Shown here piece by piece: positions 1 through 47,013 of a DNA stretch of 47,013 bases. A program made the position numbers and the translations under genes. Origin of the DNA: an uncultured Rhizobiaceae group bacterium (GTDB lineage: Bacteria; Pseudomonadota; Alphaproteobacteria; Rhizobiales; Rhizobiaceae); assembly GCA_938044775.1 (NCBI GenBank), contig CALIOE010000111.1, positions 1 through 47,013 on the forward strand, written 5' to 3'. Below the pieces are notes generated by a model. It was not told the origin of the DNA. It saw only the letters and a program-made list of their open reading frames with translations, and did no database searches. The number at the start of each line of letters is the position of its first letter. Position 1 is the first letter of the stretch.

Positions 1-1271
1 CCGACATTGGCGCGCACATATTCGGCGTCTACCTTCACAGTTTCACCGCCACGATCCGGCGCATTAAACGAAACCTCGTCTAAAACCCGCTCCATGACCG
101 TCTGCAAACGTCGGGCGCCGATATTCTCGATTGTTGAGTTAAGTTCCACGGCAATGTCGGCCAGTGCGTCAATAGCGTTTTCAGTGAACTCGATGGTCAG
201 ATCTTCGGTGCCCATAAGTGCCACATATTGCTTGATCAGGCTGGCCTCTGTTTCGGTCAGAATTCGAACAAAATCTTCCTTCGTCAGGGCCCGCAATTCT
301 ACTCTGATGGGCAGGCGGCCCTGCAGTTCGGGCAGCAAATCCGACGGTTTGGCCACATGGAACGCGCCGGAGGCCACAAATAATATGTGATCGGTTTTTA
401 CCGGCCCGTATTTGGTGGCGACCGTTGTGCCCTCAATGAGCGGCAACAGGTCACGTTGCACTCCCTCGCGCGAAACAGAACCGCCGCGGACATTTTCAGA
501 GATCGCAATCTTGTCGATCTCATCAAGGAAGACGATCCCGTCATTCTCAACGGCTGTGATGGCCTCCGCCGTTACCTGTTCATCGTCGAGAAGCTTATCG
601 CTTTCCTCAGCAATCAACAGTTCATAGCTGTCTTTGACCGTGGTCTTGCGCTTTTTGGTGCGCCCTCCCATGGCTTTGGACATCATCTCGCCCAGGTCAA
701 TCATACCGACATTGCCGCCCGGCATGCCGGGAATATCCATGCCGCCAAGCGGCGAGCCGGTATCGGCGACCTCAACCTCAATCTCCTTGTCGTCCAGCTC
801 TCCATCGCGCAGTTTTTTGATGAAGGAGGCGCGGGTCGCCGGGCTGGCATTGGAGCCCACAAGCGCGTCCAGCACCCTGTCTTCCGCGGCAATATGGGCT
901 TTGGCTTTGACTTGCTCTCGCTTTTTTTCCCGTACCAGGCCGATGCCCGTCTCCACCAGGTCGCGCACGATCTGCTCCACATCCCGGCCAACATAGCCAA
1001 CCTCGGTGAACTTCGTTGCTTCAATCTTGATAAAGGGCGCGCCGGCCAGTTTTGCGAGGCGACGGGAAATCTCTGTCTTACCAACCCCGGTCGGGCCGAT
1101 CATCAGGATATTTTTCGGCATTACCTCTTCTTTTAGCGGGCTTTCCAGCTGCTGACGGCGCCAGCGATTGCGCATGGCAACCGCCACGGCCCGCTTCGCG
1201 TCCTTCTGTCCGATGATGTAGCGGTCGAGTTCTGAGACGATCTCGCGCGGCGAAAAATTTGTACTGCTCAT
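1..1271 (-). CDS. hslU: HslU, ATPase subunit of the HslUV protease (3' end beyond window)
   Basis: HslU is the AAA+ unfoldase that feeds substrates to the HslV peptidase in the cytoplasm. Reading the minus strand from the ATG at 1271 gives [20 protein letters not shown], the usual HslU start, then the Walker A motif GPTGVGKT at residues 59-66 and Walker B FLDEID near residue 247. The frame is still open at position 1 (ending YVRANVG), so only about the last dozen residues are missing. The acidic, lysine-rich stretch around residues 135-215 fits the inserted I domain that recognises substrate. It lies 17 bases downstream of hslV and is surely cotranscribed with it. Nothing odd is seen. Confidence 0.97.
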
Positions 1272-1288
1272 ATTTTTTGCCAGCCCTG

Positions 1289-1858
1289 TTACTTGTCTTC
1301 ACTAAGCGTTTCGACAACCAGATTGTGGTTGGTGTAAACGCAGATATCAGCGGCAATCTTCATTGCCTTGGTGGCAATGTCCTCAGCCTTTTCTTTGGTA
1401 TCGTACAAGGCACGCGCGGCTGCGAGTGCATAATTACCGCCCGATCCAATCGCCATGACACCGTCCTCAGGCTCAAAAACATCGCCCACACCGGTGATGC
1501 AAAGGCTGACATTCTTGTCAGAAACCAGCATCATCGCCTCAAGGCGACGCAAATAGCGGTCTGTGCGCCAGTCTTTCGCCAGTTCAACACAGGCGCGCAT
1601 TAATTGATCGGGATATTGTTCCAATTTGGATTCCAGCCGTTCCAACAGCGTGAAGGCGTCGGCTGTGGATCCGGCAAATCCGCAGATAACATCGCCACTA
1701 CCGAGTGTGCGCACCTTGCGGGAATTGGACTTCATAATGGTCTGACCCATGGACGCCTGTCCATCGCCAGCTATCACCACCTTGCCGCCCTTGCGCACCA
1801 TGATGATTGTGGTGGCATGCACATCGGGCAGCCAGCCTTGGTTTTTGTTGTGATTCAC
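1289..1858 (-). CDS. hslV: HslV, peptidase subunit of the HslUV protease
   Basis: HslV is the proteasome-beta-like threonine peptidase that forms the double hexameric core of HslUV. The start chosen is GTG at 1858, preceded by GGAG at a good distance, giving 189 residues. The open frame continues upstream, but the extra sequence is not HslV-like. The product has a short propeptide ending DVHA; processing would expose Thr16 of the [13 protein letters not shown] motif as the catalytic N-terminal threonine. [10 protein letters not shown] and the [14 protein letters not shown] stretch are typical of the family. It is first in the hslVU operon and diverges from hisB, an arrangement common in Rhizobiales. 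Confidence 0.96.
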
Positions 1859-2027
1859 TTTGTTACTCCAAACGTGACATTTGTCGCCTTCCGCTACGGC
1901 CAGACAACGCAGACTGCTATGTATGCTGCAAATTGCAGAATGCAAATGCCGGTCGTATAGCCAGCTTGCTTTATCCCTGTTAGAAGCCCGCCCATGAGGC
2001 GCTGTAGCAAAGCCTTGGAGATCAGCA
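1859..2027. promoter_or_regulatory. Divergent hslV/hisB promoter region
   Basis: These 169 bases separate two divergent operons and must hold both promoters. I see no confident sigma-70 or heat-shock (sigma-32) hexamer pair. There is a small inverted repeat, CTGCA-AAT-TGCAG, at 1926-1938. The hisB ribosome binding site is GGAG just before the ATG at 2028. Confidence 0.4.
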
Positions 2028-2624
2028 ATGGCGCGTAAAGCCAGCATCATCAGAACGACCAATGAGACCTCGATCGACGTGGGCATTAATGTTGACGGCG
2101 CGGGTCTCTTTGAAATTGAAACCGGCGTAGGTTTCTTCGACCATATGCTTGAACAGCTTTCGAAGCACTCGCTGATCGATATGGTGGTTAAGGCCAAAGG
2201 TGATCTGCACATCGATGATCATCACACCGTGGAAGATTGTGGTATCGCGTTGGGACAGGCCCTGAACGAGGCGCTGGGTGACCGACGCGGAATCAAGCGC
2301 TATGCCTCCATTGACCTGCCAATGGATGAGGCCATGACTTTCGCGGGAATCGATGTTTCGGGACGGCCTTTTCTGGTTTGGAATGTGGATTTTCCGCGCG
2401 AAAAAGTCGGCTCATTCGATACAGAGCTGGTGCGCGAGTTCTTTCAGGCCTTTGCGCAGGCCGCACGCATCACACTTCACGTGAAGAACCTCTACGGGGC
2501 CAATGCGCACCACATCGCCGAGACCTGTTTCAAGGCAGTGGCTCGCGTGCTGCGGGAGGCCACCGAAATGGATGCCCGCGCGGCGGATGCGCTTCCTTCC
2601 ACCAAAGGCACGCTGAACGGGTAG
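2028..2624 (+). CDS. hisB: Imidazoleglycerol-phosphate dehydratase
   Basis: HisB removes water from imidazole glycerol phosphate to give imidazole acetol phosphate, the sixth step in histidine synthesis. This is the monofunctional bacterial form of 198 residues, without the HisN-type phosphatase half found in enterobacteria. The duplicated manganese-binding histidine motifs are present: FFDHML (36-41) and DDHHTVED (63-70) in the first repeat, and AHHIAET (160-166) in the second. The ATG at 2028 has a GGAG Shine-Dalgarno. It is the first gene of the his-coaA run; the next gene starts four bases after its stop. Confidence 0.97.
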
Positions 2625-2628
2625 TGCG

Positions 2629-3111
2629 ATGATCTATACTCTGCACATAAAGCCTTCCTCGACTGTACCCGGCGATCAGGACGGCCGGTACGACGCGTTG
2701 GTAGCTATACCGGAGGCGCTGGCGAAATGGGCGATTCTTGCGCCACCCATCTGGCTGGCCCGACACCGTTTGTGGTGGGAGCTTGCCGTCTATTGCGTTT
2801 TGACCGGAATAATATTCTCGGCGCTGGCGACAGCCTACGCCCCAGCGGCCCTGTTTCTGGGAGGGATTCCCGGCATCTATCTGATGCTGGAGGGAAATCA
2901 GCTGCGACGGGCGCAACTGGAGCGCAACGGATACGAGCTGGTTGATGTGGTGGAGGCCTCCAGCGAAGACGTCGCCGTCGCTCGTTATCTCAATGCGGTT
3001 CCGGAAGAGGCCGGCCATGGCCTCGCTGATACGGTGACCATGCCAAGGCTTTCGACCAGGAAGAACGCGCCCGATGATCTCGCCTTCGGCTTGTTTCCAG
3101 AAGGCAACTGA
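2629..3111 (+). CDS. DUF2628 family small membrane protein
   Basis: A 160-residue protein of the DUF2628 type, which in Rhizobiales sits regularly between hisB and hisH. No biochemical role is established as far as I know. It begins MIYTLHIKP, then a charged stretch ([20 protein letters not shown]), followed by two hydrophobic segments at about residues 50-85 that likely form a membrane hairpin, and a soluble C-terminal half of about 70 residues. The stop overlaps the hisH start by one base (TGATG), so translation of hisH is probably coupled to it. Its place inside the histidine operon may reflect history rather than function. Confidence 0.85.
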
Positions 3112-3764
3112 TGATGCGCGTGGCCATTATCGACTATGGTTCCGGCAATCTGAAGTCGGCGACGAAAGCCTTCGAGCGCGCAGCACGTGAGGCCGAACTG
3201 GCCGCCTCCATTGTCCTGACCTCAGATGCCGACCATGTGCGCACAGCCGACCGCATTGTTCTGCCGGGAGTCGGTGCCTATGCTGATTGCCGCGCTGGAC
3301 TGGATGCAGTGCCCGGTATGGTCGAGGTCCTGCAGGAACGGGTGCGAGACGGCGATACGCCGTTCTTTGGCATTTGTGTCGGCATGCAGCTCATGTCGTC
3401 TCGTGGCCTGGAAAAGAAAGTAACCCCGGGCCTTGGCTGGATTGCCGGCGATGTGGTTGAGATGCAGCCTGTCGACAGGTCACTCAAAATTCCGCAGATC
3501 GGCTGGAACACTCTGACCGCTCATCGAAACCATCCGGTGCTGGACGGGATCGAACTTGGAGAGCAGGGTTTGCATGCCTATTTCGTTCATTCGTATCACT
3601 TGCAGGCGGAAGAGAAATCCGCCGTGCTTGCCAGCACGGATTATGGGCAGTCGGTTACAGCGATCGTTGCGCGGGACAACATGCTCGGCACTCAGTTCCA
3701 CCCCGAGAAAAGTCAGACGCTCGGGCTTGCGCTGATCGCCAATTTTTTGCGGTGGCGACCATGA
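3111..3764 (+). CDS. hisH: Imidazole glycerol phosphate synthase, glutaminase subunit
   Basis: HisH hydrolyses glutamine and passes ammonia to HisF in the synthase complex that makes IGP and AICAR. It is a class I glutamine amidotransferase of 217 residues. The nucleophile Cys89 is in GICVGMQ, and the rest of the triad is His197 and Glu199 in [15 protein letters not shown] and NLKSA are family motifs. Two ATG codons stand in tandem (3111 and 3114); the first overlaps the DUF2628 stop and either may be used. It ends in an ATGA overlap with hisA. Confidence 0.97.
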
Positions 3765-4492
3765 TCTTGTTTCCGGCAATCGATCTAAAGGGCGGTGAAT
3801 GCGTTCGGCTCAAGCTCGGCGATATGGAGCAGGCGACGGTTTACAACACCGATCCCGGTGCCCAGGCCAAGGCCTTCGAAGACCAGGGATTTGAATGGCT
3901 CCACGTGGTCGATCTGGACGGTGCCTTTGCCGGCGAAGCGGTCAATGGTGAAGCTGTAGAAGCCATATTGGCTTCGACACGGAATCCTGTTCAGCTCGGC
4001 GGCGGCATTCGAACTCTGGACCACGTCCGATACTGGATCGACAAGGGAATCGCCCGGGTGATTCTCGGTACCATTGCCGTGCGGGACCCGGATCTTGTAC
4101 GCGCTGCCAGTAAGCGGTTTCCTGGCAAGATCGCCGTGGGCATCGATGCCAAGGGCGGTAAAGTGGCTGTGGAAGGCTGGGCCGAAACATCGGAGTTGAC
4201 TGTCATAGACATGGCGGCTCGCTTCGCAGATGCCGGCGTCGCGGCCATCATCTTCACCGATATCGACCGCGATGGCGTTCTCACCGGCATCAACTGGGAA
4301 AGCACGCTTGCATTGGCACAAAGCACCAATATTCCGGTGATTGCATCTGGTGGTCTCGCTTCAATGGACGATATTCTCCGTTTGAGGCAGCCTGACGCGC
4401 TGGTTCTGGAGGGCGCCATTTCGGGCCGGGCGCTTTACGACGGACGGATCGATCCGGCTAAGGCTCTGGCTGTTTTGAAGGCAGAGCGATGA
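3761..4492 (+). CDS. hisA: ProFAR isomerase (phosphoribosylformimino-AICAR-P isomerase)
   Basis: HisA opens the aminoaldose ProFAR to the aminoketose PRFAR by an Amadori rearrangement, feeding the HisFH synthase. The ATG at 3761 is preferred: it overlaps the hisH stop (ATGA), and [17 protein letters not shown] is the standard HisA start. An in-frame GTG nine bases upstream would add three residues. The TIM barrel shows its duplicated half-barrel signatures, with the first catalytic Asp in PAIDLKGG (residue 8) and the second in FTDIDRDG. Product 243 residues, normal length. It ends in an ATGA overlap with hisF. Confidence 0.97.
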
Positions 4493-5268
4493 CCTTGAAA
4501 ATCCGCATCATACCGTGCCTTGATGTCAAGGATGGCCGCGTTGTCAAAGGGGTCAACTTCGTCGATCTGATTGATGCGGGCGACCCGGTAGAAGCCGCAA
4601 AGGTCTACGACGCAGCAGGCGCTGATGAGCTTTGTTTTCTGGATATCACTGCATCGTCTGACAACCGCGAGACCATTTTTGACGTTGTCGCGAAAACGGC
4701 CGAACAATGCTTCATGCCGGTGACGGTGGGCGGTGGGGTGCGCTCGCCCGAGGATGTGCGCAAGTTGCTCCTCGCCGGTGCTGACAAAGTTTCGTTCAAT
4801 ACGGCGGCAGTGAGTGACCCCGATGTGGTCGCCCGCGCTGCTGACAAATTTGGCAACCAGTGCATCGTTGCTTCCATAGATGCCAAGCGGGTCGCAGACG
4901 GCGGTGAGGACGAGCGGTTTGAGGTCTTCACCCACGGCGGTCGTACGCCCACAGGAATCGATGCCGTCGAGTTTGCGCAGCTCATGGTTGCGAAGGGTGC
5001 AGGTGAAATTCTGCTGACGTCTATGGACCGGGACGGAACGAAGGATGGATACAATCTGTCGTTGACCCGGGCAATTTCTGATGCGGTGTCAGTCCCCGTC
5101 ATTGCGTCCGGAGGGGCGGGAAGTCTGGATCACCTTGTGGATGCTGTGGTCGAAGGCCATGCCAACGCCGTTCTCGCGGCCTCGATTTTTCATTTCGGCA
5201 CCTATACGATCGCTGAAGCAAAAAAACATATGGCGGAAGCGGGCATTCCGGTTCGCCAAAAAATCTGA
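4489..5268 (+). CDS. hisF: Imidazole glycerol phosphate synthase, cyclase subunit
   Basis: HisF is the TIM-barrel synthase subunit that combines PRFAR with ammonia from HisH, releasing IGP for HisB and AICAR for purine synthesis. Catalytic Asp12 lies in [15 protein letters not shown]; the second Asp is in [15 protein letters not shown]. 259 residues, normal length, with the usual ending IPVRQK. The start overlaps the hisA stop as ATGA. It is paralogous to the preceding hisA, as in all bacteria. After it comes a 43-base gap before hisE, the largest break in this run. Confidence 0.97.
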
Positions 5269-5311
5269 TACACGCACCTCCCGTTTTGCGTTCAACCGGA
5301 CACAGTGTCTT

Positions 5312-5626
5312 ATGTCCCAGTTCTCCCTTTCCGATCTGGAAGCAATTGTCGCCAGCAGAGCAGCAAGCGGCGCGGCTGATTCCTGGACCGCAAAACTCGT
5401 TGAAAAGGGTATCGAAAAGGCGGCGGAAAAACTCGGCGAGGAGGCGGTGGAAACCGTGATTGCGGCTGTGACCCGGGATCGCAACGGACTGCGCGACGAG
5501 GCCGCAGATCTGCTGTACCATTTGCTTGTCGTACTGCATATGAAAGACGTGGCTCTCGACGAAGTTATGGCAGAGCTGCAGCGGCGCACCACGCAGTCCG
5601 GCATTGCCGAAAAGGCCTCTCGATGA
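5312..5626 (+). CDS. hisE: Phosphoribosyl-ATP pyrophosphatase
   Basis: HisE hydrolyses phosphoribosyl-ATP to phosphoribosyl-AMP and pyrophosphate, the second step of the pathway. It is a 104-residue all-alpha NTP pyrophosphohydrolase (MazG-like fold). The metal-binding motif is intact: EEAVE at 43-47 and DEAAD at 62-66. The frame is open upstream into hisF, but family-like sequence begins at the ATG at 5312 ([11 protein letters not shown]), so that start is used; its Shine-Dalgarno is weak. HisI is not in this window, as is usual for alphaproteobacteria with split hisE and hisI. Its stop overlaps the coaA start (ATGA). Confidence 0.95.
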
Positions 5627-6624
5627 CCATTGAAGCCACCACCGGGCAAGCGGGTCAGAAAGATCAGTTTGAAGAGCTTTTTGGTGATCCGGATTTCTCG
5701 CCTTATCTTACTTTCACAGCAGATGAGTGGTCACAGTTCCGCGCTGATACGCCCCTGACCTTGACAGAGGACGAAGTGACGCGCCTCCGCTCGCTGAATG
5801 ACCCCATCGCGCTGGACGATGTTCGACAAATCTATTTGTCGCTTTCCCGGCTTCTGGCGTCCCATGTAGAATCAGCCAAGAACCTGTTCGATCAGCGCCG
5901 AAAGTTTCTAAGCATCAAGCGTTCCAAAACACCGTTCATCATTGGAATTGCAGGATCGGTGGCGGTGGGAAAGTCGACGACGGCACGCATTTTGCGTGAG
6001 CTGCTGACCCGTTGGCCGGCGAGCCCGAAGGTTGACCTGATTACCACCGATGGATTTCTGCTGCCCAATGCAGAACTGCGCAGGCAGAACATCATGGATC
6101 GAAAGGGTTTCCCTGAAAGCTTTGACCGGCGCGCGGTTCTGGAGTTTCTGACCCACATCAAGGCTGGGCGCCGTAATGTTCAGGCTCCGGTCTATTCGCA
6201 CATGGTCTACGATGTTGTGCCGGATGAATTCATCACAGTCGATCAGCCGGACATACTGATCTTCGAGGGCATCAACGTCCTTCAGGTCAGCGATCTGCCG
6301 CGCGATGGGAAATCGGTTCCGTTTGTCTCCGATTTCTTCGATTTCTCGATCTACATCGACGCCGAGGAAGACCTCATTCAGCGCTGGTACGTTGAACGGT
6401 TTATGCGGCTGCGGGATACGGCATTTCGCGACCCGGCTTCGTTCTTTCATCGCTACAGTGAGGTATCCGAAGACGCGGCCCTGGCGATAGCCCTCGATTT
6501 GTGGAAACGCATCAACCTCGCCAACCTGCACGAAAACATTCTGCCCACGCGCTTGCGTGCCGATTTGGTGCTTCACAAGGGAGCTGACCATTCGGTTGAC
6601 CTGGTGGCCTTAAGGCGGATCTAG
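5623..6624 (+). CDS. coaA: Type I pantothenate kinase
   Basis: CoaA phosphorylates pantothenate, the first committed step to coenzyme A. This is the prokaryotic type I enzyme of 333 residues (P-loop kinase fold). The P-loop [12 protein letters not shown] is at residues 108-119, followed by TTDGFLLPN and the RKGFPESFD segment that is strongly conserved in Coa[10 protein letters not shown] and the ending FHRYSEV...[10 protein letters not shown] match the family. It starts within the hisE stop (ATGA), so it is translationally coupled to the his genes. It converges on ptsH, with 93 bases between their stops and only a weak GC hairpin there. Confidence 0.97.
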
Positions 6625-6717
6625 GACAATATTGGGGATGAACCGTCGTTCTTTTCTCGTCCAGCCGGACGCGCTGTCGGGTGCGCGACTGCCAATGTTT
6701 TGCGGACATCAGGCTCT

Positions 6718-6999
6718 CTAGGTCTCTTCTCCGAACCGATCTGCAACCAGCGCCTCTATCGCTTCCAGAGCCGCCTCAGCATCGGGACCCTGTGCAGAGA
6801 CCTCGATGCAGCATCCAGGAGAGGCGGCAAGCATCATCAGTCCCATGATTGAAGTTCCCCCGACGCTTTGTCCGTCCCGGGTGACGGTGATGTGGGATTC
6901 AAACTTTTCAGCGGTCTTTACAAACTTGGCCGAGGCGCGGGCGTGAAGCCCGCGTTCGTTGATGATTGCGAGAGAGCGGGGTCCGGCGGAAGAGCTCAT
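6718..6999 (-). CDS. ptsH: HPr family phosphocarrier protein
   Basis: A 93-residue HPr. The phosphorylatable histidine is His19 in ERGLHARAS (phosphate from enzyme I, passed on to EIIA). The regulatory serine is Ser50 in GTSIMGLMML, the target of HprK. With EIIA and HprK but no sugar permease nearby, this is the regulatory PTS typical of alphaproteobacteria, where it reports metabolic or nitrogen state rather than moving sugar. Its ATG overlaps the EIIA stop (ATGA). In Sinorhizobium and Agrobacterium, as I recall, ahcY follows ptsH; here ptsH runs instead into the convergent end of coaA, a change discussed in the findings. Confidence 0.96.
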   Translation of the reverse strand: MSSSAGPRSLAIINERGLHARASAKFVKTAEKFESHITVTRDGQSVGGTSIMGLMMLAASPGCCIEVSAQGPDAEAALEAIEALVADRFGEET

Positions 7000-7397
7000 T
7001 TCCCGGCAAGCACCTGGCTCGCCACATTGATATAGCGTTTGCCCGAATCGATGGCTTTTTCCAGCGCCGCGTCCATGTCGTCTTCCGCACGAACACTGGC
7101 AAGTTTGATCAGCATTGGCAGATTGACACCTGCAACAACTTCGACGAGGCCCGGATCCATAATCGAAATCGACAGATTTGAAGGGGTTCCACCAAACATG
7201 TCGGTCAAAATGATGGCTCCGGGGCCGGAATTGACGGATGCAACGGCAGCGAGGATGTCTTGTCGCCGCTGCTCCATGTCGTCATCCGGGCCGATTGAAA
7301 CCGTGTCGATCTGCTCCTGCGGGCCAACCACGTGCTCAAGCGCGAGCTGAAATTCTTTGGCAAGGCTGCCATGGGTGACGAGAACGAGACCGATCAT
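6996..7397 (-). CDS. manX: PTS mannose-type EIIA component
   Basis: A 133-residue stand-alone EIIA of the mannose/fructose/sorbose superfamily. His9 in MIGLVLVTHGSLA is the expected phosphorylation site, and TDMFGGTPSNL is a family signature. There is no IIB, IIC or IID partner here, so it probably ends the phosphorelay EI-HPr-EIIA as a regulator. It lies 118 bases downstream of hprK, the only real gap in the chvI-ptsH series, and a 15-bp perfect palindrome sits 30 bases upstream of its ATG. No purine-rich Shine-Dalgarno is visible on this strand. It is coupled to ptsH by ATGA. Confidence 0.94.
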   Translation of the reverse strand: MIGLVLVTHGSLAKEFQLALEHVVGPQEQIDTVSIGPDDDMEQRRQDILAAVASVNSGPGAIILTDMFGGTPSNLSISIMDPGLVEVVAGVNLPMLIKLASVRAEDDMDAALEKAIDSGKRYINVASQVLAGK

Positions 7398-7427
7398 GGG
7401 GAGAAAGGAGTGCCTATGGGTCCGATC

Positions 7428-7442
7428 CTGAGAATTTCTCAG
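7428..7442. promoter_or_regulatory. 15-bp perfect palindrome upstream of manX-ptsH
   Basis: CTGAGAA-T-TTCTCAG has seven-base arms around one central base and lies 30 bases upstream of the EIIA start. A second palindrome, CTTGCAAG, is at 7490-7497 in the same 118-base hprK-manX gap. The position suggests an operator for a manX-ptsH promoter separate from the chvI promoter. The regulator is not known. Confidence 0.4.
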
Positions 7443-7515
7443 AAGTGTTTGTTTCCGAAGCGGGACTTATCTTTGCACGGGCAGGAATTCTTGCAAGCAA
7501 AAAAATTTGAGCCAG

Positions 7516-7965
7516 TTAAGCGAACGTGAAACCGAGGCGGGCGAGCACAAGGGGCCCGCTGATATCAGCAGTTCTTTGTGGGACATGAAGTCGCGGCAGG
7601 CTGATGGTTTCCGGCGAATTGGCGGCCGCCACACTCACCTGATCAGGTTCCGGCATACGCTCTGTTTCTTCTACCAGATCAACAACTAAATCCAGCAGGC
7701 CTACCGGCTCGGACGTGACCTCGACGATGCCGATACCTCGCAGTTCGGCCTTACCTTCAATAGTTGCCGGACTGCGGGCGACCAGTGCCCCATTGAAGTT
7801 TTCCAACAACACGCGGTCGTCGCAAATCCAGCGGGCAAAACGACCTGAATGCTGACAAGCGCCGATCAGAACGCGCGCCAGGTGGCTTTTCCCACTCCCG
7901 GATGGGCCCCGCAACAACACGCCCCGGGTCCCAAGAAGCAACGCACAGCCGTGGATGCTGGTCAC
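7516..7965 (-). CDS. hprK: HPr kinase/phosphorylase, short alphaproteobacterial form
   Basis: HprK phosphorylates HPr on its serine and can reverse the reaction. The protein has 149 residues, about half the length of Gram-positive HprK: it lacks the N-terminal domain and is essentially the catalytic domain, which is normal in alphaproteobacteria. The P-loop GPSGSGKS is at residues 20-27, followed by the DD of WICDDRV and the HprK signature ELRGIGIVEV. The start is GTG at 7965, five bases after the chvG stop, so it is read from the chvI-chvG transcript. Its place with chvG/chvI, EIIA and HPr suggests crosstalk between the envelope sensor and the PTS. Confidence 0.93.
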   Translation of the reverse strand: MTSIHGCALLLGTRGVLLRGPSGSGKSHLARVLIGACQHSGRFARWICDDRVLLENFNGALVARSPATIEGKAELRGIGIVEVTSEPVGLLDLVVDLVEETERMPEPDQVSVAAANSPETISLPRLHVPQRTADISGPLVLARLGFTFA

Positions 7966-7969
7966 GACG

Positions 7970-9859
7970 TCAGCGATCCTGATACAGCGGAATTGTCACC
8001 GTGAAGCGCGCCCCTGCGCTGCTTACACCATCGGCGGCCAGCACGTTGCCTGCTCGTATCGTACCACCGTGAGCCTCGACAATTTGCCTGGTGATCGAAA
8101 GCCCCAGGCCGGAGTTCTGGCCGAAGGCTTCTTCGGGCGGCCGATCGGTATAGAACCGTTCGAAAATTCGGGTGGTGTTGTCTTCTGGTATGCCTGGCCC
8201 ATTGTCGGTGACGGTTATGACGGCGAAGGGTCCCGTCTGATAAAGCTCCAAATCAATACGGCCTCCCGGACGCGGAACAAAGGAGCGGGCGTTTTCAATC
8301 AGATTGGCAACAACCTGGCCAAGTCGTCCACCATGACCCGCAATATGCCATGGCGCCTGCGGGACCTCACCCTTTTTCCGGGCCGTCGGTGGCGTGAAGT
8401 TTCCAACCTTCAGGGTCAACCGAGGGACGCTGGCCTGTGTGTTTTCTGCCATGTTTGTATAGGTGTCGCTGAAATGCGTCAGCAGCGCCGCGAGATCGAC
8501 CGGCTCGGCATCTTCGCGCGCCATTTCGGCATCCAGGCGGGATGCGTCTGAAATGTCAGATATCAAGCGGTCCAGTCGCTGAACATCATGGTTTATGATC
8601 TCCAGCAGTCGGGCTTTCTGCTCTTCCTTGCGAGCCAGCGGAAGGGTTTCCACTGCGCTTCGCAATGAGGTCAATGGATTTTTCAATTCATGACTCACAT
8701 CTGCGGCAAAGCTTTCGATGGCATCGATGCGGGCGTAGAGCGACAGCGTCATATCCCGAAGCGACGTGGAAAGGTGCCCTATCTCATCCCGGCGGTCGGA
8801 AAAATCGGGTATTTCCTCGCGCGACTTGACCCCCAGGCGTACACGCTCCGCCGCTGCAGACAAGCGATGCAATGGGCGCGCTATTGTTGAAGCAAGCAGA
8901 ATAGAGAGCAAAATTGTCACGGCGGCAGCCACGCCGAATGTACGCAGGATGGCCAGCCTTTCCTTACGAATGATGTTGTCAATGTCGCCGGCTTCGGTTG
9001 ACAGCAACAAGACACCGAGAACAGCTCGAAAACGCTGGATCGGAACGGCGACAGATACAATTGTGTCACCGTCTTCGGTGCGCCGGGTAATAAAGCCAGG
9101 ACGCCCGGTCAGCGCGGTGACCACTTCGCTGTATCCGGTTCCATTGCCGTCTGGCAGTTCCTTGTAAACCGGCAGGTCACTGCGCAGAAACCAATTCTTG
9201 AAGCCAGTCCAGCTGCGTTCCAAAATTCCTGGACCGGTTCCATCAACCGGAGGCAAATCATAGGTCAGGATCTGGCCGCGTGAGTAGAGGCGGTCGGAAT
9301 CGAGAATGATCAGCCCGTCCCGGTCATAGATTCTGGCTCTGGTCCGGGTCGGCGATATCAAGCGTCGCAGCACCGGTGCGACCCGTTCTGGATCAATGGG
9401 AAAGTCAAAATTCTCTGTTTCGCTCTCCATCGGGTAAGTGCTTTCCCCGGCCTGCAATTCGAGGAGACGTTCAGGATCAATGGTGAGTGCGTCTGTGCTG
9501 ACCGTTGCCTGGGCTGCTATGGCGCCGGATATGATCTCCCCCTGGCTGAGAAGACTTTCCTCGCGCGCTTCAATCAGGCTGTCGCGAAACTGATGCAGCA
9601 GCAAAATCCCGGATAGCAACACAAAAAGCGCTGCCATATTGAGAAAGATGATGCGCTGGGTCAGGCTGGTAAAGACATAGCGGCCGAAAAAGCGGGCAAT
9701 ATTTCTTTTGACGCGCTTGCCAATGCCCGGTCGCCTGGGCCGCTCTTTCACCTGCTTTTCCGCCTGGGCGCCAGTGTCCGCCTCTGCCACTGCTCGACGA
9801 TCAACGCCACCGGTTCTCGGTGCGCTTTGCGATGCGTCAAGATAGGTGGCATCGGTCAA
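7970..9859 (-). CDS. chvG: ChvG (ExoS/BvrS-type) sensor histidine kinase
   Basis: Inner-membrane sensor kinase of the ChvG-ChvI system, which in rhizobia, Agrobacterium and Brucella responds to acid and envelope stress and is needed for host interaction. 629 residues: a basic cytoplasmic N-terminus of about 65 residues, TM1 at about 69-88, a periplasmic sensing domain of about 210 residues, TM2 near 303-325, a HAMP segment, the H-box VSHELKNPL with His390, and an ATPase domain with N-box NLIENARS, DNGPGIPED and SGLGLSI. The likely start is TTG at 9859, with a strong GGGAGGG nine bases upstream inside the end of chvI. chvI lies five bases upstream, hprK four bases downstream. Confidence 0.95.
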   Translation of the reverse strand: MTDATYLDASQSAPRTGGVDRRAVAEADTGAQAEKQVKERPRRPGIGKRVKRNIARFFGRYVFTSLTQRIIFLNMAALFVLLSGILLLHQFRDSLIEAREESLLSQGEIISGAIAAQATVSTDALTIDPERLLELQAGESTYPMESETENFDFPIDPERVAPVLRRLISPTRTRARIYDRDGLIILDSDRLYSRGQILTYDLPPVDGTGPGILERSWTGFKNWFLRSDLPVYKELPDGNGTGYSEVVTALTGRPGFITRRTEDGDTIVSVAVPIQRFRAVLGVLLLSTEAGDIDNIIRKERLAILRTFGVAAAVTILLSILLASTIARPLHRLSAAAERVRLGVKSREEIPDFSDRRDEIGHLSTSLRDMTLSLYARIDAIESFAADVSHELKNPLTSLRSAVETLPLARKEEQKARLLEIINHDVQRLDRLISDISDASRLDAEMAREDAEPVDLAALLTHFSDTYTNMAENTQASVPRLTLKVGNFTPPTARKKGEVPQAPWHIAGHGGRLGQVVANLIENARSFVPRPGGRIDLELYQTGPFAVITVTDNGPGIPEDNTTRIFERFYTDRPPEEAFGQNSGLGLSITRQIVEAHGGTIRAGNVLAADGVSSAGARFTVTIPLYQDR

Positions 9860-9864
9860 GGCGA

Positions 9865-10572
9865 TCAGCCCTCCCGAAACCGGTAACCGACACCATACAG
9901 GGTCTCAATCATGTCAAAATCATCATCGGTCTGTTTGAACTTCTTGCGCAGTCTCTTGATGTGACTGTCAATCGTCCGATCATCAACATAGACCTGGTCG
10001 TCATAGGCGGCATCCATGAGTGAATCCCGGCTTTTGACAACGCCTGGACGCTGAGCCAGTGCGAAAAGGATCAAGAATTCGGTCACGGTCAGTGTCACCG
10101 GTTTGCCTTTCCACATACTGGTGTGCCGTTCCTGATCCATCGACAGATGCCCGCGCTCGAGAAGCGATGCTGATCCGGCATCTCCGTTGCGGGTCGCACC
10201 TTCGGCCCGAGCCGCAGTGCGGCGCAGCACAGCCTTGACGCGCTCCACAAGCAAACGCTGTGAGAACGGCTTTGTAATGAAATCATCGGCACCCATCTTG
10301 AGGCCGAACAGTTCATCAATTTCGTCGTCTTTGGAGGTCAGGAAAATCACCGGAAGGTCGGATTTTTGCCGCAGTCGCCGCAGCAATTCCATACCGTCCA
10401 TGCGCGGCATCTTGATATCGAAAATGGCGAGGTCGGGCCGTTTGGCAGACAACCCATCAAGCGCGGATGATCCATCCGTGTAGGTTTCTACTCTGTAGCC
10501 TTCAGATTCCAGTGCTATCGAGACGGATGTCAGAATATTTCGGTCGTCATCGACGAGGGCAATTGTCGCCAT
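9865..10572 (-). CDS. chvI: ChvI (BvrR-type) response regulator
   Basis: OmpR/PhoB-family transcription factor paired with ChvG. The 235-residue protein has a receiver domain with the acidic pocket DDD (8-10), phosphoacceptor Asp52 in [10 protein letters not shown], the LTSKDD switch and KPFSQ lysine, then a winged-helix domain whose recognition region is [15 protein letters not shown]. It has an ATG start with GGAG about ten bases upstream. It is first in the chvI-chvG-hprK-manX-ptsH series and diverges from pckA; in Sinorhizobium and Agrobacterium pckA is also its neighbour. OmpR-type direct repeats in the shared upstream region may be its own sites. Confidence 0.97.
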
Positions 10573-10768
10573 GTGGGGGAGTCTCCGATTTGTTGCGGAT
10601 AAACAGCAACTTTGAACAATAATCTATGCGTTAATTGAAAAAGTGCCAAGGAAGCTTCATTGCGACACGAATAGGGCGAAATTTGTGCGACTTTCAGTCC
10701 GCGGCTGCGGGCATACCTGAAACGGTTGAAACCAGGGCCGTTAACCCAGAGAAAACATTCTCCATAAA

Positions 10769-10802
10769 TCTAATCGATTTACCCAAAAGTCTCATCGATT
10801 TA
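10769..10802. promoter_or_regulatory. Paired ATCGATTTA direct repeats, 21-bp period (LacI-like operator)
   Basis: TCTAATCGATTTA (10769-10781) and TCTCATCGATTTA (10790-10802) differ at one base and are 21 bp apart, two helical turns, so they lie on the same face of DNA. Each core is an ATCGAT palindrome with central CG, as in LacI/GalR-family sites. pckA of Sinorhizobium is controlled by a LacI-family protein, PckR, which makes an orthologue the first candidate. This is inference; no regulator gene is in the window. Confidence 0.5.
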
Positions 10803-10806
10803 GGCG

Positions 10807-10824
10807 TTGTCACACTGTTGTCAC
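10807..10824. promoter_or_regulatory. TTGTCAC direct repeats, 11-bp period (OmpR/PhoB-type site)
   Basis: Two identical heptamers, TTGTCAC at 10807-10813 and 10818-10824, are separated by ACTG. The 7+4+7 layout is the layout of Pho boxes and of OmpR-family tandem sites, and the sequence resembles the Pho-box half CTGTCAT. The second repeat contains a possible -35 hexamer. ChvI, encoded next door, or PhoB are the natural candidates. The repeats are seen directly; the regulator is inferred. Confidence 0.5.
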
Positions 10825-10846
10825 GGACGGATCGGGCCAATAGGGT
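10818..10846 (+). promoter_or_regulatory. Possible pckA promoter
   Basis: TTGTCA at 10818-10823, a 17-base spacer, then TAGGGT at 10841-10846. The -35 is good and the -10 poor, which fits an activator-dependent promoter with the TTGTCAC repeats overlapping the -35. It would give a leader of about 75 bases before the GTG start. Confidence 0.35.
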
Positions 10847-10881
10847 CCGTCCACCCAAATGGCCCGGAGCGGGCTTCTTTA

Positions 10882-10897
10882 CGCCTCGATCGAGGCG
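10882..10897. promoter_or_regulatory. Perfect 16-bp palindrome / hairpin in the pckA leader
   Basis: CGCCTC-GATC-GAGGCG can form a six-pair stem with a four-base loop in RNA, 26 bases before the pckA start. GAGGCGGC at the end of the stem is repeated at 10910-10917, next to the ribosome binding site, so the left arm could pair with either copy. It may be a DNA operator or a leader structure that affects translation. Confidence 0.35.
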
Positions 10898-10923
10898 GCC
10901 CTGAAACAAGAGGCGGCAACATC

Positions 10924-12525
10924 GTGAAACAATCAGGTATTCGCAACGCGGCCATCGGACCAGAATCCGTCGGGCTGCGCAACGTGGCGTCAATTCGCTG
11001 GAACGACGGTGAAGAGGCCTTGTACAATCTGGCTCTGGAGCGTGGTGAGGGCGAAGTTGCGGCCGGAGGGCCCCTGGCCGTCACGACTGGCAAACACACG
11101 GGTCGCTCTGCTACTGACAAGTACATCGTTCGGGATTCCGAGACGGAAGGCACAGTCTGGTGGGACAACAACCAGGCAATGCCGGAAGAGTGTTTCGATG
11201 TGCTGCTGCAGGACTTTCTGAGCCACGCAGAGGGCAAGGATCTCGTTGCGCAGGATCTTTACGGCGGTGCTGATCCCGCCTATCGAATCGGTGCGCGAAT
11301 CTACGCTGAATTCGCCTGGCATGGTCTGTTTATCCGCCACATGCTGCGCCGCCCCGAAACGTCCGAGCTTGGCGACTTCGTGCCGGACATGACGATCATT
11401 AACCTTCCCAGTTTTCGCGCTGATCCGCAGCGCCACGGGTGCAATTCTGAAACCGTCATTGCGGTCAATCTGAAGCGTGGCATCGTTTTGATTGGCGGAA
11501 CCGAATATGCCGGTGAAACCAAGAAATCCGTATTCGGCGCCCTGAACTATCTGCTGCCGACCAAAGGCGTTATGCCCATGCATTGCTCAGCCAATGTCGG
11601 TGATGGAGACGATGCGGCATTGTTTTTCGGTCTTTCCGGTACCGGAAAGACAACACTTTCATCCGATGCATCCCGAACCCTGATTGGAGATGATGAGCAC
11701 GGTTGGTCGGACAACGGGATTTTCAATTTTGAAGGCGGTTGCTACGCCAAGACCATTCGCTTGTCGCAAGAGGCTGAACCGGAGATTTATGCGACGACCC
11801 GCATGTGGGGTTCGGTAATGGAAAACGTGGTGCTTGATCCGGTGACCAAAGAGCCGGACTTCGACGACAGTACGCTTACAGAGAACTCTCGAGTGGCCTA
11901 CCCGCTGCATTACATACCCAATGCTTCGGAAACTGGCCTGGCGCCTCGGCCTAAAACAATCATCATGTTGACGGCTGATGCCTTTGGCGTCCTGCCACCA
12001 ATTTCGCGCATGACTCCAGCGCAGGCCATGTATCATTTTCTCTCTGGCTACACTGCCAAAGTAGCGGGGACAGAGAAGGGCGTCTCCGGCGTTCAGGCTA
12101 CTTTTTCAACGTGCTTTGGCGCTCCATTTATGCCGCGCCATCCCAGCGAATACGGCAATTTGTTGCGCGACAAGATTGCCGAACACAATGCAACCTGCTG
12201 GCTGGTGAATACCGGCTGGACCGGCGGGCGATACGGCGAAGGTTCACGGATGCCGATCAAGGCGACGAGGGCTTTGCTGAAAGGTGCATTGGACGGCACG
12301 CTGAACGATGCGGAAATGCGGATCGACGAGAATTTCGGGTTTGAGGTTCCGGTTGCAGTCCCTGGAGTTGACGATCTGTTGTTGCGTCCTCGCGACACAT
12401 GGGCCGATGCCGAAGACTACGACTCGCAGGCTCAAAAACTGGTGCAGATGTTCATCGAAAACTTTGCCAAGTTCGAGGTTCACGTCGATGATAACGTGCG
12501 GGGCGCGGCACCGAAGGCGGCCTGA
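10924..12525 (+). CDS. pckA: Phosphoenolpyruvate carboxykinase (ATP)
   Basis: PckA converts oxaloacetate to phosphoenolpyruvate with ATP, the entry step of gluconeogenesis from TCA intermediates. The GTG at 10924 is chosen because [20 protein letters not shown] matches the usual rhizobial start; the frame is open further upstream through the regulatory repeats, which are not protein-like. The product has 533 residues, close to family length. The kinase-1a P-loop [11 protein letters not shown] begins at residue 236, and [19 protein letters not shown], the substrate- and metal-binding lysine region, is present. [18 protein letters not shown] is intact. A GC-rich hairpin covers its stop codon. 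Confidence 0.96.
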
Positions 12526-12538
12526 TTTTCGGCCGCCT
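12515..12538. terminator. Hairpin between convergent pckA and PBP genes
   Basis: AGGCGGCC, an eight-base loop, and GGCCGCCT form an eight-pair GC-rich stem; the loop contains the pckA stop codon. No run of T follows on either strand, so it is at best a weak, possibly two-way terminator in the 16-base gap. Confidence 0.45.
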
Positions 12539-12541
12539 CGT

Positions 12542-14662
12542 CTAGCTGCCTCGTCCCAGTATCACATCGATAATCGACCGGGTTTCCCGCTTCTTCATTG
12601 ACTGCTTCACACGTGCCTTGAGGTTCTGAAGCTCTGCCAGCCGTTGTGGGTCCGTCAAATCCGGCCTGGCTTTCGGCGTGGCAATGTTAGTCGGCAGCGC
12701 CGCAAGATATTCTGCCGCACCGGGCAGAGGCAGCTTTTGCTTGTCGCCATGTGCCACTTCCATGAAGTCGCGCCACACGCGCGCCGGCAGAGATCCACCC
12801 GTCAGTTTGTGCGTCGGAGAATTGTCATCATTGCCGAACCAGACGCCGGTAACCAAATGGGCCGTGTGGCCGACAAACCAGGCGTCTCGGAAGTTCTGGG
12901 ACGTACCGGTCTTACCGCCGGCCGGATGGCTGATCCGTGCAGCCTTCCCCGTGCCATTAGCCATGACATTGGCGAGCATCGCGTTCATGTCGCCCAGTGC
13001 CCGCGCAGAAACAACGGATTTTTGTTTCAGGGATTTGTGCCGGTAGAGGACCTCGCCATTGTCACGGATGATCCTTTTGATGATGAAGGGTTTCGCGGTG
13101 CGGCCGCCGTTGGCAAGAGGGGCATATGCAGCGGTCAGCTCCATCAGACTCACTTCTGACGTTCCCAGCGCCAGAGAAGCATTGGCTGTAAGTCTTGAGC
13201 CAATACCCATCCGGCCGGCGAGCTTTGAGACATTCTTTGGCCCGGTTTCCATAACCAGCTGGGCAGCAATCGTGTTGAGAGACTTCGAAAATGCGTGATC
13301 GAGTGTCACAGCGCCGCGATACCGCTTGTCGTAATTCTGCGGTTCCCATTTGCCGTAGGCAACGCGGACATCGTTTCGAATTGTTTGTGACGTCAGCCCG
13401 TTTTCAAGAGCCCCAAGCCAGACAAAGGTTTTGAACGCTGACCCGGGCTGCCGCTTAGCTTCAGTCGCCCGGTTGAACTGGCTGTGGCTGTAATCCCGGC
13501 CGCCGATTAATGATCGTATGGCGCCGTTGGGCGTTAGAGAGACGAGCGCTGCCTGCGAAACCCGCTTCTTCTTTCCGTGTTTTGCCAGCGCTTCTGTCAG
13601 ATAGGACTGTGCTGCAGCCTGGAGGAACGGCGATATGGTGGTTTCGATGACAACGTCCCTGTCGATCGTACCAAGTATCGACTTTGCTTCCTTCATGACC
13701 ATGTCGGCCACAAAGTGTTCCGGGCCGGAGCGGAAATGACGGGCGTTTTCCCCCGGATTTGCTGATGTCGGCGTCACAGTCCCGGGCTTCACATAGCCTT
13801 CTCGCTGCATGGCTTTGAGAACCAGATTGGCACGCTTTTGAGCCAGTTTGGGACTGCGGGCCGGCGAGTACCGTGAAGGGGCCTTCAGCAGTCCGGCCAG
13901 CAGTGCCGCCTCACTGAGCTCAACATGGCGCGCTGATTTGCCGAAATAGCGTCTGCTGGCTGCGTCTACGCCGGTCGCTCCCGAGCCGAAGTAAACGCGG
14001 TTGAGGTAGAGTTCCAGGATGTCCGCCTTCGAATACCTGGTTTCAAGCCAGACAGCCAAAATGAGTTCCTGAACCTTGCGACCAAACGTGCGCTCGGGCT
14101 TCAGAAACAGATTCTTGGCCAATTGCTGTGTGATCGTGGACCCTCCCTCCCGCAATCGGCCCTGCATCGCATTGCGAACCATGGCGCGGGTGAAGCCGAT
14201 CGGGTCAAATCCAAAATGCTTGTGAAACCGGTGATCTTCGATCGAGACCACGGCCTGGGCTATGTAGGGCGACATTTCCTCGAGACGCAGAGCTTTACCC
14301 CCGGTAAGCCCGCGGTCGGCCATCACACTTTGATCTGAAGCCAGAATGCGGACGTTGGGTGGCCGTTCAGGAATCTGCCAGGTCTCAGCGCTGGGCAGTT
14401 GAGTCGCGTAAAAGCCGACGATCGCTGAAACAACCAGGCCGCCCCACAAACCGGCGACCAGCCCCCAATAAGCCAGTCTCGGGGTGCGCCTCAAAAGCCC
14501 TCCAACAAACCGCCAAAGCAGTGGTTTATTGCGGCGCTGTGCGCCGCCGCGCTTCTGGTTTGAACCAACACGGTCTGAAGGCTTGGCCCGTACTGTACGT
14601 TTGCTTTCAAAGCGCGGCTCAACGCGCTTGCGGCGCGGGCTTTTGTTGCTGCTTTTGGCCAT
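12542..14662 (-). CDS. Class A (bifunctional) penicillin-binding protein, PBP1A family
   Basis: Peptidoglycan glycosyltransferase and DD-transpeptidase, anchored in the inner membrane and acting in the periplasm. 706 residues: a very basic cytoplasmic tail of about 60 residues, a TM segment at about 64-88, a GT51 domain with catalytic Glu142 in SIEDHRFHKHFG and EGGSTITQQLAKN (172-184), then a transpeptidase domain with Ser408-x-x-Lys411 in PGSAFK, SLN at 461-463 and KTGTS from 584. All catalytic motifs are intact. The start is the ATG at 14662. It is a single gene convergent with pckA; the highly basic Arg/Lys N-terminus is common in rhizobial paralogues. Confidence 0.93.
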   Translation of the reverse strand: MAKSSNKSPRRKRVEPRFESKRTVRAKPSDRVGSNQKRGGAQRRNKPLLWRFVGGLLRRTPRLAYWGLVAGLWGGLVVSAIVGFYATQLPSAETWQIPERPPNVRILASDQSVMADRGLTGGKALRLEEMSPYIAQAVVSIEDHRFHKHFGFDPIGFTRAMVRNAMQGRLREGGSTITQQLAKNLFLKPERTFGRKVQELILAVWLETRYSKADILELYLNRVYFGSGATGVDAASRRYFGKSARHVELSEAALLAGLLKAPSRYSPARSPKLAQKRANLVLKAMQREGYVKPGTVTPTSANPGENARHFRSGPEHFVADMVMKEAKSILGTIDRDVVIETTISPFLQAAAQSYLTEALAKHGKKKRVSQAALVSLTPNGAIRSLIGGRDYSHSQFNRATEAKRQPGSAFKTFVWLGALENGLTSQTIRNDVRVAYGKWEPQNYDKRYRGAVTLDHAFSKSLNTIAAQLVMETGPKNVSKLAGRMGIGSRLTANASLALGTSEVSLMELTAAYAPLANGGRTAKPFIIKRIIRDNGEVLYRHKSLKQKSVVSARALGDMNAMLANVMANGTGKAARISHPAGGKTGTSQNFRDAWFVGHTAHLVTGVWFGNDDNSPTHKLTGGSLPARVWRDFMEVAHGDKQKLPLPGAAEYLAALPTNIATPKARPDLTDPQRLAELQNLKARVKQSMKKRETRSIIDVILGRGS

Positions 14663-14800
14663 GACGTCCCGCTATGCGTGCACAGGTCCGGCCCGGACAT
14701 AAGCCGACTCGGATAGTATTGCTAATCAGGCATGAGGATTATCAATTGCCTTTTAAGTACTGGTAAAGATCGGCGTTAACCACGTTGCAGGTGGGCTTCA

Positions 14801-14840
14801 CGAATTTCTGAACACGCCTGCATGCGCCTTAACGAATTTC
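14801..14840. repeat. CGAATTTC direct repeat upstream of the acyltransferase
   Basis: CGAATTTC occurs at 14801-14808 and 14833-14840, 32 bp apart (three helical turns), in the 251-base region between the divergent PBP and acyltransferase genes. It may be a paired operator, but two eight-base copies can arise by chance. Confidence 0.25.
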
Positions 14841-14913
14841 CCAGCCTTTTGTGGTCTCATTTCCGCAGAAACGGCATTGCGCCCCGCAAATTTGCCGCTT
14901 TGAGGGTTAGGCG

Positions 14914-16053
14914 ATGGCAGACACGGGCACTTTTCTCAACACACGGGTCGGCCAGAAGGCTGAGACCGGCTCGTCGCGCGTTGACTGGGTCGATGCAGCC
15001 AAAGGCATTTGCATCATCTTTGTGGTTATGATGCATACCACCCTGGGCCTGGGAAAAGCTGCGGACGAAACGGGCTACATGCACGCTGTTGTCGCCTTTG
15101 CTGCGCCGTTCCGCATGCCAGACTTCTTTTTGATATCGGGGCTGTTTCTCGCCGCGACCATCAACCGCCCCTGGCGCCTCTATCTCGACCGCAAAGTGGT
15201 TCACTTCTTCTATTTTTATGTGCTGTGGGTGCTGATCCAGTTCGCCTTTAAGGCGCCGTTCATGCTGAAAGACGGCGCAACAGTGCTTGAAGTGGCGCGA
15301 GCCCTGGCTTTCACTGCGATACAGCCGTTTGGAACACTTTGGTTCATCTACATGCTGCCGGTGTTTTTCGTCGTCACCAAACTGTTGAAAGACCGACCCT
15401 ACTGGTTGCTTGGAGCAGCCGCCATTCTGGAAATTATGCCGGTCAATACCGGTGAGACGCTGAACCTGCTGGCGGGGACGCTTGGCGTAACGCCGGTGGA
15501 ACATGGCTGGGTACTGGTCGACGAATTCTGCGCACGGTTCATCTACTTCGTCGCCGGTTATCTGTTCGCAAGCCACATATTCGCCTTCGCCACCTGGGCG
15601 CGCAATCATGTGAGCGCCTCAGCCGTCGGGTTTGTCGCCTGGTTTATTGTCAACGGTCTGGCGGTCTATTGGGGTATCGCCACCTGGCCCGTCCTGTCAC
15701 TGGCTTTGGGAGCGGCGGGTGCCATCGCGATTATTATCACATCCTCGCTGATCAGTCGGATCACACTGTTTCGGTTCCTGACCCATTTGGGAGCCAATTC
15801 AATTGTGGTTTACCTGGCTTTCTTTTTGCCGATGATCATCATGCGGCTTGGTCTGCTGAAATTCGCTCCGTGGATGGATGTGGGGACAATGTCGCTCATC
15901 AGCACGATTGTCGGTGTTGCCGGCCCGATGATTTTCTACGCCATCGTGCGTCACACAGGCATTGGCATGTTTCTGTTCCATCGTCCGCAATGGGCAATAA
16001 TCGCCCCGAAGAAACCCGGATCCACCAAGGCGGCCCTTCAGGCGGCCGAATAA
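14914..16053 (+). CDS. Acyltransferase 3 family integral membrane protein
   Basis: A polytopic inner-membrane protein of 379 residues with about ten hydrophobic segments. The N-terminal motif RVDWVDAAKGICIIFVVMMH holds the Asp27 and His41 pattern of acyltransferase 3 (OafA/OpgC-like) proteins, which move acetyl, succinyl or other acyl groups onto glycans or lipids. The second motif, ISGLF (with FRMPDFF before it), is also typical of the family. The acyl donor and acceptor cannot be read from sequence. The ATG at 14914 has a GAGG Shine-Dalgarno. It converges with the M20 peptidase gene with 31 bases between stops. No glycan biosynthesis genes lie nearby. Confidence 0.85.
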   Translation: MADTGTFLNTRVGQKAETGSSRVDWVDAAKGICIIFVVMMHTTLGLGKAADETGYMHAVVAFAAPFRMPDFFLISGLFLAATINRPWRLYLDRKVVHFFYFYVLWVLIQFAFKAPFMLKDGATVLEVARALAFTAIQPFGTLWFIYMLPVFFVVTKLLKDRPYWLLGAAAILEIMPVNTGETLNLLAGTLGVTPVEHGWVLVDEFCARFIYFVAGYLFASHIFAFATWARNHVSASAVGFVAWFIVNGLAVYWGIATWPVLSLALGAAGAIAIIITSSLISRITLFRFLTHLGANSIVVYLAFFLPMIIMRLGLLKFAPWMDVGTMSLISTIVGVAGPMIFYAIVRHTGIGMFLFHRPQWAIIAPKKPGSTKAALQAAE

Positions 16054-16084
16054 TCAGGCACTTTCGACGCCGCGTTGGCGAAGT

Positions 16085-17467
16085 CTAGTCTGCCAGGGCC
16101 GACAAGACCCGGGCCCAGGAACGGGCGCCTTTGTGAAAGCTCTTCAGTTCGTATTTCTCGTTGGGCGAATGAATGGCGTCGTCCGCCAGCGCATATCCGA
16201 TCATCAGCGATGCCATGCCCAGCTCGCGCTGGAAATCGCCGACGATGGGTATTGATCCACCTCCGGCGATGATTGCTGCATCCTTGCCCCATTCCTCGGT
16301 CAGCGCCGCTGCCGCCTTTTTCAACTCCGGCATGTTGTAATCCAGCTGAGTTGCGGGACCACGGCCATGTCCTATGTAACTCACCGAACAATCCTCAGGC
16401 AGCATGGCCTCCACGTGTTTGTGAAAGGCTTCAATGACTTTGTGGGGGTCCTGCTTCCCCACCAGCCGGAAGGACACTTTCGCCGAGGCCTGTGCCGGAA
16501 TTACGGTTTTAAAGCCGTCTCCGGTGTAGCCCCCGGTAATGCCGTTCACCTCCGCTGTTGGCCGCGCCCATGTCTGCTCAAGGACCGATCTGTTGGCTTC
16601 TCCCGAAGGCATGGAAAGACCGATCGCACCAAGAAAGTCCTGTGCAGAAAACCCGAGGCCGGCCCATTGCTTCTTGATATCGTCTGGGACTTCCTCAACC
16701 CCGTCATAGAACCCTTCCAGGGTCACACGACCTGATTCATCGTGCAGGGCCGACATGATGCGCGAAATTATGTGGATCGGGTTCTGTGCGGCTCCGCCGT
16801 AATAGCCAGAATGCAGATCCCGGTTAGCGGCATGAATAATGACTTCCTCGCTCGCCATTCCCCGCAGGGCTGTTGTAATTGCCGGCGTATCGGCATCCCA
16901 CATGCTTGTGTCGCAAACCAGCGCAATGTCGGCCTTCAGTTCGTCGGCGTTTTCTTTCAAAAACCTGTCGAGGCTGGGCGAACCGGATTCTTCCTCGCCT
17001 TCAAACAAAATGGAAACTCTGCAGGGCAGACCGCCGCTGGTCTGTTTCCAGGCCCGGCACGCTTCCACGAAAGTCATGAGCTGGCCTTTGTCGTCCGATG
17101 AACCGCGACAATAGACTCGTTTTGCACCGTTCACCTCTTTGATGGTGGGTTCAAAGGGCGGCGTGTCCCAAAGCTCAATTGGATCCACCGGCTGGACATC
17201 ATAATGGCCGTAAAAAAGCACATGCGGCGCGCCTTCAGGCCCGTCATGATGGGCAACAACCATGGGGTGACCGGGGGTGAGTCGAAGGCTGGCGTCAAAT
17301 CCGATCTCGTTCAAGGCATCGACCAGATATTGTCCGGCCGCACTGCACTGATCCTTGTAGGCAGGGTCAGTTGAAATGCTTTCGATCCTGAGAAGCTCGA
17401 ACAATCGTTCCAGCGAGCCATCAAGATTGGCGTCTACGGCTTCAAGGGCCTGGTCTAGTTTACTCAT
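16085..17467 (-). CDS. M20 family metallopeptidase (dipeptidase-like)
   Basis: A zinc-dependent peptidase of the M20 (ArgE/DapE/carnosinase-like) family, 460 residues from the ATG at 17467; an in-frame TTG nine codons upstream is less likely. Metal ligands and base are visible: His88 and Asp90 in FYGHYDVQPVD, Asp125 in GSSDDKG, Glu159 and Glu160 in EGEEESGS, and a final His in DDAIHSPNEKY. Between the halves of the catalytic domain is the usual dimerisation domain. The closest type by motif (GHYDVQPV, GSSDDKG) is the cytosolic nonspecific dipeptidase group rather than DapE or ArgE. A strong minus-strand terminator lies 51 bases upstream of its start. Confidence 0.9.
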   Translation of the reverse strand: MSKLDQALEAVDANLDGSLERLFELLRIESISTDPAYKDQCSAAGQYLVDALNEIGFDASLRLTPGHPMVVAHHDGPEGAPHVLFYGHYDVQPVDPIELWDTPPFEPTIKEVNGAKRVYCRGSSDDKGQLMTFVEACRAWKQTSGGLPCRVSILFEGEEESGSPSLDRFLKENADELKADIALVCDTSMWDADTPAITTALRGMASEEVIIHAANRDLHSGYYGGAAQNPIHIISRIMSALHDESGRVTLEGFYDGVEEVPDDIKKQWAGLGFSAQDFLGAIGLSMPSGEANRSVLEQTWARPTAEVNGITGGYTGDGFKTVIPAQASAKVSFRLVGKQDPHKVIEAFHKHVEAMLPEDCSVSYIGHGRGPATQLDYNMPELKKAAAALTEEWGKDAAIIAGGGSIPIVGDFQRELGMASLMIGYALADDAIHSPNEKYELKSFHKGARSWARVLSALAD

Positions 17468-17517
17468 CAGGAAATGCCTTTTTGTTTTTGCCAAACTCTA
17501 GCGCGGTCACCGGCCAT

Positions 17518-17557
17518 AAAAAAGGGCTTCAGCGGTCAGTAAAGACCCCTGAAGCCC
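17518..17557 (-). terminator. Strong Rho-independent terminator reading on the minus strand
   Basis: On the minus strand GGGCTTCAG, an inner GGTC/GACC stem with loop TTTACT, and CTGAAGCCC form a long hairpin followed directly by TTTTTT (A-run at 17518-17523). It is the clearest intrinsic terminator in the window. No coding gene on this strand ends here, and the M20 peptidase starts 51 bases further on, so it must serve a non-coding transcript or attenuate the peptidase leader. Confidence 0.8.
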
Positions 17558-17760
17558 TGACGCGTTTCAACCAACCTCAGGAGAGGGGAATTGGAGCTGG
17601 TCGCAGTGCCGGTCGCCGAAACGGGGGAACATTTCAGCAGATGGCGAGCCGATGCGTCGTCGGCGTTCCATAGAAATGGAAACGAATTGCGTCTTATTCA
17701 AGACTCTAATTGTCATGAATTTGTGAGGGTGACGACTCCCTGCGCTTGCAAACCACGCAA
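17518..17760 (-). ncRNA. Candidate small RNA or leader RNA upstream of the M20 peptidase
   Basis: The 340 bases between the M20 peptidase and polA hold no credible coding sequence on either strand. On the minus strand there are two local hairpins (a UUCCAU/AUGGAA stem at about 17665-17685 and GCCGA/UCGGC at about 17646-17663), a pyrimidine-rich single-stranded stretch near 17585-17630, and then the terminator. This is the build of a trans-acting sRNA of about 150-200 bases. The 5' end given is a guess. From memory, a rhizobial sRNA of the alpha-r7 family (Smr7C) lies beside polA in Sinorhizobium; I cannot confirm homology. A peptidase leader with attenuation is the main alternative. Confidence 0.4.
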
Positions 17761-17807
17761 TGCTTGGCCATCGTCACAGCGAGTCCCGTAATTTATGAGT
17801 GTCCGCC

Positions 17808-20744
17808 ATGAAAAAGGGCGATCATCTGTTTCTGGTCGATGGTTCGGCCTACATATTTCGCGCCTATCACGCGTTGCCACCACTGACCCGAAAGTCGGAC
17901 GGTCTGCCCATCGGTGCTGTCTCCGGTTTTTGCAATATGCTGTGGAAACTTCTTCGGGAGGCGCGCGATACGGCAGCCGGCGTTGTGCCCACTCATTTTG
18001 CGGTCATTTTCGACTATTCTTCAACCACTTTTCGCAACGAGATCTATCCTGAATACAAGGCCAATCGAGACGCGCCACCCGAGGATTTGCGTCCACAGTT
18101 CGGAGTGATTCGTCAGGCCACACATGCCTTCAACGTGCCCTGCATTGAGAAAGAGGGGTATGAGGCGGACGATCTCATCGCCACCTATGCACGCGAAGCA
18201 CGGGAGGCCGGAGGCGATGTCACGATCGTGTCGTCCGATAAGGACCTGATGCAACTCGTCGGGCCGCAGGTGATCATGTACGACACCATGAAAGACCGGC
18301 GCGTCGGCACCGGCGAGGTGATCGAAAAATTCGGCGTCGGTCCTGACAAAATGATCGACCTTCAGGCGCTTGCAGGCGACTCCACCGATAACGTTCCTGG
18401 TGTGCCGGGCATTGGCCCCAAAACCGCGGCACAATTGCTCGACGAATACGGCACGCTTGAGGAGCTGCTCGAGCGGGCTGGCGAAATCAAACAAAACAAG
18501 AGACGCGAAAACCTGATTGAATTTGCCGATCAGGCCCGGATATCAAAAAAGCTGGTGACTCTGGACATCAATACGCCGCTCGATACGGCGCTGGATGCGC
18601 TGGCTCTGGAACCGGTCAACGGGCCCAGGCTGATCGCTTTTCTCAAAGGAATTGAACTCAACACACTGACAAGGCGTGTCGCATCTGAAACGGACACAGA
18701 TGCCGCTGACATTGATGCCCAGGATATCCGCGTGGACGGCTATGCCTTACGCGGCCCTGATCTCGATGCATCATCGCAGGCGGCAGATGCGGCCGACGAC
18801 CCACTTGCGGATGCATCATCAACTGGTGACGGCCAGGTTCTCACGCCACAGAACTATGCGCAAAATATTTCCGTTCAGGCAGCGGGTAGCGAGATCGACA
18901 ATACCGGCTACGAGACCGTGCGGGATCTGGAATCGCTGAAGCGCTGGATCGCCGAGGCTTACAACATGGGCTACGTGGCGGTGGACACGGAAACAACTTC
19001 GCTGGATGCCATGCAGGCCGATCTTGTGGGAATATCGCTGGCAACCGCGCCGGGAAGGGCCTGTTACATCCCAATCGCCCACACGTCGGGCGACAGCGAT
19101 GACATGTTCAGCGAGGGCCTGGATCCCGACCAGATCAAACTGGCCGATATGTTCTCACTTCTCAAGCCACTTCTCGAAGCGCCCTCAGTTCTGAAGATCG
19201 CCCAGAACATCAAATATGACTGGCTTTTGCTGTCGCGTTATGATGTTGAGATTGCCCCCTTCGACGACACGATGTTGCTTTCTTATGTGGTGGATGCAGG
19301 GCGCACGAAGCACGGCATGGACACCTTGTCGGAAACCCTGCTCGGGCACACGCCGATACCGTTCAAGGAGGTGGCAGGCAGCGGAAAATCGCTGATAACC
19401 TTTGACAAGGTGCCGGTCGATAAGGCGACGGCCTATGCCGCGGAAGACGCCGATGTGACCCTGCGCCTCTGGCAGGTCTTAAAGCAGAGGGTCGTCGCCG
19501 AGAAGATGACCGTTGTCTACGAACGGCTGGAGCGGCCCCTGGTGGAGGTTATCTGCCGGATGGAAGCGCGGGGCATCTCTGTCAACCGGCAGATTCTATC
19601 CCGTCTGTCCGGAGAGCTCGCCCAGAAAGCCGCGGCGCTGGAAGCTGAGATATATGAGCTGGCAGGTGAGAAGTTTAATGTCGGTTCGCCCAAACAGCTG
19701 GGTGAAATCCTGTTTGGGAAAATGGGAATTGAAGGTGGCAAGAAAACCAAGAGCGGCCAATACGCCACGGGCGCCCAGGTGTTGGAAGACCTCGCGGCGG
19801 CGGGGCACGAATTGCCGCGCAGGATTGTGGACTGGCGTCAGCTGACAAAGCTCAGGTCGACCTATACCGACGCTTTGCCTGAGTTCATCAATCCAACAAC
19901 AAAGCGGGTGCATACCTCCTATTCAATGGCGTCAACCTCAACCGGCCGCCTCTCTTCTTCCGACCCGAACCTGCAGAACATTCCGGTTCGCACTGAAGAG
20001 GGGCGCAAAATAAGGACCGCATTTGTCGCTGAACCCGGCAACAAGCTTGTCAGCGCCGACTACAGCCAGATTGAGTTGCGCGTGCTCGCCCATGTCGCCG
20101 ATATCGGTCAATTGAAACAAGCTTTTGCCGATGGGATCGACATTCACGCGATGACGGCCAGCGAAATGTTCAACGTTCCTGTGGAAGGCATGGACCCGAT
20201 GGTCCGTCGCCAGGCGAAAGCGATCAATTTCGGCATCATCTACGGCATCTCGGCCTTCGGTCTCGCCAACAATCTGGGCATCGAGCGGGGCGAAGCGTCG
20301 GACTACATCAAGATGTATTTCGAACGGTTTCCGGGCATCAAGGACTACATGGACAACACCAAACAATTCGCCCGTGAACATGGCTATGTCGAGACAATCT
20401 TCGGGCGCAAGGCGTGGTATCCGGAGATCAGGTCCTCCAATCACCAGATGCGGGCGTTCAACGAGCGCGCCGCCATCAATGCGCCTATTCAGGGCAGTGC
20501 CGCAGACATCATCCGGCGAGCTATGGTGCAGATGGAGCCGGCGCTGAAGGCCTCGGGCCTGCAGGCCAGGATGCTTTTGCAGGTCCACGATGAACTGATC
20601 TTCGAAGTGCCGGACGCCGAGGTGGACGCAACAATCAAATTGGTCTCAAGCATCATGGAAAACGCTCCGATGCCCGCTTTGAATTTGAGCGTCCCACTTC
20701 AGGTGGATGCCCGAGCCGCCGACAATTGGGATGAAGCGCACTAG
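17808..20744 (+). CDS. polA: DNA polymerase I
   Basis: PolA fills gaps and removes RNA primers in replication and repair. All three activities appear intact. An N-terminal 5' nuclease (residues 1 to about 290, with DDLIATYAREA and SSDKDLMQLV) is followed by a low-complexity Ala/Asp/Ser linker, then a 3'-5' proofreading domain with Asp393 and Glu395 in VDTETTSLDA, and a polymerase domain with motif A DYSQIELR (Asp751), motif B RRQAKAINFGIIYG and motif C QVHDEL (Asp928). 978 residues, slightly long because of the linker, where GATGCATCATC is repeated 45 bp apart. The ATG at 17808 (MKKGDHLFLVDGS) fits rhizobial PolA; a GTG three codons upstream is possible. Confidence 0.97.
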   Translation: MKKGDHLFLVDGSAYIFRAYHALPPLTRKSDGLPIGAVSGFCNMLWKLLREARDTAAGVVPTHFAVIFDYSSTTFRNEIYPEYKANRDAPPEDLRPQFGVIRQATHAFNVPCIEKEGYEADDLIATYAREAREAGGDVTIVSSDKDLMQLVGPQVIMYDTMKDRRVGTGEVIEKFGVGPDKMIDLQALAGDSTDNVPGVPGIGPKTAAQLLDEYGTLEELLERAGEIKQNKRRENLIEFADQARISKKLVTLDINTPLDTALDALALEPVNGPRLIAFLKGIELNTLTRRVASETDTDAADIDAQDIRVDGYALRGPDLDASSQAADAADDPLADASSTGDGQVLTPQNYAQNISVQAAGSEIDNTGYETVRDLESLKRWIAEAYNMGYVAVDTETTSLDAMQADLVGISLATAPGRACYIPIAHTSGDSDDMFSEGLDPDQIKLADMFSLLKPLLEAPSVLKIAQNIKYDWLLLSRYDVEIAPFDDTMLLSYVVDAGRTKHGMDTLSETLLGHTPIPFKEVAGSGKSLITFDKVPVDKATAYAAEDADVTLRLWQVLKQRVVAEKMTVVYERLERPLVEVICRMEARGISVNRQILSRLSGELAQKAAALEAEIYELAGEKFNVGSPKQLGEILFGKMGIEGGKKTKSGQYATGAQVLEDLAAAGHELPRRIVDWRQLTKLRSTYTDALPEFINPTTKRVHTSYSMASTSTGRLSSSDPNLQNIPVRTEEGRKIRTAFVAEPGNKLVSADYSQIELRVLAHVADIGQLKQAFADGIDIHAMTASEMFNVPVEGMDPMVRRQAKAINFGIIYGISAFGLANNLGIERGEASDYIKMYFERFPGIKDYMDNTKQFAREHGYVETIFGRKAWYPEIRSSNHQMRAFNERAAINAPIQGSAADIIRRAMVQMEPALKASGLQARMLLQVHDELIFEVPDAEVDATIKLVSSIMENAPMPALNLSVPLQVDARAADNWDEAH

Positions 20745-20762
20745 ACGGTCGAGGTTGGCGTC

Positions 20763-21956
20763 ATGGTTCCCAGACTCCTGATTGATGCGTCGTGGCGTGA
20801 TCTGATTTCGTATTTCTCGTCTTCTCTCTTCAACAATCGACAGTTGCGCGCAGACCTTCTGGCCGCTCTGGCGAGCCGCACGGACAGCATGGCGGTGCCG
20901 GGATTGTCTGTCCGAACTCTTTTTGATGCCTTGTTGAGTGTGTGCGCATTTGATGAGGGTGACGAAGTTCTGATGAGCGCGGTAACCATTGAAAACATGG
21001 CGGAAATCGTTCGCCATCATGGTCTTGTTCCCGTTCCTGTTGATCTCGACATGGGCAGTCTGGCGCCCCACGTGGCAGCAATTGAAAAAGCGGCGTCGCC
21101 GAGAACGTGCATGTTGGTGGTCGCCCCGCTCTATGGTGGCAAGCTTGACCTGGCCGACATAGCTAAATTTTGCCGATCAAAAGGCGTGCCGCTGGTGGAG
21201 GATATGGCGCAGGCATTTGATGGTGCTTACTATGGCTCCAATCATGCCGATTTCAGCATGTTGAGCTTTGGACCGATAAAGCGGCGAACGGCGTTGACGG
21301 GAGGCACATTGCTGTGCCGCAACGCTGTATTGGCTGCCGGGATAGAGGCCCGACTGACAGAATATCCGGTTTTGCCGATCAACTGGTACCGCAGACGGAT
21401 ATTCAAGCTGGCTGCATTGAAAGCCATCTCTCATCAGTCAATTTACGGCATGCTTCTCGGCGCTATCCGGGTGCTGGGTAAAAACCCGGACGAAGTTATC
21501 GGGCGCGCCGCCCGGGGTTTTCAGGGAGACGTGATCAAGGCCATACGCAAGCAGCCACCAAATGCAGTCTATGCAGCAATTTTACGTCAGATTATCCGCA
21601 ACAGCGAGGCTCAGGATGAAGTCGACCGCGCTGAACTGCTCAGCCAGGCGCTGCCCGATACGGTGCAGTGTCCAGGTCAACTGACCCAGGGAACGGGAAC
21701 GTGGATCTACCCGATCATTGTAACAGGTCGGGAGAATTTGATGCTCAGGCTGCGAACAGCCGGAATTGATGCAACCAGTGGAACAACCAGTATGCGTGCG
21801 TTAGACGCGGCGGGGAACGGCAGTAACAGCTCTGCCCAGACGTTGATGGCCAGCGTTGTTTATCTGCCGATACATTCCGGTGTTTCAAAATCACAAATTC
21901 AGCGCATGGCCCGGATCGTCACACAGCATGTTTCAAGGGAGCAATTGCAGCACTGA
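20763..21956 (+). CDS. DegT/DnrJ/EryC1/StrS-like PLP-dependent aminotransferase
   Basis: A fold-type I PLP protein of 397 residues with the layout of DegT/StrS aminotransferases, which usually act on keto-sugars. Visible landmarks are VLMSAVTIENMAEIV, the aspartate-like region VPLVEDMAQAFDGAYYG, and SFGPIKRRTALTGG, where Lys173 is placed to bind PLP. A helical insert of about 100 residues (200-300) follows. The ending YLPIHSGVSKSQIQRMARIV matches the family C-terminus. It starts 18 bases after polA with a GAGG site, so it is probably cotranscribed. There are no nucleotide-sugar genes nearby and the substrate is unknown. It could be a divergent, non-sugar member. Confidence 0.75.
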   Translation: MVPRLLIDASWRDLISYFSSSLFNNRQLRADLLAALASRTDSMAVPGLSVRTLFDALLSVCAFDEGDEVLMSAVTIENMAEIVRHHGLVPVPVDLDMGSLAPHVAAIEKAASPRTCMLVVAPLYGGKLDLADIAKFCRSKGVPLVEDMAQAFDGAYYGSNHADFSMLSFGPIKRRTALTGGTLLCRNAVLAAGIEARLTEYPVLPINWYRRRIFKLAALKAISHQSIYGMLLGAIRVLGKNPDEVIGRAARGFQGDVIKAIRKQPPNAVYAAILRQIIRNSEAQDEVDRAELLSQALPDTVQCPGQLTQGTGTWIYPIIVTGRENLMLRLRTAGIDATSGTTSMRALDAAGNGSNSSAQTLMASVVYLPIHSGVSKSQIQRMARIVTQHVSREQLQH

Positions 21957-22041
21957 CCATTGTCGGTAAATGCGGCGCAGCCGGCCGTTGTTGTTGGTCC
22001 CTTTCGAGATCACCAATCCACCGATATGTGGGTGATTATGT

Positions 22042-22066
22042 CTGCTGAGCCTCTAGCTCAGATCAG
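22042..22066. terminator. Hairpin at the end of pdeM
   Basis: CTG-CTGAGC, loop CTCTA, GCTCAG-AT-CAG gives nine pairs with a two-base bulge and covers the pdeM stop codon. It sits between the convergent aminotransferase and pdeM genes. No T-run follows, so termination is plausible but not certain. Confidence 0.35.
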
Positions 22067-22910
22067 CAGAGGAAATCCTGTAGACCTGGTTGTCGCCGCG
22101 CATTAATGCGTGGAACCGGCGCTCCTCAAACAGGCCGTCGAAGGCCCTGTGAAACACACTTAACCCACCCGTATAGGCGCCGAAACTGGGCAGGATCATG
22201 CGGCTGCGGCTGGCTGCAAAACATGAGCGGCGAACATGACGACCGCGCCGCACCAACCGGGCTTTGGGGTGCAGATGCCCGGCTATTTCTCCAGCGGCAG
22301 GACCGGCTTTTGGTTCATGTCTCAGAACCAGGTTTCCGTGCCGTAGTTCATGCATCACCTCACCCCCCAGGTCGACCGGTGGATCGGGGTCGTGATTGCC
22401 CTTTATCCAGGTCCATTCCCGCCCCTTCATCAATGCGATCAGCATCGCTCTGGCATCCGGGGTCAGGCGTGCGGACGCAGCTGAATCGTGGAATGAATCA
22501 CCCAGCGCAATCACCTTGCGCGGTTGCCATTTGTCGATTGATCCGGCCAACCGACGCAAAGTGGTGATCGTGTCATAGGGTGGGATGAGCTGGCCGCGTC
22601 GGGCGAAGGACGATCCTTTCTCCAAGTGCAGGTCAGCCACAAGAAGCGCTTCTTCTGCCGGCCAGTAGGCGACGCCCTGACAATCTGTAACAAGTTCAAC
22701 ATTGTTGACTGCGTGAATGCAGGTACCGGCATACGCTGCAGCCGTGAACAGGTCCGGCGTCGGAAATTGTTTGGCGCTCAGGGCCATCAGGGCATCATCG
22801 TCCAGCTTATCGGGTGGTGATGCATCCTGTTTACGCTTGGACGACTTTCCACCCTCCTGCTTGCGCCTGTGAGAACGGGGCCAGCGGACAGAAAGAGGCG
22901 AATCACTCAT
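22053..22910 (-). CDS. pdeM: PdeM, ligase-associated DNA-damage-response metallophosphoesterase
   Basis: Calcineurin-like phosphoesterase of the group found with an ATP-dependent DNA ligase, an Lhr-type helicase and an MBL-fold exonuclease in a DNA repair set. Motifs in order: VADLHLEKG with Asp93 and His95, GDSFHD (137-142), GNHD (171-174) and GHLHPK. All the expected metal-binding positions are present. The protein has 285 residues; about 65 at the N-terminus precede the family-like part and include a basic stretch (RSHRRKQEGGKSSKRKQ). It starts 21 bases after the helicase stop and so is cotranscribed with it. A later start (for example Met42) cannot be excluded. Confidence 0.9.
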   Translation of the reverse strand: MSDSPLSVRWPRSHRRKQEGGKSSKRKQDASPPDKLDDDALMALSAKQFPTPDLFTAAAYAGTCIHAVNNVELVTDCQGVAYWPAEEALLVADLHLEKGSSFARRGQLIPPYDTITTLRRLAGSIDKWQPRKVIALGDSFHDSAASARLTPDARAMLIALMKGREWTWIKGNHDPDPPVDLGGEVMHELRHGNLVLRHEPKAGPAAGEIAGHLHPKARLVRRGRHVRRSCFAASRSRMILPSFGAYTGGLSVFHRAFDGLFEERRFHALMRGDNQVYRISSADLS

Positions 22911-22931
22911 GGGAAAACCTACACCAATTCG

Positions 22932-25499
22932 TCACAACATCATTGCCTCTTCGATGAGATTTTCTGCGGCTTCTGCCAACAGGGTTTCATTGGCCTCACC
23001 AACGACCACCTCCTTGCCGATTTCCAGCATGATGGGCACGGCCAGAGGTGATACCTGATCGAGGTCTTTGTGCACGATGGAACCTTTAATGCGGCGCAGC
23101 ATGTCACCAACCCGGTGAATGTCCAGGAGGCCGGTCGCTGCATCCTCGTGAGTGGCCTGCATCAGAATGTGATCTGGTTCATGTTCCCGCAGGACATCAT
23201 AGATCAGGTCGGAAGAAACGGTGACCTGTCGCCCGGTCTTCTCTTTGCCGGGATGGTTCTTCTCGATCAGCCCGGCAATTAACGCACACTGGCGAAAGGT
23301 GCGTTTGAGCATGAAGGAGTCCTGCATCCAGGTTTCAAGGTCGTCACCCAACATGTCTTCTTCAAACAGGGCATCGATGGAGAGCATGCCGTCGCCAATC
23401 ATTGCACCCATATCATCAAGGCCCCAGACACAAAGTGAATAGTCTGTTGCCACAAACCCTGTCGGTCGTGCCCGCGCCCGCTCCAGTCGCTTGGTCAACA
23501 GCATGCCCAGGGTCTGGTGCGCGATGCGTCCCTCGAATGAATAGACCACCAGGTAGAACTTCTCGCCCCGGGGAAAAGTTTCAACCAGCATCTGATCGAT
23601 GCGTGGCATGATCGACTTCTGCGCCTGTATCTGAAGCCATTCAGAAACCTGAACCGGTAGATTTTTCCAGCTCTCTGGTTTTGAGAGCATTTGCCGTATG
23701 TGCTCTGCAAGATAGGTGGTGAGGGGGAACTTTGACCCGGCATACATCGGCACCATCGGGTCCTTCGAAACTGCAGGCGTAACGATTGCCTCGTTTTCTC
23801 GAATGCCTTCGAACCGCACCACCTGTCCGGCAAACATAAATGTGTCGCCATAGACCATCTGCTCGAGGAAATACTCCTCCAGTTTTCCCAGTGATCGCCC
23901 TCCCCGGGTCGCTGCTATCCCCTTGCCATCTCGCTTGACAAATTTCAGCAGGCGCACAGTGAGCGAGGGCGCTTCGTATATGGTTCCAGCATTGAGCCGG
24001 TATTGCTGCGCGAAGCGCGGATTGGTCAGCCGCCAGGTTCCGTCTTCGGTGCGTTTGATTTTCGCATAGCGCTCATAGTTCGCCAACGCATAGCCGCCGG
24101 TCGCCACAAAATTGAGGGCCCGCTCAAATGTATCCCAGTCCAGTTCCGCGTAGGGAGCCGCTGAAATTACCTCGTTGTAGAGATCGTCTTCACTGAAAGG
24201 TCCGGCTACTGCCATGCCGAGGATGTGCTGGCACAGCACATCCAGCGCACCAGATCGCAGCGGCGGAGTATCCTGGTGACCGAGATAGTTTGCGTCCAGC
24301 GCAGCCTGGCATTCGAGCACTTCAAACCGGTTTGCCGGTATCAGAACGGCGCGCGAAGGCTCGTCCATGCGGTGATTGGAACGGCCAATCCGCTGGGCGA
24401 GGCGACTGGCTCCCTTCGGAGCGCCAACGTGAAGCACGAGATCGACGTCTCCCCAGTCAATTCCCAGATCGAGGGTCGAGGTAGCCACAACCGCGCGCAG
24501 AGCGTTGTCGGCCATAGCAGCTTCAACCCGCCGCCGCTGACCCACATCGAGCGAGCCATGGTGCAAGGCAATGGGAAGAGAGTCTTCGTTGATGCGCCAC
24601 AGATTCTGAAACAGAAACTCGGCCTGGCTGCGTGTGTTGACGAACAGGATCGACGTACGGTGCTGCTTGATTATCTCGTAGACTTCACCAACGGCATGGC
24701 GTGCAGAATGGCCTGACCACGGCAACCGCTCCTTTGTGTCCAGTATGGTGATTTCAGGCTTCGCTCCACCGTCGATGCAGATCAGCCCCGCCGCGTAAGA
24801 CGCGTCGGCGACGCCGGAGCCGTTTTGTCCCACCAGCCACCGGCACAGGTCCCGAGGTTCAGAAACCGTGGCCGAGAGGCCGATGGTCTGCAGTTCCGAG
24901 CGAAGGGCTCTCAACCGGGCAAGACCAAGCGATAGCAGGTGCCCGCGCTTCGATGTGACCAGGGAATGCAATTCGTCAAACACCACATAGCGCAGATCAC
25001 TGAAGAACCTGCCCGCGTCTTTGTTTGCAATCAGCAATGCCAGCTGTTCGGGCGTGGTCAGCAGAATATCTGGCGGATTGAGCTTTTGCCGCTGGCGCCG
25101 GTGCGATGGTGTGTCTCCGGTCCGGGTTTCGACCTTTATCGGCAAATTCATCTCATCAATTGGTGTCTCAAGGTTGCGCTTGATGTCTACCGCCAGGGCC
25201 TTGAGTGGCGAGATGTAAAGAGTGTGGATTCCTCGATGGGCTTCGCCGGGTTTGCGCTTTGGGCGTTCCGCGAGATCAGTGAGCGCCGGCAGAAAGCCGG
25301 CAAGCGTCTTGCCCGCACCCGTCGGCGCAATCAGCAACGTGGATCCGCCACCTTGTGCCCGGGCAAGCAGTTCGACCTGATGTGTGCGGGGACGCCAGCC
25401 CCTTCCTTCAAACCAGTCTACAAACGGCTTCGGCAGGCGGACCGAGGGTATATCAGCCTGTTCAATGTTCACCGCTGCCGCCGTTCTTTCCATCGCCAT
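22932..25499 (-). CDS. lhr: Lhr-type DEXH helicase, ligase-associated
   Basis: An ATP-dependent superfamily 2 DNA helicase of 855 residues, the length of the ligase-associated Lhr form (long Lhr is about 1,500). Walker A APTGAGKT is at 58-65, motif Ia SPLKALAVD follows, and the DEXH box is DELH (175-178); LSATV, VATSTLDLGIDWG and QRIGRSNHR (motif VI arginines) complete the core. The C-terminal half holds the winged-helix and Lhr-specific domains. It forms an operon with pdeM and diverges from the RNase T2 operon across only 50 bases. The ligase and MBL exonuclease usually associated with it are not in this window. Confidence 0.93.
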   Translation of the reverse strand: MAMERTAAAVNIEQADIPSVRLPKPFVDWFEGRGWRPRTHQVELLARAQGGGSTLLIAPTGAGKTLAGFLPALTDLAERPKRKPGEAHRGIHTLYISPLKALAVDIKRNLETPIDEMNLPIKVETRTGDTPSHRRQRQKLNPPDILLTTPEQLALLIANKDAGRFFSDLRYVVFDELHSLVTSKRGHLLSLGLARLRALRSELQTIGLSATVSEPRDLCRWLVGQNGSGVADASYAAGLICIDGGAKPEITILDTKERLPWSGHSARHAVGEVYEIIKQHRTSILFVNTRSQAEFLFQNLWRINEDSLPIALHHGSLDVGQRRRVEAAMADNALRAVVATSTLDLGIDWGDVDLVLHVGAPKGASRLAQRIGRSNHRMDEPSRAVLIPANRFEVLECQAALDANYLGHQDTPPLRSGALDVLCQHILGMAVAGPFSEDDLYNEVISAAPYAELDWDTFERALNFVATGGYALANYERYAKIKRTEDGTWRLTNPRFAQQYRLNAGTIYEAPSLTVRLLKFVKRDGKGIAATRGGRSLGKLEEYFLEQMVYGDTFMFAGQVVRFEGIRENEAIVTPAVSKDPMVPMYAGSKFPLTTYLAEHIRQMLSKPESWKNLPVQVSEWLQIQAQKSIMPRIDQMLVETFPRGEKFYLVVYSFEGRIAHQTLGMLLTKRLERARARPTGFVATDYSLCVWGLDDMGAMIGDGMLSIDALFEEDMLGDDLETWMQDSFMLKRTFRQCALIAGLIEKNHPGKEKTGRQVTVSSDLIYDVLREHEPDHILMQATHEDAATGLLDIHRVGDMLRRIKGSIVHKDLDQVSPLAVPIMLEIGKEVVVGEANETLLAEAAENLIEEAMML

Positions 25500-25508
25500 T
25501 CCGGTACC

Positions 25509-25522
25509 GTAAGATAGCTTAC
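25509..25522. promoter_or_regulatory. GTAAG-ATAG-CTTAC inverted repeat in a 50-bp divergent gap
   Basis: A perfect five-base inverted repeat with a four-base centre sits in the middle of the 50 bases between lhr and the RNase T2 gene. Both promoters must be in or near this gap, so a regulator bound here could act on both operons. Small size makes chance occurrence possible. Confidence 0.3.
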
Positions 25523-25549
25523 AGTTTGCGTCGACAAGGTTTCACTCAT

Positions 25550-26287
25550 TTGGGACAACGGAAGATCGTCGCTATCGTGATCAGTGCAGTCTTGCTTGCC
25601 GCATGCCAGGAAAAAGCAAGGGGCCAAAAGCACGATGGTGCCATGGTGCTGGCATTTTCATGGCAACCGGCATTTTGCGAACGGGCGGCGCGCAAACCCG
25701 AATGCCGAAGTCAGGAACCCGGGCGCTACGATGCCAACCATTTCACACTGCACGGTTTGTGGCCTCAGCCCGGAAACAACATTTATTGCGGGGTTTCCGA
25801 CCAGGATGTCAGAACCGACAAGTCCGGTCGCTGGGACAGACTTGCAGAGCTTTCTCTTACACCGGCGCTGCTTGTCAGCTTAAATCGCGTCATGCCGGGC
25901 GTCATGTCGCAACTGCACAGGCATGAATGGATCAAACACGGAACCTGCTATGCAGCCACACCCGAGGTTTACTATGCCGATTCGCTTGCGCTCATGGACA
26001 CAATCAACAAATCTCCCGTCAGACAATTGTTTGCTGCCAATATTGGAATGCGGCTCGATGGCGATGCCATCCGTGAGGCGTTTGATGAGGCATTCGGCAG
26101 GGGGGCAGGCGCGCGCCTTCGCATTTCCTGCAAGCGTGATGGGAATCGCGAACTGATCACAGAACTGACTTTGGGTATTCGAGGCCGGATTTCCACACCA
26201 CTGGATCTGAATCATCTGATCGAACAATCGGCGGTGACAAAACCCGGGTGTCCAGGTGGCATTGTTGATCGCGTTGGCCTGCAATGA
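25550..26287 (+). CDS. Ribonuclease T2 family protein, probable lipoprotein
   Basis: RNase T2 enzymes cleave single-stranded RNA through 2',3'-cyclic phosphates, outside the cytoplasm. Both active-site segments are present: CAS1 HFTLHGLWPQ with His68, and CAS2 HEWIKHGTC with His125, Glu126 and His130. The N-terminus is a lipoprotein signal: a basic start, a hydrophobic stretch, then the lipobox LLAAC with Cys19. There is no ATG; TTG at 25550 with AAGG ten bases upstream is the best start, and TTG at 25526 would add eight residues to the signal. 245 residues. The stop overlaps the next start (ATGA), which ties this enzyme to the membrane-protein operon downstream. Confidence 0.85.
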   Translation: MGQRKIVAIVISAVLLAACQEKARGQKHDGAMVLAFSWQPAFCERAARKPECRSQEPGRYDANHFTLHGLWPQPGNNIYCGVSDQDVRTDKSGRWDRLAELSLTPALLVSLNRVMPGVMSQLHRHEWIKHGTCYAATPEVYYADSLALMDTINKSPVRQLFAANIGMRLDGDAIREAFDEAFGRGAGARLRISCKRDGNRELITELTLGIRGRISTPLDLNHLIEQSAVTKPGCPGGIVDRVGLQ

Positions 26288-26997
26288 AAGCCTTGCTCCC
26301 GGTTTTGATGGCACTTTGTCTTGGTTTGCCGGCCGGTTTCGCTGCTGCTGAAGAGAAGCCCCAGCTCCGTTTCATCGAAAAACCGACAACCGCACAAAGT
26401 ACCGAATTTGCCACCCATGCGAACAAGCATTGGCAGCGCACGGAAGCGATTTATCTGCCGCAGGACGCCGCCCTTGACTTCAAGGCAGAGACAAAGGTTA
26501 GCGACTATCGCATGGCCCGCGGAACCATGCGCCAGTTGGCCATCGCTGTTCTTGTGCTGTTTGGAATCGCGCTGGTTCTTTTTGCGGTCAAAAACCGCAT
26601 GGGAGGAGGGCTCTTTTCGCGACGCCCGAAAGACCACTCCCTCAACCACCTCCAGGAAGGTCCTGCTGGGAAGGGCCTGTTTGATGAAACTGACGAATCA
26701 TATCTCTCATCAGCACAGTTGCTGGCGCTTGATGATCCACGCGCTGGATTACGTGCGCTTTTGCTGCAAAGCCTTCGCCGTGCAGCAGATCAGAACAATA
26801 TTGCGCTGCGCCGCAGTTTGACGGCTCGAGATGTTCTGGCTCTGGTCCCCGGATCATGGCCATCGCGTGGACAATTGGTGCAATTGGTTGGGACGGCTGA
26901 GGTGGTCCTGTTTGGCGGCAACGATATTTCTCGGGATCAATTCGCGACTGCGGTGCGGAATGCAGAGCCATTGCTTGGCGAGGGCGCTGTATCATGA
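26284..26997 (+). CDS. DUF4129-like membrane protein, MoxR-operon type
   Basis: 237 residues: a cleavable signal peptide (about 1-22, ending AAAE), a periplasmic segment of about 55 residues, one TM helix at about 80-101 (RQLAIAVLVLFGIALVLFAV), and a cytoplasmic domain with QLLALDDPRAGLRALLLQSLRRAADQ and RSLTARDVL. That domain, with conserved R-x-L-L and ALLL helices, resembles the DUF4129 segment found next to MoxR/DUF58 genes. No enzymatic motif is seen. Its function is unknown; from topology it could pass a periplasmic signal to the AAA+ protein. It overlaps the genes on both sides by ATGA. Confidence 0.6.
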   Translation: MKALLPVLMALCLGLPAGFAAAEEKPQLRFIEKPTTAQSTEFATHANKHWQRTEAIYLPQDAALDFKAETKVSDYRMARGTMRQLAIAVLVLFGIALVLFAVKNRMGGGLFSRRPKDHSLNHLQEGPAGKGLFDETDESYLSSAQLLALDDPRAGLRALLLQSLRRAADQNNIALRRSLTARDVLALVPGSWPSRGQLVQLVGTAEVVLFGGNDISRDQFATAVRNAEPLLGEGAVS

Positions 26998-28349
26998 GCC
27001 ATGCGGACACAACGGCACAGGAGACGGTGCATTCAGGCGGCGGACGCGCCGGAGGTCTGTTCGCAGTATTGGCCGGCGCTGCTGCGGTGGCTCTGTTCGT
27101 CTGGTATGCCGTGACCAGTCCGCCGAACCTTGATCGTTCGGTCATTGGTATGAACGGCTTTGTCTCTTTTGCTCACTCAAAGGGACAAGACATTCAGGTT
27201 TACCTCGGTCAGCGTCCGCTGGTTCGGGAGAAGGTGGGGCTGCGGGTTTTGCCGCTTTACACGCCGCAGTTCAATTTGTCTCCGCAGCGTGAAAAGGCCG
27301 GTTCCGACGAGGAAAAGCAGGTCTTACGGCGTATGGACCGCGCGGTGTTTGATCAAAAAATCAGCGCCATTCCGACACTTGTCGTGCTGCCCAAATGGAG
27401 GAACGGGGCGATTCTGCTGGAGCGGTTGCACCCAAAGTTGCTTGTTGATCTCAAGAGCCAGATATTCGCGAGTGGAACAATGCTCGCCCGGGGCGAAGCC
27501 GAGTTTGAGAATCTCAGGCTACTAAACCGTGACGATCAGCGACTGCCAAACATCACCAGTGTCCCGGCAATGCTCTATCTGGCGCAGACTATGACGCTAC
27601 CGAAAGGCGCCAAGGCGGCGTGCAATCCCGTCCTCGAGTCTGGTCATCGGGTGTTGCTGGCACAATGCAATAGGACGAAGGACGGAACAGTCTACTGGGT
27701 TTTGTCTGATCCCGACCTGCTCAACAATCATGGCGCAGGTATTGGAGAGAATTTTGCAAGCGGCCTCGCATTGGTGCAATCGCTTGCCGGGGGAAAGCGT
27801 GTCATTGTCGATCAGACAGACAGGTTTCATGGCAATGAGGAACAGCAGCGTCGCGACTCGCGTGGACGAACGCTGGCAGAGCTTTCGCGGTTCTTTTTGT
27901 ATCCATTCACCTATATCTGGCTGGCATTTCTGATTTTGACCTTCTTCGCCCTCTGGCATGCCGCCCGGCGATCCGGGCCGATCGACGATGGAGAGGTGGA
28001 AAACGAGGTTACAGCTTCGAAAGCGACCGCCATTGACGCCAATATTGGTATCCTGCGGGCAGCAGGCAATGAGACAGCTCTGGCTAAAAAACACATGCAG
28101 CAACGCCTCGACGACCTGGGAGCAGACTTGCTGGGAACCAATCGAAGCCGTGGCGACGCCGGAATTCGGCAGTTAGTGCAGGCTATCGAGCGACGAACCC
28201 CGGACCTGTCGCGACGGCTGGAGCAATCGACAAAACTTCTGGATCGGGGCGCCGAGGGTTCGTCCCTCTTCAAGGCTCTGAATGAATTTGAACATGTATT
28301 GAAAGAGGTACGAAATGCATTTGGACGATCTGCAAGCCCTCGCCGGTAG
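26994..28349 (+). CDS. DUF4350 domain membrane protein
   Basis: A 451-residue protein with an N-terminal TM helix (about 22-42, LFAVLAGAAAVALFVWYAV), a large extracytoplasmic domain of DUF4350 type (about 43-310), a second TM helix near residues 305-325 (YPFTYIWLAFLILTFFALW) and a cytoplasmic helical tail of about 120 residues with many charged residues. DUF4350 proteins regularly accompany MoxR and DUF58; the fold is thought to be related to glutamine-amidotransferase-like domains, but no catalytic residues can be claimed here. It overlaps the previous gene by ATGA. Its last 35 bases overlap moxR in another frame. Confidence 0.8.
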   Translation: MSHADTTAQETVHSGGGRAGGLFAVLAGAAAVALFVWYAVTSPPNLDRSVIGMNGFVSFAHSKGQDIQVYLGQRPLVREKVGLRVLPLYTPQFNLSPQREKAGSDEEKQVLRRMDRAVFDQKISAIPTLVVLPKWRNGAILLERLHPKLLVDLKSQIFASGTMLARGEAEFENLRLLNRDDQRLPNITSVPAMLYLAQTMTLPKGAKAACNPVLESGHRVLLAQCNRTKDGTVYWVLSDPDLLNNHGAGIGENFASGLALVQSLAGGKRVIVDQTDRFHGNEEQQRRDSRGRTLAELSRFFLYPFTYIWLAFLILTFFALWHAARRSGPIDDGEVENEVTASKATAIDANIGILRAAGNETALAKKHMQQRLDDLGADLLGTNRSRGDAGIRQLVQAIERRTPDLSRRLEQSTKLLDRGAEGSSLFKALNEFEHVLKEVRNAFGRSASPRR

Positions 28350-29271
28350 CATACGCGCCGGGATCGCCAAGGCTGTTCACGGACAAGACGATATCATTGA
28401 ATTGCTGTTGGTGAGCCTGTTCGCGCGCGGTCACTGCCTGCTCGAAGGTCCGCCGGGTACCGCCAAAACTCTGCTCGCACAAAGCATGGCGTCAGTGCTC
28501 GATATCGACTTTGGCCGGATCCAGTTTACTCCCGATCTCATGCCAGGTGACGTCCTGGGGGCCAACATCTTTGATTTCAACGCGTCAAAATTCAATCTCA
28601 TCAAAGGACCGGTCTTTACCGACATCTTGCTGACTGACGAAATCAACCGTGCTCCGCCGAAAACACAGGCTGCCCTGCTCCAGGTTATGAATGAACGAGT
28701 CGTGACCATTGACGGAACAGATCACTCTGTGGGCGATTTGTTCTTCGTTGTCGCGACACAAAACCCGATTGAACACCAGGGAACCTATCCGCTGCCCGAG
28801 GCACAGCTCGACCGATTTCTGTTCAAACTGGTTCTCGATTTTCCCGACCGTGACGCGGAACTTGAAATTATGCGGCGGCATGCGGCACAGGGTCTGGATC
28901 ACAATGCCAGGCATGCCGAATTGGTTGCCGTTGCTGATCCCGATGCAATCAGGGCCGGCCAGAAGCTCATTGACGAAATCAGGCTGGATGAAAAGATTCT
29001 CTCCTACGTGGTCGACCTGGTTCGCAAAACCCGCTCAGACAGTTCAATAAGCCATGGCGGATCGACCAGAGCTGCGGATGCCCTGTGTGGTGCCATCAGG
29101 GCAGCCGCGGCCCTTGATGGCCGCCAATATGCTCTTCCCGACGATGTGAAGCGGTTGTTCAAGCCGGCTATGCGGCATCGCATCGTTATCAGCCCGTCAG
29201 CTGAAATCGAAGGCCGCACGGCCGACGAAGTGCTGGATCAGATCATCAACCAGGTCGAGGCGCCACGCTAG
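28315..29271 (+). CDS. MoxR family AAA+ ATPase
   Basis: MoxR AAA+ proteins act as chaperones that mature or activate partner proteins, often together with VWA or DUF58 proteins. 318 residues: Walker A GPPGTAKT at 45-52, Walker B LLTDEINRAPPKTQ with Asp108 and Glu109, sensor 1 in VVATQNPIEHQGTYPLPEAQ, and the arginine of LDRFLFK. The C-terminal lid domain contains STRAADALCGAIRAAAALDGR. The ATG at 28315 has a good AGAGG site, inside the 3' end of the DUF4350 gene. It is the only ATPase in this operon, so it is the likely energy source for whatever the membrane proteins do. Confidence 0.95.
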   Translation: MHLDDLQALAGSIRAGIAKAVHGQDDIIELLLVSLFARGHCLLEGPPGTAKTLLAQSMASVLDIDFGRIQFTPDLMPGDVLGANIFDFNASKFNLIKGPVFTDILLTDEINRAPPKTQAALLQVMNERVVTIDGTDHSVGDLFFVVATQNPIEHQGTYPLPEAQLDRFLFKLVLDFPDRDAELEIMRRHAAQGLDHNARHAELVAVADPDAIRAGQKLIDEIRLDEKILSYVVDLVRKTRSDSSISHGGSTRAADALCGAIRAAAALDGRQYALPDDVKRLFKPAMRHRIVISPSAEIEGRTADEVLDQIINQVEAPR

Positions 29272-29293
29272 CAGCGCAGGATAAGGAGAGCAG

Positions 29294-30610
29294 ATGCGAC
29301 CGTCGCGCCGCTATTTGTGGCTTTGCTTTGCGGGTCTGGGGCTGGCGACGTTGGCTGTCGTTGTGCCCGTCATTCCGGCAGACTGGGCGCTGATTTTTAT
29401 CGGCCTGTTGATAGCTCTGTTGTTGATCGACTGGCTGATCTCCACCGGTCCCCGCGCTCTCGCTTTCTCTGCGCAAAGCGAATCGGAAGTGTTTGTCGGT
29501 GAAGATGTCACTCTGCTCATATCCGTCGCGCCGGTGAGCGAAAACGACCGTCTGCCGGCCACGGCATTGAGTGGAAGGATCGATCTTCCCGAAGGTCTTG
29601 GCGGTCGCAGTGAGTTTCCGCTCCATCGGGTCGGGCACACGTGCGAAGCACGGGTGGCGCTGCGGGCGCGACGTCGGGGAATTTGGCAGGTCACCAATGT
29701 GTGGCTGTCGTGGGGCAGCCGTCTTGGCTTGATTGAGTTTATTTCCGTTCGCGCTGTCGATTGCCGGATTTCAGTCGTACCCAATATCCGCTCCATCACA
29801 TCGGGCCAGATCGATCTGGAAATGCGATCGTCGGTCTATGGCATGAAGGACACTTCGATGCGCGGTGAAGGGTCAGACTTTCACCAGCTCAACGAATACG
29901 TCCAGGGAATGGATCCGCGCGCAATTGACTGGAAACACTCCGCCCGACATCACAAACTGGTCGCCAAGGAAATGCGCGCAGAGCGCAACCACCAGATCAT
30001 AATGGCGATGGACAATGGCCATCTTATGCGAGAGACGGTCGAAGGAATTCCGAAAATCGACCACAAGATCAACGCAGCTCTGGCCCTTGCCTGGGCAGGG
30101 GTGCAAGGTGGCGATCTGGTGGGGCTTTTTGCATTTGACGCGCAGCCACGGCTTTATGCGCCGCCTCAGGGTGGTCGGCTGGCCTTTGGCCGGTTGCGCA
30201 GCCAGATGGCCGAGCTTGAGTACAAGACCGTTGAGACAAACCACACGCTGGCCCTTTCAAGTCTGCATCAAAGGCTATCCAGGCGGAGTTTGATCATTGT
30301 GTTCTCGGATTTTGTCGACCCACTCTCTGCAGAGCTTCTGGTCGAGCATATGGCCATTCTCAACCGTCATCATGTCGTGATCTTCGTATCGCTGCGCGAC
30401 CCGCTGCTGCAAAAGCTGACCATGGAGGCTCCAGGCAACATGGACGATATCGCACGCTCAGTTTCGGCGGCAACCATGCTGGATGAGCGGCGTAGGGTGA
30501 TGGACCGTATGGCCGCCATGGGCGTCTATGTCATCGAGGCCAATCCCGGCAATGTCACACCGCGGTTGCTCAGCACCTATCTCGATATCAAGGCGCGAGA
30601 AGTCATATGA
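29294..30610 (+). CDS. DUF58 domain protein (MoxR partner)
   Basis: A 438-residue protein with two N-terminal TM helices (about 8-26 and 31-50), a beta-rich middle region, and the DUF58 core GEGSDFHQLNEYVQGMDPRAIDWKHSAR followed by a VWA-like C-terminal domain (IIMAMDNGHLM and LIIVFSDFVDP). The first VWA motif here is DNG rather than DxSxS, so classical metal-ion-dependent adhesion is doubtful. DUF58 proteins are almost always next to MoxR and are taken as its partners. There is a strong AAGGAGAG site upstream. The stop overlaps the SpoIIM-like gene by ATGA. Confidence 0.9.
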   Translation: MRPSRRYLWLCFAGLGLATLAVVVPVIPADWALIFIGLLIALLLIDWLISTGPRALAFSAQSESEVFVGEDVTLLISVAPVSENDRLPATALSGRIDLPEGLGGRSEFPLHRVGHTCEARVALRARRRGIWQVTNVWLSWGSRLGLIEFISVRAVDCRISVVPNIRSITSGQIDLEMRSSVYGMKDTSMRGEGSDFHQLNEYVQGMDPRAIDWKHSARHHKLVAKEMRAERNHQIIMAMDNGHLMRETVEGIPKIDHKINAALALAWAGVQGGDLVGLFAFDAQPRLYAPPQGGRLAFGRLRSQMAELEYKTVETNHTLALSSLHQRLSRRSLIIVFSDFVDPLSAELLVEHMAILNRHHVVIFVSLRDPLLQKLTMEAPGNMDDIARSVSAATMLDERRRVMDRMAAMGVYVIEANPGNVTPRLLSTYLDIKAREVI

Positions 30611-31635
30611 ACAAATCACGGACCGCATCAGATCTCATGCGCTCCAGCCGGTTTCGTCGGGAGCGTGAGGATGATTGGGCGCGATTGGCCGTTTTGACAT
30701 CGCAGGTTGAAAAAAGCGGCCTCGCTAGTCTTACCTTCGAAGAGAGCCAGGCGTTGGCAACACTTTACCGCCAGGCCATGAATTCTCTCTCGCTGGCCCG
30801 CGAAATCTCTCTCGACCAGGCATTACTCAACTATCTGGAGAGCCTGTGCACACGTGCCTATCTGACTGTTTATGCACCACGGGAATCGATAATCGGCGTT
30901 ACCGCTCGCTTCTTTCGATCCAGCGCTCCCCAGGCAGTACGCCGGTCCTGGCTGATGATTCTAGTTGCTGCACTGTTGATGGCAGCAGGCGGCGTGAGTG
31001 CGTTTCTGCTCATGCAATCCGACACGAACTGGTACTACGCTTTCGTGCCTTCCGGTCTTTCCGGCGGCCGTGGTCCGGAAGCCAGCGCTGATTTTCTGCG
31101 TCAGGTCCTGCAGGAAGAAAACAAAGCAGGAGCGGGGTCCCTCGCTGCCTTTTCCACCTCGTTGTTTGCCCACAATACCCAGGTTTCGATATTTTCCTTT
31201 GCGCTCGGGATCATTGCCTGCGTACCCAGTGGGTTTCTCATGTTCTACAATGGGGGCGTGCTCGGAGCGTTCTTTGCGGTACACGACGCTAAGGGACTGG
31301 CGTGGGAGCTGTTTGGCTGGCTGTCAATTCACGGCGTCACCGAGCTGACAGCTATTATCATGGCCGCTGCGGGCGGATTTCGCCTGGGAGTGGCCTTTCT
31401 TTTTCCCGGCAACGTCACCCGCGCAAAGGCTCTGCGTGACGCGGGCCGTGATGCCGTCAAGCTTGCTATTCTGGCAGCGATCATGCTGGTCGTGGCCGGA
31501 TTGCTTGAGGGATTTGGGCGTCAGCTGATAACGGATTTCACGGCTCGCGTAGCTATTGGCTGGGGAATCGGCGCCCTCTGGTTGGCATGGTTTCTGTTTG
31601 GTGGTCGCCGCAATTCGCGAGCAGACCTCGAATGA
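30607..31635 (+). CDS. Stage II sporulation protein M-like (SpoIIM/DUF95) membrane protein
   Basis: A 342-residue polytopic membrane protein with a cytoplasmic N-terminal helical region (about 1-115, EESQALATLYRQAMNSL) and about five to six TM helices. NTQVSIFSFALGIIACVPSGFLMFYNGG followed by LSIHGVTELTAIIMAAAGGF is the SpoIIM/DUF95 signature, with a conserved HG-E motif. In Bacillus, SpoIIM works in peptidoglycan remodelling at engulfment; this organism is not expected to sporulate, so the name marks family only. It overlaps genes on both sides by ATGA, so it is made together with DUF58 and the RDD protein. Confidence 0.88.
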   Translation: MNKSRTASDLMRSSRFRREREDDWARLAVLTSQVEKSGLASLTFEESQALATLYRQAMNSLSLAREISLDQALLNYLESLCTRAYLTVYAPRESIIGVTARFFRSSAPQAVRRSWLMILVAALLMAAGGVSAFLLMQSDTNWYYAFVPSGLSGGRGPEASADFLRQVLQEENKAGAGSLAAFSTSLFAHNTQVSIFSFALGIIACVPSGFLMFYNGGVLGAFFAVHDAKGLAWELFGWLSIHGVTELTAIIMAAAGGFRLGVAFLFPGNVTRAKALRDAGRDAVKLAILAAIMLVVAGLLEGFGRQLITDFTARVAIGWGIGALWLAWFLFGGRRNSRADLE

Positions 31636-32606
31636 GGGTGCCGTTTCGGAAAAGCAGCCACGTCGACCGTCAGCGAAAGGCGCTCGAGAAGGCGCGCAGG
31701 CTGTCGTCGCGAACCGGCCGTTCTCTGAGGCTGATGCCGCCCGAGGGTGTTCCGATTGACCTGAGGCTTGCGTCCCTCTCCCAGCGCTTTGGGGCGCAAT
31801 TGACTGATTTCGCTGTAACGCTGTTTCTCGCAATTATCATTGTCATGCTTTTTGCCTACGCGCTTGGAAGCTTTGGCCCCTTGTTGCGTGTCATTGCAGC
31901 CCTGACTTTCTTCTTCATACGTGTGCCTTACTACGTGGCGACAGAGCTTGCGTGGAACGGCCGGACGCTTGCTAAGCGCTGGCTTGGAATGCGGGTCGTC
32001 TCGGTGAACGGCAGAAGCCTGTCGCCGCACCAGGTTGTGGTGCGCAACATAATGAAGGAGGTCGAGTTCTTTGCGCCTCTTACCTATCTGATCGCAGGTG
32101 GAAGCATTCACTGGTCGCTGACACTGTTCGCCCTGCTTTGGATCATTGTCCTGCTGATTGTTCCCTGGCGCAGCAAGCGCAATCAACGCATCGGCGATAT
32201 CATCGCCAATACGGCTGTTATTCTTGATCCGAAACCGGTGCTCATGCCAGATCTTGCCAATTCATCCGCTGCTGCTGTCAGTCCCGGACAGGCGCAACTT
32301 CCCCTGAAGTTTTCCTTCACGACAGAGCAACTCGATCACTATGGGCGGCTTGAATTGCAGGTTCTTGAAAAGGTGTTGCGAGCACCGGTCAACTCGTCGG
32401 CGTCGTCAAAAACCAAACAGGAGGCCTACATGGCCGACATCGTCGTGCGCATTAGCCAGAAGATCGCCTACACAGACCATGTCAGGCCTTCCGAACACCG
32501 CGACTTTCTCAGTGCTTTTTACAAAGCTCAACGTGAATATCTGGAAAGCAGAAAACTCTTCGGCGACACTCGCGAAGACAAGTTTTTCCGTGAAAAAGGG
32601 ATCTGA
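31632..32606 (+). CDS. RDD family membrane protein with long C-terminal tail
   Basis: The ATG at 31632 (overlapping the SpoIIM stop as ATGA) is chosen over an upstream in-frame start. The 324-residue product has a basic N-terminus, then an RDD domain: RFGAQLTDFAVTLFLAIIIV (the R...D of the family), a second TM, KRWLGMRVVSVNGRSLSPHQ, and RSKRNQRIGDIIANTAVI after the third hydrophobic region. A soluble C-terminal extension of about 115 residues (from about 210) is rich in charged residues and not part of the usual RDD domain. RDD proteins are of uncertain function; some are reported as antiporters. The role here is probably tied to MoxR/DUF58. Confidence 0.85.
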   Translation: MRVPFRKSSHVDRQRKALEKARRLSSRTGRSLRLMPPEGVPIDLRLASLSQRFGAQLTDFAVTLFLAIIIVMLFAYALGSFGPLLRVIAALTFFFIRVPYYVATELAWNGRTLAKRWLGMRVVSVNGRSLSPHQVVVRNIMKEVEFFAPLTYLIAGGSIHWSLTLFALLWIIVLLIVPWRSKRNQRIGDIIANTAVILDPKPVLMPDLANSSAAAVSPGQAQLPLKFSFTTEQLDHYGRLELQVLEKVLRAPVNSSASSKTKQEAYMADIVVRISQKIAYTDHVRPSEHRDFLSAFYKAQREYLESRKLFGDTREDKFFREKGI

Positions 32607-32635
32607 ACATTGCGCAAACGCGGGAGACTGAGAAG

Positions 32636-33508
32636 ATGACTGACAGCAATGCTTCGGGGCTGCGACAAAGTTTCGGCGTGCTCAGGGTCTTCGGCGATTC
32701 ATCGACCTACTTTTTTCGTGGTTTCGTACTGTTCGTAGGCACCGCTGTTTTGGGTCAGATTCTGATCGTCCTATCGACGGTTGGAATGGGATTTACTGGC
32801 CTGGGCGCGCTCACCAGCCTGGGAATTGATCGTGGACCTGTCACCAGCCCGGTGCTCGTTGCGGTTTATGCTGCTCTATTGATGACAATCTATTCCATGG
32901 TCGGAGCGATCATTGCGCTCGGTGCGGTTGACATGAAGCAAGGTAACAGACCGAATTTCTTGCGCTACGTGACGACGGCCATCCGCAGTGCACCATACAT
33001 ACTGGGTTGCGCTGTGCTGATGGCCATTCTGTTTTTCGTAGCGATTGCACTGGCCAGCATGGCCATCGGACTTGTAGTCCAGGCCATACCGCTGACCGCA
33101 TTTATTCTCATTCCGGCGGTTTTCGTGCTGGTGATCTATTTGTTCGCCATGCTTTCCGTTGCCAATCCATCCATCGTGATCGAAGGGACCGGGTTCTCGG
33201 CAATCGCGCGCAGTTTGGCGCTCACCCGAAACTATCGTTGGGCGATTGTCGGCGTTTTCATGATTACAGCAGCAATTCTCGTCCTGGCCTCCATCATTTT
33301 CGGGGCACTTGTTGCTTTGAGCTTCGCCAGTGGTGTGAGCGCAGGTGAAAATTTCGGTCTTATTTTCTTCGGCACGCAAGTCTTCAATGTCGTCTTTGGG
33401 GGTGTGCTCACCGGATTCATGGGTGTGCTGGTAGCGCATGTTTTTATGCGGCTTAAGGAAATCAAGGAGGGCTATGGATTTGAGAATGTCGGCAGCATCT
33501 TCGACTGA
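32636..33508 (+). CDS. Polytopic membrane protein, last gene of the MoxR operon
   Basis: 290 residues with about six TM helices (near 27-47, 77-97, 120-145, 150-175, 200-227 and 240-265). The pattern resembles the membrane domain that precedes some glycerophosphodiester phosphodiesterases (for example SVANPSIVIEGTGFSAIARSLALTRNYRW), but there is no catalytic phosphodiesterase domain. I cannot assign a function. It starts 29 bases after the RDD gene with a GGGAG site, so it is likely in the same transcript. It converges on the sensor kinase gene with 14 bases between stops, where a CCGCG-TAA-CGCGG hairpin lies. Confidence 0.7.
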   Translation: MTDSNASGLRQSFGVLRVFGDSSTYFFRGFVLFVGTAVLGQILIVLSTVGMGFTGLGALTSLGIDRGPVTSPVLVAVYAALLMTIYSMVGAIIALGAVDMKQGNRPNFLRYVTTAIRSAPYILGCAVLMAILFFVAIALASMAIGLVVQAIPLTAFILIPAVFVLVIYLFAMLSVANPSIVIEGTGFSAIARSLALTRNYRWAIVGVFMITAAILVLASIIFGALVALSFASGVSAGENFGLIFFGTQVFNVVFGGVLTGFMGVLVAHVFMRLKEIKEGYGFENVGSIFD

Positions 33509-33522
33509 CCCGCGTAACGCGG

Positions 33523-35034
33523 TCAGGCCACTCTTTTGGGCTTTGGATGCAGTGAGCTGACGCTTGCCGATGACGGCAGCTCAATTTGAAAGTGAGCGCC
33601 CGGGACATCACTGTCCAGCAGCTCGATTTTGCCGTGATGGGCCCGAATGATTTCTGCTGCAATGGCCAGACCCAACCCGGTTCCGCCTTTGCGCCCTGAT
33701 TTCTGAAACGCGGAGAAGAGGTCGTCCTGGCGATCAGGCGGAAAGCCCGGCCCGGTATCTGAGATAATGATTCTGCTGCCGTTGCCGTTTTTTTGTGCGG
33801 TAACCGTCAACCGCTTGACCAGGCGGTCGTCACTGCTTTCCTCGGTCATGATTTGTACGGAGTTTCGGCATAGGTTCATGATTGCGCGGAAAAGCTGATC
33901 TGCGTCCGCCTGCACTTCGAAATCTGTCGGCACTTTGTTTTCCCAGCTGACGGTGTTCTCAAGATCCAGAGCCAGGGCTTCAGCCACGTCTTCCAGAAGA
34001 CGGTGCAGCCGGACAACGCTCTTTGATGTGATGTCCTCGCCCGCCTTGCCGTAGGCAAGCACCGAGCGCGTGTAATCGACAGCCCGGTCGATGGTCTTGA
34101 TGAGCCGCGGCGCAAGGCGCTGGGCCGTCGGATCGGACAGAGTTGTAAGCCGGTCGGAAAAAAGCGAGGCGGATGCCAGAATGTTTCGCAGGTCGTGGTT
34201 CACTTTCGACACAGCAAGACCGAGATTTGCCAGACTGCGTTGTTGCGAAAGCGTTCCACGCAACTGGCTTTGCATGGCGTTGAGTTGTTCTTCGGCTACA
34301 CCGATCTCATCACGCCGGCCAGAAAGCTTCATCACATGGCTGTCGTCGTCGGGCTTTCGGGCAAAGGCGAGCATGGATCCCGTCAATCGCTGCATAGGCC
34401 TGATCAGCAGCCAGCGCAGCGTCAGAAATACGGCCAGAGCAGTGACAAGCGAAATGCCGAGGGAAATTAACAGCACATTGCGGGCATAACTGAGCATGGC
34501 GTCCCGCAACGGTGTGTCATCCATCACCAGTTCCAATACCCCGTTGCGTTGTTCCATGGGACCAAATACGCGGATCAACCGGTCACCGCCATTGATCAGT
34601 GTGTCAAAGGCTTCTGCAATGGATCCGACCGCTTCCACTCGACCCGGCATTGTCAGCTGAACATGGCGCTTCACCTCACCGGGCATGCTCTTGGTCGCCA
34701 GCACGTGACTAACGCCGTCACGACGTACAACGATCATGTCGGTCTGTGTCAACGACAGCAACTGGACACGTATGTCGTCGGGAACATTTTCTGGATCGAG
34801 CTTTTCGAGGGCCAGACTTGCCGCTTCACCTGTGTTGAAATGTCGCGCCAGCCAGGTGAGGCGGTAGTTCGCCACCGACGGCACAAAGACGAGAATTTCG
34901 GTCAGCATGACGACCACGACCGTCAACAGCAGCAGTTTTCCTGAAAGGCCGCGCGGAACCACCCGTCGCCACAGACCGCCGCTCTTAGCGGCGGGAGCCT
35001 GGGTTTCCAGATCTGGGAGTTGGTCTTCGCTCAA
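33523..35034 (-). CDS. Orphan HAMP-domain sensor histidine kinase
   Basis: An inner-membrane sensor kinase of 503 residues from TTG at 35034, which has GGAG seven bases upstream; the frame is open further into the upstream gene but no better start is visible. A short cytoplasmic N-terminus is followed by TM1 near 32-52 (KLLLLTVVVVMLTEILVFV), a periplasmic domain of about 130 residues, TM2 near 185-210, HAMP, an H-box VSKVNHDLRN with His280, and an ATPase domain with NLCRNSVQ, DTGPGFPPD and GGTGLGL. All catalytic motifs are intact. No response regulator gene is adjacent. It follows the oxidoreductase gene by 43 bases on the same strand, so they may be cotranscribed. Confidence 0.88.
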   Translation of the reverse strand: MSEDQLPDLETQAPAAKSGGLWRRVVPRGLSGKLLLLTVVVVMLTEILVFVPSVANYRLTWLARHFNTGEAASLALEKLDPENVPDDIRVQLLSLTQTDMIVVRRDGVSHVLATKSMPGEVKRHVQLTMPGRVEAVGSIAEAFDTLINGGDRLIRVFGPMEQRNGVLELVMDDTPLRDAMLSYARNVLLISLGISLVTALAVFLTLRWLLIRPMQRLTGSMLAFARKPDDDSHVMKLSGRRDEIGVAEEQLNAMQSQLRGTLSQQRSLANLGLAVSKVNHDLRNILASASLFSDRLTTLSDPTAQRLAPRLIKTIDRAVDYTRSVLAYGKAGEDITSKSVVRLHRLLEDVAEALALDLENTVSWENKVPTDFEVQADADQLFRAIMNLCRNSVQIMTEESSDDRLVKRLTVTAQKNGNGSRIIISDTGPGFPPDRQDDLFSAFQKSGRKGGTGLGLAIAAEIIRAHHGKIELLDSDVPGAHFQIELPSSASVSSLHPKPKRVA

Positions 35035-35077
35035 GAGGCGCTCCGGTAAAACACACTGTTGTGATGCAATGTAAGGT

Positions 35078-36505
35078 CTAACCGAAATTTCGCAAAAAAC
35101 GGACAATGCCGCGCACAAAAGGTTTCTTTGTGCTCGGCGCATAAAACGACGTAGCTGCCCGTTTGCCGATCTCGCTCATGGTTGGGTAGGGAGACACATA
35201 ACCGGCAATATCACGCACTTTCAGGCCCTGACTGATCGCCAAGGCCCAGATATTCATCATTTCACCAGCCATTTCGCCGGCAATCGATACGCCCTCGATC
35301 TTGCCGTTTTTACGGGTGACGATCTTTATGAGACCGGTTGTCTTGCCCTCGGCCTGAGCGCGGTCATTTTCAGCATATGGCCAGCGCAGGATTGTAATGT
35401 CCCTGAGCGCTTTCCGCGCACTCTCCTCTGTATGGCCCACATGAGCAATTTCGGGCTGGGTATATGTCGACCACGGAATGATGTGGGTGTTTTGCTTTGC
35501 CGGCAGGCGAAAAAGCAGGGCCCGGATCACGAGGCCGGCCTGATAACCGGCGACGTGGGTGAACTGAAGACCGCCGGCCACATCGCCGATCGCATAGACT
35601 CGGCTGTTGGTGGTTCGCAACTTTTCTGAAACCTTGATTCCCTTGCGGGTATATTCAATGCCGGCTTTTTCAAGGTCCAATCCCTCGACCGTTGCAGCGC
35701 GTCCCGTCGCAATCAGCAGGCTGTCTCCCTCAACAATAGCGCTTCCTGCTGTGTTCTCAATGTGGACCAGGACGCCGCCACCTTTGCGCTTTTCGAGGCT
35801 TGTAACCTTGGTATCCTCTTTGATGACAACGCCTTCTTCGCGAATTTTCTCCAGCACAATGCTGGTCAGTTCAGGATCGTCCTTGCCGAGCGCCTTAAAG
35901 CCCTCAATCACGGTGACTTCAGCTCCCAATCTGCGGTGTGCCTGGGCCATCTCCATGCCAATCGGGCCGCCGCCGACCACAATCAGGTGGCCGGGCGCAG
36001 ATGTCTGCTCAAACAGTGATTCATTGGTCAGATAGTCAACATCTTCAATCCCGTCGATGGGGGGAACAAAAGCGGCCGAACCTGTGGCAACAACAAAGCG
36101 CCGGGCTTTGATGGTCGTTTCACCCGCCACCACGGTTTTCTTGTCTGTGAAACGCCCGGCCTCCTTGATCACCGTGACACCAAGTGCCTCAAAGCGCTCT
36201 ACGCTATCCATCGGAGCGATGGTTTCGATGACCTTGTGAACGTGGTCGTGAACTTTCTGGAAATCCACTTGAGGTTCCCCACCGGAAACTCCGAACAGAG
36301 GGGCCTCACGCATATTGTGGGCATGTTTTGCAGACGCAATAATGGCTTTGGAAGGCACGCATCCATAGTTAAGGCAATCGCCACCCATTTTGCCTTTTTC
36401 GAGAAGCACCACGGATACCCCAAACGCTGCGGCCGCTGCCGCTACGGAAAGTCCTCCGGAGCCGGCTCCGATGACGCAAATATCCGGTTTCAGTGTTTCA
36501 GCCAT
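35078..36505 (-). CDS. FAD-dependent pyridine nucleotide-disulfide oxidoreductase (Lpd/MerA-like)
   Basis: A class I flavin disulfide reductase of 475 residues: FAD-binding GAGSGG (13-18), the redox pair Cys44 and Cys49 in GGDCLNYGCVPSKA, the NAD(P)-binding VVGGGPIGMEMAQ, the second FAD motif RVYAIGDVAGG, and a C-terminal dimerisation domain. In lipoamide dehydrogenase the C-terminal active-site base lies in HxHPT; here the segment is SPYPTMSE with Tyr440 at the His position. That argues against a true dihydrolipoamide dehydrogenase and for the broader MerA-like group of unknown electron acceptor. No pyruvate or oxoglutarate dehydrogenase genes are nearby. Confidence 0.9.
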   Translation of the reverse strand: MAETLKPDICVIGAGSGGLSVAAAAAAFGVSVVLLEKGKMGGDCLNYGCVPSKAIIASAKHAHNMREAPLFGVSGGEPQVDFQKVHDHVHKVIETIAPMDSVERFEALGVTVIKEAGRFTDKKTVVAGETTIKARRFVVATGSAAFVPPIDGIEDVDYLTNESLFEQTSAPGHLIVVGGGPIGMEMAQAHRRLGAEVTVIEGFKALGKDDPELTSIVLEKIREEGVVIKEDTKVTSLEKRKGGGVLVHIENTAGSAIVEGDSLLIATGRAATVEGLDLEKAGIEYTRKGIKVSEKLRTTNSRVYAIGDVAGGLQFTHVAGYQAGLVIRALLFRLPAKQNTHIIPWSTYTQPEIAHVGHTEESARKALRDITILRWPYAENDRAQAEGKTTGLIKIVTRKNGKIEGVSIAGEMAGEMMNIWALAISQGLKVRDIAGYVSPYPTMSEIGKRAATSFYAPSTKKPFVRGIVRFLRNFG

Positions 36506-36881
36506 GATGATTCTGCTTGTAGTTTGAGTCTTGCCCTACGGGCCTGTTGGTCCCCTTTCATCATGGGAGTGCCGACGACACAAGGAAAGGGCACTGAGTT
36601 GCGTCGACGGGTGAACTTTCCGCGAGAACCATGTCATCAGATGATGCCCATCTTACTTTGCTTGCGAGGCCCGGATTCCGGCCCGCGATCGGCCAATCTC
36701 CGGCAAGTCCTGTGTTGACTCAAACGGGGCCCCTGCCTATACACCGCCAAATTGCACCGTCCTTGTGGTCGGGCAGCGACGGGCTTTGTTAACCTTCATG
36801 GTGCAATAGCCGTCGTCAGCACAAAGCATACAACTCATTCCTTGACGAAGGGGCCTGTCAGAACCTGACCGGCATGATGAT
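36506..36881. other. 376-bp divergent region between the oxidoreductase and rpmH
   Basis: No coding sequence here is convincing; the longest plus-strand frame over it starts inside the oxidoreductase gene and lacks protein-like features. The right half holds the rpmH promoter and a leader of about 130 bases. The left half must hold the oxidoreductase promoter, which I cannot place. I see no tRNA or repeat. Confidence 0.6.
36715..36743 (+). promoter_or_regulatory. Sigma-70-type promoter for rpmH-rnpA-yidC
   Basis: TTGACT at 36715-36720, exactly 17 bases, then TATACA at 36738-36743. It is the best match to a housekeeping promoter in the window, as expected for ribosomal protein L34. Start of transcription would be near 36750. 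Confidence 0.75.
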
Positions 36882-37016
36882 ATGAAACGCACTTATCAGC
36901 CCAGTAAACTGGTTCGCAAACGCCGCCACGGTTTCCGCTCGCGCATGGCTACAGCCGGTGGCCGCCGCGTTGTTGCACGCCGTCGCGCTCATGGCCGCAA
37001 AAAACTGAGCGCCTGA
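36882..37016 (+). CDS. rpmH: 50S ribosomal protein L34
   Basis: The 44-residue L34, a small basic protein of the large ribosomal subunit. [19 protein letters not shown] and the ending [11 protein letters not shown] are diagnostic. It is followed by rnpA and yidC, the near-universal bacterial order. Its promoter is the strong TTGACT/TATACA pair about 140 bases upstream. The Shine-Dalgarno is poor (GGCATGATGAT before the ATG), which is odd for a highly expressed gene but the start is not in doubt. Confidence 0.98.
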
Positions 37017-37064
37017 TTTCACAGGCGCCGGGATTTCTCGCAAGTCCTTACCTGGTATAGTGTG

Positions 37065-37586
37065 ATGGACAGCGTCGACAAGTCCGACAAGGACGGCAGT
37101 TCAGGGCTGGAAATTCGGCGCCTGAAAAAGCGGGAAGACTTTTTGAGAGCAAAAAAGGGCTCGCGCTCACACGAGCACGCCTTTGTTTTGCAGGTTTTTG
37201 ATCGACACAATGATGATCAATCCGTGCGGTTCGGCTTTACGGTAACGAAAAAAGTCGGCAATGCCGTGACACGCAACACCATCAAGCGGCGTTTGCGCGA
37301 GATGGTCCGTGCTGCGGGTGAACAGGATTTGCTGCCCGCGTCCATAGCGGGGTCCGATGTCGTCATTATTGCCCGCATAGAGGCTTTTGAAGAGCCATTT
37401 GAAAAGCTCACGGCAAGCCTTGTAGCCGGCCTGAAGACGGCGCTGGCGCGGCAAAACAGAAATTCGGCAAAACCAGTCGTTGCAAATCACCTGCCTTCGG
37501 GGCAAAAACAGCGCGGCGGCGGGGAGCCTAAGGGAATTGACGTAGATTCCGGGCACCCGGTGCCTTCCGAACCACCATCTGATTGA
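37065..37586 (+). CDS. rnpA: Ribonuclease P protein component
   Basis: RnpA is the protein subunit of RNase P, which trims the 5' leader from tRNA precursors together with the RNA subunit. From the ATG at 37065 (a GTG directly before it is possible) the product has 173 residues. Core features: IRRLKKREDFLRAKKG, RFGFTVTKKVGNAV and the RNR motif TRNTIKRRLRE (from about residue 69). The globular domain ends near residue 130; the remaining 40 residues are a polar, Gly/Pro-rich tail (QKQRGGGEPKG) not part of the conserved fold. It follows rpmH by 48 bases. Confidence 0.95.
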   Translation: MDSVDKSDKDGSSGLEIRRLKKREDFLRAKKGSRSHEHAFVLQVFDRHNDDQSVRFGFTVTKKVGNAVTRNTIKRRLREMVRAAGEQDLLPASIAGSDVVIIARIEAFEEPFEKLTASLVAGLKTALARQNRNSAKPVVANHLPSGQKQRGGGEPKGIDVDSGHPVPSEPPSD

Positions 37587-37600
37587 CGGGCACTTACCTG

Positions 37601-39397
37601 ATGGACAACAACCGCAATTTCCTACTCGCTGCCGTTTTGTCGCTGGCGGTTGTGTTTCTCTGGCAGCTTTTCATCATTCAGCCGCGCATGGAGCGTGAGG
37701 AAGCGATTCGCAAGGTTGAGCAGGAACGGCAAGTTGCTGCTGGTGAAACGGCAGCGCCGAAAGCCGGAGACGGTTCAGTTGCCATACCGACAGCCCCTTC
37801 CAGTGGCGCAACCGCTGTTCCCGGTGCCGCCCCTGCCGCTGAGCAGGGCAGCAAGGTCGCACGTGTTCCCCTGAAATCGGGAAAGCTCGAGGGATCGATC
37901 AGCCTGCGCGGTGCCCGCATTGATGACCTTCGGCTGTTGCTCTATCGCGAAACGGTCGACCCGACCTCCCCGACTATCCGCTTGCTGATGCCCTCGGCTA
38001 ATGAAAATGGTTACTTCGCTGAATTCGGTTGGTCGCCGGATGAAGCACTTGGCCAATTGCCCGGCCCGGCCACTGTCTGGAGGCTTGCATCCGGCAGCGA
38101 GCTCACGCCTGATTCTCCAGTGGCGCTGGAATACGAGAATGAAAAAGGACTCACATTCCGCCGCACCATAGAGATCGACGAGAACTACATGTTCACCGTC
38201 AGTGACACGGTCGCAAACGGCGGTTCCGGAGCTGTTTCACTCAAACCCTATGGTCGCATCGCACGATTTGGTACTCCCGAAACAGCCGGCATCTATGTGC
38301 TGCACGAGGGTATGCTGGGTGCCATCGACGAAGAGGGCCACGAGGAAATTGGCTATGACGATATTCAGGAAGAAAAGCGAATTTCCAAGCCGCGGGCCGA
38401 GAAAGGTTGGGTCGGCATAACCGACAAATACTGGGCCACGGCGCTGATTCCGGGCGCTGCCTTTACTGCCAACTACAATTATTTCGATCAGGGCCGAGCC
38501 TTCTACCAGACCGACTATCTGGGCGATCCCGTCAATGTGGCGCCAGGTGGTGAAGTCCAGGTAACGAGCCGTCTGTTTGCCGGAGCCAAGAAGGTGGGGG
38601 TCATTGACGGCTATGAAGCCGACCTGGGCATAGTGAAGTTCAACAAGCTGATCGACTGGGGCTGGTTCTACTGGCTGACCCAGCCGCTCTTTCAGTTCAT
38701 GGACTGGGTGTTTGGCCTGGTGGGCAATTTCGGCGTGGCAATTTTGATCGTCACTGTCTGTATCAAGCTGATTTTCCTGCCGCTGGCCAACAAATCTTAC
38801 GCCTCCATGGCGAACATGAAAAAAGTCCAGCCCGAGATGACTGCCATTCGAGAGCGCTTCGCGGATGACCGGCAGGCCCAGCAGAAAGCGATGATGGAGC
38901 TGTATAAGAAAGAGAAAATCAACCCGGCAGCGGGTTGTTGGCCGGTTCTCATTCAGATCCCGGTCTTCTTTGCGCTCTATAAGGTGATCTACGTGACGAT
39001 CGAGATGCGTCATGCACCGTTCTTTGGCTGGATTCAGGACCTTTCGGCAGCCGATCCAACCTCAATCTTCAATCTCTTCGGGCTCTTGCCCTTCGGCGTT
39101 CCGGCCTTCCTCGCAATCGGCGTCTGGCCGCTGCTTATGGGCATCACCATGTTCGTTCAAATGCAGATGAATCCGGCGCCGCCCGACCCTACCCAGCAAA
39201 TGATCTTCAAGTGGATGCCGGTCGTCTTCACCTTCATGCTGGCAACCTTCCCCGCCGGGCTGGTGATTTACTGGGCCTGGAACAACTTCCTGTCGATTCT
39301 GCAACAAGGCTTCATCATGAAACGCCAGGGTGCCAAGATTGAACTGTGGGATAATTTGCGGGGTTTGTTTGGCAAGAAGGGCGAACAAAAAACCTGA
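37601..39397 (+). CDS. yidC: YidC membrane protein insertase
   Basis: YidC (Oxa1 family) inserts and folds inner-membrane proteins, alone or with SecYEG. The ATG at 37601 gives MDNNRNFLLAAVLSLAVVFLWQLF, the standard start with TM1; an in-frame TTG at 37583 is rejected. 598 residues: TM1, a low-complexity Ala/Pro/Gly linker, a large periplasmic beta-sandwich domain (about 85-350), then the conserved C-terminal five-helix core, including FNKLIDWGWFYWLTQPLF, KPLANKSYASMANMKKVQPE-like sequence, INPAAGCWPVLIQIPVFFALYKV and FPAGLVIYWAWNN. It follows rnpA by 14 bases. In many rhizobia engB and argB come next; here a DUF3095 gene does. Confidence 0.97.
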   Translation: MDNNRNFLLAAVLSLAVVFLWQLFIIQPRMEREEAIRKVEQERQVAAGETAAPKAGDGSVAIPTAPSSGATAVPGAAPAAEQGSKVARVPLKSGKLEGSISLRGARIDDLRLLLYRETVDPTSPTIRLLMPSANENGYFAEFGWSPDEALGQLPGPATVWRLASGSELTPDSPVALEYENEKGLTFRRTIEIDENYMFTVSDTVANGGSGAVSLKPYGRIARFGTPETAGIYVLHEGMLGAIDEEGHEEIGYDDIQEEKRISKPRAEKGWVGITDKYWATALIPGAAFTANYNYFDQGRAFYQTDYLGDPVNVAPGGEVQVTSRLFAGAKKVGVIDGYEADLGIVKFNKLIDWGWFYWLTQPLFQFMDWVFGLVGNFGVAILIVTVCIKLIFLPLANKSYASMANMKKVQPEMTAIRERFADDRQAQQKAMMELYKKEKINPAAGCWPVLIQIPVFFALYKVIYVTIEMRHAPFFGWIQDLSAADPTSIFNLFGLLPFGVPAFLAIGVWPLLMGITMFVQMQMNPAPPDPTQQMIFKWMPVVFTFMLATFPAGLVIYWAWNNFLSILQQGFIMKRQGAKIELWDNLRGLFGKKGEQKT

Positions 39398-39442
39398 TCG
39401 CGATCAGCGCCGTAGCTTTGACACGAACCGGAGGGTTGAGTT

Positions 39443-40618
39443 GTGAAAGATGCGGAGCTGGAAAACCCCGGGTTTTATGACGCTCAGCTGATACACCACC
39501 AATTCGATGATCTGAGCCGGGCCGACGCCTACAAAAGTATTCCCGAAAACTGGGTGGTCTTTGTCGCCGACATTGTCGATTCAACCGGCCATGTGGCTGC
39601 CGGTCGCTTTAAGCTGGTTAACACGGTCGGTGCCGCGGTCATATCCGCCCAAATCAATGCCGCCGGTGACCGGCAGTTTCCCTTCATTTTCGGTGGTGAC
39701 GGTGCGGCATTTGCTTTCTGGCCGGAGCATCGGGCCGCAGCCGATGCTGCTCTTGCTGCTGTTCGACGCTGGGCCAAAGACGAATTCGGCCTGGAATTGC
39801 GTGCCGCCAGTGTGCCGGTGTCGGACATCAGAGAGGCTGGATACGATGTAGCCGTGGCCCGCTTCAGCGCATCCGACAATGCCGACTATGCCATGTTTTC
39901 CGGGGGCGGGGTCTCCTGGGCCGAGAAGCAGATGAAATCGGGCCGGTTTGATGTGCCCATAGCCGCTCCTGGCACGCTTCCCGATCTGACGGGTCTTTCT
40001 TGCCGCTGGACGCCCTCCCGGACCAGAAACGGGTCAATTGTCTCGGTGGTCGTCCTGCCCGAGGGTGGCGCCGATCCCTCACTCGTGGCCGATGCTCTTT
40101 CTCAGGTGGTCGAAATCACCGATCGGTTGGAACGCGGCGGGCACCCCGTCGCCGATACAGGGCCGGGTTTTGCCTGGCCTCCAGATGGCCTGACGCTCGA
40201 AGCTCATGCAACGAGAGGCAAAACGCCGCTTCTTCTCAGACGCGTTCAATTGCTTGCAGAGACCTTCATTGCATGGCTGTTCTTCATCACCGGGCTGAAA
40301 GCGGGAGGCTTCGATCCGGCCCACTATGTTGCCACAACGGGGCGAAACGCTGACTTCCGCAAGTTCGAGGACGGTTTGAAAATGACCGTGGATTGTGACG
40401 CGGAAACCGGAAAGCAATTGAAAGCCCGATTGCAGATTGCGGCAGATGCCGGACTGCTTCGGTTCGGCTGGTTTGAGCAGGACGCGGCGCTTTTGACCTG
40501 TATTGTTCCGTCGGTTGTCGAGGACGACCACATTCACTTTATTGACGGGGCCTCCGGCGGCTACACGAAAGCTGCAAGCCAGATCAAGGACTCATATGTC
40601 GCGGCTACAACGACATAA
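39443..40618 (+). CDS. DUF3095 protein with class III nucleotidyl cyclase-like domain
   Basis: 391 residues of the DUF3095 family, sometimes labelled adenylate cyclase. The N-terminal domain matches class III cyclases: WVVFVADIVDSTG carries Asp43 in the place of the first metal-binding Asp, and FIFGGDGAAFAF carries Asp86 at the second. Both are present, so catalysis is possible but unproven. The C-terminal half (about 200-391) has no family I recognise; it has one hydrophobic stretch at about 275-287 (TFIAWLFFITG). The GTG start at 39443 is supported by GGAGG eight bases upstream. It sits between yidC and ahcY, at what may be a rearrangement junction. Confidence 0.75.
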   Translation: MKDAELENPGFYDAQLIHHQFDDLSRADAYKSIPENWVVFVADIVDSTGHVAAGRFKLVNTVGAAVISAQINAAGDRQFPFIFGGDGAAFAFWPEHRAAADAALAAVRRWAKDEFGLELRAASVPVSDIREAGYDVAVARFSASDNADYAMFSGGGVSWAEKQMKSGRFDVPIAAPGTLPDLTGLSCRWTPSRTRNGSIVSVVVLPEGGADPSLVADALSQVVEITDRLERGGHPVADTGPGFAWPPDGLTLEAHATRGKTPLLLRRVQLLAETFIAWLFFITGLKAGGFDPAHYVATTGRNADFRKFEDGLKMTVDCDAETGKQLKARLQIAADAGLLRFGWFEQDAALLTCIVPSVVEDDHIHFIDGASGGYTKAASQIKDSYVAATTT

Positions 40619-40735
40619 ACAAAGCTTTATATGGCTTGCGCAACCAGTCATTCCCTGCTACAGCCCCCCGGAATTTGCAGCTTTGAAATCGCAGCCGCAC
40701 TCAACAACCGCCAAACAATTGCACAGGAGGCCGCC

Positions 40736-42139
40736 ATGGCCGAGCACGACTACATCGTGAAAGACATTTCCCTTGCCGAATATGGCCGCAAGGAGCTTGA
40801 TATCGCTGAAACCGAAATGCCGGGCTTGATGGCGCTGCGTGAGGAGTTCGGAGCAACCAAACCACTAAAGGGCGCCCGAATTGCCGGCTCCCTGCACATG
40901 ACGATCCAGACTGCCGTTCTCATCGAAACGCTGGTATAGCTGGGCGCGGATGTGCGCTGTGCTTCCTGCAACATCTATTCAACACAGGATCACGCAGCAG
41001 CAGCGATTGCGGCCACCGGTACACCGGTTTTCGCCATCAAGGGCGAAACGCTGGAAGAGTACTGGGACTATGCCGACAAAATCTTCTTCTTCGGCGGCGA
41101 AGGCGGCACCTGCAACATGATTCTGGACGATGGCGGCGACGCCACGATGTATATCCTGATAGGTGCGCGTGTTGAAAACGGCGAAACCGACCTCATCGAG
41201 ACCCCTCAGTCCGAAGAAGAAGAGTATCTTTTCGCTCAGATCAAGAAACGCATGAAGGCCAGCCCGGGCTGGTTCACGAAGCAGCGCGATGAGATCAAGG
41301 GCGTTTCCGAGGAAACAACAACAGGTGTTCACCGCCTTTACCAATTGGTCGAAAAGGGCCTTCTGCCGTTCCCCGCAATCAACGTCAACGATTCTGTTAC
41401 CAAGTCAAAATTCGACAACAAATACGGCTGTAAAGAATCGCTGGTTGATGGCATTCGCCGTGCCACCGACACCATGATGGCCGGCAAAACCGCAGTCGTT
41501 TGCGGCTACGGCGACGTGGGCAAGGGTTCGGCGGCTTCCCTGCGCGGTGCTGGTGCCCGTGTAAAGGTTACCGAGATTGACCCGATCTGCGCGCTTCAGG
41601 CGGCAATGGACGGGTTTGAGGTTACAACACTGGAAGATACCGTTTCCGAGGCGGATATATTTATCACCACAACCGGCAACAAGGACATCATCCGCATCGA
41701 ACACATGCGTGAAATGAAAGACATGGCCATTGTCGGCAATATCGGCCACTTCGACAATGAAATTCAGGTTGCCAATTTGCGGAACCTGAAGATGACAAAC
41801 ATCAAGGATCAGGTGGACATGTACGAGATGCCCAGCGGCAATCGTATGATCTTGCTGTCGCAGGGGCGCCTTCTCAACCTTGGCAATGCCACCGGCCACC
41901 CTTCCTTTGTGATGTCTGCCTCCTTCACCAACCAGGTCCTGGCCCAGATCGAACTGTGGACCAAGGGCGATGAGTACGGGAACGAGGTCTATATCCTTCC
42001 CAAACATCTCGATGAGAAGGTTGCGCGCCTGCATCTGGAGAAAATTGGTGTAAAGCTTACGCAGCTGTCTTCAGATCAGGCAGACTACATCGGTGTTACT
42101 ACTGAGGGTCCATATAAGCCGGAACACTACCGCTATTAG
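40736..42139 (+). pseudogene. ahcY: Adenosylhomocysteinase, interrupted by an in-frame TAG
   Basis: AhcY splits S-adenosylhomocysteine to homocysteine and adenosine, keeping methylation going. The ATG at 40736 follows a perfect AGGAGG-like site and starts [17 protein letters not shown]. The frame reaches the normal end PEHYRY at 42139: 468 codons, exactly full length. Codon 68 is TAG (40937-40939), between IETLV and LGADVR. Codon 75 is TGT (Cys) where the family has a near-invariant Trp (VRWASCN). Elsewhere the gene is intact: [21 protein letters not shown] for NAD, DVGKGS and the C-terminal dimer arm. A restart at GTG 40952 would lose [11 protein letters not shown], part of the substrate site. 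Causes: true mutation, readthrough, or sequence error. Confidence 0.85.
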
Positions 42140-42145
42140 ACCCTT

Positions 42146-42169
42146 AGCGGCGGATGTTAACCCGCCGTT
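42146..42169 (+). terminator. First hairpin after ahcY
   Basis: AGCGGCGG, loop ATGTTAAC, CCGCCGTT gives eight pairs (one G-T) followed by a short TTTA. It lies seven bases after the ahcY stop. It is weaker than the second hairpin downstream, and its loop and right arm overlap a possible CtrA-like sequence. Confidence 0.45.
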
Positions 42170-42187
42170 TACCCTGTGAAAGATACC

Positions 42188-42220
42188 AAGGTCGCAACCC
42201 AATGGGGTTTGCGGCCTTTT
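42188..42220 (+). terminator. Rho-independent terminator after ahcY
   Basis: AAGGTCGCAACCC, loop AAT, GGGGTTTGCGGCCTT pairs over about 13 bases with one bulge and ends in TTTTGT. It is a convincing intrinsic terminator that separates ahcY from divL. Its upkeep suggests that ahcY is, or was until recently, expressed as its own unit. Confidence 0.8.
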
Positions 42221-42403
42221 GTATGCGTATTTCTTGTGAACAAAGCCTCGCGTGCGATTCCCTGCTGATATAGATTAGGCGAATCACTTGGAGGGGCTGG
42301 TGATTTGGTGTTTGGGGCACCGTTGCGGCCCCGCGTGATCTATTATGACCTGGTCCATAGTTCGCGTAGTTGGGGCCTTCGACAGCGGAAGAGGTCGACC
42401 TGT

Positions 42404-44950
42404 ATGCCGATGAAAGAGCTTGGCGTTTCGAACAGAGCGCGGTGGGCACCCCGCATACGTTCGGCACTGACAACCGGTCTGACAGGCGCTCTTGCTTTAG
42501 GGCTGTGGTCTTCGACCGCTCTTGCCCAGAACACCTCTTTCATTAATCAGTATTTCCCTACCCTTCGCGTGCCCTCAGATGCGGTGATGTTCGCCCTGTT
42601 CATGGGCGCATTTTCCTTTGCCATGATGTCTGCGACCTGGCTCATCCGGGAGCGTCGAAGGCTGGATCACGACCATCGGGAACTGGCACTGGAACATGCA
42701 GATCTCAAGGCCCGCCACGAACGTGCTCAGGCACTGCTCGATGTGCCGGACCAGTGCATCGCGATCTGGGCAGGGCGGGATGAACAAGCCGTGTGCCGCG
42801 GCACCCTGCCCCACACCGTCGGCGCCCCCGAAGACATTGCCTCCTTTATCGATTTCAGCAGCTGGTTGACGCCCCAGTCAGCCAGGCCGTTTGAGGAGGC
42901 CGTCGAGAGCCTTCGCACCGATGCCGAGAGTTTCGACCTGACGATTGAAAGCCGTAAAGGGTCGGTCATTGAAGTTCAGGGCCGGGCATCGGGATCCCAC
43001 GCCTTTGTACGCTTTGTCAGCCTGACTGAAGACCGTGCTGCTCTCGCAAGGTTGCAGATGCAACACGCGGAGACCCTTCAGACCACGGGTTCGATGCGCT
43101 CCTTGCTTGAGGCATTGCCAATGCCCGCGTGGCTGCGAGATCGTTCCGGTTCCCTGTACTGGGTCAACGAGGCCTACGCACAGGCGGTCGAAGGCAAGTC
43201 TTCAAAAGACGTGTGCGAACGGGGCCTCGAACTGCTTGACGCGGTCGAAAGAGAGCGGGTGGAAAAGAGTCACCGCGAATCGCTCAAACACGATGAGAAG
43301 AGCATATTCAAAGGACGTCTTCCGGCAACAATTGCCGGCGACCGCCGCACGATGGATGTCTGTGAATCCTCTTTTTCAACGGGCACGGCTGGTCTCGCAG
43401 TCGACATGAGCGAGATCGAAGAGGGTCAGATCAATCTGCGTCGCGCTATGGAAGGCCATGCCCAGACCTTGGATCAACTGGCAACCGCCGTGGTCATTTT
43501 TGATATGGACCGCAAGCTGGTTTTCAACAATCAGGCGTTTCAGAACCTATGGAAGCTTGATGCCAAGGTGCTGGAAAATGCGACCGACAACGCAGCCATG
43601 TTCGATGCCCTGCGTGCTGAAAAGCGTATCGCTGAACAGCCCGATTGGTCGAAATGGCGTGACGGTTTGATGGAGGTCTATCAGGCAACGCAACCCCAGG
43701 AACATTGGTGGCACCTGCCGGACGGCCGCACCCTGCGGGTCATTGCCAATCCGCACAAGCAAGGTGGCGTGACGTGGGTGTTCGAGAATGTCACCGAGCA
43801 GTTGGAAATGGAAAGCCGTTACATTGCGCTGACGCAAGTGCAGGGCGAGACCCTGGATCACCTGAAAGAATCCATCGCGGTATTTGGGTCGGACGGAAAG
43901 CTCAAGCTTTCCAACCCGGCGTTTCAGAAGCTATGGCAACTTGAAGACGAAGAAGTTGCCGCCGACACACAGATTTCAAAGATTGCCAGCCACTGTCGCA
44001 AGGAAACTGAAACGCCGGAAATCTGGGATGAGCTTACCACCGGTGTCACCGGAGTACACGATCAGCGCGACAATGTTGTCGGACGCACCGCACTCCATGG
44101 CGGCACTGTTATCGACTATGCGCTGCTTCCATTGCCCAACGGTCAAAGCATGTTGTCTTTTGCCGATGTTACAGCAAGCGTTCGCATGGAACATGCACTG
44201 ACCGAGCGAAACGAAGCTCTCGAGGCGGCCGAACAGCTCAAAAACGCATTCATCGAACATGTTTCCTACGAATTCCGTGCGCCGCTGACCAATATCAAGG
44301 GTTTTGCCGAAATGCTCGGGCAGGAGGCTGTCGGCTCGCTCAACGCCAAACAGCACGAATATGTCGGGCACATCGAATCTTCCTCATCGGTCTTACATTC
44401 GCTGGTCGACAACATTCTTGACCTTGCAACCGTTGACGCCGGCATCATGGAGCTGGACATGGAAGCGCTCGATTTGCGAGAAACCGTGCAAGCCGCCGTG
44501 AAGAGTGTTTCCGAACTGATGAAGGAACAGGGTGTTACGCTGCGCACGCTGCTTCCTAAACAGACAACCGACGACGATGGATCGTTTGTCGGCGACGCCT
44601 ACCGGGTTCAACAGGTTCTGTTCAACCTGCTCTCAAACGCCATAAGATTTTCGCCGGAAGGAGGCGAAATTGTTCTGCGCTGCAAGCTCGAACCGGATGC
44701 CATCACCATCCGGATCAGCGATTCCGGACCAGGTATCCCGGAAGACAAACGCGACAGTATCTTTGACCGATTCGAGAGCAAGGCACAGTCGGGTGGGCGC
44801 AAAGGCGCCGGGCTGGGCCTTTCGATTGCCCGTTCGCTGCTCGAACTGCATGGTGGTACAATCGAGCTGGACAGCAACGTTGCAGAAGGGGCAAGTTTTG
44901 TGTGCCGGTTCCCCCGTTTGCCCGATGTGGCCGCCCAAGCTGCCCAGTAG
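42404..44950 (+). CDS. divL: DivL-type tyrosine pseudo-histidine-kinase
   Basis: DivL is the atypical kinase that steers CckA, and through it the CtrA cell-cycle regulator, at the cell pole in alphaproteobacteria. 848 residues from the ATG at 42404: two TM helices (about 20-41 and 60-81), several PAS-like repeats (about 85-600), then the DHp segment FIEHVSYEFRAPLTNIKGF and an ATPase domain with NLLSNAIRF, DSGPGIPED and GAGLGLSI. The phosphoacceptor His of ordinary kinases (VSHELRTPL) is Tyr622 here, the DivL hallmark. From memory, Agrobacterium divL is also near ahcY, which supports the call. No response regulator is adjacent. tsaE follows after 12 bases. Confidence 0.88.
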   Translation: MPMKELGVSNRARWAPRIRSALTTGLTGALALGLWSSTALAQNTSFINQYFPTLRVPSDAVMFALFMGAFSFAMMSATWLIRERRRLDHDHRELALEHADLKARHERAQALLDVPDQCIAIWAGRDEQAVCRGTLPHTVGAPEDIASFIDFSSWLTPQSARPFEEAVESLRTDAESFDLTIESRKGSVIEVQGRASGSHAFVRFVSLTEDRAALARLQMQHAETLQTTGSMRSLLEALPMPAWLRDRSGSLYWVNEAYAQAVEGKSSKDVCERGLELLDAVERERVEKSHRESLKHDEKSIFKGRLPATIAGDRRTMDVCESSFSTGTAGLAVDMSEIEEGQINLRRAMEGHAQTLDQLATAVVIFDMDRKLVFNNQAFQNLWKLDAKVLENATDNAAMFDALRAEKRIAEQPDWSKWRDGLMEVYQATQPQEHWWHLPDGRTLRVIANPHKQGGVTWVFENVTEQLEMESRYIALTQVQGETLDHLKESIAVFGSDGKLKLSNPAFQKLWQLEDEEVAADTQISKIASHCRKETETPEIWDELTTGVTGVHDQRDNVVGRTALHGGTVIDYALLPLPNGQSMLSFADVTASVRMEHALTERNEALEAAEQLKNAFIEHVSYEFRAPLTNIKGFAEMLGQEAVGSLNAKQHEYVGHIESSSSVLHSLVDNILDLATVDAGIMELDMEALDLRETVQAAVKSVSELMKEQGVTLRTLLPKQTTDDDGSFVGDAYRVQQVLFNLLSNAIRFSPEGGEIVLRCKLEPDAITIRISDSGPGIPEDKRDSIFDRFESKAQSGGRKGAGLGLSIARSLLELHGGTIELDSNVAEGASFVCRFPRLPDVAAQAAQ

Positions 44951-44962
44951 AGCGTCGGCGAA

Positions 44963-46465
44963 TTGACGGCACTTGTTATCCATCTGGGCAACGAAGCGGA
45001 AACCCATCGTCTGTCTGAAGATCTTGCCATGGCGGTGAGGCGCGGCGACCTGATTACGCTCTCTGGTGATCTGGGTGCCGGCAAGACTTCCCTCGCGCGC
45101 GCGCTGATCCGCACCCTGGCTGACGATCCAATGTTGGAGGTGCCGAGTCCGACTTTCACGCTGGTTCAAACTTACACTGATCTGAGCTGTGGTTCTCTTG
45201 CCCATATGGATTTCTATCGGCTGGAATCGCCGCAAGAAGTGGAAGAACTGGCAGTCGATGATGCCCTGGCGGATGGAATCGTTGTTGCCGAATGGCCTGA
45301 AAGAGCTCGCGGCAGCTTGCCGCCGGCATCGCTGGAGATCGGTATCGAGGCTGGTCCTGATGACGAGTCGCGTGTGGTAAGCGTTTCTGGTCAACCTGAT
45401 GCTCTGGCCAGGCTGCAAAGAACTCTGGATATCCGCGAATTTCTCGCCCGTCACGGGTTCACCGATGCCCGGCGACGTCACCTGACCGGAGATGCTTCGA
45501 CGCGCGCCTATGAGACCCTGCATTCCGACAATCGCGAACGGTTGATTGTAATGAATGCACCAACGCAACCGGACGGTCCACCGCTACGGGATGGGCGAGC
45601 CTACAGCCAGATTGCCAAGCTGGCTGAGGACATGCGCTCCTATATAGGTGTCGCCAAGGCCCTGTCGGATCACGGTTTTCGCCCCCCGAAAATCCACGTT
45701 CAGGACCTCGACGCAGGGCTTTTTGTGATCGAGGATCTTGGATCCGGTAGCATTATTGATAAGAACCGGGCTCCAATTCCTGACCGCTATCTGGCCTGCA
45801 TCGATGTGTTGGCGGCGATGCATGGGCAGGATTGGGATCCGGTAATTCCGCTGCCGCATGGAGGGGAGCACAGAGTCCCTGAATTTGACGCCGAAGCCAT
45901 GCTGATTGAGGTGGAACTGCTGCCGGAATGGTATGCCCGCCACAGACTGGGTCGACCTTTATCGCCTGAACAGCGCAAGGCTTTCGACGTGGTCTGGACT
46001 GGTCTGATTGATCGGCTTCAGAATTGTGAAAAATCTCTGCAATTGCGCGATTTCCATTCTCCCAATGTCATCTGGTGCGACGATGCCACAGGCACAGACC
46101 GGGTCGGTCTGATTGATTTCCAGGATGCTCTCATCGGACCGACAGCTTATGATGTCGCTTCTATCGCGCAAGACGCCCGGGTTGATGTTCCGGCCGATCT
46201 GGAACGGCAACTGGTTGAACACTATTGCACGGCCCGACATGCGCAGGGCACCTTCGACGAGGAAGCTTTCCGCGCCGTCTATGCCATCATGGCTGCCCAG
46301 CGTGCAACAAAAGTGGCTGGGATCTTTGTGCGATTGAGCCTGCGAGACGGAAAGCACACCTACCTAGATCATTTGCCGCGCATCGAGGACTACCTGCGCC
46401 GCTCACTGGCTCATCCGGCGCTTGCAGACTACGCTTCCTGGGTGAAGACTGTTCTGGCGTGGTGA
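44963..46465 (+). CDS. tsaE: TsaE-AmgK fusion: t6A ATPase subunit and sugar kinase-like domain
   Basis: A 500-residue fusion seen in Rhizobiales. Residues 1 to about 150 are TsaE, the ATPase that cycles the TsaB-TsaD complex making the N6-threonylcarbamoyl (t6A) modification at tRNA A37, with P-loop SGDLGAGKTS (34-43), VPSPTFTLV and HMDFYRL. The rest is an aminoglycoside-phosphotransferase fold like AmgK, the anomeric MurNAc/GlcNAc kinase of cell-wall recycling, with FHSPNVIW (catalytic loop) and LIDFQDALIGP (metal-binding Asp). The fusion joint is near residue 155. The start is TTG at 44963; no ATG fits. The partner murU follows after 41 bases, completing an amgK-murU pair. Confidence 0.93.
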   Translation: MTALVIHLGNEAETHRLSEDLAMAVRRGDLITLSGDLGAGKTSLARALIRTLADDPMLEVPSPTFTLVQTYTDLSCGSLAHMDFYRLESPQEVEELAVDDALADGIVVAEWPERARGSLPPASLEIGIEAGPDDESRVVSVSGQPDALARLQRTLDIREFLARHGFTDARRRHLTGDASTRAYETLHSDNRERLIVMNAPTQPDGPPLRDGRAYSQIAKLAEDMRSYIGVAKALSDHGFRPPKIHVQDLDAGLFVIEDLGSGSIIDKNRAPIPDRYLACIDVLAAMHGQDWDPVIPLPHGGEHRVPEFDAEAMLIEVELLPEWYARHRLGRPLSPEQRKAFDVVWTGLIDRLQNCEKSLQLRDFHSPNVIWCDDATGTDRVGLIDFQDALIGPTAYDVASIAQDARVDVPADLERQLVEHYCTARHAQGTFDEEAFRAVYAIMAAQRATKVAGIFVRLSLRDGKHTYLDHLPRIEDYLRRSLAHPALADYASWVKTVLAW

Positions 46466-46506
46466 TTCTGCCGCGTCGTGAGGAGCCAGCTGGCAGAATA
46501 CCGAAG

Positions 46507-47013
46507 ATGACGCAATTTCCAAAAATAAGGCAGGCCATGGTACTGGCTGCCGGGTTGGGCAAGCGCATGCGCCCAATTACCGACAATATTCCAAAGCCAA
46601 TGGTACCTGTTGCCGGAAAAACATTGTTGGACCATGGCCTTGATGCCCTGGCCGAGGTCGGTGTCGAGCAGGCTGCGGTGAATGTGCACTATCTTGCCGA
46701 CCAGATTGAAGCCCATACGGGAATGCGAAAGAAGCCGCAGGTCGCCATTTCAGATGAAAGAAGACAACTTCTGGATTCAGGCGGTGGTGTCAAGCAGGCA
46801 CTCGACCAGTTGAGCGATAAAGTCTTTTACATCTTAAACGCCGACTCGTTCTGGATTGACGGTGCTCGGACCAATCTGCGGTCCCTGGCGGATTCCTGGC
46901 AGCCGGATCGTATGGACATGCTCTTGATGGTGTCGCCGCGGGACCGGGCGGTCGGATTTGACGGTCCGGGGGATTTCTTCATGGAGGACGATGGGTGCCT
47001 TAGACGTCGCGGT
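46507..47013 (+). CDS. murU: MurU-type nucleotidyltransferase (3' end beyond window)
   Basis: A sugar-1-phosphate nucleotidyltransferase; 169 residues are seen and the frame is open at the window edge. After MTQFPKIRQA comes the signature MVLAAGLGKRMRPIT (11-25) and PKPMVPVAGK, then LDSGGGVKQAL and YILNADSFW with the metal-binding Asp. MurU makes UDP-MurNAc from MurNAc-1-phosphate and works right after AmgK in the peptidoglycan recycling route that bypasses fosfomycin-sensitive MurA; its position directly after the AmgK domain supports this over generic glucose-1-phosphate transferases. The start at 46507 gives the family N-terminus. Confidence 0.88.
   Translation, partial: MTQFPKIRQAMVLAAGLGKRMRPITDNIPKPMVPVAGKTLLDHGLDALAEVGVEQAAVNVHYLADQIEAHTGMRKKPQVAISDERRQLLDSGGGVKQALDQLSDKVFYILNADSFWIDGARTNLRSLADSWQPDRMDMLLMVSPRDRAVGFDGPGDFFMEDDGCLRRRG

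Follow-up and report, generated by a model that had tools for sequence, protein, structure and literature searches.

In the Rhizobiaceae genome studied here, the gene for adenosylhomocysteinase, ahcY, is interrupted at codon 68 by an in-frame TAG, while its reading frame is conserved over the full length and the stop occurs in none of the relatives we compared. At the level of sequence, this confirms that the interruption exceeds what chance would produce. We favor the reading that the TAG is a local base-calling or assembly-consensus error and that the gene would be intact in the living population, and we give this a probability of about 0.62. The window, by which we mean the whole 47,013-nucleotide stretch analyzed, corresponds to contig C111 in the draft assembly G000 (168 contigs, 92.4% complete), which is probably itself a metagenome bin. 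A search that yielded at least 596 candidates, of which the best 80 were kept, gave as its nearest named relatives two Rhizobiaceae metagenome bins with 93–94% identity over the 399-residue part of the protein.

Translated from its ATG, the ahcY frame (40736–42139) begins with 67 codons, is interrupted by the internal TAG, and continues for 399 codons to the TAG that closes it (Table 1). A preliminary description of this DNA had reported an amber codon in an otherwise intact ahcY with no further stop in the frame, and both statements hold: the TAG at codon 68 is the sole internal stop, and the sequence on both of its sides matches TIGR00936 (adenosylhomocysteinase). The 67-residue piece aligns to profile positions 1–62 and the 399-residue piece to positions 64–416, the latter scoring above the family cut-off of 497.6. 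Together the pieces cover the profile along its full length, but they do so in a frame broken at codon 68 rather than in a single unbroken one. Both have the same best PDB match, 3n58, one chain of which is covered at 5–65 and 68–464.

Table 1. Features of the ahcY locus, in window positions.
Feature	Position	Strand	Basis or remark
DUF3095 protein, upstream neighbor, between yidC and ahcY	39443..40618	+	Pfam PF11294; nucleotide synteny
AGGAGG, Shine-Dalgarno-like	40725..40730	+	Read directly, 5 bases 5' of the ATG
ahcY, codons 1–67, 5' of the internal stop	40736..40936	+	Translation; TIGR00936, 83.0 bits; best PDB match 3n58
In-frame TAG, codon 68	40937..40939	+	Sense codon in 108/108 relatives
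Codon 75, TGT (Cys)	40958..40960	+	Trp in 108/108 relatives
ahcY, remaining 399 codons, C-terminus HYRY intact	40940..42136	+	Translation; TIGR00936, 508.2 bits; PDB 3n58 aligned over 1–399
Terminal ahcY stop, TAG	42137..42139	+	Next in-frame stop six residues on

No Rfam family, riboswitches included, reached its gathering score in the window, and no tRNA gene was found there. The intact terminator that had been placed downstream of ahcY was not recovered. A consensus scan of 40500–42350 found none after 42139, its one site (41640–41654; shuffle mean 1.8) lying inside the gene. By eye, the stretch at about 42189–42221 shows an imperfect inverted repeat with TTTT behind it. On the upstream side, the aligned ends of yidC and ahcY are only about 200 bases apart in three genus mates, and it is between these two genes that the DUF3095 gene sits in the window.

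As previously described, a GTG lies at 40952, five codons past the internal TAG, and the frame downstream of it is intact. One could imagine a two-part AhcY, an active enzyme formed by the 67-residue piece together with a second product initiated at this GTG. We give this next to no credence: no obvious Shine-Dalgarno-like sequence can be seen by eye 5' of the GTG, in the solved homologue the site of the break lies within a single chain, and no listed relative is split at that point.

PF05221 is present in 55 of the 61 genomes we searched, G000 included, and an internal stop is listed for G000 only. For the comparison of residues, which the preliminary description had named as a check, we took 108 loci. 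Of these, 30 came from the 54 other matching genomes (those given as loci) and 78 from a set of 80 named loci, two of which were left out because they lie on contigs of G002 and G009; the two sets may overlap further. All 108 gave an alignment, and none has a stop at codon 68, which encodes Ala in 86 of them, Glu in 10, Asp in 4 and other residues in the rest. In the six genus mates compared codon by codon it is always Ala (GCN), from which TAG can be reached only by two or more base changes. At only two of the 467 ahcY positions does the window carry a residue unseen in the 108 relatives. One is the stop; the other, absent from the preliminary description, is the Cys at codon 75, seven codons on, which places two anomalies within 24 bases.

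Apart from this short stretch, ahcY is under strong purifying selection, with dN/dS of about 0.02. With codon 68 left out, the ratio was 0.017–0.023 against five genus mates, at dS of about 1.3 or more; against the sixth it was not computable because synonymous sites were saturated, and the values are rough since dS is high in all. Low ratios at such divergence argue against a long spell of relaxed constraint. With two unique anomalies so close together in a strongly constrained gene, we favor a local consensus error, and it was the Trp-to-Cys change near the stop that moved weight towards this reading; both codons could stem from one low-quality stretch of consensus. The change at codon 75 is not extraordinary by itself, as, when the window's sequence is counted in, 18 of 109 depart at one or more columns that are invariant in all the others. 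About 14 of 460 randomly placed second sites, or 3%, would lie seven codons or fewer from the stop (a hand calculation, made post hoc). Nor is a local break in ahcY peculiar to the assembly of the window, since the gene is also broken in G060, a draft genome related at the level of the order, where about 18 codons are missing and the frame changes mid-gene with both sides intact (L311, G060:C29:38001–40000).

We scanned roughly one tenth of the genome (446 kb) for further stops by comparison with the sequence of relatives, and found internal stops in conserved stretches of ahcY and phoX. The phoX gene (PF05787) has its in-frame TAG at G000:C9:42210–42212 (L163:2210–2212), where all 29 relatives compared have Tyr. 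The TAG is the single departure from the 97 columns that are invariant in those relatives, each checked with 27 or more of them aligned, and a PF05787 search that matched in 36 of 51 genomes gave a stop in G000 alone. That the same genome has another unique in-frame TAG, again in a frame without other damage, supports a sequence error; the lack of a further anomaly beside the phoX TAG speaks against one. Also against an error, internal stops are absent from all 130 ABC-ATPase matches in the genome, from all 32 MFS matches, and from the 14 aldehyde-dehydrogenase matches listed (16 in the genome). Among 44 genes compared with G007, no frameshift candidate was found in this genome, and as a whole it does not look error-ridden. 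In G007 itself, the counterpart of the window's histidine kinase (33523–35142) aligns in two frames, a possible frameshift (G007:C2, L217:6868–8296).

After inspection, nonsense codons remained in 2 of 52 matches here versus none of 332 (174 + 158) in two genus mates, a zero that rests on our judgement that five such sites in the relatives are antisense, shadow or upstream of the start. By hand calculation, the excess has a P of about 0.018 with ahcY and about 0.13 without it, ahcY being the gene that prompted the comparison; the excess is weak and suggestive only. Raw stop counts were 7 in G000, 22 in G007 and 21 in G002, most being dropped as upstream extensions or shadow frames, and the stops flanked on both sides by at least 60% identity numbered 2, 3 and 2, respectively, before inspection, which is no excess in count.

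Codon usage was less informative about broken genes. A first screen returned four pairs and neither the ahcY nor the phoX site, perhaps because it was trained on shadow frames. In a second screen both known sites scored below threshold, and 26 other pairs were returned. When the screen was relaxed, it gave 35 same-frame pairs with ahcY and phoX among them; the other 33 look by eye like neighboring genes or gene ends. One of these 33, L164 16744, seems on closer inspection to end normally.

Both internal stops in these otherwise intact conserved genes are TAG, as would be expected if UAG were decoded by a tRNA and full-length AhcY (and PhoX) were made by readthrough or suppression. The preliminary description had raised this option, and we find little to support it. 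TAG is a frequent terminator: it closes 92 of the 305 long frames in the 446 kb sampled, compared with 209 of 1085 for G007 and 75 of 313 for G002, which shows no depletion, and ahcY itself ends on one. The internal stop is not conserved, being found in none of the 108 relatives and listed for no other of the 55 matching genomes (of 61), and the residues replaced differ between the two sites, mostly Ala in ahcY and Tyr in phoX. Of 36 tRNA matches in the genome, 35 were typed by ARAGORN and none has a CUA anticodon, in a set that is incomplete (tRNAs for Tyr, His and Ile are among those missing) and from which a suppressor could therefore be missed; the 36th, on C38, has an anticodon that we read as UAA in the Rfam alignment. 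Taken together, readthrough seems very unlikely to us. More improbable still is a natural amber suppressor that would tolerate TAG inside ahcY and phoX while TAG still terminates widely. General recoding of TAG was considered as well and rejected on stop usage and on the large families free of internal stops. Contig C38 also carries an abutting pair of tRNA-like genes (G000:C38:11417–11563; L151:118–256), the first reading as Leu (UAG) with 73 bases and no long variable arm, and the second a weaker tRNA match directly 3' of it.

The preliminary description saw no second ahcY, and this extends to the genome: a PF05221 profile search gave one match and a DNA search gave no other match better than E 0.2, which at 92.4% completeness is not absolute. 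A second copy or paralogue was rejected on these results, and with it the compensating paralogue that had been proposed.

If the stop is real, it could be a very recent null allele. AhcY would then be lost and SAH removed by an MTA/SAH nucleosidase; S-ribosylhomocysteine would not be recycled, since LuxS was not found (a LuxS profile search of the genome gave no match), and Met would come from synthesis or uptake. We regard this as the next most likely reading after a local error, though a doubtful one. In its favor, the genome does encode an MTA/SAH nucleosidase (TIGR01705, above cut-off, on C37), as the preliminary description had suggested it might. G025, a member of the family with 5.2 Mb and 99% completeness, has the nucleosidase and lacks an AdoHcyase match, so loss of AhcY seems to be tolerated in the family. 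Similarly, PMC2233627 reports pfs without luxS or sahH in some free-living Gammaproteobacteria. Decayed genes also seem to exist in this genome: on C95, a receiver-like domain on the minus strand is broken by a TAA (G000:C95:40939–40941; L168:939–941), maybe with kinase-like sequence upstream in another frame, and by eye the region looks like a decayed gene.

Other observations weigh against a null allele. The nucleosidase family is matched in 10 of the 13 genomes searched (9 above cut-off), including all six genus mates, one of them through a fragment at the edge of a contig that scores below cut-off. Because the genus mates checked match both nucleosidase and AdoHcyase, the nucleosidase is background in the genus and not a compensating replacement here; of what had been proposed, its presence stands and its compensating role does not. 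Without a LuxS match, homocysteine would not be recovered by the LuxS route, and AdoHcyase is widely kept among the genomes searched. In PMC2233627, no luxS was found in 71 marine Alphaproteobacteria and sahH was found in 66 of them; alphaproteobacteria lacking both genes were known to its authors just from groups such as Rickettsia and Wolbachia, a pattern that weighs against real loss here. The disrupted frame is what a pseudogene would have, but relaxed constraint shows no sign outside the two clustered codons, although a very recent loss would look alike. The preliminary description is partly supported, and of its suggestions the one that fares best is that the stop reflects either an error or something very recent.

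If the local error that we favor is the cause, the case serves only as a caution against reading gene loss or recoding into a lone stop when it interrupts a core gene in a draft assembly. A real null allele would capture a Rhizobiaceae strain in the course of abandoning one-step SAH hydrolysis and relying on the nucleosidase alone, as the 99%-complete G025 seemingly already does.

Compared to known AhcY/SahH enzymes (TIGR00936, PF05221; PDB 3n58, 4lvc), the copy in the window is alike in whole length, start, C-terminus and strong constraint, and differs by one in-frame TAG and by a Cys in place of the Trp that its relatives share. Amber recoding and suppression are known from in-frame TAG codons flanked by coding sequence. 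The ahcY frame resembles them in having coding sequence on both sides of its TAG, but here TAG is undepleted, the incomplete tRNA set holds no CUA tRNA, and the stop is not conserved. Nonsense-interrupted genes in draft genomes are sequence errors or fresh pseudogenes. The ahcY of the window resembles them in having a single stop in an otherwise undamaged frame of one assembly, as phoX does here, and the ahcY of G060 likewise has a local break; the window case differs from them in that it hits a widely kept, single-copy gene.
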